Origin: a virus
IMG/VR virus record: IMGVR_UViG_3300046011_004995
Location: 1-32,777 of that record
Length of the DNA stretch: 32,777 bases
Direction: 5' to 3' (one strand)
The translations under genes were made by a program, and so were the position numbers. Shown here one piece after another: positions 1 through 32,777 of this stretch (its first letter is position 1; every line of letters begins with the position of its first letter). The notes under the pieces were generated by a model. That model had not been told where the DNA came from and searched no databases. It worked only from the letters and a program-made list of their open reading frames with translations.

Positions 1-838
1 TCTCGTCTTTGCTATACTTGCAATAGATTCTATTCTTATGATATACGGCTTTGCTCGTAGGCGGGAAGTCGCAAGAAGTAGGGGTTGTGCCACCTTGAAT
101 AGTGCCGTCAATCACACCTTGAGCGACAGGGAGGACGGACACTCCATCAAAGCAAAGGACTGGCTTTGCAACCTGAATGACATAGTCACCAGTATGGTTT
201 GCGAATATAGTGTCAAGTGTGTATGTAAAGGATGTTAAGTTAATTACTGTCTTAACCATGAACGACCCACTTAACTGAGGGTGGTCGGTTTCAATTACGA
301 ACTCACTACCAACCGAAAATCCATGAGGCAATACGCATGTAACTGTTACTTCTGTCGAATTGTTTGTTGAAACCACACGCTGACCAACAGCACCATTTCC
401 ATTTATGTATCCAGTAGCCTCGCCACGAAGGATGTAAGCCTTGCCAGCGGCCTGTATAACCTGTGTCTGGTCTTGGGTAATAGACCTGTAATACTTTGTA
501 TTACTTCCCCCAACTGTTATGTATGGATACTCATACTTGCTTGATATAGCACCACTGCTTATGTTGTATTTATACAGTCCAGTCTCTCCAATAAGAATGA
601 TATTTTCAGTTCCGTCCTTTTCTACATAGACACCTGTTCCATAAATCTTGCCTACAGTTGCCATCGTTCCAGCCTCAAGGAGACGCTTGATGCCCTTACG
701 AACCTGCAATGTCTGCAAGTCCATACGGACATTCTTGGCATCCTGAAGCATGCCAGCCTTAAGCGTGGCAGGGTTGGCTCTGGTATCTACGCCGTAGAAA
801 CCATTGTCTCCATCTAGGGCTCTGTTGGCGTTAGGCAT
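1..838 (-). CDS. Tail structural protein, N-terminal part (runs off left edge)
   Basis: The frame is open for 279 codons from the ATG at 838 to the window edge, so the stop and C-terminus are missing. Near the start it reads GVDTRANPATLKAG and then NVRMDLQTLQVRKGIKRL. This resembles the opening of podoviral tail hub/nozzle proteins with beta-propeller folds (a 'G..r.nP..L..G....N.......R.G' pattern), followed by beta-rich sequence with many G, T, V and Y. The start codon lies two bases after the TAA of the fibre gene, so the two are probably co-translated. There is no Shine-Dalgarno site. A virion tail role is inferred from position and composition; the exact component is not certain. Confidence 0.75.
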   Translation of the reverse strand, partial: MPNANRALDGDNGFYGVDTRANPATLKAGMLQDAKNVRMDLQTLQVRKGIKRLLEAGTMATVGKIYGTGVYVEKDGTENIILIGETGLYKYNISSGAISSKYEYPYITVGGSNTKYYRSITQDQTQVIQAAGKAYILRGEATGYINGNGAVGQRVVSTNNSTEVTVTCVLPHGFSVGSEFVIETDHPQLSGSFMVKTVINLTSFTYTLDTIFANHTGDYVIQVAKPVLCFDGVSVLPVAQGVIDGTIQGGTTPTSCDFPPTSKAVYHKNRIYCKYSKDE

Positions 839-840
839 GA

Positions 841-2478
841 TTAGACCTGTCGGCAGGGAATGCGATAGTTAACTGAATTTATAGTAATCGCTATTTCTTC
901 GTCATATGTGCCAGTAGCAACTACAGGAACCGAAATATTTTGAATTCTTGCCGTGTTTGCTCCAAATGCAATTCCGTCATAAAATCTTGCAACACCACCA
1001 GTAGTCGTAAGGGCATCTTTACTTGAATTTGTAATTTGAATGTAAAGACCATGCCCAGTTCCTCCAGTAAACATGTAACCAATCCACTGATTTTCTGCCC
1101 TTCCTTGAACCCAGAAATCTGAATATGTATTTATTGGGCTTGCAGGATTTGAATTTATACTAACACGACCAGCAGAGTCAACAACTAAAGAAGATGTATC
1201 TGGTGTTGTAGAGTCTTCAATAGTAAGGGCATTTCCAGTTCCCAGTTGAGTCACCCTCAGAGCGGCATTAACAGTCCCAACAGTTGTCTGAATGATTTGC
1301 GGAGCGGTATAGGTGTTGGAAGTGTTGGTATTAGCAACAGCCTTTTGCGTCCCTGTGGCATCCTTGTAATTAATGTTCGTTGCAATCCAGAGGTCACCAG
1401 CAACAGAGGAGGTCGGGGTGGTCACAGTTACTCCTAGGCTTAATGGAGCCTTTTCCGCAGTAGGTGTAAAATTAACTTTTTTGTTAAAAACAAAATTTCC
1501 AGCATTTGGGCCAGATATCGGTTGGCTTAATGTAGAAAAAGCATCCCAAGTAAGAACCCCATTTGTTATGGTAAAAGTTCTTCCCATATCAAACTCAAGC
1601 CACGACTGTGTAACCGCCATCTTGGAGTTCAAGGCAGTCTGAAGGCCAGTCACATCAGCAATTACATGTGTATGCACCAAGTCAGCCTTAGTGTTAACCC
1701 AGCCAGCAACTGTTGTAAGATGAGCGTCAGACTGTGCCTTAGAGTAAGAAGCGGTAGACTGAATTGTAGCATCTGGGTAGACTAGACCGCCACCATTAGG
1801 GGCAAGAACAAACTTGCCGTCAAACGGAGTAAACTTGTGGTAGTAATGAGTGCCAGCACCAGTATCGTTATACGAATCAACAACCAAGTCTGTGTTAAGC
1901 AGATTGCCAATAGAAGGTGTTTCTATCTCTCCGCTAAATGTAGCACCCGATAGCAGAGCGTAACCTGTATGCGTGTGTGTCGTGCTTGCCTTGCCGTCAA
2001 GGGCTGTCTGCAATCCAGTAGTATCAGCAATTGCATGAGTGTGGGCAACAGGAGCGTATACGCCTGTATGGAGGTGTGTAGTGGCAGACTTGCTATCTAG
2101 GGCTGTCTGAAGGCCAGTCGTGTCAGCAATGGCATGTGTGTGAACAAGTGAAGCCTTGTCAGCAAGAGATGCAGGAAGTCCAGTAACATCACCTATTGTA
2201 TGCGTATGCGAAATGCCAGCCTTAGAAGCCAATTCGTTTGAAAGACTTGTAACATCCGCAATTGCATGCGTATGAGCAATCCCAACTTTTCCGTCTAGTG
2301 CCGCCTGAAGGCCAGTAACATTTGCAATGATATGCGTATGTCCAGCCGTAGAAAACGGATTGGTTGCAGATGGGTCTGTAGCCGCCGTTATTGCCGCTAA
2401 CTGGTTGACGCTTATCTCATTGCCAACCTCAACGACATTGGTGGGAATTATATTCCCAACATTTACATTGATGCTCAT
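841..2478 (-). CDS. Tail fibre protein with HxH repeats
   Basis: This 545-aa protein is likely a trimeric tail fibre or receptor-binding appendage. Residues about 45-170 hold a run of roughly 20-residue repeats of the form HTHAIADVTGLQTALDGK. Five are in tandem, another lies near residue 270, and there are short HLHTG and HTHTG variants. In T4 gp37-type fibres, His-x-His pairs coordinate metal ions along the trimer axis; applying this here is inference. The C-terminal half is beta-rich with low charge, as in receptor-binding tips. The start ATG overlaps the TAA of the preceding gene and has no Shine-Dalgarno site. No chaperone or peptidase domain is evident. Confidence 0.88.
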   Translation of the reverse strand: MSINVNVGNIIPTNVVEVGNEISVNQLAAITAATDPSATNPFSTAGHTHIIANVTGLQAALDGKVGIAHTHAIADVTSLSNELASKAGISHTHTIGDVTGLPASLADKASLVHTHAIADTTGLQTALDSKSATTHLHTGVYAPVAHTHAIADTTGLQTALDGKASTTHTHTGYALLSGATFSGEIETPSIGNLLNTDLVVDSYNDTGAGTHYYHKFTPFDGKFVLAPNGGGLVYPDATIQSTASYSKAQSDAHLTTVAGWVNTKADLVHTHVIADVTGLQTALNSKMAVTQSWLEFDMGRTFTITNGVLTWDAFSTLSQPISGPNAGNFVFNKKVNFTPTAEKAPLSLGVTVTTPTSSVAGDLWIATNINYKDATGTQKAVANTNTSNTYTAPQIIQTTVGTVNAALRVTQLGTGNALTIEDSTTPDTSSLVVDSAGRVSINSNPASPINTYSDFWVQGRAENQWIGYMFTGGTGHGLYIQITNSSKDALTTTGGVARFYDGIAFGANTARIQNISVPVVATGTYDEEIAITINSVNYRIPCRQV

Positions 2479-2777
2479 TAGACAATAGCGTAGGCAACAT
2501 GAACAGTAGTAGAGGCCGTGTCGCTAATACAGCGAACAGGACCATTGTAATTATCAAGAGAGAGGTTGCTATTGGCAGGAACAAGAATGCCGATATCGCC
2601 AGTAGCGTTTAGGATAACCTGAATCTTGGCTGTGGCATGCTTATTTTGAATAACTGTAAGCACTCTACGCTGACCAGCCGTAACGGCTGTAAGGAGTGAG
2701 GAACTGGTAACGCCAACCGAAAAGTCAGCATGCGTAAGAGATGCAAGAAACGGAGAGGAGATGGATATGTTGGACAT
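2478..2777 (-). CDS. Small beta-rich virion protein
   Basis: This 99-aa protein has no signal peptide or membrane segment. It is rich in V, T, S and A and shows alternating hydrophobic residues (RRVLTVIQNKHATAKIQVIL), suggesting a compact beta-sandwich. It lies between the adaptor and fibre genes and overlaps the fibre start by one base. A head decoration, fibre-attachment or tail-accessory protein would fit this position. I cannot assign a family from the sequence alone. The start ATG at 2777 lies two bases after the adaptor stop, so translation is probably coupled. Confidence 0.75.
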   Translation of the reverse strand: MSNISISSPFLASLTHADFSVGVTSSSLLTAVTAGQRRVLTVIQNKHATAKIQVILNATGDIGILVPANSNLSLDNYNGPVRCISDTASTTVHVAYAIV

Positions 2778-2779
2778 GA

Positions 2780-3541
2780 TTAGTATGTTTTAATGAAGTT
2801 AGTTTTTTGGATTTGCCCCTGCTGTCTAACGATTTTATCAATCTCAACCTCAAGGAAATAGTTGGCTTCGGCTTCAGCGACTCTGGCAGAATCAAACTGA
2901 CCTTCAGACCTAAGGTAGTCCGCTAGACAGCCTCTAGCAATGTATTGACCAAAGATATAAGGAATCTCAACCTTAATCCAGTTAACATTATTAATAGCAG
3001 GGCTAGTATTTGTGTTCTGAACTAGGCACTTATAAAAATTGCCAGTAAACGGCTTTCCTTCTTCTTGGGCCAAACCACCTGTTCCAGAGCCACTGTCAAA
3101 GAATACTTGAACTGTCGGGAAGTATTCAATGCTAGGACTCCAAGGGTTGCCCTCAAGGGAGACAGGTTCAAGCCTGTACTCAATGTATAGGTCTTCCGTA
3201 AATGTACCTCTAATGACAAGTCTTTCCTGCGTAGGAGTATTGACTATAGAGAAGTCAATGCTTGTTGCCCTAGTAGTAGCATTAGGGTCTTTGAACCAAA
3301 TTGCAAACACTTCACCAGCCCCACTAGGCTTGACCACATACTTAACATCTCCGTCAATCTGAGGGGTAGCGGCCTGTAGTCTAATTAGGTCAGGCCACTT
3401 GTCGTGTTCCCAAGCCATTCTGGTTCTTGCGTGGGCAAGGTCACGAATCTGCGTGAATGTGTCTTTAGTTATGTCTGTCCTATCAAGGCCACACAGTTGG
3501 ATAGCATCTATCAGGATTCTGCTGAAATCTATTGTTTTCAT
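2780..3541 (-). CDS. Head-tail adaptor / connector protein
   Basis: This 253-aa protein opens with a helical region that includes QIRDLAHARTRMAWEHDKWPDLIRL. Helices of this kind ending in a Trp-rich turn are typical of podoviral adaptor proteins that dock under the portal. Next comes a beta-rich middle section, and then a helical C-terminal arm (QFDSARVAEAEANYFLEVEIDKIVRQQGQIQ). The gene sits between the capsid region and the tail proteins, as expected for an adaptor. Its ATG shares one base with the TAA of the upstream 121-aa gene (TAATG), indicating coupled translation. The adaptor role is inferred from architecture and synteny. Confidence 0.72.
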   Translation of the reverse strand: MKTIDFSRILIDAIQLCGLDRTDITKDTFTQIRDLAHARTRMAWEHDKWPDLIRLQAATPQIDGDVKYVVKPSGAGEVFAIWFKDPNATTRATSIDFSIVNTPTQERLVIRGTFTEDLYIEYRLEPVSLEGNPWSPSIEYFPTVQVFFDSGSGTGGLAQEEGKPFTGNFYKCLVQNTNTSPAINNVNWIKVEIPYIFGQYIARGCLADYLRSEGQFDSARVAEAEANYFLEVEIDKIVRQQGQIQKTNFIKTY

Positions 3542-3906
3542 TATGCTTTATACCCGCTAGAGTCAAAAATTGTACCATTAACAATGGTCTTCTTGGTATA
3601 GTTCCTAACTGCGACTTCAGGATTGTCTCTCATGAATTCTCGCAAGAACTGCTTATCTTCCCAGCATTCAACGCCGAGGATATGCGACCAATAATAAAAA
3701 GAGTCGGGAGGGATTTTCGCAACCAGCCTCCCAACTCCGTCAATGTCCTTAGCCTCGTTGGAATGTCCAAAGGAGGCAATCTTTGTTGCTTCAGTCTTTG
3801 CCTTCACCTGATTCATAGCCCACCCACGAAGAAATTCCGTCTTCACCTCGTTTAAGAGGTGGTCAGGAATAACTTCATGAAGTGATTCTATGAGAGGGTC
3901 AGACAT
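3541..3906 (-). CDS. Unknown 121-aa head-region protein
   Basis: This small protein is encoded five bases after the capsid stop. It contains the dense stretch RLVAKIPPDSFYYWSHILG, then VECWEDKQFLREFMRDNPE. That aromatic and charged pattern looks well conserved, and I believe it recurs in small proteins next to capsid genes of podoviruses, but I cannot name a family. It has no membrane segment or signal. It may be a head completion or tail-associated protein, or a non-structural factor expressed late. No Shine-Dalgarno site precedes the ATG. Confidence 0.75.
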   Translation of the reverse strand: MSDPLIESLHEVIPDHLLNEVKTEFLRGWAMNQVKAKTEATKIASFGHSNEAKDIDGVGRLVAKIPPDSFYYWSHILGVECWEDKQFLREFMRDNPEVAVRNYTKKTIVNGTIFDSSGYKA

Positions 3907-3911
3907 TGCGA

Positions 3912-4985
3912 TTAAGCAACATAGTCGAACTTACCAAACGCCAGCGGGTTCTTCACGCAGACGGACGCAATAGCGTTAATCATGCGAGCAGGGCCACCAC
4001 CATTGTCCGTCAGTTCCTTCACGCCAGCGACAGAGCCGCCGTAGCGAACTTCGACATGTTCCATCGGGAGGATGTAACCGCAGAAGTTGTTCTTCAGGAA
4101 GAGGGAGGGGTGGAGGCGAATCTGACCGAAGTCGCCTTCAAACACATCAATCGAGGAGATGTAAGAAGATTCAGCCGCATTGCGGTTGAAGGTGCGAATC
4201 GTGGTCTGCGAGGCGGCAGTGGAGTTACGCTCCGTGTAGACGAGGTTCGTGAAGGCTCTCTTGAGGTTCGGACCAACAAGAGCGTCATACGAGCGGAACT
4301 GACCAGTCTGGCTGTAAATCGAGGTCAGGATATCCTGAACGACAATTTCAGTGAGGGACGAGACAGTGGCTGTCGATTCCGAGTCAGCGTCAGCATTACC
4401 AGCAACCGAGGTGGCAGGAGTGCGGAAGGCAGTCGGGATTTCGAGGTAGTTGTCGTTAGCGAAGTCGCCACCAGTCGTCTTGACAGGGCGAATCCAAGAG
4501 TCGAGACCTCTGGAGGCGTAACCCTGATTCGTGCCGTTGTCGGACTTAGGAAGGTTATTGGAGCAGAAGGTCTTTTCCATGTCACGCTTGAGCATGGTGA
4601 TGCCCTTAGCGACATTGTTAGCGAGTTCGTCCTTCACGCCAGCGATGACAGCGATATCAAGCGTCAGCGGGGAGACACGAACAGCCTTGCGGAATTCCTG
4701 AATGTGATTTTCCAGTTCGTAGCGGTACTGGTTTTCGCCATCCTTAACGAAGTTCTGGATAGTGCCACCATTCGGGTCAACATCCGTACCATCGACAACG
4801 CCAGCCTGAGAGGCAACGGCATTCGGGAGGGAGTCAACCTGCCAGCGGAACTTAGTATTTCCAGGTTTGGAGCCCTTGGGGGCCATGGAGGTGAAGGGCG
4901 TATCCTTAGCATCAACGAGTGCGATAAGGTCAGCGAGGTCTTCTCTCTTACCAGACGAGAAGGAGGGTTCTGTGAGTTTTGCCAT
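3912..4985 (-). CDS. Major capsid protein (SU10-type, HK97 fold)
   Basis: This 357-aa protein has the features of the SU10 major capsid family (formerly DUF5309). The N-terminal arm reads KREDLADLIALVDAKDTPF and is followed by the F.W..DSL segment (FRWQVDSLPN). A helix-rich P-domain carries VAKGITMLKRDMEKTF near residues 130-145, and the C-terminal beta region includes GYILPMEHVEVRYGG. It lies directly downstream of the scaffold gene, the usual order. Antisense ORFs as long as 408 codons occur opposite it and are treated as shadows. The leader before the ATG is A-rich without a Shine-Dalgarno site, unexpected for such a highly expressed gene. Confidence 0.92.
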   Translation of the reverse strand: MAKLTEPSFSSGKREDLADLIALVDAKDTPFTSMAPKGSKPGNTKFRWQVDSLPNAVASQAGVVDGTDVDPNGGTIQNFVKDGENQYRYELENHIQEFRKAVRVSPLTLDIAVIAGVKDELANNVAKGITMLKRDMEKTFCSNNLPKSDNGTNQGYASRGLDSWIRPVKTTGGDFANDNYLEIPTAFRTPATSVAGNADADSESTATVSSLTEIVVQDILTSIYSQTGQFRSYDALVGPNLKRAFTNLVYTERNSTAASQTTIRTFNRNAAESSYISSIDVFEGDFGQIRLHPSLFLKNNFCGYILPMEHVEVRYGGSVAGVKELTDNGGGPARMINAIASVCVKNPLAFGKFDYVA

Positions 4986-5012
4986 ATGTGTATATGTGTT
5001 TGTAGGGTTAGT

Positions 5013-6020
5013 TTAGATGAACTTGGACGCTATGATTGCCGCAAGGTCGTTCTGGGAATTAGATTTAACATATCTCTTTGTCGCATCGGGGTCGCTACTG
5101 TCCTTGTAACGGCTGGGCGATGCGTAATTTGATGTGGGCTGGTGAGGGGCTCGCTGGACATTTCTGCCCTTGCTTGCGTTCTCTCTTGCTTGCATACCAC
5201 GAATATAGTCACCAACTACAACATTGTAATCGGGGAATCTTGTAATCTGGGGAAAAGCCTTAATGAACGATTCTGCAATTTGTCGTTCCTTACTAGACTT
5301 ATCCTTCAACCACGGATATTCCTTGTATGCAATGGCATCGACCTTGCTCTTAGTCTGAATATAATTCAGGCGTTTGGGTAGGTGTTCCTCCATAGCGTCC
5401 ATAGCATTAAGTTTAATACGCTTTACATCATCGTAAGTGTATTCCGTCTCCGAACCATCAGCGTTCTGTACAACAATGCCGTTTGAGTTTTCCTCACACC
5501 ATCTTCTAACCGACCTAGCCTGAGCGATTTCTTGCTCGATTTCTGCTATCGAATTAAGATTTGCGTAGGGAACTGCATCATCCGACTTGACTACAACTTC
5601 TGTGGACTTAGACGACTCGACTTGGGTTCTGAGGTCATCGACCTCCTTCTTAAGTTTATCGGCTTGTTCCTCCGCTTGCTTACGCAGTGCGGTCAACTTG
5701 TCGATTCGCTTTTGAACTCCCTTTGTCTGGAACTCGCTATTTTCACCATCATTAGCCTCTGCTTCCTGTGAATGAACTTCTTCGCCTTCATTCTGAGAGT
5801 CCGAATAATCCTGACTAACATCCGTATCTCTGAACTGGTCTTCTGAGCCATTATTGTCAGCAGGTTCAGCCGCTGTATCGGAATCATCTAGATTTCCGAA
5901 ATCCCTGCGTAGGATACTCGCAAGGTCTTGTTCATTAAACTGACTAGATTCAGTTCTATCTACAACACTTTCGCTGTTAGGCTGGGAGGCGTTGTTATCT
6001 CCGTTTTGGGGGGTATTCAT
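5013..6020 (-). CDS. Capsid scaffolding protein
   Basis: This 335-aa hydrophilic protein is very acidic over residues 1-100 (many D, E, S, Q, N). A heptad-like coiled coil follows at about 105-145 (KRIDKLTALRKQAEEQADKL onward). A central region contains EEHLPKRLNYIQTKSKVDAI, and the C-terminus is basic (YKDSSDPDATKRYVKSNSQ). An acidic N-terminus, coiled coil and basic capsid-binding tail are the usual layout of internal scaffolds. The position between portal and capsid genes supports this. No protease motif is visible in it or its neighbours, so the scaffold may leave intact. The ATG has no Shine-Dalgarno site. Confidence 0.85.
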   Translation of the reverse strand: MNTPQNGDNNASQPNSESVVDRTESSQFNEQDLASILRRDFGNLDDSDTAAEPADNNGSEDQFRDTDVSQDYSDSQNEGEEVHSQEAEANDGENSEFQTKGVQKRIDKLTALRKQAEEQADKLKKEVDDLRTQVESSKSTEVVVKSDDAVPYANLNSIAEIEQEIAQARSVRRWCEENSNGIVVQNADGSETEYTYDDVKRIKLNAMDAMEEHLPKRLNYIQTKSKVDAIAYKEYPWLKDKSSKERQIAESFIKAFPQITRFPDYNVVVGDYIRGMQARENASKGRNVQRAPHQPTSNYASPSRYKDSSDPDATKRYVKSNSQNDLAAIIASKFI

Positions 6021-6078
6021 GCTAGTAAGAGCAAGGCTTTGTTTTTTTACAGCATTTAGAGTTTGCAGAAACTTAAGG

Positions 6079-6108
6079 GGACTAAAATGATTCCTGTTAG
6101 AAAGTCAA
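6079..6108 (-). promoter_or_regulatory. Possible promoter before scaffold gene
   Basis: TTGACT lies at 6103-6108 on the minus strand, directly after the TAG stop of the 80-aa gene. TAGTCC is at 6079-6084 (18-bp spacer); TTTAGT at 6081-6086 is an alternative. The C-tract of the early promoters is absent. The scaffold ATG is about 60 nt further on. The -10 match is weak. Confidence 0.3.
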
Positions 6109-6351
6109 CTAGATAATATCTATTCTTTTATTATGAAGTGCTTCTTTCCTTTCGGATTCAAGAACTGACAGGATATCGGCAAGGGCGTTGGCTCTTCCAC
6201 AGGCGTGGATTCTTGACTCTCCAGAGGTGTTAGGGCTAAGAGCGTCAGCAGTCTCTGTGTCAATGTTCTGCTTGAGAATGAAGACTATTGTGTCCCAAAG
6301 TTCGCTTTTTTCAAAGGCAAACACATTCTGGTCATATTGGAAGTCGCTCAT
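6109..6351 (-). CDS. Unknown 80-aa protein between portal and scaffold
   Basis: A soluble 80-aa protein. The motif ACGRANALADILSVLESER near its centre is a plausible amphipathic helix. It starts at 6351, where its ATG shares one base with the TAA of the portal gene, so it is probably translated by reinitiation. Its position between portal and scaffold suggests a late function, perhaps a minor head protein, but nothing in the sequence shows this. No family recognised. Confidence 0.75.
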   Translation of the reverse strand: MSDFQYDQNVFAFEKSELWDTIVFILKQNIDTETADALSPNTSGESRIHACGRANALADILSVLESERKEALHNKRIDII

Positions 6352-8507
6352 TATTCCTGCGGCTGTTGGGCCTCCTGTTGCATCTGGTCAGACACAGGCG
6401 TAACGCCAGTTCTGCCGATTTCCTTATTCTGCTGTTGCATAATTGACATTTGGAGGTTCTTCTGGTAGTTCTGCATTAGGGCGGCAGTCATCTGGTCACC
6501 CTGAGCCATCTGCTGGACCTTGGGAGACTTCTGGACTGTCTGCTGGAGATACTGCATCTTAGTGCCAGCCGAAGGGTCATTTTCAACATACTGAGGTTCG
6601 ATGCCCATAAGCATCTTAACAATGTCATTCTGAACATCGTTGTACATCTTCTGGGACGCACTCTGCTGGTCAAGGATGATTTCCTTGGCAACATCAGGGG
6701 AGATGGCTTCGACCAACTTAGCGACCAACTTATTGCGGTCAACGACACCGCCAACATCGAGCGGAAGGACAAATTGACTAATAGACTGCAACTTCTTCAT
6801 CACATACTCGTTATCCATGTCTCTAACATCAAACTTGACCTCAAAGTCGAACTGGTTGGCAATATCTGTAGCACCAAGGGCCACATTGACACCTGTGATA
6901 CGCTGGAGTTCCTCAGGGGGCATGTATTGAAGCGAAAGTTGTAGCAGTTGCGAGTAAACCTCAGCCCAACTGTTCAGCCAGCCGTCAACAGACATTTGCT
7001 GGAGCATCTGGGTCTTCTGGGGGGCCACCGCTTCATGCGTAAGGCCAAAATAACTAGCCACATTCTTCTCAACCTGAGCAATAATTAGTTCCGCAAGGTT
7101 AGGAGAGCCTCTGGGCGGGTCCATGAATCTGTAATCATCAGGACTTGTGACAGGAAGTTGCAGAGCAGGTCCAATCTTATTGATTCCCTGAATACGCTTC
7201 TTGATAAGAATCGGAGGCATGGTCTCAATAGCCGTTCTATCACGGACGGCATCATGCTGGGCCTTGAGTTCGGCCTGTTCTGTGACCAAAATTTCAGGAA
7301 CGCCTCTGGATTCCATTATTGACTTTCTAATATGCTCTCTTCTGAGTTCAACGAAGGGGTACTTGTTGTGGGCATAAGCCAACTTGTCGTGCTTAAAGTA
7401 GGCACTGCCCTTGGCATTAGGGCAGAAAATGGTATAGTACATGCACAGATTACCAGATTCGTCTATCTGTCTAGCATAAGCGTAGATGACTTCAATCAGG
7501 TTGCGGTTTCTGTACTGCTGGTTGCCCATCAGAGTCGCTACAGGCACTATGTTGGGGTCAGTATACCAACTGATGTTGCCAGAGGTGTTAATAGCCTCGT
7601 CAACGGCCTCCATGCTCCAGCCGTCAGACTTGACGAAGGAACGGAGTTCAACCTCTGTCATGTAGACTCTGCGGAAGATGGCTCTAGCCTTCTGGAGTTC
7701 AATTGTCTCAGGGGGGAAGCAAATCTCGTCATAGGGCTTAAGAGCCGTAAGGCGAGGAAGGTTTTTAGTAATAGACTCGACAAAGATGGTAGCCTCGCCC
7801 TTTTCACGAAGTTCCTGAATCATCTTGGCAACTTGGTCTTCAGGGACATTCGGCATGACCGACTGGAACATGGAAATGACCATTCCGTCATCTTCACCAC
7901 TTCTAATCGCCTCAGGAATGCGTGTGGCAGGATTATCAGGTTCTTCTTGAGCAAGAGCCATAGCCATTTCGTCTATTTCCTGAATGCTAATCTTCTGAGC
8001 CTGAAGACCGATTTCCTGCTCCCAAGTAATGTGCATTGTTGACCAACCATACTGCTGGGCGTACTGAGCCCACAGTTCACCTTCTCTTCTGGACTCCATG
8101 CGGAGTCTGCAAGAGACAATGTGAGTAAGTAGCGTTGTCATGGCCTCAGCGTTAGCACCATCATCAATGGTAAGACCAGAAACACGCAGTTTCGAGAGTT
8201 TCCAAGTATTAACCCAAAGGGCAACCATCTCGTTGATAACTCTGTCGATAAGTCTGATGCGAACATCGGAAGCACCCTCAAAAGGCAGAGCAGGGTCATT
8301 CTGGGCTCTATTTTCAGAATGCTTCTTGCCATCAGTTGTCTGACCAGCCCACTTGCAGTAGCGAAGGTCATCATTGTCGGTCATCTCAACAGTGTTGCCA
8401 CCATTGTACAAAGAGCGTCTCAGTTCACTAATCAGTTCCTGAACATCGGGAGCATCACTAGCCATTGCCAGTTTATCACGCTTTGTGTTGTAAGATTGCT
8501 TATCCAT
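6351..8507 (-). CDS. Portal protein
   Basis: This 718-aa protein is long, as podoviral portals of the T7/SU10 type often are. It forms the twelve-subunit channel at one vertex and binds the terminase during packaging. The N-terminal third has the usual mixed fold with W and R residues. The centre contains AELKAQHDAVRDRTAIETMPP and a stem/clip region rich in P. A crown helix follows with AELIIAQVEKNVASYFGLTHE, a pattern often seen in portals ('...F.l....'). The C-terminus is Q- and M-rich and low in complexity (NLQMSIMQQQ). It follows the terminase by 30 bases and may have its own promoter, with its ATG 6 nt from the -10. Confidence 0.9.
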   Translation of the reverse strand: MDKQSYNTKRDKLAMASDAPDVQELISELRRSLYNGGNTVEMTDNDDLRYCKWAGQTTDGKKHSENRAQNDPALPFEGASDVRIRLIDRVINEMVALWVNTWKLSKLRVSGLTIDDGANAEAMTTLLTHIVSCRLRMESRREGELWAQYAQQYGWSTMHITWEQEIGLQAQKISIQEIDEMAMALAQEEPDNPATRIPEAIRSGEDDGMVISMFQSVMPNVPEDQVAKMIQELREKGEATIFVESITKNLPRLTALKPYDEICFPPETIELQKARAIFRRVYMTEVELRSFVKSDGWSMEAVDEAINTSGNISWYTDPNIVPVATLMGNQQYRNRNLIEVIYAYARQIDESGNLCMYYTIFCPNAKGSAYFKHDKLAYAHNKYPFVELRREHIRKSIMESRGVPEILVTEQAELKAQHDAVRDRTAIETMPPILIKKRIQGINKIGPALQLPVTSPDDYRFMDPPRGSPNLAELIIAQVEKNVASYFGLTHEAVAPQKTQMLQQMSVDGWLNSWAEVYSQLLQLSLQYMPPEELQRITGVNVALGATDIANQFDFEVKFDVRDMDNEYVMKKLQSISQFVLPLDVGGVVDRNKLVAKLVEAISPDVAKEIILDQQSASQKMYNDVQNDIVKMLMGIEPQYVENDPSAGTKMQYLQQTVQKSPKVQQMAQGDQMTAALMQNYQKNLQMSIMQQQNKEIGRTGVTPVSDQMQQEAQQPQE

Positions 8508-8512
8508 GGTCG

Positions 8513-8541
8513 GTTATTAGTTTTTAAATTACAAAAGTCAA
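8513..8541 (-). promoter_or_regulatory. Candidate promoter for portal, nested in terminase stop
   Basis: TTGACT is at 8536-8541 and TAATAA/AATAAC at 8513-8519 (16-17 bp spacer). The portal ATG starts 6 nt after TAATAA, the same leaderless geometry as in the early promoters. The terminase TGA is the TGA inside TTGACT. The spacer is AT-rich, not C-rich, so this is a different class. Confidence 0.45.
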
Positions 8542-10157
8542 TAAGAATGAGACTTGTTTCTAGCCTTGAACGCATTATCGCCCTCATAGGAGGGTTCCAT
8601 AACTGCTAGGTATCGAAGACAGTCAACAGGGTCTTTGCAAGCACCCTTTTCGCCATCTTGGTTCGTCCATTCACGCATTGCAAATATGAGATTCCTGCAT
8701 TCCTCTGACACATACAGTTTTGGCTGATTGATAGGGCTAATGGGGTCGTTGGAATTATAAAACAGTAAGTCGTTTATAATGGCGACACCCTGCTCGATGT
8801 GTAGGCCAGCCGCAGGGGCAAAATACATAGGACGCTCACCAGCGTCAAGAAGTTCGATTAGACTTGTGCCTCCCTCGGCAGAAACCGCCTGAGTCGCACC
8901 AGCCCTAGGGTCAATGTACCTCTCCGCTATCACTTCCCCATCCTCAAGGTCCAAAATCAATTCTTTATACTCGTCAAGACCCCTACCCGCACCATTTTTC
9001 TGCCCAGAACCCATCTTTCCATCAGGTTTTTCACTCGGTAGAGCCCATTCACCATTGGAAACATCAGGCCATTCACGATAAATATAAAAATTGCCATCTT
9101 TACCCACCCTTAGCCACAACATGAACCAATTTCGAGCCCCAGCAGGGTCAACTACCATGAAATTAGTGCCTTCCTTGGGAATTTTGTCGTCTGTAACGAT
9201 ATTTTGGTCAGTAAACGAAGGAAATTGCGACCCAGCCGTGTTTTCAGCCCAGCCGTAGGCTCGAATTTTGATTTCATTACTCGTTTTCCCCTCCAGCGTA
9301 GCCGCAAGTTGGTCAAAAGGATTGTATGGATTCAGTTGCGAGTGAAACCATACAACACCGCAGTTGGAATTCATGGAGTCTGCCATGTACGGCATATGCC
9401 CTTTCGGGCAACCGCCGACATGGATACGCTCTTTGTCGAGCAGGACTGCGGGGAGTGTCTTCTTGAAGCGACAACCTGCGACATAGTCCTTGACCACCTG
9501 CGAGTATCCCAGAACTGGTGTGAAAGTGGTAATCATTTTACCTCGCCTAGTGATGGCTCGGTAACGGAGTGTTTCAATCCAGTCGAGCGGAACAAGTTCA
9601 TCGCACCAGATAAGGTCAACTTCGCCACCTTCGATGACCTTCTTGTCCTGAGCGTAGTTCATGAAGAAGCACTGCGAGCGGTTCGGAAGAATAAAAGTGT
9701 TGTCAGAGAAGCCGTTCTTCTGAGAGTACGAGATGTTAGTGACTTTCGTCTTCCTAGCATTCTTTAGTTCGGGCGGCATGTACTTCCAGAGAACATTTTG
9801 TTGCATCTGGATAGAAGAAGAGTTTGTGGTATGCAGACACCAGACTCTGGCATCAGGCTTGTTGACTAGAGTTTGGATTACTCGCTTTGCGGCCCACTCT
9901 GTTTTACCCGCTCGGTTTCCGCCAAGCACAAGAACTTCGTTCTTCGTTTTAAGAATGGAGTCCACATCTTTCCAATGCTGAGGTTCATACCCATGCCTGT
10001 ATGGGTCCATCTTCTCAGCAATAATCTTATCTTCTCTAAGTTGCAGAAGTTCAGCGACAATCTCTGGTCCGTTCTTGTCTACCAGAACACGAATCTCCTC
10101 CAGAGTCGGAGCGATGATGACTGGATGCGGTGTCAGATTTTTGATATCAACGCTCAC
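8538..10157 (-). CDS. terL: Terminase large subunit
   Basis: This 539-aa protein is the packaging motor: an ATPase that pumps DNA through the portal plus a nuclease that cuts it. Walker A is GGNRAGKT at residues 79-86. Walker B is LIWCDE at 182-187, with D186 followed by catalytic E187. The coupling motif TTFTP is at 210-214. The C-terminal RNase H-like nuclease shows VVDPAG with D336, YIDPRAG with D415, and DPVDCLRYL with D508/D511. It begins with GTG at 10157, overlapping the upstream stop as GTGA. The length is normal. No small terminase is obvious beside it; one of the two upstream unknowns, or the HTH protein at 20987, could fill that role. Confidence 0.95.
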   Translation of the reverse strand: MSVDIKNLTPHPVIIAPTLEEIRVLVDKNGPEIVAELLQLREDKIIAEKMDPYRHGYEPQHWKDVDSILKTKNEVLVLGGNRAGKTEWAAKRVIQTLVNKPDARVWCLHTTNSSSIQMQQNVLWKYMPPELKNARKTKVTNISYSQKNGFSDNTFILPNRSQCFFMNYAQDKKVIEGGEVDLIWCDELVPLDWIETLRYRAITRRGKMITTFTPVLGYSQVVKDYVAGCRFKKTLPAVLLDKERIHVGGCPKGHMPYMADSMNSNCGVVWFHSQLNPYNPFDQLAATLEGKTSNEIKIRAYGWAENTAGSQFPSFTDQNIVTDDKIPKEGTNFMVVDPAGARNWFMLWLRVGKDGNFYIYREWPDVSNGEWALPSEKPDGKMGSGQKNGAGRGLDEYKELILDLEDGEVIAERYIDPRAGATQAVSAEGGTSLIELLDAGERPMYFAPAAGLHIEQGVAIINDLLFYNSNDPISPINQPKLYVSEECRNLIFAMREWTNQDGEKGACKDPVDCLRYLAVMEPSYEGDNAFKARNKSHSY

Positions 10158-11047
10158 TGCCTAAGAAAATGAGCCGACATGAAACTGCCTTTATCTTGAA
10201 CTGCGTTGAATGTAGGAAGTTTGGAAAGTCTTTCAGTTTCCTTAAAAGCCTTAGCCCTTCGTTCAAGGATTGCTTCATAGTCTCCAAGTGCCTGTTCTTC
10301 TGGCGTAAATCTTTGCTTCCCAGTCCAAAGTGGCTCTTGTGGGACTTCGTTATAATAACCCATTGCGTAAAGTTGAGGGTCCATGCCACCTCTGCGAAGT
10401 TCCAAAGCAAAATTGTCAAGCATTTTACTTTCTGCTTCTTTTTCTCTTTGTCTTTCCGACCACTCAAATCTCATTTGAGGAGTAATTTCAGAACCTTCAC
10501 CAAGAGAAAGAACAGGCATGACCATACTAAAAATGCCTCCTCTTGCGGCACTCTTCAAAAGACCACCTGCCACGCTACTAACAGTAGTCTGACCAATTCC
10601 TCCAGCAACACCTGCAAGTCTTGCGTTAGATAAAGGAGACCTAATAGCCCTATAGTCTTGATACAGACTCAATGGAGTTGTTGATGGCCTTGGGTCTGGA
10701 AACTTTCCATACATTGCGTTTCTTGCCATTCTTTCTGGGGCTCCAGCAACTGTGTCTATCATGTTTCCGCCAACCAAATTTCCAACTGTTTTGGCTTTTG
10801 CTGTTAATACATCTATATTTATCATGCTTCTTCCTAGAGAAGCAAGATTCTCAGGCATTGATATGTTGGCAGACGCAAACATAGGATTACCAATCTTTGT
10901 CTGGAAATTAGACTGACCTATGTCTGTAATGCTGAGTGGCATCAGCATGTTCGGTCCGCCACCCATAAACATGCCTCCAGTAAGACGCTGACCCTTAATA
11001 AGAGGGTCGGTCAATGATGCGGCAGGTGGTTTTTCGCTTTCAGCCAT
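10154..11047 (-). CDS. Unknown 297-aa protein upstream of terminase
   Basis: I do not recognise this protein. The N-terminal half is rich in G, M, N and P (GGMFMGGGPNMLMPLS). The middle holds a weakly hydrophobic, glycine/alanine-rich stretch around residues 140-180 (ARLAGVAGGIGQTTVSSVAG) that could be membrane-active. The C-terminal third is charged and helical (RFEWSERQREKEAESKML). Such composition occurs in small ejected internal virion proteins, but this is inference. Its start overlaps the preceding gene by 8 nt and its stop overlaps the terminase GTG, so it belongs to the packaging operon. A small-terminase role is possible but no HTH is visible. Confidence 0.72.
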   Translation of the reverse strand: MAESEKPPAASLTDPLIKGQRLTGGMFMGGGPNMLMPLSITDIGQSNFQTKIGNPMFASANISMPENLASLGRSMINIDVLTAKAKTVGNLVGGNMIDTVAGAPERMARNAMYGKFPDPRPSTTPLSLYQDYRAIRSPLSNARLAGVAGGIGQTTVSSVAGGLLKSAARGGIFSMVMPVLSLGEGSEITPQMRFEWSERQREKEAESKMLDNFALELRRGGMDPQLYAMGYYNEVPQEPLWTGKQRFTPEEQALGDYEAILERRAKAFKETERLSKLPTFNAVQDKGSFMSAHFLRQ

Positions 11048-11441
11048 TGTAGAGGGAGTTCATATGCTTCTTGGTAATGGACAAAACGCAAGCACTCTCT
11101 CCAACGATTCTCACCTTGACAATACATCTAGGCTTAATGACAGAACTGTCTCGGCAAACAGCCTTAATCTTTTTACCATTAAATTCAATCTCTATGAGTC
11201 GCTTGTTCGTAAACCCACTTCTAAGAACTGTGCATTCATAAGTGTCTGTGTCAACCTTCGGGCTTTCAGTAACTGTAACAGGCTTATCAATAGTGCCAGT
11301 AAGATACTTGACTCCAACCTCGCTCCAAAGATAGCCCCACAGACGCTCAGGTCTTTTAGACACATCTCTAATCCAAGAACCTTCAGGGGCAGACTCTCTC
11401 AAAGCCTTAATTTCGGCCTTACTCAGATTCAGTTCATTCAT
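11040..11441 (-). CDS. Unknown 133-aa protein, first gene of the late block
   Basis: The start chosen is ATG at 11441 (MNELNLSKAEIKALRES), which has AAGGA ten bases upstream. The frame remains open to an ATG at 11519, but the extra residues are Cys-rich and unlike a protein start. The product is soluble with an acidic helical N-terminus and a beta-rich second half (KRLIEIEFNGKKIKAV, then CIVKVRIVGESACVLSI). No family recognised. It overlaps the next gene by 8 nt. As the first gene after the candidate late promoter region it could be a small packaging factor or a late regulator; there is no direct sign of either. Confidence 0.7.
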   Translation of the reverse strand: MNELNLSKAEIKALRESAPEGSWIRDVSKRPERLWGYLWSEVGVKYLTGTIDKPVTVTESPKVDTDTYECTVLRSGFTNKRLIEIEFNGKKIKAVCRDSSVIKPRCIVKVRIVGESACVLSITKKHMNSLYNG

Positions 11442-11562
11442 CACTTCAGATTCCTTCTTCATGCAGACACAATCTACACTTCCTTTAGAATAGCAATTCA
11501 AAACCCCCATTAGAATCACTATATTGACTTATAAGTCTACCTAATACCATTACACCCCTACA

Positions 11563-11590
11563 ATTATAGGCTTGTGATAACAAACAACAA
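11563..11590 (-). promoter_or_regulatory. Candidate late promoter
   Basis: TATAAT at 11563-11568 is preceded by TTGTTG at 11585-11590 with a 16-bp spacer, reading leftward into the late genes. The -10 is perfect and the -35 matches in three positions. The C-tract is absent. It would give a leader of over 100 nt to the start at 11441. Confidence 0.45.
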
Positions 11591-11686
11591 TCCCCCTAAT
11601 AACCCCCTCGTTCTTAAGGGTGAGATTAGGTCTTATGGTCTTTAGGATAAAAAGTGTCCCTCTCCTAATGTAATCCTCAATGCCCG

Positions 11687-11750
11687 AAAAAAAACCCTCT
11701 TACACCCCCCCTCCCCTCTTTTATATAGGGTGCAGGGGTCATGTAAGGGG
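11687..11750 (-). terminator. Leftward terminator ending the small-gene array
   Basis: In minus-strand RNA, CCCCTTACA at 11742-11750 can pair with TGTAAGAGGG at 11695-11704 (one bulged A). Inner C-runs (CCCC, CCC) face a GGGGAGGGGGGG tract, and eight T follow at 11687-11694. The T-tract and long GC-rich arms support an intrinsic terminator between early/accessory and late transcription. Confidence 0.65.
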
Positions 11751-11762
11751 TTTCAGGGGTGA

Positions 11763-11909
11763 TTAGACAGTGATTGCTCCCGCTCCTAAGACGATGGTGA
11801 CAGTAAAGGCGTTCATCCTCTTGATGGTCAGGGCGATGTGAATCGCCTCCTGATAGGTATCGGCGGTGGCAATGGTGAGGTCGGTTTCGGCGTTTTGGAT
11901 GTGATACAT
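11763..11909 (-). CDS. Unknown 48-aa protein, last gene of the array
   Basis: The ATG at 11909 was chosen because the frame upstream is promoter sequence (it would read MTLTPPSP). The product MYHIQNAETDLTIATADTYQ continues with a helix and a hydrophobic beta end (AFTVTIVLGAGAITV). It may be a small single-domain beta-alpha-beta protein. There is no clear transmembrane segment. The leader ends CTCACCACC and lacks a Shine-Dalgarno site. Function unknown. Confidence 0.65.
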   Translation of the reverse strand: MYHIQNAETDLTIATADTYQEAIHIALTIKRMNAFTVTIVLGAGAITV

Positions 11910-11927
11910 GGTGGTGAGTACAAGAAG

Positions 11928-11957
11928 GTTATATCGGTGAGGGGAGGGGGGAGTCAA
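11928..11957 (-). promoter_or_regulatory. C-tract promoter P1
   Basis: -35 TTGACT at 11952-11957, 18-bp spacer beginning CCCCCCTCCCC, -10 TATAAC at 11928-11933. The ATG follows 18 nt after the -10. The upstream gene's TGA stop ends two bases before the -35. Confidence 0.85.
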
Positions 11958-11959
11958 GG

Positions 11960-12160
11960 TCACTCCTGTTCAGGGGTGACTTCGATGCGATTGGACTGCC
12001 ACTCGACCTCTTCGATGAGGCTTTCGAGGGAGGCCGTGGCCTCTTCGACTCGGTGGCTCATCCAGCCCTTTCGATTGGAATCATTCAGGTTATCCCTGAT
12101 TTCCATCAGAGCCTTGTTGATTTCGATGAGGGTTTCGAGGGTTTCGTATGGTGCTTTCAT
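11960..12160 (-). CDS. Unknown 66-aa helical protein
   Basis: An acidic, almost wholly helical protein with heptad-like spacing (LETLIEINKALMEIRDNL, then ATASLESLIEEVEW), so a small coiled coil or helical hairpin is likely. It has no Cys and no membrane segment. The ATG at 12160 is the first ATG after promoter P2, with the leader ending ATCACCACC. No family recognised; a protein-binding or inhibitor role would fit the size and charge but is speculation. Confidence 0.75.
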   Translation of the reverse strand: MKAPYETLETLIEINKALMEIRDNLNDSNRKGWMSHRVEEATASLESLIEEVEWQSNRIEVTPEQE

Positions 12161-12176
12161 GGTGGTGATGTATAGA

Positions 12177-12206
12177 CTTATATCGGCGGAGGGAGGGGGG
12201 TGTCAA
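12177..12206 (-). promoter_or_regulatory. C-tract promoter P2
   Basis: -35 TTGACA at 12201-12206, 18-bp spacer beginning CCCCCCTCCCTCC, -10 TATAAG at 12177-12182. The ATG is 16 nt after the -10. The upstream stop is five bases before the -35. Confidence 0.88.
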
Positions 12207-12211
12207 TAGCC

Positions 12212-12379
12212 TCAGCGATTGGCCTTATCGGCATCGTAGGCGATGTACCAAGCCGACCACAGGGCTTTGCGGATGGCCGTGGCCTCAGCCTCGGTGAAGG
12301 CGGGGTAATCCTTCCGCAGTCGGACGATGGCCGACAGGATTACATCATTCATTTCAGTGGTTTCAGTGGTGGTGTTCAT
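12212..12379 (-). CDS. Unknown 55-aa protein
   Basis: The start is the ATG at 12379 (MNTTTETTEMNDVILSAI); the longer TTG frame would begin inside the leader. The rest reads like one compact helical domain with an aromatic face (TAIRKALWSAWYIAYDADKA). It has no Cys, signal or membrane segment. P3 drives it with a 22-nt gap between -10 and ATG. Function unknown. Confidence 0.72.
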   Translation of the reverse strand: MNTTTETTEMNDVILSAIVRLRKDYPAFTEAEATAIRKALWSAWYIAYDADKANR

Positions 12380-12401
12380 GGGTAGTGGTGGGTACAAATT
12401 G

Positions 12402-12431
12402 GTTATAAGGATTAGGCAGGGGGGGTGTCAA
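12402..12431 (-). promoter_or_regulatory. C-tract promoter P3
   Basis: -35 TTGACA at 12426-12431, 18-bp spacer starting with seven C then TGCC, -10 TATAAC at 12402-12407. The upstream gene is translated through the -35 and C-tract (LDTPPA) and stops at TAA 12412-12414, inside the spacer. Confidence 0.87.
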
Positions 12432-12603
12432 GACGAGCGTCTTCGGCACATTTGAGGGCGTTATCTAATGCGGTCAGGTACATGATTTCCGCATCGGTGA
12501 CTGAGGATGAGATTTCATCATCATCACTGCATAGACGCTTGGAGATTGGCGTGATGAGCGATTGGATGATATCCATGTGCTTCTTGGAGGTGGGTGTCGG
12601 CAT
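12412..12603 (-). CDS. Unknown 63-aa protein ending in promoter-encoded LDTPPA
   Basis: The product is acidic and helical in the centre (DAEIMYLTALDNALKCAEDA), preceded by a short basic segment (SKKHMDIIQSLITPISKRL). The last six residues, LDTPPA, are encoded by the -35 and C-tract of promoter P3, so the true functional end is probably before them. The ATG at 12603 is 19 nt from its own -10. No family recognised. Confidence 0.75.
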   Translation of the reverse strand: MPTPTSKKHMDIIQSLITPISKRLCSDDDEISSSVTDAEIMYLTALDNALKCAEDARLDTPPA

Positions 12604-12622
12604 TGGTGTGGTGATGTGCTGA

Positions 12623-12652
12623 GTTATATCTGAGGGTGGAGGGGGGTGTCAA
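12623..12652 (-). promoter_or_regulatory. C-tract promoter P4
   Basis: -35 TTGACA at 12647-12652, 18-bp spacer beginning CCCCCCTCCACC, -10 TATAAC at 12623-12628. The TGA within TTGACA is the stop codon of the upstream 63-aa gene. Confidence 0.88.
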
Positions 12653-12840
12653 GGGAGGTCGAGGGTGGAGTCAGGGCGATAGGACGGCCCGATGCGATTC
12701 CACTGCTGGCAGACCTCATTCGCCACGAATTCGGTGGGGCATTCGTACAGGATTTCGTTATTCTCAGTGTCCTGAAGGTAGAAGCGATGGCCTCCATCGG
12801 TTTCAAGGCGTTCGATTAGTACTCGGTATTTGTGGGTCAT
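12649..12840 (-). CDS. Unknown 63-aa protein, stop inside P4
   Basis: A small mixed alpha/beta domain: MTHKYRVLIERLETDGGHRF, then YLQDTENNEILYECPTEFVA, then a helix with QQWNRI. It looks like a beta-beta-beta-alpha fold. The final residues (LDLP) run into the promoter and the stop is the TGA of TTGACA. The start ATG at 12840 has an ATCACCACC leader. Function unknown. Confidence 0.75.
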   Translation of the reverse strand: MTHKYRVLIERLETDGGHRFYLQDTENNEILYECPTEFVANEVCQQWNRIGPSYRPDSTLDLP

Positions 12841-12856
12841 GGTGGTGATATGAGTC

Positions 12857-12886
12857 GTTATAAGTTTGGAGGGAGGGGGGTGTCAA
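12857..12886 (-). promoter_or_regulatory. C-tract promoter P5
   Basis: -35 TTGACA at 12881-12886, 18-bp spacer beginning CCCCCCTCCCTCC, -10 TATAAC at 12857-12862. The ATG is 16 nt downstream of the -10; the upstream stop is five bases before the -35. Confidence 0.88.
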
Positions 12887-12891
12887 CACCC

Positions 12892-13131
12892 TCAGCAGTG
12901 AGGGTAGGGCGTGCCGTCTTCGCTGGCGGTTCGGGCATTGGCCTCGAAAATGTCGGCACAGGTCATGCCCTTCATGATACGCTTGGCAACGCCTTTCCAG
13001 CGGGTGCTGATGCGGATTTCCTGCTCCGCTCGATTGATGTTACCCTTAACCAGATGGATTCTGGCTTCATCCGCATGATAAGCGGCGAGGGTGTTGGCAC
13101 GATTGAGTTTGTCGGTGGGGGTGGGCTTCAT
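12892..13131 (-). CDS. Unknown 79-aa basic helical protein
   Basis: A basic protein of three predicted helices: DKLNRANTLAAYHADEARIH, NINRAEQEIRISTRWKGVAK, and GMTCADIFEANART. The repeated 'A..a...H...g....A' spacing resembles a short TPR-like helical hairpin, but this is only a pattern impression. No membrane segment. Its ATG at 13131 is preceded by ATCACCACC and promoter P6. Function unknown. Confidence 0.75.
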   Translation of the reverse strand: MKPTPTDKLNRANTLAAYHADEARIHLVKGNINRAEQEIRISTRWKGVAKRIMKGMTCADIFEANARTASEDGTPYPHC

Positions 13132-13148
13132 GGTGGTGATGTGGAGTC

Positions 13149-13178
13149 GTTATAAGGTTAGGGGGAGGGGGGTGTCAA
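13149..13178 (-). promoter_or_regulatory. C-tract promoter P6
   Basis: -35 TTGACA at 13173-13178, 18-bp spacer beginning CCCCCCTCCCCC, -10 TATAAC at 13149-13154. The stop TGA of the upstream 95-aa gene is the TGA in TTGACA. Confidence 0.88.
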
Positions 13179-13462
13179 GGGTTGCGTTCGATATACTTCC
13201 GCTTGGAGGCCAACAGGCATTCATCGGCCTCGGTCTGGAGGGCTTCCGCAAACGAGCGGAATTGGTGGAATCCTGTGGCGTTATACTTATCCATAGCCTT
13301 GGCGGACGCATATTCCAAATTAGCGTGTTCGCTGATGAGCCACCTGCGTTTCTCAGAATCCCGCAAGCCCTTGGGCATCTTGCGGATTTGCAGGTGGGGA
13401 TTGTCCGTGGCGGGGTCGAGGATGTAATCCGTGAACGATATGGGGGCGTTGAGTTTGCTCAT
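13175..13462 (-). CDS. Unknown 95-aa basic protein, stop inside P6
   Basis: A basic, aromatic-containing protein. It begins MSKLNAPISFTDYILDPATD and continues with a charged segment (LRDSEKRRWLISEHANLEY) and a helical C-terminus (FHQFRSFAEALQTEADECLL, then ASKRKYIERNP). It may bind nucleic acid or protein, but no motif proves it. The stop lies in the next promoter's -35 box. The ATG at 13462 is 17 nt from the P7 -10. Confidence 0.75.
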   Translation of the reverse strand: MSKLNAPISFTDYILDPATDNPHLQIRKMPKGLRDSEKRRWLISEHANLEYASAKAMDKYNATGFHQFRSFAEALQTEADECLLASKRKYIERNP

Positions 13463-13479
13463 AGTGGTGATAGGAGTTC

Positions 13480-13509
13480 GTTTTAGGGTTAGAGGGAGGG
13501 GGGTGTCAA
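13480..13509 (-). promoter_or_regulatory. C-tract promoter P7
   Basis: -35 TTGACA at 13504-13509, 18-bp spacer beginning CCCCCCTCCCTC, -10 TAAAAC at 13480-13485. The upstream gene is translated through the -35 and C-tract (LTPPSL) and ends at TAA 13489-13491 in the spacer. Confidence 0.86.
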
Positions 13510-13689
13510 GGTGGCCTTGAAAGCGGAGAAGGCTTCATCCTGACGCTCCTTAGGCCAGACACCACAGGCCATGGAACGGAGGTACGCCTCATAGGCGGTA
13601 TAGTCTTCGCCCCAATTACGATAGCGGTCATGCTTGCTTTCGTACATGATACAATCGTCAGTGCCGATATAGAGGATGTAAGATTTCAT
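13489..13689 (-). CDS. Unknown 66-aa protein with promoter-encoded tail
   Basis: The ATG at 13689 (MKSYILYIGTDDCIMYESKH) is used because everything upstream in frame is promoter DNA. Its A is exactly 6 nt past the -10 hexamer GATAAC of P8, so the transcript should start at the ATG itself. The product is a small mixed-fold protein with GEDYTAYEAYLRSMACG and a Lys/Glu-rich end. The last residues, LTPPSL, come from promoter P7. No family recognised. Confidence 0.75.
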   Translation of the reverse strand: MKSYILYIGTDDCIMYESKHDRYRNWGEDYTAYEAYLRSMACGVWPKERQDEAFSAFKATLTPPSL

Positions 13690-13695
13690 GAGGTC

Positions 13696-13725
13696 GTTAT
13701 CCAGATGGAGGGAGGGGGGTGTCAA
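13696..13725 (-). promoter_or_regulatory. C-tract promoter P8 (leaderless)
   Basis: -35 TTGACA at 13720-13725, 18-bp spacer beginning CCCCCCTCCCTCC, -10 GATAAC at 13696-13701. Only GACCTC separates the -10 from ATG, placing the predicted +1 on the A of the start codon. Confidence 0.86.
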
Positions 13726-13727
13726 GG

Positions 13728-13979
13728 TTAGTGGGCAGAGGGGTTGCAAATCTTGCGGTGATTATCAGGCAGGAGCATGGCGGCGTAAGTACCATCATTA
13801 TAGGGGTGGATGTAATTAGTTTCAGTAATCACATAATCCTTATTAGGGTACTTACGCAGACGCTCAATCTCTGCATCTTCCCATGTGGGGAATACCGCAG
13901 ATTTACTGTCAATCAACGCAGGGGAGTTGTGTCCCTCAGGTTTGTGGGTAATGGCGAATACATGGAGCGGTTTGGTCAT
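13728..13979 (-). CDS. Unknown 83-aa protein
   Basis: A small alpha/beta protein: MTKPLHVFAITHKPEGHN, then AVFPTWEDAEIERLRKYPNK with a helix, then DYVITETNYIHPYNDGTYA. The 'F.TWEDAE..R.RKYP.KDY.I.E' core is typical of small phage proteins that I cannot place in a named family. The ATG at 13979 follows the -10 of P9 by 7 nt. No membrane segment or metal motif. Confidence 0.77.
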   Translation of the reverse strand: MTKPLHVFAITHKPEGHNSPALIDSKSAVFPTWEDAEIERLRKYPNKDYVITETNYIHPYNDGTYAAMLLPDNHRKICNPSAH

Positions 13980-13986
13980 GGAATTC

Positions 13987-14016
13987 GTTTTAAGGGCTGA
14001 GGGAGGGGGGTGTCAA
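13987..14016 (-). promoter_or_regulatory. C-tract promoter P9 (leaderless)
   Basis: -35 TTGACA at 14011-14016, 18-bp spacer beginning CCCCCCTCCCTC, -10 TAAAAC at 13987-13992. GAATTCC separates -10 and ATG (7 nt). Confidence 0.87.
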
Positions 14017-14161
14017 GGTCAGCCAAAAGGGGTGTGGGACGGCTTCACAATATGCTATCTGTGCGGTATGGGCAATGAATCCATATCTTTCTGACTCATA
14101 TGTGTCTGCTCTTTATAACAGAATGCACTCCGAATGCATTCGTATCCCACTTATGTATTTG
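14017..14161. other. Non-coding gap with inverted repeat
   Basis: This is the longest gap within the small-gene array. The only minus-strand ORF is a 14-codon one from ATG 14099, not convincing. An inverted repeat GAATGCA (14121-14127) / TGCATTC (14135-14141) is present, with the 12-bp palindrome CGAATGCATTCG at 14131-14142. It has no T-tract, so it is not a classical terminator. Two TGCA cores 11 bp apart recall the spacing of the origin iterons. Confidence 0.5.
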
Positions 14162-14485
14162 TTACACCGACTTTTCCGTGGCGGTCACCACAACCGCAGG
14201 GAAATAATTGCCACGCTTATCAGCGAGTTCATTCTTAGCAATTTCAAAGACTTCAGACAGTTCGATGCGGTGAGACCACAGGCCGTAATCGGTAACCTCA
14301 GTGCGGAGGTAATCATAACCGATAGACTTATAGGAATCAGGAGCATCACTGATGCGGGTGATAAGTTCCGTGGCGGACGCATAGTGATTAATATGCGTAG
14401 TGCCGACAATATTCTCGTGCTTCTCGCTATCCCACTTGAGATAGGTCGTAGTGAGGGTGAAGTAAACTTTCTTGTTGTTGCTCAT
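14162..14485 (-). CDS. Unknown 107-aa protein
   Basis: A beta-rich protein, likely one domain: MSNNKKVYFTLTTTYLKWDS, then THINHYASATELITRISDAP with a helix, then DYLRTEVTDYGLWSHRIELS and a final AVVVTATEKSV strand. It has no Cys and no membrane segment. The ATG at 14485 lies 24 nt after the -10 of P10, in a leader of C and A residues with no Shine-Dalgarno site. Function unknown. Confidence 0.78.
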   Translation of the reverse strand: MSNNKKVYFTLTTTYLKWDSEKHENIVGTTHINHYASATELITRISDAPDSYKSIGYDYLRTEVTDYGLWSHRIELSEVFEIAKNELADKRGNYFPAVVVTATEKSV

Positions 14486-14509
14486 GGTTAGTATGGGGTT
14501 GAGGAATTC

Positions 14510-14539
14510 GTTTTAGGGTTGGAGGGAGGGGGGGGTCAA
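14510..14539 (-). promoter_or_regulatory. C-tract promoter P10
   Basis: -35 TTGACC at 14534-14539, 18-bp spacer beginning CCCCCCTCCCTCC, -10 TAAAAC at 14510-14515, then GAATTCCTCAACCCC in a 24-nt gap to the ATG. The upstream stop ends four bases before the -35. Confidence 0.86.
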
Positions 14540-14543
14540 GTTC

Positions 14544-14882
14544 TCATTCCTTCTGTGAGGTTCGCCATTCAATCGGGGTGTATTCGCTTTTAAGGGCGGA
14601 TACCAGATTGAATCTGCTGGCCTTGGATTGCTCAGGATAGGTGAAGTCCCTATCGAGAGTCCATCCACGCTCTTCTGCATATGCTTCTACTTCCCACCTA
14701 CGATTTGCGAGCATCTGAAAGATTTCTTCATCTTCCACGACACCGCTTTCATAGATATCGAACAGTTGGGCATAGTAACCTGCGGCTACACGATACTGAG
14801 CGTCTTCTTGCTCTTCAGTGTACCTATACTTCATGCAGATGAAGTCTTGAATTTCACGGAGCGAATGAGGATTGAGGGGCAT
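14544..14882 (-). CDS. Unknown 112-aa acidic protein
   Basis: The start at 14882 (MPLNPHSLREIQDFICMKY) follows the -10 of P11 by 6 nt; the longer frame upstream is promoter and a neighbouring gene. The product is mostly helical with many Y and E residues (EEQEDAQYRVAAGYYAQLFD, then MLANRRWEVEAYAEERGWTL). It ends in a short basic segment. No motif points to a function. Confidence 0.77.
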   Translation of the reverse strand: MPLNPHSLREIQDFICMKYRYTEEQEDAQYRVAAGYYAQLFDIYESGVVEDEEIFQMLANRRWEVEAYAEERGWTLDRDFTYPEQSKASRFNLVSALKSEYTPIEWRTSQKE

Positions 14883-14888
14883 GGAGTC

Positions 14889-14918
14889 CTTATGCCGATG
14901 GAGGGAGGGGGGTGTCAA
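14889..14918 (-). promoter_or_regulatory. C-tract promoter P11 (leaderless)
   Basis: -35 TTGACA at 14913-14918, 18-bp spacer beginning CCCCCCTCCCTCC, -10 CATAAG at 14889-14894; GACTCC then ATG. The upstream gene is translated through the whole promoter and its TAA stop (14890-14892) lies inside the -10 hexamer. Confidence 0.87.
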
Positions 14919-15108
14919 CATCCTTGCTTTCCGCTTTCTCCTGCTCTTCGATTGCAGAATCGAATGCCCAATAGGCATCACATGTATCAGAGTATAGCAT
15001 ATCAAGAGATGTTTGAGATGCATTCTGAGTAGATTCCTGTAAACGCCTTGAGCGAGTTAAAACTTTATGCAAGATATCTAACGCCTCACGCAGTGCGGGA
15101 TTATTCAT
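14890..15108 (-). CDS. Unknown 72-aa protein with promoter-encoded tail DTPLPPSA
   Basis: The ATG at 15108 (MNNPALREALDILHKVLTRS) was chosen because it overlaps the stop of the preceding gene by 8 nt and has GGAG nine bases upstream, one of the few Shine-Dalgarno-like sites here. The body is a helical, Ser/Gln-rich protein. The final DTPLPPSA is promoter P11 in translation. It forms a two-gene unit with the 89-aa gene from promoter P12. Function unknown. Confidence 0.72.
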   Translation of the reverse strand: MNNPALREALDILHKVLTRSRRLQESTQNASQTSLDMLYSDTCDAYWAFDSAIEEQEKAESKDVDTPLPPSA

Positions 15109-15370
15109 CGTCAGAATCTCCGAATTCGACATTGGTGACAGCCAGCAGGAAACCAAGGGCTTGGTCATAATCCTCAGCGTGTTCATTAACTACAGCGGAG
15201 ATGCGGTCAGCCACCTGCTTATCGACCTTACGCCAGCCTTTAGATACAGCACCAATAACACTGAAGATATTACCATCAATCTTGAAGTTAACCACAGGAT
15301 ACGCCTCCTTAGGGATAGTATCAGGGATTTGCAGGTGCTTAATCATTTCCGTCAGTTTTGCATTACTCAT
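15101..15370 (-). CDS. Unknown 89-aa protein
   Basis: The protein starts MSNAKLTEMIKHLQIPDTIP and has a central beta segment (AYPVVNFKIDGNIFSVIGAV). A helix follows (DKQVADRISAVVNEHAEDYD), and the C-terminus is acidic (FGDSDDE). The alternation suggests a compact alpha/beta fold. The ATG at 15370 lies 34 nt after the P12 -10, the longest gap in the array. The stop overlaps the next gene. No family recognised. Confidence 0.77.
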   Translation of the reverse strand: MSNAKLTEMIKHLQIPDTIPKEAYPVVNFKIDGNIFSVIGAVSKGWRKVDKQVADRISAVVNEHAEDYDQALGFLLAVTNVEFGDSDDE

Positions 15371-15404
15371 GGGTTGGTATGTTGGGTTGGGGGTTGAGGA
15401 ATTC

Positions 15405-15434
15405 GTTATGCAGATTCAGTGGGGGGGGTGTCAA
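15405..15434 (-). promoter_or_regulatory. C-tract promoter P12
   Basis: -35 TTGACA at 15429-15434, 18-bp spacer beginning with eight C then ACTG, -10 CATAAC at 15405-15410. The upstream gene reads through (LDTPPTESA) and its TAA at 15406-15408 is inside the -10. A 34-nt leader region with GAATTCCTCAACCCCC follows. Confidence 0.84.
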
Positions 15435-15924
15435 GTGCCTTGGCTTTGGCCTTGGCATCGAGCATCTCCTGATAGATTCGGTCGGCCTGAGTAATATCGA
15501 ACTTAGCGATATTCTCCTTGGCTTCCTGAACAGTATACTTGAATTCATAGGGACGGATTTCACTCATCTTAATGAATCGCTTATTCCACGCAGTGCGGGA
15601 CAAGTGAGAGACATTAGTATCCAGACCCCAATAGCGGATTACGGATTCAAGGTTGGTATAGACAGTACGATGATTCTCGCCGTCATATAGCGAGTAAGAC
15701 ATAAGACAGCCGATGCCTTTAAGGAGATTAAGCCTACGCTCAATCTCAATGAGAACATCTTCAGTCATTTCGCCTGTCAGGTTATGCTGGATGTGCATCG
15801 TGCTGAAGATGAGGCATTCAAGTTCGACTTGCATCGAACAAGAGCCGTCTTCCTTGATATCCTTATACATTAGGTGCTTCTTGTTATTCAAGAAGTCTTC
15901 AGGCATTTTCCAATTGAGTGACAT
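15406..15924 (-). CDS. Unknown 172-aa protein with promoter-encoded tail
   Basis: The largest protein of the left part of the array. It contains a helical core (LECLIFSTMHIQHNLTGEMT, then DVLIEIERRLNLLKGIG), followed by YSLYDGENHRTVYTNLESVI and a charged helical C-terminus. The end, LDTPPTESA, is encoded by promoter P12. The pattern 'helix, TEDVLIEIERR, G..' is reminiscent of small phage proteins found in T4-like genomes, but I cannot name one. The ATG at 15924 is 31 nt after the P13 -10. Confidence 0.8.
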   Translation of the reverse strand: MSLNWKMPEDFLNNKKHLMYKDIKEDGSCSMQVELECLIFSTMHIQHNLTGEMTEDVLIEIERRLNLLKGIGCLMSYSLYDGENHRTVYTNLESVIRYWGLDTNVSHLSRTAWNKRFIKMSEIRPYEFKYTVQEAKENIAKFDITQADRIYQEMLDAKAKAKALDTPPTESA

Positions 15925-15955
15925 ATGGTAGTGTTGGGTTGGGGTTGAGGAATTC

Positions 15956-15985
15956 GTTTTACTGAGGGAGGGAGGGGGGTGTCAA
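15956..15985 (-). promoter_or_regulatory. C-tract promoter P13
   Basis: -35 TTGACA at 15980-15985, 18-bp spacer beginning CCCCCCTCCCTCCC, -10 TAAAAC at 15956-15961, then GAATTCCTCAACCCC in a 31-nt gap to ATG. The upstream gene stops at the TGA of TTGACA. Confidence 0.87.
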
Positions 15986-16224
15986 GGTCGGTGACAGAAG
16001 CCCCCATCAATCAGGTTTTGTGCGGTTCGCTGATGAGAACCCTGCAAGGTATAGATGATACCACTATTGATAAGAGTCTGGTAACAACTAACCATAGCAG
16101 AATGGTCGCATCCGTTTTCAATCATCATGATAGCATCGAGTGCGTCATGTATGTCTAACTGAGTCTCTTGAAGAAACTCGCCTTCATCAAATTGCTTTTC
16201 GCCACGCTTGTTTAGTTTGCTCAT
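15982..16224 (-). CDS. Unknown 80-aa protein, stop inside P13
   Basis: MSKLNKRGEKQFDEGEFLQE is a charged start. An acidic helical stretch with Met-Met follows (LDIHDALDAIMMIENGCDH), then a mixed C-terminus with two further Cys-containing segments (VSCYQTLINSG and GGFCHRP). Metal binding is not obvious. The ATG at 16224 is 6 nt from the P14 -10, so the mRNA is predicted leaderless. Function unknown. Confidence 0.77.
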   Translation of the reverse strand: MSKLNKRGEKQFDEGEFLQETQLDIHDALDAIMMIENGCDHSAMVSCYQTLINSGIIYTLQGSHQRTAQNLIDGGFCHRP

Positions 16225-16230
16225 GGAATC

Positions 16231-16260
16231 GTTTTAAGGTTTAGGGGAGGGGGGTGTCAA
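16231..16260 (-). promoter_or_regulatory. C-tract promoter P14 (leaderless)
   Basis: -35 TTGACA at 16255-16260, 18-bp spacer beginning CCCCCCTCCCCT, -10 TAAAAC at 16231-16236, GATTCC then ATG. The upstream TAA ends one base before the -35 hexamer. Confidence 0.87.
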
Positions 16261-16261
16261 G

Positions 16262-16474
16262 TTATTGGAAATCGACAACACAGTCAGGACATACAGAGAT
16301 ATCCTCAAGGCACAGGTCTTTTCCAATTGCAGTACAGTCGTAGCGATTACCGCCTAAATGACTACCGCAACATTCGCATGGGCTCTTAGAGAAATATGGC
16401 TCAAACCATTCTCCTTTAGAATCCTCATTAGGTACGAGCATAAACCTATGCTCAGATAGAAGATTTGGCTTCAT
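16262..16474 (-). CDS. Small Cys-rich (zinc-finger-like) protein, 70 aa
   Basis: From the ATG at 16474 the product is MKPNLLSEHRFMLVPNEDS followed by CECCGSHLGGNRYDCTAIG and a final CPDC. The two Cys-x-x-Cys pairs plus intervening Cys suggest a zinc-binding treble-clef or ribbon fold. This CGS.L.G.RY pattern is familiar in small phage proteins of unknown function. A longer frame from TTG 16591 would add a hydrophobic segment but runs antiparallel to the pattern of first-ATG usage, so I prefer 16474. The start overlaps the 38-aa gene by 23 nt. Confidence 0.72.
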   Translation of the reverse strand: MKPNLLSEHRFMLVPNEDSKGEWFEPYFSKSPCECCGSHLGGNRYDCTAIGKDLCLEDISVCPDCVVDFQ

Positions 16475-16568
16475 TGATAATGTTGCGGTTTCTGCTACGA
16501 ACATAGCGTTTCTTCGTTTTGAACGCCACAGTCGGAGGAGGTAAACGCTTACGATAAGTAATACGCAT
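16452..16568 (-). CDS. Very small basic protein, 38 aa
   Basis: This frame begins at the first ATG after promoter P15 (gap 25 nt). It encodes MRITYRKRLPPPTVAFKTK and then KRYVRSRNRN, a strongly basic peptide with a short hydrophilic end. It overlaps the zinc-finger-like gene in another frame, and translational coupling between the two is likely. Such basic peptides often bind nucleic acid. Confidence is limited by its length, but its position obeys the array's rule. Confidence 0.5.
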   Translation of the reverse strand: MRITYRKRLPPPTVAFKTKKRYVRSRNRNIINEAKSSI

Positions 16569-16591
16569 AGTGATTTGGTTGTTGTGTCCAA

Positions 16592-16816
16592 TCAATCTAA
16601 GGACTCAGGGTGGGGGGGGTCAAGTTCGACTTCAACAAGCCTTCCATCAACATTCTGACGGACAGTGAGGTTTTCTCCGTTGTTAACCTTGATTTCATTT
16701 TTAGTAATGAACTGCTTAATCCAAGCATTCATGTATTTATCCTGTGCTTCCTGTGCGGTTTCTGCTTCAATAGCAAATTCTACATAGAGCGTTTCAGTAA
16801 CAAGGTATTTAGGCAT
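16592..16816 (-). CDS. Unknown 74-aa protein with promoter-encoded tail
   Basis: MPKYLVTETLYVEFAIEAET then AQEAQDKYMNAWIKQFITK: a beta strand followed by the 'EAETAQEAQDKY' helix, a common design in tiny phage proteins of beta-alpha-beta-beta type. The end LDPPHPESLD is promoter P15 in translation, with the stop TGA at the edge of the -10. It is the third gene of the operon from promoter P16. The ATG at 16816 lies in an A-rich leader without a Shine-Dalgarno site. Confidence 0.76.
   Translation of the reverse strand: MPKYLVTETLYVEFAIEAETAQEAQDKYMNAWIKQFITKNEIKVNNGENLTVRQNVDGRLVEVELDPPHPESLD
16594..16623 (-). promoter_or_regulatory. C-tract promoter P15
   Basis: -35 TTGACC at 16618-16623, 18-bp spacer beginning CCCCCCACCC, -10 TAGATT at 16594-16599. 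This is the most divergent -10 of the array. The upstream gene runs through the whole promoter. Confidence 0.7.
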
Positions 16817-16831
16817 TGTGTTTATTGGGGG

Positions 16832-16993
16832 TTAAAGGTCGCAGGTGTCCTTGATATCTTCAAGGAGAACTTTAGGGTCATAAGAACCATTAGCAATATC
16901 TGCAATTACTTCTTGGTAATCTTCATATGTTGCATCAGTTCCCATCCATTGTTCTACTTCTTGCCAAGTAATTGGCTTTTTCTTTTTAGGCAT
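16832..16993 (-). CDS. Unknown 53-aa acidic protein
   Basis: The start at 16993 overlaps the stop of the 95-aa gene as ATGCCTAA. The product MPKKKKPITWQEVEQWMGTD is basic only at its very start; the rest is acidic and helical (TYEDYQEVIADIANGSYDPK) and ends in TCDL. The K-rich start and W-x-E-V helix could mediate protein contacts. The two flanking overlaps support it as a real gene even though it is short. Function unknown. Confidence 0.68.
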   Translation of the reverse strand: MPKKKKPITWQEVEQWMGTDATYEDYQEVIADIANGSYDPKVLLEDIKDTCDL

Positions 16994-17273
16994 AGGTTTT
17001 ATTGATTAGGGTTTGGAGTTCTTTGGTGTTGAGAGATTGGCACTCAAACCACGGATGTAGTTGAGTCTTGTGCCTTGATGTAGTGGCACTGTACTTGTCT
17101 GAGTTCTGATACCATTTAGTATCAAAGCCAGACCAGACAAAGATAGGGAAATGTAATCCATAAGAATAGACTACATAGTTACCATTTACCCAGCGTCCAA
17201 AGGTATTGCTACCTACGAACTCTTTTCGGTCTTGCACAAACTGTCGTGCATTTGCATTGGATGTTTTGGTCAT
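16986..17273 (-). CDS. Unknown 95-aa aromatic-rich protein
   Basis: A single beta-rich domain with an unusual density of aromatic residues (FGRWVNGNYVVYSYGLHFPI, then WSGFDTKWYQNSDKYSATTS) and a helical C-terminus (NTKELQTLINKTYA). It lacks a signal peptide. It is the first gene of a three-gene operon whose ATG is 6 nt after the P16 -10, with two downstream genes overlapping or closely spaced. No family recognised. Confidence 0.78.
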   Translation of the reverse strand: MTKTSNANARQFVQDRKEFVGSNTFGRWVNGNYVVYSYGLHFPIFVWSGFDTKWYQNSDKYSATTSRHKTQLHPWFECQSLNTKELQTLINKTYA

Positions 17274-17279
17274 GGAATC

Positions 17280-17309
17280 GTTTTAGGAATTGAGGGAGGG
17301 GGGTGTCAA
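17280..17309 (-). promoter_or_regulatory. C-tract promoter P16 (leaderless)
   Basis: -35 TTGACA at 17304-17309, 18-bp spacer beginning CCCCCCTCCCTC, -10 TAAAAC at 17280-17285, GATTCC then ATG. The -35 directly follows the CATCAAC arm of the structured element at 17310-17374. Confidence 0.87.
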
Positions 17310-17374
17310 GTTGATGAAAAAGGGCGATAGCCATTTCAGACTACCGCCCTAAAACCTTTCGGTTTTACATCAAC
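17310..17374 (-). terminator. Structured terminator / possible small RNA element
   Basis: In minus-strand order: GTTGATG (17374-17368), a GAAA-loop hairpin AAAACC/GGTTTT (17366-17351), then a 10-bp hairpin AGGGCGGTAG / CTATCGCCCT with one G-U pair (17350-17321), four T, and CATCAAC (17316-17310). The last seven bases pair with the first, so the two inner hairpins can form a three-way junction. The second hairpin plus T-tract looks like an intrinsic terminator isolating the 136-aa gene from P16. Confidence 0.65.
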
Positions 17375-17419
17375 ACAACAATAATAACCGACACTAACGC
17401 CGACAGGCTACCACACCTG
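17375..17419 (-). other. 3' untranslated region after 136-aa gene
   Basis: No gene. A 6-bp hairpin GACAGG (17416-17421) / CCTGTC (17402-17407) starts at the stop codon of the 136-aa gene; it lacks a T-tract. The rest is AT-rich and leads into the structured terminator. Confidence 0.5.
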
Positions 17420-17830
17420 TCAGAGATTCTTCTTAGGCTTTTTAGCCTTTTTGGGCTTATTAACCTTCTTCTGGAGGGCTTTGATATCCTCATTAAGCAG
17501 GGCAATCGCTCGGTCAAACTGACCAAACTTAACATGGTCTTCGAGAGCGGATTCAATACAAGAATCAACGGCTTCGCCAATCTTATCATCCACTTCATCA
17601 GTGGTGCTGTATTCCTGACTCAGAAAGTCAGTATCAACAAACTGACTGAAGTCGTAGTCGCTCAGGGGGCTGAAGTCGTAGTCATCAGGGTCAAAGTCAG
17701 ACTTAGAGATATAGTCATTCTCTTCAGGCTTTTCATTGACCTTGTCGATGAGGTCTGCGATTTCACAGTGCGTGAGCCCTGTGACCCAGAAACAGAACTT
17801 GTTACGAATGTAGAGGAGGGGGTTGGTCAT
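17420..17830 (-). CDS. Unknown 136-aa acidic protein with Lys-rich tail
   Basis: The N-terminus is mixed (MTNPLLYIRNKFCFWVTGLT). The centre is intensely acidic with a repeated DYDFS motif (SDFDPDDYDFSPLSDYDFSQ). A helical part follows and the C-terminus is a basic NKPKKAKKPKKNL tail. The acidic D/Y/F-rich stretch may mimic DNA or bind a basic protein surface, as several phage anti-host and DNA-mimic proteins do; this is inference only. The ATG at 17830 is 7 nt after the P17 -10. A terminator follows. Confidence 0.8.
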   Translation of the reverse strand: MTNPLLYIRNKFCFWVTGLTHCEIADLIDKVNEKPEENDYISKSDFDPDDYDFSPLSDYDFSQFVDTDFLSQEYSTTDEVDDKIGEAVDSCIESALEDHVKFGQFDRAIALLNEDIKALQKKVNKPKKAKKPKKNL

Positions 17831-17837
17831 GGAGTTC

Positions 17838-17867
17838 TTTTTATTTGAGGTGGGAGGGGGGTGTCAA
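17838..17867 (-). promoter_or_regulatory. C-tract promoter P17 (leaderless)
   Basis: -35 TTGACA at 17862-17867, 18-bp spacer beginning CCCCCCTCCCACC, -10 TAAAAA at 17838-17843, then GAACTCC and ATG. The upstream stop ends three bases before the -35. Confidence 0.86.
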
Positions 17868-17870
17868 GTC

Positions 17871-18362
17871 TCAGCCGAAGCGGATTTCGCCAAGGAAGGC
17901 ATACTGAAAGAGAGCATCATCAGTAACAGCATCACCGCTGGAGGGATAATCACGACCAAGAAGGAATTCAGCAAAGTGAACTCGCAGGTGGAGGGGCTGA
18001 GTGTCATCATTGACGAACTTAATCATCTTGTTGTGAAGCCATTCAGCATTCACACGGATGTAGTCAGTGATATCATTCTCTTCATCCCACATGGCAAAGT
18101 CCACATAGAGGTCGATGTAGGCGTTCTTACCTTCTTCGGTTTTAGCCTTATCAGACGCTTCATTATAGGCTTTGATTTGCTCCTTGGTGTTGGCCTTCCA
18201 GCCCCAAGAGTCTCCACCAAGACCACCCTCGATAGAGGTAGTCACGATAGACCACAGGTGGTCTGCATAGGCAGGGGTGATATCTTCCTTATAGAAAGTC
18301 AGGTGATGCTTTCGGCTGGAGATGATGATTTCGTTCGGGTCGGCTTTGGTCGTAGTTTTCAT
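17871..18362 (-). CDS. Unknown 163-aa protein
   Basis: An acidic soluble protein. Distinct parts are EIIISSRKHHLTFYKEDITP, then HLWSIVTTSIEGGLGGDSWG, an alpha-helical, charged middle, and a C-terminus ending ALFQYAFLGEIRFG. Trp and Gly positions (GGDSWGWK) suggest a real folded domain. No membrane segment, signal or metal motif. The ATG at 18362 lies 8 nt after the P18 -10 (TAAAAA). Function unknown. Confidence 0.8.
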   Translation of the reverse strand: MKTTTKADPNEIIISSRKHHLTFYKEDITPAYADHLWSIVTTSIEGGLGGDSWGWKANTKEQIKAYNEASDKAKTEEGKNAYIDLYVDFAMWDEENDITDYIRVNAEWLHNKMIKFVNDDTQPLHLRVHFAEFLLGRDYPSSGDAVTDDALFQYAFLGEIRFG

Positions 18363-18370
18363 GGGAGGTC

Positions 18371-18400
18371 TTTTTATGGTTGGGGGGAGGGGGGTGTCAA
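18371..18400 (-). promoter_or_regulatory. C-tract promoter P18 (near leaderless)
   Basis: -35 TTGACA at 18395-18400, 18-bp spacer beginning CCCCCCTCCCCCC, -10 TAAAAA at 18371-18376, GACCTCCC then ATG (8 nt). The upstream stop is two bases before the -35. Confidence 0.86.
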
Positions 18401-18402
18401 GT

Positions 18403-18639
18403 TCACAGGTTTAAGCCGTTTCCTTGGCGTAGAACTTTCTGAATGTCTTGCTGTAGTTTAAGATACTTATCAAGACGCTCACGATGTTGTACGGCTTGTT
18501 CGCCTTTAGGCATGGCTTTTTCCATATTTAGGATAACAAAAGTAAGAGATACAATCTCTGTTTCAACAACAGTCTCTGCATCAGTAAGCACATTAAGTGC
18601 ATGCTCAAGGACTATTTCAATCATAGGGTTATGTGCCAT
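18403..18639 (-). CDS. Unknown 78-aa helical protein
   Basis: The ATG at 18639 follows the TAA of the preceding gene by one base, so the two are coupled; the longer upstream frame overlaps that gene and is not used. The product is helical and amphipathic (MIEIVLEHALNVLTDAETVV, then ERLDKYLKLQQDIQKVLRQG), likely a helical hairpin or coiled coil. No family recognised. Confidence 0.72.
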   Translation of the reverse strand: MAHNPMIEIVLEHALNVLTDAETVVETEIVSLTFVILNMEKAMPKGEQAVQHRERLDKYLKLQQDIQKVLRQGNGLNL

Positions 18640-18640
18640 A

Positions 18641-18991
18641 TTATTCTTCGGTGATTTCGTTATGTTTAATATTATCTGCAAGTTCAGCACAGAGCGAGAA
18701 GTCTTCGTTGAGTTTTTCAAGCACAAGATTCTGTAGTGCTTCTATGTCAGTCCACATAAGGATGTGGAACTGATACTCACTCTGCTCTTCCATTTTGCAA
18801 TGGTCGAACTCAACGGATTCAAACTCAGCGTACCATTGGTCATCTCTCTCCTGAGAGCCCCAATATTCAAATTGGCCTATGCCACCATTGAAGATTTCAT
18901 ATACAGCCTTGCCACTAATGATGTAGCATGCACCTGCATATGTAACCTTCAGGTCGTGGAAGGTGTGCGTGTATGTTTTCTTATCGCTCAT
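18641..18991 (-). CDS. Unknown 116-aa protein
   Basis: The ATG at 18991 (MSDKKTYTHTFHDLKVTYAG) overlaps the preceding stop by 11 nt; a TTG one codon earlier is possible. The protein is beta-rich at the N-terminus (YIISGKAVYEIFNGGIGQFE), has a Trp-rich centre (YWGSQERDDQWYAEF) and ends in a helix (IEALQNLVLEKLNEDFSLCA). It is the middle gene of a three-gene operon from P19. Function unknown. Confidence 0.77.
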   Translation of the reverse strand: MSDKKTYTHTFHDLKVTYAGACYIISGKAVYEIFNGGIGQFEYWGSQERDDQWYAEFESVEFDHCKMEEQSEYQFHILMWTDIEALQNLVLEKLNEDFSLCAELADNIKHNEITEE

Positions 18992-19226
18992 CAATGATAT
19001 CGGTGCAAATCATGTCGAGGATTTCAGAGTATACATCAAGCATACCGCTGTGGAATCGCTCATAGATTTCATCCTTTTCTTCTTGGGTGAACTCAGTTCC
19101 GTTATCATTAGCCTTCTCTTCTAGGTCAGCGTCTACAAGCAAGAACGCACACATGCTATACTCTTTAGTAATCTTTTGAATCTTGTCGATTGCTTCCGAC
19201 TGTGATTTGTTGGGTTTGTTTGGCAT
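18981..19226 (-). CDS. Unknown 81-aa acidic helical protein
   Basis: MPNKPNKSQSEAIDKIQKIT continues into an acidic helical domain (EFTQEEKDEIYERFHSGMLD, then SEILDMICTDIIDER). Cys residues at both ends are not in a metal-binding arrangement. The ATG at 19226 is 9 nt from the P19 -10. It heads a three-gene operon whose promoter starts right at the 3' end of tRNA-Ile. No family recognised. Confidence 0.76.
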   Translation of the reverse strand: MPNKPNKSQSEAIDKIQKITKEYSMCAFLLVDADLEEKANDNGTEFTQEEKDEIYERFHSGMLDVYSEILDMICTDIIDER

Positions 19227-19235
19227 CAGGAATTC

Positions 19236-19265
19236 GTTTTAAGGATGGGGGGAGGGGGGTGTCAA
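19236..19265 (-). promoter_or_regulatory. C-tract promoter P19 abutting tRNA-Ile
   Basis: -35 TTGACA at 19260-19265, 18-bp spacer beginning CCCCCCTCCCCCC, -10 TAAAAC at 19236-19241, GAATTCCTG then ATG. A single base separates the -35 from the encoded CCA of tRNA-Ile. Confidence 0.87.
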
Positions 19266-19266
19266 G

Positions 19267-19342
19267 TGGTTGGCATGGAGGGAGTCGAACCCTCGACTTA
19301 GCCCTTATAAAGAGCCCACTCTAACCGCTGAGTTACATGCCA
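19267..19342 (-). tRNA. tRNA-Ile (anticodon TAT), CCA encoded
   Basis: A full cloverleaf: acceptor TGGCATG/CATGCCA, D-stem ACTC/GAGT, anticodon arm GGCTC-TTTATAA-GGGCT with two G-U pairs, and T-arm GAGGG-TTCGACT-CCCTC, then A and CCA. The anticodon UAU reads AUA, a codon often rare in bacteria. The encoded CCA is followed one base later by promoter P19. Confidence 0.9.
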
Positions 19343-19416
19343 GAAATAGGTCGGCCCTCGGAATTTGCTATCAGTTATATTCCTCTTGGCCTTGGGTTAA
19401 TTACGCCCCATTATAG
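19343..19416 (-). other. Spacer between tRNA-Thr and tRNA-Ile
   Basis: This spacer is tRNA-sized, but no T-loop motif or acceptor pairing is present, so no fifth tRNA is supported. It may be processing spacer or a decayed tRNA. Confidence 0.5.
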
Positions 19417-19491
19417 TGGAGCCCTGTGTTGGGGTTGAACCAACGACCTTCTGTTTACAAAACAGACGCACTACCGCTGTGCTAACAGGGC
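19417..19491 (-). tRNA. tRNA-Thr (anticodon TGT), CCA encoded
   Basis: Acceptor GCCCTGT/ACAGGGC, D-stem GCAC/GTGC, anticodon arm TCTGT-TTTGTAA-ACAGA, T-arm GTTGG-TTCAACC-CCAAC, discriminator T and encoded CCA. The anticodon UGU reads ACA. All four stems pair without mismatch. Confidence 0.93.
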
Positions 19492-19494
19492 AAA

Positions 19495-19566
19495 TGTCCC
19501 ATGGAGGAATCGAACCTCCATTGATGGATTAGAAATCCACTGTTCTATCCGTTGAACTAATGGGAC
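19495..19566 (-). tRNA. tRNA-Arg (anticodon TCT)
   Basis: Acceptor GTCCCAT/ATGGGAC, D-stem GTTC/GAAC, anticodon arm GTGGA-TTTCTAA-TCCAT with one G-U pair, T-arm GGAGG-TTCGATT-CCTCC, discriminator A. The CCA is not encoded. The anticodon UCU reads AGA. It lies three bases upstream of tRNA-Thr. Confidence 0.92.
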
Positions 19567-19571
19567 GAAAG

Positions 19572-19643
19572 CATCAGGGGGTGGGGTCGAACCACCGACT
19601 CACGCATTAACAGTGCGTTGTTCTACCACTGAACTACCCTGAT
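19572..19643 (-). tRNA. tRNA-Asn (anticodon GTT)
   Basis: Acceptor ATCAGGG/CCCTGAT, D-stem GTTC/GAAC, anticodon arm ACGCA-CTGTTAA-TGCGT, T-arm GGTGG-TTCGACC-CCACC, discriminator G. No encoded CCA. The anticodon GUU reads AAC/AAU. It is the first tRNA after the 70-aa gene, eight bases beyond its stop, so the cluster is probably cut from the same transcript. Confidence 0.93.
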
Positions 19644-19651
19644 AAAGTCGT

Positions 19652-19864
19652 TTAAGCCTTTACGCTGTTAGCCAGCGACAGGACGGCGGCATCACGAACC
19701 TTTCGGTGTGAGCGGAACTGACGCTGATTGTTGGCGTTGGCGGGATAGCCAATCTTAGGGTCAACGCATAAAGCCTTGAGGGCTTCAAGTGCTTCTGCAT
19801 TGTCTTTAAGTTGCGGGTATGCAAGAAGATACTTCTCGACTCGGTTAATTTCTCTTTGGTTCAT
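19652..19864 (-). CDS. Unknown 70-aa basic protein
   Basis: MNQREINRVEKYLLAYPQLK begins a helical, basic protein that continues NAEALEALKALCVDPKIGYP and ends RSHRKVRDAAVLSLANSVKA. The spacing suggests two or three helices, possibly nucleic-acid binding. Its ATG overlaps the TGA of the 151-aa gene (ATGA), so translation is coupled. The tRNA cluster follows. Function unknown. Confidence 0.76.
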   Translation of the reverse strand: MNQREINRVEKYLLAYPQLKDNAEALEALKALCVDPKIGYPANANNQRQFRSHRKVRDAAVLSLANSVKA

Positions 19865-20316
19865 GGGATTTGGATAAAAATAGTGTTGTCCGCTTGGATG
19901 TAGCCTTTGAGCGGGTTTTCGATTTGGATGTAGTCTTTAATCTTGACGCTTACGCAATGCTCCTGCTTGGAAACAGGAATCATGTCGATGAACATGCCCA
20001 CAAACTCACGACCTACAGACTCAGGATTGTTTTCACAATCTTCGATACAAAACGCCATCTTGCAGTCAAGTGTTACTTGCGTAACAGGAAAGCGTGAATC
20101 GTCTATAATTATCGGGTTGGTGTTTGTGAGTTCGGTCACAAGCATAAGAGGCACAGCGTCTTGCTTGCCAAAACAACGCAGGATATGCTTTTTCATCGTG
20201 GCATTGATGCGGGTTTTGATTTGTCTGTCAGTAAGTTCGTTGCCGTTAAGGGTGTACACACACTTAAAAACAGCCTCCATCATGAGACACGCCCTGTCGG
20301 TTATATTGTTGGTCAT
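19861..20316 (-). CDS. Unknown 151-aa protein
   Basis: A soluble beta-rich protein with a helical start (ITDRACLMMEAVFKCVYTLN) and a long beta section (PVTQVTLDCKMAFCIEDCEN, then QEHCVSVKIKDYIQIENPLK). Six Cys residues are scattered with no clear metal site. The ATG at 20316 is 7 nt after the P20 -10, with GGAG directly before it that cannot serve as a normally spaced Shine-Dalgarno. No family recognised. Confidence 0.78.
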   Translation of the reverse strand: MTNNITDRACLMMEAVFKCVYTLNGNELTDRQIKTRINATMKKHILRCFGKQDAVPLMLVTELTNTNPIIIDDSRFPVTQVTLDCKMAFCIEDCENNPESVGREFVGMFIDMIPVSKQEHCVSVKIKDYIQIENPLKGYIQADNTIFIQIP

Positions 20317-20323
20317 CTCCGTT

Positions 20324-20353
20324 CTTATATAACAGGGGGGAGGGGGGTGTCAA
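20324..20353 (-). promoter_or_regulatory. C-tract promoter P20 (leaderless)
   Basis: -35 TTGACA at 20348-20353, 18-bp spacer beginning CCCCCCTCCCCCC, -10 TATAAG at 20324-20329; AACGGAG then ATG. RusA is translated through the whole promoter (LDTPLPPVI), with its TAA at 20325-20327 in the -10. Confidence 0.88.
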
Positions 20354-20837
20354 GAGGCATTCCAGTCCAAGGGTCTTTGTTCGCTTCAGTAATTATTACA
20401 TCAACAAACGGCCCCTTCCAGTGGAAGTACTTAGACACAGACAGGGATACCACATTAGAGTCATCGACTATGTAGTCGGAGTCGGTAAGAGCGTCCAGCA
20501 CAGACTTAACAAGGTTGTCACAGTCAGGGCGTGTAACCTTGGCTTCGATAATCATAATGCCGTGGTTCTTTCTCTTCTTGCCTTCATCTATGTGCTTCTT
20601 GAGCAATGGGTAACCAAAGTTAACAGTCACACGCAAAGAGCCACCAAGGGGGGTTTCGGGCTTCCACTTATTTAGTAAGAGCATAAACGCATGCTTCCAT
20701 TTAACGGCACTGCTCGTAGACATTTTGCCAACGAACATTTTACCGCTTTTTCGATTTTTTAGCACACGCAGTGCGGACTGGTGTGTGGGCGGCGGGTCTA
20801 TTGGGACTCTAATATTGACTATCTTGGGTACGCTCAT
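20325..20837 (-). CDS. rusA: RusA-type Holliday junction resolvase
   Basis: This 170-aa protein matches the RusA endodeoxyribonuclease family. RusA enzymes cut four-way DNA junctions as dimers, using Mg2+ held by acidic residues. The signature is clear: TRPDCDNLVKSVLDALTDSD with D105 and D107, then YIVDDSNV with D125/D126. The N-terminal strand (VNIRVPIDPPPTHQSAL) fits the fold. At 170 aa it is longer than E. coli RusA (120 aa). Its last nine residues, LDTPLPPVI, are promoter P20 in translation. It lies downstream of the 33-aa membrane peptide gene, overlapping it as ATGA. It would clear branched DNA before packaging. Confidence 0.93.
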   Translation of the reverse strand: MSVPKIVNIRVPIDPPPTHQSALRVLKNRKSGKMFVGKMSTSSAVKWKHAFMLLLNKWKPETPLGGSLRVTVNFGYPLLKKHIDEGKKRKNHGIMIIEAKVTRPDCDNLVKSVLDALTDSDYIVDDSNVVSLSVSKYFHWKGPFVDVIITEANKDPWTGMPLDTPLPPVI

Positions 20838-20935
20838 CGGCGTTGACCAGTTACTCCTTCAATGATTGTGGCAAAGACAGTGTACACTGCACATACAGCG
20901 ACTCCTAGAACGATAGTGGCAAAGGTGTTTTTCAT
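20834..20935 (-). CDS. Very small membrane peptide, 33 aa
   Basis: The ATG at 20935 is 8 nt after the P21 -10. The product MKNTFATIVLGVAVCAVYTV then FATIIEGVTGQRR is a single transmembrane helix with a basic C-terminus, so an inner-membrane peptide with the C-terminus inside is likely. Its stop overlaps the rusA start as ATGA. Such peptides often act on host membrane proteins or in lysis inhibition, but the role here is unknown. Confidence 0.68.
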   Translation of the reverse strand: MKNTFATIVLGVAVCAVYTVFATIIEGVTGQRR

Positions 20936-20943
20936 CAAGGTCG

Positions 20944-20972
20944 TTATACAGTTGACAGGGGGGGGGAGTCAA
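20944..20972 (-). promoter_or_regulatory. C-tract promoter P21, interlocked with rightward -35
   Basis: -35 TTGACT at 20967-20972, 17-bp spacer beginning with eight C, -10 TATAAC at 20944-20949. A rightward TTGACA (20953-20958) lies inside its spacer, forming the inverted arrangement TTGAC-A-G8-A-GTCAA. Confidence 0.82.
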
Positions 20973-20980
20973 GTACCATC
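20953..20980 (+). promoter_or_regulatory. Candidate rightward early promoter
   Basis: TTGACA at 20953-20958 is a perfect -35. The best -10 is TACCAT at 20974-20979 (15-bp spacer), leaving 7 nt to the ATG at 20987. The -10 and spacing are poor, so activation may be needed. Its -35 lies within P21, so both cannot be occupied at once. Confidence 0.4.
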
Positions 20981-20986
20981 AGTCCC

Positions 20987-21448
20987 ATGGAATATGAGCC
21001 CAAGAAGGAACTGATTAGAAACAACCAGCACCACAGCAACGCAAAGAACATTGAGCCTGAGCGTAGGAAGAAGTGTGAAGAGATGCTTTCGCAGGGCGTT
21101 ACAAGGGATGAGATAGTCAAGGCTACTGGCCTGTCTGAGCATAGCATATCCGCAATCAAGGGCGATATGACAGGTCTGTCTGATAAGGACTGGAAGACTA
21201 ATATGGCTAACATCATGAAGAACGCTGGCATGAAGGGTGCGAACAGACTTAATAATGAGATTGATAACATACATCCTAACTTCCTTCCGACTGCTCTTGG
21301 TATTATCATTGATAAAATTGCTGTGCTTCAAGACCAGCCTACCGCAGTAATCGAGCATCGCATCCAGAGGATTTCGCAAGACGATATCAATAAGATGCTT
21401 AAGAGCGAAGTTGTTATCGACATACAGTCTGACGAATCTGCCACTTGA
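20987..21448 (+). CDS. HTH DNA-binding protein, first rightward gene
   Basis: This 153-aa protein has an N-terminal helix-turn-helix: ERRKKCEEMLSQGVTRDEIV then KATGLSEHSISAIKGDM at residues 25-61. The C-terminal half is helical (NFLPTALGIIIDKIAVLQDQ, then AVIEHRIQRISQDDINKML). Proteins of this layout in phages are transcription regulators or terminase small subunits. As the first gene rightward from the interlocked promoters it may be the switch regulator, or a small terminase used late. Its stop is the TGA inside the -35 of promoter P22, the same nesting as on the other strand. Confidence 0.82.
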   Translation: MEYEPKKELIRNNQHHSNAKNIEPERRKKCEEMLSQGVTRDEIVKATGLSEHSISAIKGDMTGLSDKDWKTNMANIMKNAGMKGANRLNNEIDNIHPNFLPTALGIIIDKIAVLQDQPTAVIEHRIQRISQDDINKMLKSEVVIDIQSDESAT

Positions 21449-21474
21449 CACCCCCCTCCAGTTGTCGGTAGGGT
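21445..21474 (+). promoter_or_regulatory. C-tract promoter P22 (plus strand)
   Basis: -35 TTGACA at 21445-21450, 18-bp spacer beginning CCCCCCTCC, -10 TAGGGT at 21469-21474, 7 nt to ATG 21482. The TGA in TTGACA ends the HTH gene. The -10 is weak, suggesting activation or lower strength. Confidence 0.75.
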
Positions 21475-21481
21475 GCTGGTG

Positions 21482-22138
21482 ATGAACCTTAAATTTACAG
21501 GGCTATGGATGCCCAAAGAGGTGTTTGAGACTAATTCTCTAACACTGACGGAGAAGGTATGCTTCTCCCTTATTGACGCACTGGATGGCGATGACGGATG
21601 CTGGGCATCTAACGCCTACCTACAGAACTGCCTGAATGTCGAGAAGCGACAGATGCAGAACATCCTTGCCAAGTTGATTGAGCAGGGGCTTGTTGTCCGT
21701 GAGTATACGCCTGTCGGACGCAGAGTATTGCACACAGTGCATTCTGTTGCACTCAGGGATGCAGTACATTGCACACCCCCCATGCAACCTATTGCACCCC
21801 TCCCATGCAATCCATTGCACCCATATAGTAAAGTAGATAATAAAGAAGATAACAAAGAGATAAAGGGAATGGTTAAGTGGCCTGATTATCCTTTCACTTC
21901 TGATGAATTCAGGACTGCATGGAACTCATGGGTAGACTACCGCAAGGAGATTAAGAAGAAACTTACGCACTCTACTGTCGAGAAAATCTTCAAGGAGATG
22001 CAGAAGTGGGGTGAGGCTAAGGCCATCATCTCCATAGACTTATCTATCCAGAACGGCTGGCAGGGTCTCTTTGAACCTGCTCGTTCTGAGCGTAACGCAA
22101 AGATTATCACCAAACAAGACCACTCCAATGGCTTCTAA
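21482..22138 (+). CDS. Replication initiator (phage O / replisome organiser type)
   Basis: This 218-aa protein begins at ATG 21482, after P22. Residues about 20-75 form a winged helix (LTLTEKVCFSLIDALDGDDG, then QMQNILAKLIEQGLVVREY), as in lambda O and DnaD-like initiators. A Pro/His/Cys-rich linker follows (residues 80-115), encoded by the iteron repeats. The C-terminal domain has FRTAWNSWVDYRKEIKKKLT and GWQGLF, typical of helicase-loader partner domains. It overlaps the loader gene by 11 nt, the classic initiator-loader order. It would bind the iterons in its own gene and recruit the loader. Confidence 0.87.
   Translation: MNLKFTGLWMPKEVFETNSLTLTEKVCFSLIDALDGDDGCWASNAYLQNCLNVEKRQMQNILAKLIEQGLVVREYTPVGRRVLHTVHSVALRDAVHCTPPMQPIAPLPCNPLHPYSKVDNKEDNKEIKGMVKWPDYPFTSDEFRTAWNSWVDYRKEIKKKLTHSTVEKIFKEMQKWGEAKAIISIDLSIQNGWQGLFEPARSERNAKIITKQDHSNGF
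21736..21826 (+). repeat. Four iterons inside the initiator gene (origin)
   Basis: Four tandem units of 22-23 bp (21736, 21758, 21781, 21804), each with RTGCA-N4-RTTGCAC, and an extra half site ATTGCACA at 21727-21734. Successive TGCA cores lie 9-13 bp apart, near one helical turn. They encode the low-complexity linker of the initiator. An AT-rich tract follows directly, as in the lambda origin. Confidence 0.85.
21823..21865 (+). other. AT-rich tract next to iterons (candidate unwinding element)
   Basis: A purine-rich, very AT-rich run (mostly A, G and T with almost no C) follows the last iteron. In lambda, the corresponding AT-rich tract beside the O iterons melts first. It encodes the residues KVDNKEDNKEIKG of the initiator linker. 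Confidence 0.7.
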
Positions 22139-22811
22139 ATGCATGCACTGCAAGGGGGACGCTACCCCTGTGTGGAACGCCCAGTCGAAGAAGTTCGACT
22201 ACAACATCAAGACCTGCATGCCTTGCAGTGAGAAAGAGACCCACTGGGACTATCCTTTTATCTACAAGGAAATCTTCACCCGCAAGGGACTGGAGTTTTG
22301 TACCAAGCATCCCGAATACCCTGTGGGTTTCCATGGCACAGATAGGTCTAGGAGCCCCTTGTACGACAAAGCGGAGTCATGGGAGCCTAAGGACGACAAG
22401 TGCGGTCTAATCCTGCATGGAGAGACTGGTGGCGGTAAGAGCCGAGCCGCATGGCTGGTGTTCAATAAACTCTGGATGCGTCATTACCCTGACCGCAGTC
22501 TATTCCTCCAGATGCGTAAGTTTGAAGGGCTCATCGAAAAGGGCTTTGATGACCGAGAGCATGGTAAGGTTCTTGACATTCTTATCTCCTGCCCAGTTCT
22601 GGTATTGGATGACTTTGGCAAGGAACGCCTGACCCAGCGACTGGAGTCTGATATTTTTGCAGTTCTCGATGAAAGAACCAGCAATCTCAGGACTACAATC
22701 ATCACGACAAATTATACAGGCGATAGGCTTGTTGACAGGTTCTCTAACAAGGAGACAGGCGTTGCCCTAGTGAGACGCTTGCGTGATTACTTCGTCCCGA
22801 TGGCGGCTTGA
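22128..22811 (+). CDS. DnaC-type helicase loader (AAA+)
   Basis: This 227-aa protein loads the replicative helicase. The N-terminus has two CxxC pairs (C5/C8 and C30/C33), likely a zinc ribbon for helicase or partner contact. The AAA+ core shows Walker A GETGGGKS at 98-105 and Walker B VLVLDDFG with D161/D162. Sensor 1 is TTNYTG with N195 and an arginine finger lies near R216/R217. Its ATG overlaps the initiator stop by 11 nt. It lacks a recognisable helicase partner in the window, so it may load the host DnaB. A hairpin terminator follows the gene. Confidence 0.93.
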   Translation: MASKCMHCKGDATPVWNAQSKKFDYNIKTCMPCSEKETHWDYPFIYKEIFTRKGLEFCTKHPEYPVGFHGTDRSRSPLYDKAESWEPKDDKCGLILHGETGGGKSRAAWLVFNKLWMRHYPDRSLFLQMRKFEGLIEKGFDDREHGKVLDILISCPVLVLDDFGKERLTQRLESDIFAVLDERTSNLRTTIITTNYTGDRLVDRFSNKETGVALVRRLRDYFVPMAA

Positions 22812-22836
22812 TATTATAACTGTCATAACTAGACTT

Positions 22837-22928
22837 TCCCTGTTCGTGCTACGGCAGGGACTTGGTTCATCATGAAAAACCGAAAGGTTCTGGTGCATAG
22901 GGGTGGTTCCCTATGCATTAGTTTTTTA
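22837..22928 (+). terminator. Terminator region with three hairpins after loader
   Basis: Hairpins: TCCCTG..CAGGGA at 22837-22860; AACC-GAAA-GGTT at 22878-22889; and a 9-bp stem TGCATAGGG/CCCTATGCA at 22894-22917, followed by TTAG and six T. The last with its T-tract is a probable intrinsic terminator. The GAAA-loop hairpin followed by a stronger terminator hairpin matches the layout at 17321-17366. Confidence 0.65.
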
Positions 22929-22933
22929 GGGAC

Positions 22934-22963
22934 TTGCATCCCCCCTCCCTTGTCCGTTATAAG
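22934..22963 (+). promoter_or_regulatory. C-tract promoter P23 (plus strand)
   Basis: -35 TTGCAT at 22934-22939, 18-bp spacer beginning CCCCCCTCCC, -10 TATAAG at 22958-22963, 19 nt to ATG 22983. It restarts transcription just after the terminator. Confidence 0.82.
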
Positions 22964-22982
22964 GAACACGAACCTGACCCAC

Positions 22983-23753
22983 ATGATTGATAACGATGAA
23001 AATGATAACGCCTTTCTCCAGAGGCGTTCGGAACTGTATACGGCTATTGCCAAGTCTCTTTTTGAGACAAAGGACATAGCCCCAGACAGCACCAATCCGT
23101 TCCATAAGTGCAAGTACGCCAGCCTGTCGGCTCACCTGAATTATATCAAGCCTATCTTCGCTAAGAACGGCCTTGCTATCCTTCAGTTCCCGACAAGCGG
23201 TGCTGACCTTCACTGGAGCGGTAAGGAAGCAAAGACTGGCTCTATTGGCATCAAGACTATTATTCTTCACAAGAATGGTGATAGCATTGAAGAGTCCTGT
23301 GCTGTGCCGATTGATGCGGAAACTACGGGCCAGCAAGCGGGTGCTTTGCTGACCTACCTGAGACGCTATGCTCTCGCCTCTGTGGCTGGCATTGCTACTG
23401 AAGATGACGATGCTGAGTTTGACCGACAGGTTAAGACTGTTGCTCCCAAGCAATATGTTGCCCCTAAGCCTGTTGCCAACTACATCACTGGCCTGACCAC
23501 ACCTGAGCCGTCCTCTGGCGATATCGACCCCTCCATCCCTGTGCCTTTCGGCAACAACAAGGGAACTCCTATCGGTGAACTTCAGGGCAATGACCTTGCT
23601 TACTGGGCCACCAAGTGGGAGCCTCGTCCTTACGAGAAGACTGGTCGAGTCACCGCAAAGGATGCTAAGTTGAAGGCCACAGCCGTTGCCCTCTACAGCA
23701 ACTCTCAGGCTCCCAAGCAAGAAGACGAATCCTCTGACGAGGTTCCGTTCTAA
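22983..23753 (+). CDS. erf: Erf-family single-strand annealing protein
   Basis: This 256-aa protein begins at ATG 22983 after P23; the longer frame upstream passes through the promoter. Residues about 12-145 form an ERF domain: NPFHKCKYASLSAHLNYI at 38-55 and GQQAGALLTYLRRYALASVA at 116-135. Erf proteins anneal complementary single strands in recombination. Residues 188-235 (VPFGNNKGTPIGELQGNDLA) resemble the small 'PFGK.KG.P..E' accessory domain seen in some phage proteins (QSregVF_b-like). The last residues, SSDEVPF, imitate the acidic tip of SSB (DDIPF), which recruits repair proteins. An intrinsic terminator follows. Confidence 0.9.
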   Translation: MIDNDENDNAFLQRRSELYTAIAKSLFETKDIAPDSTNPFHKCKYASLSAHLNYIKPIFAKNGLAILQFPTSGADLHWSGKEAKTGSIGIKTIILHKNGDSIEESCAVPIDAETTGQQAGALLTYLRRYALASVAGIATEDDDAEFDRQVKTVAPKQYVAPKPVANYITGLTTPEPSSGDIDPSIPVPFGNNKGTPIGELQGNDLAYWATKWEPRPYEKTGRVTAKDAKLKATAVALYSNSQAPKQEDESSDEVPF

Positions 23754-23760
23754 GTAATCT

Positions 23761-23801
23761 AGGGGGCAGGATTAAGTTCCTGCTCCCTACCCCCTTTTTT
23801 T
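23761..23801 (+). terminator. Intrinsic terminator abutting lysozyme start
   Basis: An 11-bp stem AGGGGGCAGGA / TCCTGCTCCCT (one G-U) with loop TTAAGT at 23761-23788, followed by ACCCCC and seven T. The T-tract ends one base before the ATG at 23802. A strong terminator by form; expression of the lysozyme would need read-through. Confidence 0.85.
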
Positions 23802-24308
23802 ATGAAACGATTCCTTAGCCTATTCGCAACCTCCCTCTTCGGTATTTCCACTGAAGCCAAGACTATCGACATGACTGACTTCATGGATAGGCTTGCAATC
23901 ATTGAGTCTAATGGCAACTACAAGGCCGTTGGAGACAATGGAAAAGCCATCGGCATGTACCAAATGCATGAAGAGGCATATAAAGACGCACTTGCATATG
24001 TTCGCATCAAAGGAGATGGCATCCATGAACTTCTTCATGCCGCCAAGCGTGGCAAAGATTGGAAGAAAGACCTTGCTGACCCTGATTACGCTAGGTACTT
24101 TGCCGTAGCATATGTTCACATTATTGTTGATAGACTTATTAAAGACAAGCAAGAAGTCACTCCTCTCAAGATATACATGTGCTACAACATGGGATATCGT
24201 CAGGCTAAGTCCTACGGCTTTGACCCTAAGCACCAGTCGCTGACTTCTGCCAGAAGAGTAACGCTTAAGCGAGCCTCGATGGTACTTGCGTCCCCCCTCC
24301 CTCGATAA
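23802..24308 (+). CDS. Secreted lysozyme / transglycosylase-like endolysin
   Basis: This 168-aa protein has an N-terminal signal-like segment (MKRFLSLFATSLFGISTEA) with a likely cleavage after A19. The catalytic region is an SLT-like domain: IIESNGNYKAVGDNGKAIG with E35 as the likely catalytic acid, then MYQM. A helical remainder follows with YMCYNMGYRQAKSYGF. It would cleave peptidoglycan at lysis. The last residues (ASPLPR) are encoded by promoter P24. It begins directly after a terminator T-tract, with no Shine-Dalgarno site. The holin and candidate spanin are on the opposite strand. Signal-mediated export or SAR behaviour is inferred. Confidence 0.82.
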   Translation: MKRFLSLFATSLFGISTEAKTIDMTDFMDRLAIIESNGNYKAVGDNGKAIGMYQMHEEAYKDALAYVRIKGDGIHELLHAAKRGKDWKKDLADPDYARYFAVAYVHIIVDRLIKDKQEVTPLKIYMCYNMGYRQAKSYGFDPKHQSLTSARRVTLKRASMVLASPLPR

Positions 24309-24315
24309 GTATAAC
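24286..24315 (+). promoter_or_regulatory. C-tract promoter P24 (plus strand)
   Basis: -35 TTGCGT at 24286-24291, 18-bp spacer beginning CCCCCCTCCCTC, -10 TATAAC at 24310-24315, 18 nt to ATG 24334. The lysozyme gene is translated through it and stops at TAA 24306-24308 inside the spacer. Confidence 0.83.
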
Positions 24316-24333
24316 CCTTTTAACCAAGAACCC

Positions 24334-25152
24334 ATGACCACCCAAAACCTACTATTTAAGAACGCTGTTGAAACGCTCAACATGGAAGACGGCCTCTATC
24401 GAAAGATTGACGCAATTAGCCAGTCAGCCATCAAGCAACTGGTAAAATCTCCTGCTCATTATCAGCATTACATCTCTGAGCCCAAGGAAGAAACTGATGC
24501 CATGCTTCTTGGTACGGCTACACACCTTGCCGTCTTCCAGCCTACGCACTTTGCCAACGAGGTCATTATGATGCCCAAATTTGACAGACGCACTAAGGAC
24601 GGAAAGATTGGCTACGAACAGTTCCTTGCTGACAATGGCAACAAGATTGCTTTGACTCAAGACCAGTACGCTCAGTGCATCGGCATGGCTGAGGCTGTCC
24701 GCACCAGTCCTACCTTCCTCAAGTACACCGCCGTTGGCAACCCTGAGGTTACTGTCACTGCTGACACCATGCATAACAATGTTAAGGCCAAGGGTCGCCT
24801 CGACTGGGTTAATCATGAAGAGCGAGTCATTATAGACCTCAAGACCACAAGTGAGATTGCAAACATCTATGGCTGTAAGAGTGCTATCCGTAAGAGCGGC
24901 TATGACATTCAAGCCCTGTATTATATTCATCTCATGAAGGCTCTTAAGCCTGACTTTGAATACCGCTTTATCTTCTGCTTCGTGGAGAAGGAAGCACCCT
25001 ATGGCGTAAGGCTGGTGGAAATCATTCCTAGCGACCTGCTGTTCAATACTCTGCCCAAGGTCAACACCGCTATCCAGTCCCTGTCTGAATGCTTGACTAA
25101 CAATATCTGGCCTTCCTATGCCGATGGTATCACCTACATTGACATTGTCTAA
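24334..25152 (+). CDS. RecE-like PDDEXK exonuclease
   Basis: This 272-aa protein resembles the catalytic part of RecE / exodeoxyribonuclease VIII. It begins with AISQSAIKQLVKSPAHYQHY, the hallmark 'lS.S.lk.ll.sP.hy' start. MLLGTATHLAVFQP with H64 follows, then KGRLDWVN with D157, IIDLKTT with D168 and K170, and SGYDIQALYY with Q193. These match the PDDEXK active site and RecB-type motif. Such nucleases resect one strand of double-stranded DNA to give the substrate of an annealing protein. Erf is encoded just upstream. The ATG at 24334 follows P24. The stop overlaps the next gene as TAATG. Confidence 0.9.
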   Translation: MTTQNLLFKNAVETLNMEDGLYRKIDAISQSAIKQLVKSPAHYQHYISEPKEETDAMLLGTATHLAVFQPTHFANEVIMMPKFDRRTKDGKIGYEQFLADNGNKIALTQDQYAQCIGMAEAVRTSPTFLKYTAVGNPEVTVTADTMHNNVKAKGRLDWVNHEERVIIDLKTTSEIANIYGCKSAIRKSGYDIQALYYIHLMKALKPDFEYRFIFCFVEKEAPYGVRLVEIIPSDLLFNTLPKVNTAIQSLSECLTNNIWPSYADGITYIDIV

Positions 25153-25460
25153 TGGCTACTATCGTAACCATGAAACTGATAGATGTATACAAATTGGCGT
25201 TAAGTAAAGGTCTTTCTGGCAAGGAAGCCGCATACGAATACAATGTTAAGTATCATTCGTTGTGGATGGCTGGACATAGGCACAAGATGCCACCCCTAGT
25301 AAGAGACAATAGACGCACTACTATGTACAGGAACATGACGAATGAGCAACTGCTTGTCGTTCATGCGTCCCTTACAGAAGAAATATCCACAGTCGAAAAG
25401 ATTCAAAAGCAACGCTCAGACGCAATGCAGGGGATTCTTCCCGCCAACTCTTGCCGATGA
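25152..25460 (+). CDS. Small HTH-like protein, 102 aa
   Basis: The N-terminus is HTH-like (LALSKGLSGKEAAYEYNVKY, then HSLWMAGHRHKMPPL), and the C-terminus is a charged helix (LTEEISTVEKIQKQRSDAMQ). The ATG shares a base with the preceding stop. Its last part overlaps the 47-aa gene in the +1 frame. The helical C-terminus (EEI...QKQRS...ILP) is similar to that of the 93-aa gene at 26544, suggesting paralogy. Function unknown; a DNA-binding regulator is possible. Confidence 0.75.
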   Translation: MATIVTMKLIDVYKLALSKGLSGKEAAYEYNVKYHSLWMAGHRHKMPPLVRDNRRTTMYRNMTNEQLLVVHASLTEEISTVEKIQKQRSDAMQGILPANSCR

Positions 25461-25506
25461 TGACGATGAAGACGAACTGTCTATCGAGGAAATGATGTGG
25501 CTATGA
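25363..25506 (+). CDS. Overlapping 47-aa protein with acidic tail
   Basis: In the +1 frame of the 102-aa gene, MRPLQKKYPQSKRFKSNAQT runs into a hydrophobic/acidic end (FFPPTLADDDDEDELSIEEM). The stop overlaps the next ATG as ATGA, which supports real translation. The bipolar charge (basic N-terminus, acidic C-terminus) is typical of short binding peptides. Too short to classify; function unknown. Confidence 0.5.
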   Translation: MRPLQKKYPQSKRFKSNAQTQCRGFFPPTLADDDDEDELSIEEMMWL

Positions 25507-25649
25507 ATACCAAACACCTATCTAGATGGAGAGTAAGGCTTGCCTGTTGGCTCCTTGAAGTAAATGAAGACGCTTTACAGTGGGCCTTCCATATCCTAAT
25601 CACCGCCCCTCAGTATAAAGATGCCTCTAAAGAAGACAAAAGGAATTGA
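25503..25649 (+). CDS. Unknown 48-aa protein
   Basis: MNTKHLSRWRVRLACWLLEV continues NEDALQWAFHILITAPQYKD and ends in a basic tail. The product is helical with several Trp; the segment RVRLACWLLEV could associate with a membrane. It is linked by ATGA to the preceding gene and overlaps or abuts the next. Function unknown. Confidence 0.6.
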   Translation: MNTKHLSRWRVRLACWLLEVNEDALQWAFHILITAPQYKDASKEDKRN

Positions 25650-25650
25650 A

Positions 25651-25812
25651 ATGTTCCGACTCATGGCTGGACAAGCCATAGGAAGAAACAAATTCGCCTC
25701 ATTCGACCCCGAACAACTAACATCCATCCTCCAAGAAATTGACCAACTGAGCCCTCGCTCACACCGAACCATACCTGTATATGTCAAAAAGAAAAAAGAG
25801 CCCCAAAAGTAA
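25651..25812 (+). CDS. Unknown 53-aa basic protein
   Basis: The ATG at 25651 lies one base after the stop of the 48-aa gene and has AAGGA six bases upstream, one of the best Shine-Dalgarno sites in the window; an earlier in-frame ATG at 25621 would add ten residues. The product is MFRLMAGQAIGRNKFASFDP, a short helix, and a basic tail ending VKKKKEPQK. It overlaps the phosphoesterase start by 32 nt. Function unknown. Confidence 0.62.
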   Translation: MFRLMAGQAIGRNKFASFDPEQLTSILQEIDQLSPRSHRTIPVYVKKKKEPQK

Positions 25813-26551
25813 ATGGACGAAGTTCGTCTTCTTTACGGACAACCATGGCAACATGGAAGATACTACATGCACTGATGCACTGGTAGAGTTTATGGGCCGA
25901 TTCCAGCCTGACATTAGAATCCATGGTGGCGATGGCTTTGATATTAAAGCCCTCCGAAAAGGAGCAGAAGGCAAAGATGTTAACGACTCCCTTGAAGAAG
26001 ATATTCGCATGGGCATAGAGTTTATCAAACGAACCAAACCCAATGTATATCTTTTTGGAAATCATGAAGACAGGCTCTTTAAAACTATGGAGTCTAGTGG
26101 TAGTGGCATCATCCGAGACTACTGTAAGGACATTATTGACTATATTGTATCGACTCTAAAGGAGAACGGATGCAAGACAATCAAGCCTTACCATGCGGAA
26201 GACGGCACATTCCGCATCGGACCTGTGGTATTCTGCCATGGCTACTCAGCCAACCAGAACAGCGTTAAGGAGCATGCTATCCACTACGCTCCTAGCGGTG
26301 GAGCCTGTGTCATCGGACACCTCCATACCATCACTCAGGCCAATGCCAAGCGTCACAAGGGCGTGGTGGGCTTCTGTGCGGGATGGCTGGGCAAGCAACG
26401 CACCGCTGGCTATGCGAAGAATCACCTAAATACCTCTACATGGGGCAACGGCTGGTGTTATGGCTGGGTTAAGGGCAAAGACTGGAAGATACTTCAGGCT
26501 CACAAAGTGGGAGGTCGATGGGTTACCCCCATTGATTTCGACATTGACTGA
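25781..26551 (+). CDS. Calcineurin-like metallophosphoesterase
   Basis: This 256-aa protein carries the full motif set for two-metal phosphoesterases: D20-x-H22 (TDNHG), GGDGFD with D51, GNHED with N94/H95, FCHGYS with H153, and GHLH with H180/H182. Phage enzymes of this family act on nucleic acid ends, cyclic nucleotides or protein phosphates; the substrate here is not clear from the sequence. A basic N-terminus (MSKRKKSPKSKWTK) could bind nucleic acid. Its TGA is overlapped by a possible TTG start of the next gene. Placement among DNA genes favours a nucleic acid role. Confidence 0.93.
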   Translation: MSKRKKSPKSKWTKFVFFTDNHGNMEDTTCTDALVEFMGRFQPDIRIHGGDGFDIKALRKGAEGKDVNDSLEEDIRMGIEFIKRTKPNVYLFGNHEDRLFKTMESSGSGIIRDYCKDIIDYIVSTLKENGCKTIKPYHAEDGTFRIGPVVFCHGYSANQNSVKEHAIHYAPSGGACVIGHLHTITQANAKRHKGVVGFCAGWLGKQRTAGYAKNHLNTSTWGNGWCYGWVKGKDWKILQAHKVGGRWVTPIDFDID

Positions 26552-26825
26552 CAGGAACCTTCTTTACTGGACCAGACCAGAACTAAGAGAAGAAATCTAC
26601 AGGCTCAGAAAACTTAATATCATGGACACATCTAAAATCCTAACCGAAAAGAAACTTAATTCATCTGTCGTATCTGCTGGCCTGTGTATTGGAGTCCACC
26701 CTAGGGTGCTTGAATACTATCTGCCCATGTTACTTGACGCAACCAAAACCATAAATGAAGAAATCCAAACTCAAAGAAATAGAGAAAGCATTCTTAAGAG
26801 TGTCCTCCCTACAGAAAACGCCTGA
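26544..26825 (+). CDS. Small HTH-like protein, 93 aa (start uncertain)
   Basis: The start could be TTG 26544, overlapping the phosphoesterase stop by 8 nt, or ATG 26622 (67 aa). The N-terminal part would read LTDRNLLYWTRPELREEIYR. The conserved section, MDTSKILTEKKLNSSVVSAG then LCIGVHPRVLEYYLPMLL, is HTH-like. The C-terminus (TINEEIQTQRNRESILKSVL) resembles that of the 102-aa gene. A +1-frame gene begins inside its end, as in the first pair. Role unknown. Confidence 0.68.
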   Translation: MTDRNLLYWTRPELREEIYRLRKLNIMDTSKILTEKKLNSSVVSAGLCIGVHPRVLEYYLPMLLDATKTINEEIQTQRNRESILKSVLPTENA

Positions 26826-27018
26826 CGATGTTCCCGATTGTTGGTGGACTTCAGATGACTACATCAAGTTGCATGGCGTAAGCCAGTCAACAGCCAACAA
26901 ACACATCAAACTTCTTTTACAGAAGGGGCAGGTTCGCTCTCAGAAGTTCCTGATTGTTTGTCAAGACAAGGCTCTCCATCAAGTACCGCACTATCACTTG
27001 ACTGACAATAACGCCTAA
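26755..27018 (+). CDS. Winged-helix-like protein, 87 aa
   Basis: Encoded in the +1 frame relative to the end of the 93-aa gene. After a basic N-terminus (MKKSKLKEIEKAFLRVSSL), it has CWWTSDDYIKLHGVSQSTAN then KHIKLLLQKGQVRSQKFLIV, a typical winged-helix pattern (helix, turn, recognition helix, wing). It is likely a DNA-binding regulator and is the last rightward gene. It overlaps the leftward lipoprotein gene by 113 nt, tail to tail. Confidence 0.8.
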   Translation: MKKSKLKEIEKAFLRVSSLQKTPDDVPDCWWTSDDYIKLHGVSQSTANKHIKLLLQKGQVRSQKFLIVCQDKALHQVPHYHLTDNNA

Positions 27019-27691
27019 CCTGCTTTTCAACATGGAACAACCTCCACAGTCCAAAGCCGATGGCTGTTACAAATGCGGTGGCTACACTGACCTTGAACCA
27101 AAGGGACTCTACGACATTCTGTATGACGAGTGGTGCGGCAATAATTATAACTCCTGTGGCGAGAACAAAAGCACCTTCCTTTACGCCTCGCCCTATCCAC
27201 ATCCCTGCGACTGCGAGGGCAACGCCAGCAAGGGTCAGGATGGAGCCTAGCCAAATACAAGCGTCCCTGATATCCTCGTAAGCCTCTGCCTTGGACAGAG
27301 CCTCGACCTGAGCATCGGCTACCGCCACGGCGGTCCATGCTAGGTTTAGTTCGGTCTCAAGTTCCTTAGTCTTCTCTGCTTCCTTATCTAACTTCTTGAC
27401 ATCCTTGATACTCGCCGCCCATTTGCTTATTTGTTCTTGGGAGGGCTTTTTAATAGAGTTGAGACGCTCGATACTAATTCCAATAACCCTGTCACTAGGC
27501 TCACCAGTCTTTCCAGCAATGGCACTGAGGGCCGCTGACGCTTCTGACGCTTCCGTTTCGATGTTGTTAATGTACGCTTCCTTTTTTTCATTTATAGGTG
27601 CAACAGGAGGAAGCGGTTTGTATTGAGGGGGTGGGGTTGGAGCAGTAGAACAGCCAACAAGAAGCAGTGCCAGCAGGATTACTTTTTCCAT
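26906..27691 (-). CDS. Lipoprotein with C-terminal membrane segments (possible u-spanin)
   Basis: This 261-aa protein has a lipoprotein signal (MEKVILLALLLVGC) with lipobox LVGC, Cys14 and Ser15, which sends proteins to the outer membrane. A Pro-rich linker follows, then a helical coil at about 35-135 (EKTKELETELNLAWTAVAVA). Three predicted membrane segments follow (about 146-166, 172-192, 200-219), and a polar tail. Unimolecular spanins join an outer membrane lipid anchor to an inner membrane anchor through a periplasmic domain, and this has that layout, although three segments are more than usual. It lies after the holin candidate. Its end overlaps the winged-helix gene. Confidence 0.78.
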   Translation of the reverse strand: MEKVILLALLLVGCSTAPTPPPQYKPLPPVAPINEKKEAYINNIETEASEASAALSAIAGKTGEPSDRVIGISIERLNSIKKPSQEQISKWAASIKDVKKLDKEAEKTKELETELNLAWTAVAVADAQVEALSKAEAYEDIRDACIWLGSILTLAGVALAVAGMWIGRGVKEGAFVLATGVIIIAAPLVIQNVVESLWFKVSVATAFVTAIGFGLWRLFHVEKQVRRYCQSSDSAVLDGEPCLDKQSGTSESEPAPSVKEV

Positions 27692-27990
27692 AGTTTGTTA
27701 ATGATTTTGTAGAATGTCTTTTCAAATATGTCTGGTGCAATAGCACCGCTGACAGAGAAAAGGATGGACTTATACAATGGGTCTATCTTGCTTCCATGCA
27801 AGGCAAAGTACATCAATACGCCTACGATTCCGCCAGCCACTATCTTCTTGACCCAAACAACGATAGGCTGACGCTCGTCAGTCAATATCATTCTGGCTAT
27901 CATACCCAAGGCTCCAAGCAAAGCGACTAGCCAGCCGCCAGACTTAAAGTCAGCGGCGGCTTTGCCAAGGTCTGGGTCGATAGGACTCAT
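27679..27990 (-). CDS. Holin candidate
   Basis: This 103-aa protein has three hydrophobic segments: about 18-36 (GGWLVALLGALGMIARMIL), 45-65 (WVKKIVAGGIVGVLMYFAL) and 72-90 (YKSILFSVSGAIAPDIF). A basic C-terminus follows (NKLWKK). This size and three-segment form fit class I-like holins, which open the inner membrane at lysis. Its neighbours are the large virion gene upstream (ATGA overlap) and the candidate spanin downstream (13-nt overlap). The endolysin is not here but on the plus strand. No antiholin start pair is visible. Confidence 0.75.
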   Translation of the reverse strand: MSPIDPDLGKAAADFKSGGWLVALLGALGMIARMILTDERQPIVVWVKKIVAGGIVGVLMYFALHGSKIDPLYKSILFSVSGAIAPDIFEKTFYKIINKLWKK

Positions 27991-30900
27991 CTTTTGAAGT
28001 GAGCCCTGAAGATATCATCGCAAGCCTGTTGTTCGTTGTCCGTCACAGAAACCAGTGCCTTGTTAGCACCATAGACTCTGAAGCGAGAAGGACCAGTCTG
28101 TTGGATTGTGTAGCCAAGAGCATTGACGAGTGTAACGCCAACACCCTCACCGCCGTTAGGAAGTTTAATCTTCGACATGTACTGGTTGAATCTGATTAGC
28201 GTATTCATAACCATCAACTGGTCGGAAGACGGAGTCCACATCGACTTTGTCGCTGTTTGCACAGGAGCAGAAGGAATGGAGTTAGGATAGCCAAGACCCA
28301 TAGCAGGAGGTCTAGGAACGACACCGCCAGAAGCGTTATTCAAGCCAGCATTGCTAGGCATGACAACAACCTGAGCAACACCAGAGGGGTTCGGAGCCCC
28401 AGAAGTGTTGTTGACTGTAGCCACATGAATTTCATTGGCTGTGGCAATCTGAGCCGCCATCACCTGATTGGCATGGAGGCAGTGCTGGATAATGTCTTCA
28501 ATCTTAGCATCTCTACCAAGGGCAGAGACAGCCGCAGTAACAAGTTCTTTAGCGTAAGGTCTAGGAATCCTAAGTTTGCTCAGGCCGACAACACAAGCAT
28601 TGAAGTTGGGGTGGGCTTCGGCAGGTGTCTTCGGGGAGGTAACAGGAGGAGTAGGCTGTTGAGCCTCAGCCTGAGCAACCTGCTTGGCAACCTGCTGAAT
28701 CTGAGCGGGAGCCATGACAGGAGCAGTAGCCTGAAGTGCGGCGGATGTATCAATACCCTGCATTTCTGCGAGTCTACGCTGAAGAGTATCAAACTCTCTG
28801 ATGCACAACTGTGCATGCTCAAGCGTAGGTACGATAGCAATCCTTCTCTGGTCGATAATCTGACCATGGTACGGACTCTGGTGAGGTTGCATGACAACTT
28901 CATACTTGCCAGCCTTGCCAGTAACCATGTATCTCTTGTCAGCAGTGGCAATCCTAGGATTACCAGCACCTCCGCTCATCTTGAGCGTAAGGTGGTCCTT
29001 GATAGACAAGATTGCAAGGGTGTGTTCTAGGTTTTCTCTAGAGACAGAGGCAATCGGGCCAGCCGCTTGAACGACAACCTGAGCCACGCCAACCTGTTCG
29101 ACTGGCTTGACTGTGCCGTTCTTGATTGTGGCCTCAATAATTTTCTTGACCTTTTCGGCAGTCGCCTCAGTCTTTTTGACTTCAACCTTGGTCGGCTTGA
29201 CAGGCTTGGCCTTCGTGGGAGTTCCGACAGGGGGCTTCTCTCTTCTAGGTCTGCCAGCAGGTCTGCGAGGGCCGATAGGCTTGTCATACTGATTTCCACC
29301 AACAGGGGTGTACCCAAGTTCGATAGGTCTCTGGGGGCCAATCGGTTTATCATAGGCAGGAGGAGGGTTGTACTCCAACTTAAGTGTGGGAGGCTTCTCA
29401 GGGCCAATAGGTCGGTCATACTGGTATGCCTGAGCCCCCATCGGGTCAGCCACAGGGGCATCATACCTAGAAAGAATGCTGTCAGTCGTTGCCTTCAGTT
29501 CCTCGGTAGTCATGTCAGGTCTAAAGTCCTGAGTAGGACCAATAGGACTTTCATACTGAAAAGGATTAGAGGTGTCTTTCTGGGGAACCTGATACTTATC
29601 AAGCAAGTCCTCAACCGACAGTTCACGGCGAGGCGTATCAATCGTCTGGGGCTTGCCTTCCGCTGGCCTCTGGGGGCCAATCGGTTCATGATACATATCT
29701 CCAGACACAGGCATCTGTGTGTGGTTGAACGCCAAATTACGCTTAAGTGCTTCCTTGCTGAAAGGAACGGAAGGCTTCTTTACAGTCATATCACCCTTAA
29801 ACTCCTTAGGGTATCTAATCATGTAGGTGTTGGCAGGAGTGCTGGCCTCAACCCAAGGCTCAAAGCCAAAGGATTCGTACCACTTCATCAACTTGGCTTG
29901 GTCCATCCTGCGACCACCTTCGGAATAGAAGGGGGAAACTTCAAGAGAAACATTGACCTCGTTTTTGTCAGCGACAGACAGGATATGCTCCATGACCATT
30001 CTGCCACCACCCTTACCTTCAAAGCCGTAGATAGCATCAATATACAGGGAAGCACCATCTCCCTCGCCCTGAAGACTGACTTGGAACGCACCAGCCTTAC
30101 GCTCTCCGTTCTCAATAACAGTTCTAATTCTTTCGTCAGGTCTTTCGGGGTGAACTTCACCAAGTTCAGCCAGCATAGAGATAGACTCCGTGACTCTTTC
30201 GCCAGACATAGGCATGACCTTAGGCTGGGCAGGAGTTTCAACAGGAGGAGTGTACTTAGCCTTTTCAGGCTTATTCTTCTTAGGCTGGGTAATGCCAAGA
30301 GCCTCATGCATTTCTGCTTCAGTTGTGGCCTTGTCTATTGCACCAATAAGTTTGGCAATAGGAGACGAGGGGGCAGGAGCATCTTCATTGACAGCCGCTT
30401 CAACGGCGTTAGTGCGAGCCTTGTCCTTGTCGCTGTAACTAGCCCTACGAGTTTCCTGATTTCTTTCCGCTAGGGTCTTCCAGTCCTTAAGAACCATGCC
30501 TCTTTCTTCCTGCATCTGTTCCGACTCGTCAAGGATGTACTTGTTCATTTCATCGTTCATGTACTCAATGAACTCGTATCTGATTTCTCCAGCAACAGCC
30601 TTAGCCTGTCTCTTTAGTTCAGCATCATCTCTTGGGGCTTCTCTTTCAAGGATAGGACCAAAGAAAGGTGCTTCCTTCTGGAAGTCCTTCCATGCTTCAC
30701 CAGAGGCAAGTTGAGAGGGCTTATATCCTCTTTCAATTTCAACAAGATGCTTGCCAGTAACTGGGTCTTTTTCGACATAACGATTTCGGGCTTTAACTTC
30801 ATCGTTCTTTTCTTTAAGTTTTTTGTAGTAGCGATACTCAACACTGTCAGCCTGACCATATACATGGTGTCTGCCTGTTCCTTGGTCAAAGAAGTTACCG

Positions 30901-32762
30901 ACAAAAGAAAGTTCTCCAGTACCTGCCTTGAAGGCTAGTTCGCTTCTGATTTTAGCCTCTGTCTTTTCCTTAAACGCTTTTCTCTGTTCGTCAGAAGGCA
31001 CTACGCCATTCTTTTTCTTGAAGTCTTTCTTGTAATCCTTCCATCTGCTATCAAGTTTTCTTGCTACAGCCGCTTCGTCTATCTTGCCAGAGGTATCCTC
31101 TGTAAGAAGGTCTTTGTTTTCAGGGAACTTTCTGAGATAATCACCAAGCCATCCCAAAATAATAGGATTCTCCTGCATGATGCCAACGGATTCCATGTTA
31201 GCGTCAATGGTAACGCCCTTCTCCTTGGCGAGAGCGACTTTATGTTCAAAATCTATAGTACCCTTTGAGTTCTTTTCAATATACTCAGCACCTTCTCTAA
31301 GCGAACTCAGGATTTCAATGGTAGACATGAACAGGTCAGGCTGATTCTGAAGTGCCTTTGTAAAACTAGCACTTCTGTCAAATCCAGAAATTAGAACTCC
31401 AGACTGTCTAAGCGTTTCTTCATAAACTTGCTTTCCAGAAAGACCTTCAAGGCCGCTGGTGGAAGCACCAGCCTTAAAATTAGGGTCAGTCAGGTGAGGG
31501 TTAATTTCCCAGCCCCAAAGCGAGTACAGACCAAAGACAGCCTGAAGGTGTTCAAACGGAGTGTTGAGTCTAGCACCTTCTCTAAGCCTTTGGAGTTTCT
31601 CATCCATTATTTTTATGACTTCGTTATACTCATCAGGGAATACGCTTACGGCATTCTTTCTAATTTCGTCCATTACCTCAGGAGGAATATCCTTAATCTT
31701 GACCTTTTTGTCTGGGACACCAGCGTATTTAAGGACAATTTCGTTTTCACCAGACTTCTTGCTGTCATGGATAGACGGAATCACACCCTCAATAATCATA
31801 GTATTACCATCAAGAGTCAGTTGTCTAAGGATAGAGTCACCCTTGTCGTTAAACCACTGCGAGTTTGCGTACTTATAATCTGCTAGATACTGGAGGGAGC
31901 CAGACTTAAGGTTTGTACCAAAGTTTTGGTTTCTAGCCTTGGTAGCATCATAAGTTCCAGCCGCAACTTCCTTTTGAATGGCAACAAGAGCATCGTTGAT
32001 TCTGATACGCTTCTGAAGTTCAGAGTCAAACTCTTCCTTGTCCCAGATTCGCATACCTTCCTTGTCGTAAGACTCTTCGTTCTCAGCCTTCATCAGAGTT
32101 TCAATCTGCTCAGGGCTCATCGGTTCATACTTAACAACATCCTCAGCCTTGACATTTCCTTCTTCATCAGCAAAGCCAAACACTTCAGCAGAGTTTCTTC
32201 TATGCTTTGCGGCTCTTCTCTCTGCAAGAGCAATGGCATCTTCTTTTGTGATAGCCTCGATTTCATTTGGGTCGTAGTCTTCTTCTTTAAGACCAAAGGC
32301 TTCTTCGATGTTAGCCTCCTTGGCTTCATGTTCTTCATATCGTCTGATGGTTTCAAGATGAACTTCATCATCAAACTCAGGGTGCGGGTAGCCTTCATCT
32401 TCAGCCGTAAGACCTTCGGCTTCAGCCGCTTCATTCTCCCTGTGGTACTCAGCCATAACCTTGTCCTTAATTTTTTCCATCTTGCGGGTACGCTCGTCCT
32501 TCTCTTTTCTAGCGGCCTCAAGTTTAGCCATGGTCTTGTCGTAGTTCTTGTCGATTGCCTTGAAGATACTATTGACCTTTTCTCCCCCAACAGAGCGGAG
32601 ATATTGAATCGCCTTATCCATGTATCTCTTTCTGTAGATTCTCCTAGTTCTTTCCCTTACTGTTTCGTTAGCGTAAACAGATGCTTCTAGCATTTTGTCA
32701 CCTTCTGCTTCAAACTTTGCCTGTTCATCGGCAATCTGTCTAGCAAGTTCAATCGCCTTCAT
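27987..32762 (-). CDS. Very large virion-associated protein with GNAT domain
   Basis: This 1591-aa protein begins at ATG 32762 (AAGGA seven bases upstream); codons before it stay open to the edge, so it may be longer. Residues 1-300 are highly charged and helical. Around 860-985 is a GNAT acetyltransferase-like domain with GFEGKGGGRMVMEHILSVAD and KWYESFGFEPW. Residues 1022-1165 hold five Y-x-x-PIGP repeats (YDKPIGPQRP and variants) in Pro-rich DNA. The C-terminus has LSKLRIPRPYAKELVTAAVS, resembling the RuvA C-terminal three-helix domain. Size and late position suggest an ejected internal virion protein; acetylation of a host target after injection is a hypothesis. Confidence 0.85.
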   Translation of the reverse strand: MKAIELARQIADEQAKFEAEGDKMLEASVYANETVRERTRRIYRKRYMDKAIQYLRSVGGEKVNSIFKAIDKNYDKTMAKLEAARKEKDERTRKMEKIKDKVMAEYHRENEAAEAEGLTAEDEGYPHPEFDDEVHLETIRRYEEHEAKEANIEEAFGLKEEDYDPNEIEAITKEDAIALAERRAAKHRRNSAEVFGFADEEGNVKAEDVVKYEPMSPEQIETLMKAENEESYDKEGMRIWDKEEFDSELQKRIRINDALVAIQKEVAAGTYDATKARNQNFGTNLKSGSLQYLADYKYANSQWFNDKGDSILRQLTLDGNTMIIEGVIPSIHDSKKSGENEIVLKYAGVPDKKVKIKDIPPEVMDEIRKNAVSVFPDEYNEVIKIMDEKLQRLREGARLNTPFEHLQAVFGLYSLWGWEINPHLTDPNFKAGASTSGLEGLSGKQVYEETLRQSGVLISGFDRSASFTKALQNQPDLFMSTIEILSSLREGAEYIEKNSKGTIDFEHKVALAKEKGVTIDANMESVGIMQENPIILGWLGDYLRKFPENKDLLTEDTSGKIDEAAVARKLDSRWKDYKKDFKKKNGVVPSDEQRKAFKEKTEAKIRSELAFKAGTGELSFVGNFFDQGTGRHHVYGQADSVEYRYYKKLKEKNDEVKARNRYVEKDPVTGKHLVEIERGYKPSQLASGEAWKDFQKEAPFFGPILEREAPRDDAELKRQAKAVAGEIRYEFIEYMNDEMNKYILDESEQMQEERGMVLKDWKTLAERNQETRRASYSDKDKARTNAVEAAVNEDAPAPSSPIAKLIGAIDKATTEAEMHEALGITQPKKNKPEKAKYTPPVETPAQPKVMPMSGERVTESISMLAELGEVHPERPDERIRTVIENGERKAGAFQVSLQGEGDGASLYIDAIYGFEGKGGGRMVMEHILSVADKNEVNVSLEVSPFYSEGGRRMDQAKLMKWYESFGFEPWVEASTPANTYMIRYPKEFKGDMTVKKPSVPFSKEALKRNLAFNHTQMPVSGDMYHEPIGPQRPAEGKPQTIDTPRRELSVEDLLDKYQVPQKDTSNPFQYESPIGPTQDFRPDMTTEELKATTDSILSRYDAPVADPMGAQAYQYDRPIGPEKPPTLKLEYNPPPAYDKPIGPQRPIELGYTPVGGNQYDKPIGPRRPAGRPRREKPPVGTPTKAKPVKPTKVEVKKTEATAEKVKKIIEATIKNGTVKPVEQVGVAQVVVQAAGPIASVSRENLEHTLAILSIKDHLTLKMSGGAGNPRIATADKRYMVTGKAGKYEVVMQPHQSPYHGQIIDQRRIAIVPTLEHAQLCIREFDTLQRRLAEMQGIDTSAALQATAPVMAPAQIQQVAKQVAQAEAQQPTPPVTSPKTPAEAHPNFNACVVGLSKLRIPRPYAKELVTAAVSALGRDAKIEDIIQHCLHANQVMAAQIATANEIHVATVNNTSGAPNPSGVAQVVVMPSNAGLNNASGGVVPRPPAMGLGYPNSIPSAPVQTATKSMWTPSSDQLMVMNTLIRFNQYMSKIKLPNGGEGVGVTLVNALGYTIQQTGPSRFRVYGANKALVSVTDNEQQACDDIFRAHFKR

Positions 32763-32777
32763 CTCGGCTTCCTTGTG

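Follow-up and report, generated by a model that had tools for sequence, protein, structure and literature searches.

Short promoter-to-start-codon gaps in a uniform phage promoter array predict leaderless or near-leaderless mRNAs

Can a promoter lie so close to its gene that the mRNA would have almost no leader, or none at all, ahead of the start codon? The question is raised by a virus record of 32.8 kb (32,777 nt; IMGVR_UViG_3300046011_004995), the whole of which is called the window here. Terminase, major head, and tail genes occupy its left side and replication/recombination genes its right side; a leftward block of small genes spans 11.9 to 21 kb, and the same promoter element precedes most of them, with one further copy and two variants pointing rightward (Table 1). 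A first-pass annotation had proposed that eleven of these promoters (P8, P9, P11, P14, and P16 to P22), with 6 to 9 nt between the -10 hexamer and the ATG, give leaderless or near-leaderless mRNAs. The gaps were borne out when all sites were remeasured by script, and positional, comparative, and host-group evidence supports the reading. We put at about 0.75 the probability that the short-gap genes make leaderless or near-leaderless mRNAs in a phage independent of Shine-Dalgarno (SD) sites, with the transcription start predicted from sequence.

Table 1. Promoters and associated features of the window. Positions run from -35 to -10 for promoters; the gap is the number of nucleotides between the -10 and the ATG, and labels beginning with G or L denote related phages, followed by their gaps in nucleotides.
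Feature	Position	Strand	ATG	Gap (nt)	Remarks
P1-P7	11928..13509; -35 starts 11957, 12206, 12431, 12652, 12886, 13178, 13509	-		16-22	CACCAC-type leaders
P8	13696..13725	-	13689	6	gap gacctc; one lineage only
P9	13987..14016	-	13979	7	G004 6, G003 14
P10	14510..14539	-	14485	24	CAACCC-type leader; G004 8, L016 9, G003 24
P11	14889..14918	-	14882	6	G004 and G003 also 6, gap sequence differing
P12	15405..15434	-	15370	34	CAACCC-type leader; G002 34, G004 29, G003 7
P13	15956..15985	-	15924	31	CAACCC-type leader; G002 and G004 31, G003 35
P14	16231..16260	-	16224	6	G002 and G004 6, G003 16
P15	16594..16623	-	16568	25	38-aa ORF; left unclassed at first pass
P16	17280..17309	-	17273	6	G002 7, G003 9; terminator directly upstream in all three
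Intrinsic-terminator-like hairpin and T-run	17321..17350	-			just upstream of P16; 12 pairs; ends beside P16 -35
P17	17838..17867	-	17830	7	G002, G003, L153 7-8
P18	18371..18400	-	18362	8	G002 8, G003 12
P19	19236..19265	-	19226	9	G002 9, G003 6, L153 9
P20	20324..20353	-	20316	7	G002 7, G003 7, L240 6; L153 6 if second ATG used
P21	20943..20972	-	20935	7	33-aa ORF; G002, G003, L240, L153 7-8
Gene for 153-aa protein	20987..21448	+			weak HTH (transposase-type) match; at array hinge
P22	21445..21474	+	21482	7	replication-initiation O-like gene; G002, G003, L240 7; L153 9, L162 10
P23 (TTGCAT variant)	22934..22963	+	22983	19	Erf-like gene
P24 (TTGCGT variant)	24286..24315	+	24334	18	exonuclease-like gene

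The array comprises 24 near-identical promoters, the 22 listed at first pass and two added here (P23 and P24); every site lies just 5' of an open reading frame (ORF), and the structural gene block has none. The elements run in the order TTGAC plus A, T, or C; a C-tract; an 18-bp spacer; and a TATAAC or TAAAAC-like -10, and the spacer measured exactly 18 bp in 22 of 22 listed sites and in both added variants. With up to two mismatches allowed, TTGACACCCCCCTCC was found in 21 copies, against a mean of 0.04 in shuffled sequence. Compared with the sigma-70 type, the -35 is near perfect and the spacer is 18 bp, while the -10 is mostly TATAAC or TAAAAC; a strict sigma-70 scan, with T required at the last -10 position, showed no excess over expectation in the window because most -10s end in C. 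The array resembles promoters through a consensus of its own and not through the strict Escherichia coli one. Two promoter families occur among related phages, A (TTGACA-CCCCCCTCC) and B (TTGACC-ACCCCACCCC); a scan for a third (TTGACA..TGCTATACT) returned just three matches, which looked unrelated.

The distribution of -10-to-ATG gaps is two-humped. Under a null in which gaps are uniform over 6 to 34 nt, the 24 window sites give a P value of ~1e-4 for at least 11 gaps of 6 to 9 nt and of ~0.004 for none of 10 to 15 nt. Relatives were collected by pattern search and protein search. Among 73 non-redundant sites of the two families, which share ancestry and so are not independent events, 35 gaps measured 6 to 10 nt (9 of 6 nt, 13 of 7, 5 of 8, 7 of 9, and 1 of 10), only 5 measured 11 to 15 nt, and 33 measured at least 16 nt (18 of 16 to 20 nt and 15 longer). 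None of the 73 was shorter than 6 nt, three sites with doubtful starts having been reread or dropped by hand: where gaps of 0 to 5 nt appeared in L153, L162, and L240, a second in-frame ATG stood at 6, 11, and 13 nt; P20 of L153 was entered as 6 nt by judgement, the second start at P24 of L240 is favored by orthologue alignment, and P24 of L153 and of L162 was excluded from the counts as ambiguous. Beyond the short gaps, the first-pass annotation had described CACCACC-type leaders with gaps of 16 to 22 nt at P1 to P7 and CAACCCC leaders with gaps of 24 to 34 nt at three others, which are P10, P12, and P13. Both descriptions held on remeasurement, but the two look like versions of one CA-rich leader, leaving two leader modes in place of the three classes proposed.

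Comparison among related phages shows that the short gap is conserved. For P17, P19, P20, P21, and P22, a gap of 6 to 10 nt is kept in family B phages despite different promoters and gap sequences (at P20, aacggag, ccaaata, and ccaata across phages); within family A, the P11 gap is exactly 6 nt with the sequences gactcc, aagtcc, and gatttt. The short peptide encoded downstream of P21 is itself 55 to 85% conserved among relatives. Related phages differ in leader mode for P7 (17 nt in the window, 7 nt in L016), P9, P10, P12, and P14, and more weakly for P18. The leader mode of a gene is not fixed, then: with about six genes in one mode in some lineages and in the other mode elsewhere, the two modes look interchangeable over evolutionary time.

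The translation context is SD poor throughout. In nearly all start regions examined, late genes included, anti-SD pairing was no better than that of random 20-mers, and many regions were worse; scores of -5 to -6 kcal/mol at P11, P20, and P22 lie inside the random 20-mer range. Bases +4 to +18 of the short-gap class are 80% A+C and 5% G, the last 20 bases before the ATG of the leadered class are 79% A+C, and in both classes the start region folds more weakly than the gene interior. Counting from position 5 after the -10, the first pyrimidine-purine step falls at positions 7 to 10 in all 23 near sites and coincides with the A of the ATG in 14 of them. If transcription starts the customary 7 nt or so beyond the -10, the predicted leader is 0 to 3 nt long; since the -10s mostly end in C and not T, this spacing may not hold exactly, and here the argument from distance is weakest.

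From these features we infer a mechanism in which the host RNA polymerase probably transcribes the array as a coordinated set of phage promoters, each serving roughly one to three small genes. Transcription from eleven of them would begin some 7 to 10 bp past the -10, on the start codon or no more than about 3 bases from it. The mRNA would then open with 0 to 3 nt and the AUG, and the bases next to the AUG on its 3' side would be rich in A and C, poor in G, and weakly folded. Ribosomes would then start on the 5'-terminal AUG, that is, by leaderless initiation without the usual landing site. The remaining promoters would place an unstructured, CA-rich leader behind the same core, giving initiation that is leadered but likewise SD independent.

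Two other accounts of the short gaps have to be weighed. If the true start codons lay further downstream, the genes would have ordinary leaders. All 11 short-gap genes begin with ATG, and most have an in-frame stop codon close upstream with no alternative start between; the P8, P21, and P22 genes have upstream TTG or GTG codons, and the clearest exception is the P11 gene, whose reading frame is open upstream, through the promoter. This open frame and the further Met codons of several genes leave room for later starts, but in comparisons with related phages most orthologues line up starting at the first Met, several at 48 to 79% identity, and in some lineages four near-class genes lack any later Met; downstream starts are scarcely credible. 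Alternatively, the promoters may work but most translation of the short-gap genes may come from mRNAs that began at promoters further upstream and read through, the gap reflecting only compact packing. The promoters are tandem and co-oriented, and an upstream stop codon is often just a few bases away from the -35. Strong terminators between promoters are few, and most promoters other than P16 have none upstream, so that read-through transcripts with long leaders may coexist. Packing alone, however, leaves the sharp 6-nt lower limit and the sparse 11- to 15-nt range unexplained, and the terminator ahead of P16 is conserved in its fold across three lineages; G003 retains fold, T-run, and short gap with a different stem sequence. 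With this conserved terminator directly 5' of it, the P16 gene probably relies on its own near-leaderless promoter. We regard read-through as the main route to these proteins as unlikely.

The TTGACA-C-tract might also serve mainly as the operator site of a repressor or activator made by the phage, like the stoperators of cluster A phages, with promoter activity secondary. The L5 stoperator GGTGGMTGTCAAG, which reads CTTGACAKCCACC on the other strand, is much like CTTGACACCCCCC (PMC3029335), and the spacer sequence is uniform inside one phage lineage and different between lineages, as if following a trans-acting factor, at which this uniformity hints. Against this stand the location of the sites, outside the structural block and just 5' of ORFs, and the -10 at exactly 18 bp in every one; with 24 of 24 so equipped, none lies away from a promoter, and membership among the stoperators was rejected. 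A mainly operator function is very improbable, although the two roles are not exclusive, and an operator role may add to leaderless expression from these promoters and not replace it. The 153-aa HTH-like protein encoded at the hinge, 77 to 98% conserved across both promoter families, is a candidate regulator only. The phage records, which are fragments, gave no match to the single-subunit polymerase domain PF00940, for which the control also matched nothing; six such fragmentary records gave none to sigma-70 region 2 (PF04542), with the control working.

The host is probably a freshwater or estuarine member of the Verrucomicrobiota. Terminase comparisons point to this phylum and the wider PVC group: bacterial genomes yielded eight confirmed relatives, seven from the PVC group (Verrucomicrobiota, Pontiellaceae, and Lentisphaerae) and one from a Flavobacteriaceae MAG, and the nearest of them, at 51%, belongs to a Pedosphaera MAG. 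Some Verrucomicrobiota have been classed as SD scarce in a published survey (PMC10783764). In the Pedosphaera MAG (327 genes, with starts from a simple ORF caller), TANNNT stands 5 to 9 nt before the ATG 34 times, against 8.2 expected, and half of these sites, in this one MAG on which the signal with a -35 rests, have TTG 16 to 19 bp upstream (peak 17), against 15% elsewhere. The MAG shows the arrangement TTG-N17-TANNNT-5..9-ATG, like the phage, with SD-like motifs no commoner than background. In-frame stop codons likewise produce TA 6 and 9 nt before the start; a comparison with TANNNV addresses them as a cause, and the test was also made with the -35. A small sample from a second, Delaware Bay MAG gave 7 TANNNT sites against 1.6 expected, but without the -35, and an SD-using Verrucomicrobiota genome, an Opitutae MAG, and a mixed sample had no TANNNT excess. 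The C-tract with a strict -10 (last base T), a pattern that also misses most phage sites, had no copies in four PVC genomes. The host-group signal supports leaderless expression in the phage by analogy, through a host that is itself predicted.

A -10-like TA signal about 12 bp before the start codon is the published signature of bacterial leaderless genes (PMC3160421). These "TA-led" genes and mycobacterial leaderless translation (PMC4633059) resemble the phage genes in this hexamer position, in a predicted transcription start at the start codon, and in having no SD site; they differ in that the promoters here, predicted from sequence, belong to a single uniform family arrayed in a phage, whose host phylum the leaderless survey does not appear to cover. 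SigA-like promoters of cluster O mycobacteriophages (PMC4351075) and P90 of Adephagia (PMC11373665) also have a predicted +1 at the downstream start codon, or one making it leaderless, but they are few per genome, whereas here eleven of 24 occur in one array of an SD-poor phage from another phylum. The start-associated and extended start-associated sequences of cluster K (PMC3203893, PMC11373665) are likewise repeated noncoding elements before many small genes, a subset of them with -35 and -10 hexamers 17 to 18 bp apart; there, however, the start-adjacent element is downstream of the promoter and thought to be translational, whereas in the window it is the promoter that adjoins the ATG. Cluster A (L5) operators and stoperators (PMC3029335, PMC9283540) share with the array many asymmetric copies oriented with transcription, a CTTGACA-like core, and lineage-specific variants, but stoperators are also intergenic without a promoter, whereas all sites here have a -10 at fixed spacing and the one regulator proposed is a candidate. 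The novelty lies in the setting: an SD-poor phage, from a host group that has been little studied, with a single promoter family that takes two interchangeable forms.

A wider reading, which we offer tentatively and at less than even odds, is that a clade of Verrucomicrobiota phages expresses its nonstructural genes through one promoter family, in leaderless and CA-leadered forms that flip in evolution and with essentially no SD; that a phage factor tracks the C-rich spacer; and that some bacteria of the host group make sizeable use of leaderless genes. The related phages would offer a ready-made comparison: a single promoter core would drive the leaderless version of a gene in one phage and its leadered version in another, and the bacteria concerned make, in part, hardly any use of SD sites. 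With such a set one can test directly under what circumstances a leaderless start is preferred and whether leaders only a few nucleotides long are avoided. The array also points to leaderless genes in some Verrucomicrobiota.

Both the array promoter type and a second type occur among relatives of the phage. At the two sites where right-facing promoters of the window have TTGCAT and TTGCGT as their -35 elements, the related phage sequence L240 has TTGACA. The second family, TTGACC-ACCCCACCCC, is present in the related phages L016, L153, and L162, where it likewise has an 18-bp spacer and precedes orthologues of window genes. The 33-amino-acid ORF at promoter P21 is kept in five phage contigs at 55 to 85% identity and is therefore, as judged from sequence conservation, probably a real small protein. 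The -35 element of P19 lies one base away from the 3' end of the tRNA-Ile gene.

Features at and beside the array promoters
Feature	Position	Strand	Location
33-aa ORF	20834-20935	-	downstream of P21
tRNA genes (n = 4; Ile, Thr, Arg, Asn)	19267-19643	-	
Array-type promoter, -35 TTGCAT	22934-22963	+	upstream of Erf-like gene
Array-type promoter, -35 TTGCGT	24286-24315	+	upstream of exonuclease-like gene

At ~11690-11760, 3' of the gene that ends the array, is a C-rich/G-rich, promoter-like stretch with the potential to fold on itself; at the matching position in the relatives L235 and G005, a TTGACA-C-tract site is followed by a G-rich run. This stretch may be a terminator that arose from a copy of a promoter.

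In the Pedosphaera metagenome-assembled genome used for host-group comparison (G011; L113-L132, L272-L310), a -10-like hexamer lies 5 to 9 nt upstream from ATG in ~10% of the genes that could be tested, and half of these also have TTG ~17 bp upstream; no Shine-Dalgarno enrichment was seen among the tested genes. Together, these features constitute a predicted leaderless-gene signature within a Verrucomicrobiota genome.

Follow-up and report, generated by a model that had tools for sequence, protein, structure and literature searches.

A family of C-tract promoter-like elements and an interlocked divergent site in a viral genome record

In the virus record IMGVR_UViG_3300046011_004995, the leftward promoter of an interlocked divergent pair belongs to a genome-wide family; this is its most important property and was missed by an earlier note on the same DNA. 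In the window, i.e. the entire analysed stretch of 32,777 nucleotides, the family comprises 24 promoter-like elements including those with degenerate -35s, 21 of them leftward (20972 to 11957) and three rightward (21445, 22934 and 24286). The left promoter of the pair is one of these 24 elements. The right one is probably a different, leaderless promoter of the sigma-70 type, whose -35 falls within the spacer of the left one. The site is best explained as the point from which a tailed phage controls its early genes in both directions, and the unusual C-rich middle of the elements appears to be recognized by a regulatory factor.

The GenBank phage collection contained no match to the window DNA or to its HTH protein; for TerL four of its records matched, at best with 33% identity. 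The sole hint at the host is a distant relative (31%) on a single contig of a Verrucomicrobia MAG. A partial literature search revealed no description of such a regulon or of leaderless overlapping divergent promoters. The HTH gene has its nearest relatives on environmental phage contigs; the available relatives are few, nested and mostly incomplete contigs, and counts across them (loci L, records G) are not independent. The window also encodes a giant protein (27987-32762, - strand) of 1591 aa, which reaches 3691 aa in G013 (L068:1280-12352) and gave no Pfam match above the cut-off.

Geometry and conservation of the interlocked site

Direct reading and a script revealed the string TTGAC-A-G9-A-GTCAA at 20952-20972, in which each -35 falls within the spacer of the opposite promoter. 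The site and its adjacent genes are composed of the following features:

20325..20837, - strand: RusA-like Holliday junction resolvase gene, partner in the divergent hub
20834..20935, - strand: first gene to the left, a hydrophobic ORF of 33 aa that is conserved in L001-L004; L035 has a similar 33-aa ORF
20943..20948, - strand: leftward -10 TATAAC, behind an 18-nt spacer and 7 nt before the ATG (20935-20933)
20949..20966, - strand: leftward 18-nt spacer CCCCCCCCCTGTCAACTG, with the C9 tract at 20958-20966
20952..20957, + strand: rightward -35 TTGACA, starting 35 nt 5' of the HTH ATG
20967..20972, - strand: leftward -35 TTGACT, read at 20972-20967
20974..20979, + strand: rightward -10 TACCAT, behind a 16-nt spacer and 7 nt before the ATG (20987-20989)
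20987..21448, + strand: first gene to the right, encoding the HTH protein of 153 aa

The interlocked divergent -35s described in the earlier note are real and recur in L001-L004. The left -35 (20967-20972) was correctly placed there, the right -35 is shifted by one base from the proposed 20953-20958, and the run between both -35s consists of nine G (20958-20966) instead of eight. Overlapping promoters are generally known to exclude simultaneous polymerase binding; because of the geometry of the two promoters, the same may soundly be inferred for the interlocked site, in line with the earlier view that two polymerases could hardly occupy both promoters together. Only one of the 24 family elements contains GTCAA inside its spacer, namely the one at the divergent gene pair; a simple simulation gave a chance of 1.7% for one family element with GTCAA in the spacer. 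A simple promoter scan listed the right promoter (10/12 matches) and missed the left one because it demands a T at the end of the -10. The right -10 of the window is weak (TACCAT), though its final T is present.

The interlock is kept in five of the six C-tract records covering the site (window, L001, L002, L003 and L004). The gap between the -35s measures 11 nt in the window, L001, L002 and L003 and 13 nt in L004, where both -35s are present; in L035 the right -35 is missing and the interlock absent. The previous notion of a strong left and a poor right promoter could not be maintained, as TATAAC lacks the final T like 22 of the 24 family members, and the right -10s of L002, L003 and L004 (CACAAT, CACAAT and TAGAAT) are no worse than the left ones (TAAAGT, TAAAGT and TAGTAT); the asymmetry is not conserved. 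Considering all loci, 17 of 25 have TTGAC at positions -34 to -38 relative to the HTH start codon (exactly 35 nt in the window); the eight loci without it are L035, L006, L037, L038, L044, L045, L052 and L055. In the distant L047-L056 group, only 35 bp separate the divergent start codons of RusA and HTH, and the TTGAC of one gene is joined directly to the ATG of the opposite one (CCATTGAC...GTCAATGG; left in 10/10 loci, right in 8/10), the promoters being wholly superimposed. The divergent RusA/HTH pair is present in all 18 loci showing both genes, and the modules flanking it are swapped relative to the window in L006, L007, L013, L037, L038, L044 and L045. As the interlock, the superimposed promoters and the gene pair are kept across loci, we consider the overlapping divergent hub to be old and its exact form to vary. 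As a separate observation, the RusA/HTH pair (20325-21448) is inverted relative to the replication/accessory modules between the C-tract clade and the L006/L007/L038-type phages.

The C-tract family and its variation among phages

The elements are built of TTGAC-N, a C-rich tract of about 10 nt, a fixed 18-nt spacer and a TAWAAC-like -10, followed by a start codon 6-34 nt further. Their positions, together with that of a terminator-like structure, are:

11692..11750, - strand: terminator-like hairpin with a T run (eight T), 3' of the last leftward-array gene
11928..11957, - strand: C-tract promoter element
12177..12206, - strand: C-tract promoter element
12402..12431, - strand: C-tract promoter element
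12623..12652, - strand: C-tract promoter element
12857..12886, - strand: C-tract promoter element
13149..13178, - strand: C-tract promoter element
13480..13509, - strand: C-tract promoter element
13696..13725, - strand: C-tract promoter element
13987..14016, - strand: C-tract promoter element
14510..14539, - strand: C-tract promoter element
14889..14918, - strand: C-tract promoter element
15405..15434, - strand: C-tract promoter element
15956..15985, - strand: C-tract promoter element
16231..16260, - strand: C-tract promoter element
16594..16623, - strand: C-tract promoter element, -10 TAGATT
17280..17309, - strand: C-tract promoter element
17838..17867, - strand: C-tract promoter element, -10 TAAAAA
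18371..18400, - strand: C-tract promoter element, -10 TAAAAA
19236..19265, - strand: C-tract promoter element
20324..20353, - strand: C-tract promoter element
20943..20972, - strand: C-tract promoter element of the interlocked site
21445..21474, + strand: C-tract promoter element 5' of the O-like replication gene
22934..22963, + strand: C-tract promoter element 5' of the ERF gene, -35 TTGCAT
24286..24315, + strand: C-tract promoter element 5' of the exonuclease gene, -35 TTGCGT

Each of the 24 elements precedes a gene in its own direction with a start codon at most 45 nt away, the distance between the -10 and the start codon being 6-9 nt in 11 and 16-34 nt in 13 of them. TTGAC, the core of a sigma-70-type -35, is present in 22 elements; the -10 is characterized by an AT-rich TAWAA core with a final T in only two. 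Searching for TTGACNCCCCC with at most one mismatch yielded 23 matches compared to a shuffle mean of 1.75, and none of 100 shuffles reached 23. The tract was recovered in 17 of 18 window matches selected by the hexamers only (TTGAC-18-TA[TA]A[AT]), for which 18 nt is the sole spacing with more than two matches. Conversely, all 19 matches selected by the tract only (C6TCC) are preceded by TTG[AC] and followed 18 nt on by an AT-rich -10-like hexamer, which is poor in one case (TAGGGT). The information content amounts to 8.8 bits for the -35, 16.4 bits for spacer nt 1-10 and 6.7 bits for the -10, the tract value being inflated by prefiltering of the sites for C content. The elements at 22934 and 24286 carry a perfect tract despite their -35s TTGCAT and TTGCGT.

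The segment 11640-11770 spanning the strong terminator-like hairpin has a fold z-score of -2.55, and a related C-tract/G-tract hairpin was observed at the equivalent place in L110 and L091. Further leftward, a TTGACT without C tract is located at -34 of the ATG of a portal-like gene (8507, - strand) and perhaps belongs to a separate leaderless promoter for packaging/portal genes. Shine-Dalgarno-like motifs were found for one of 50 window genes compared to about 12% at random places, in a test region that stops 3 nt short of the ATG and misses a GGAG abutting the gene at 20316. Given their scarcity, the host probably initiates translation without such motifs. Bacterial leaderless genes with a -10 adjoining the start codon are known (PMC3160421, PMC12340547); the elements resemble them in the -10 placed about 6-9 nt before the ATG in 11/24 cases, and the window in its paucity of Shine-Dalgarno-like signals. 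They deviate from the leaderless -10 of Deinococcus, in which the T at the sixth base is nearly invariant (PMC12340547); this T is absent in 22 of the 24 elements.

Among relatives, the tract occurs in different flavours. It reads ACCCCCCTCCC in the window, L001 and G007, mostly ACCCCCCC in G002 and G003, some G003 sites being identical to those of the window, CACCCCACCCC in L004, L005 and L091, and YACYACCCCC in G008, the record of L035. The exact base order differs even between phages that are 76-90% related in their HTH protein, and C-richness is retained. Over 11 nt, the mean tract distance is 1.31 within a record versus 3.39 between orthologous promoters of different flavour (81 elements, 8 records; the 59 orthologous pairs are related by descent and not independent); label shuffles gave a mean of 2.81 and never fell below 2.33 in 2000 trials. 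At the sequence level, the tract is thus shown to be uniform within a phage and to change in concert between relatives. The flanks of the elements are near random, which argues against long conversion tracts and hence against gene conversion as the origin of the repeats. A role in R-loop or G-quadruplex formation, considered solely from the sequence, was set aside as well, since the tract is located 5' of the start and does not offer four G3 runs.

In G008, a start codon is nearby for 21 of 23 tract matches and TTGAC is retained in only 7 of these 21. The information content is 17.3 bits for the tract, 6.5 bits for the -35 hexamer and 5.5 bits for the -10; the tract bits are inflated as the tract was the selection criterion, which leaves the loss of the -35 core unaffected. 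This loss, together with TTGCAT and TTGCGT in the window, favours a tract that aids recognition over one that serves as a plain blocking site. By the same filter, C-tract elements are absent from G009, G012, G013, G014 and locus L006. G013 (L066-L068) and G014 (L069-L070) bear another repeated promoter before accessory genes, TTGAC-N17-GATACTGTTCACC with a CTGCAC-like spacer, which reads TTGAC-N17-GATACT and thus has the canonical final T; five and three sites, respectively, were counted by eye, leaving out single dissimilar matches in each.

Proposed mechanism and candidate factors

The concerted change of the tract and its outlasting of the -35 point to a trans-acting factor that reads the spacer, an activator being likelier than only a repressor. 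In this scenario, the C-rich tract just past the -35 would be the main recognition element of the leftward family, and an early DNA-binding factor of the phage or, less likely, of the host would bind to it and assist RNA polymerase at the promoters of the leftward array and of the three rightward replication genes. Since the tract of the interlocked site sits in the right spacer, binding of the factor would shut the HTH promoter and might thereby accomplish a one-way handover from a first (HTH) to a second (array) transcription. Overall, we regard this model of array and interlock handover as evenly poised between right and wrong; the HTH recognition helix changes only slightly between flavours, no protein is tied to the tract, the right -35 is missing in L035 and the right -10 of the window is weak, all of which speak against it. 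Taken in full, the proposal is more tentative and leans towards the doubtful: most early genes would possess their own leaderless or short-leader promoter, a phage factor whose specificity changes from one phage to the next and which can stand in for the -35 would read the C-rich spacer, and the RusA/HTH hub would hand over between programmes.

The first rightward gene, designated as an HTH protein in the earlier note, indeed produced HTH matches, albeit only weak and generic ones against known families. Its recognition helix (window, EHSISAIKGD; L003 and L004, EHSISAIKAD; L035, TQSISAIKQD) is near-identical across C-tract flavours and deviates in those relatives that lack the tract, a pattern which fits a binder of C-rich DNA but is confounded with descent. 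The structural model is of middling confidence (pLDDT 68.5, pTM 0.33) and gave no strong fold match. The top Foldseek matches include a small terminase (E 0.29), the terminase small subunit family matched weakly in 2 of 12 HTH members, and in L030 the HTH relative sits two genes 5' of TerL; later scans of the HTH protein provided generic HTH matches only and no terminase family. By its position the HTH protein is a candidate for the tract factor, a guess that we consider unlikely to be correct.

Two further genes are confined to C-tract phages. An 87-aa winged-HTH-like gene (26755-27018) was rejected as flavour determinant, since its L004 copy is 87% identical and has the same HTH despite another tract flavour. 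The 151-aa protein (19861-20316) is an unlikely tract factor judging from its model (pLDDT 73.6), which is of the alpha/beta type, displays no evident DNA-binding fold and had no match with E <= 0.001 in the PDB. No Pfam match to MotA, AsiA or a like sigma co-activator was detected among the proteins scanned, and none to phage integrase (PF00589) or the HTH_3 repressor (PF01381) in 10 records, several of them incomplete.

Alternative explanations and implications

By analogy, the arrangement most resembles T4 middle promoters or the operators/stoperators of cluster A mycobacteriophages. T4 middle promoters combine a phage element, the MotA box near -30, with a sigma-70 -10 and operate by sigma appropriation (PMC2988021). 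Likewise, a repeated phage-specific element near -30 and a -10 are found here before many genes, and the -35 appears dispensable in the G008 elements. In contrast to T4, most elements retain TTGAC with the tract just downstream of the -35, and no MotA/AsiA match emerged among the scanned proteins.

The stoperator analogy leads to an alternative in which the tract is the operator through which a phage repressor shuts down every early promoter simultaneously, the interlocked left one included, and also blocks the right promoter. The L5 repressor of cluster A phages acts on over 20 asymmetric sites, which point in the direction of transcription and are similar but not identical between genomes (PMC9283540, PMC6550527); the 21 leftward and three rightward sites with their genome-specific flavours match this description. 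A repressor would likewise produce the concerted tract change, as would a host factor. However, all 24 sites are embedded in promoters at fixed spacing, whereas most stoperators would be expected outside promoters, and neither a repressor nor an integrase was found in the 10 records, several being incomplete. Moreover, the predominant loss of the -35 core in G008 with maintenance of the tract (TTGAC in 7/21) would be odd for mere sigma-70 blocking, and we judge this alternative improbable.

Ordinary overlapping divergent early promoters served by the host polymerase alone, the C tract exerting a cis effect (DNA shape or polymerase preference) with neither phage factor nor switch, likewise offer an explanation. 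TTGAC plus an AT-rich -10 in nearly all window elements and the C-richness retained despite varying base order are compatible with it. Its probability nevertheless appears low, as the tract order is uniform within a phage and different between phages that are 76-90% related in their HTH protein, five relatives (G009, G012, G013, G014 and L006) lack such elements by the same filter, and the other repeated promoter of G013/G014 carries the canonical final T.

In the overlapping divergent promoters PR and PRM of lambda, two polymerases compete for one DNA stretch. Polymerases presumably compete for shared DNA at the interlocked site as well; here, unlike in lambda, at least one of the two starts is leaderless and one of the promoters belongs to a genome-wide array. 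The switch proposed in the earlier note, a dominant leftward transcription and an HTH protein that later tips the balance rightward, would profit from the mutually exclusive geometry and from the RusA/HTH divergent pair in 18/18 loci. It is nonetheless very improbable, as the difference in strength is not conserved in L002-L004, the HTH protein is also retained in relatives without the interlock and provides only weak generic HTH matches, and integrase and HTH_3 matches are missing in the 10, partly incomplete records. Finally, TTGAC-N11-GTCAA as a dyad operator for an HTH dimer instead of two -35 elements is hardly conceivable despite perfect 5-bp arms and the gap of 11 in the window, L001, L002 and L003, because the gap is 13 in L004, the right arm is missing in L035, and the L007 group has no dyad, whereas TTGAC persists at -34 to -38 of the ATG.

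If the tract were merely a plain cis feature, the finding would reduce to an ordinary overlapping divergent promoter. If, as we prefer, a phage factor reads the tract, a recognition element would have changed in concert at dozens of sites across related phages and, in one lineage, outlived the -35. These phages would then allow a direct study of the joint change of a regulator and all of its sites, with the interlocked hub as the natural place to observe one event that switches one direction on and the other off.
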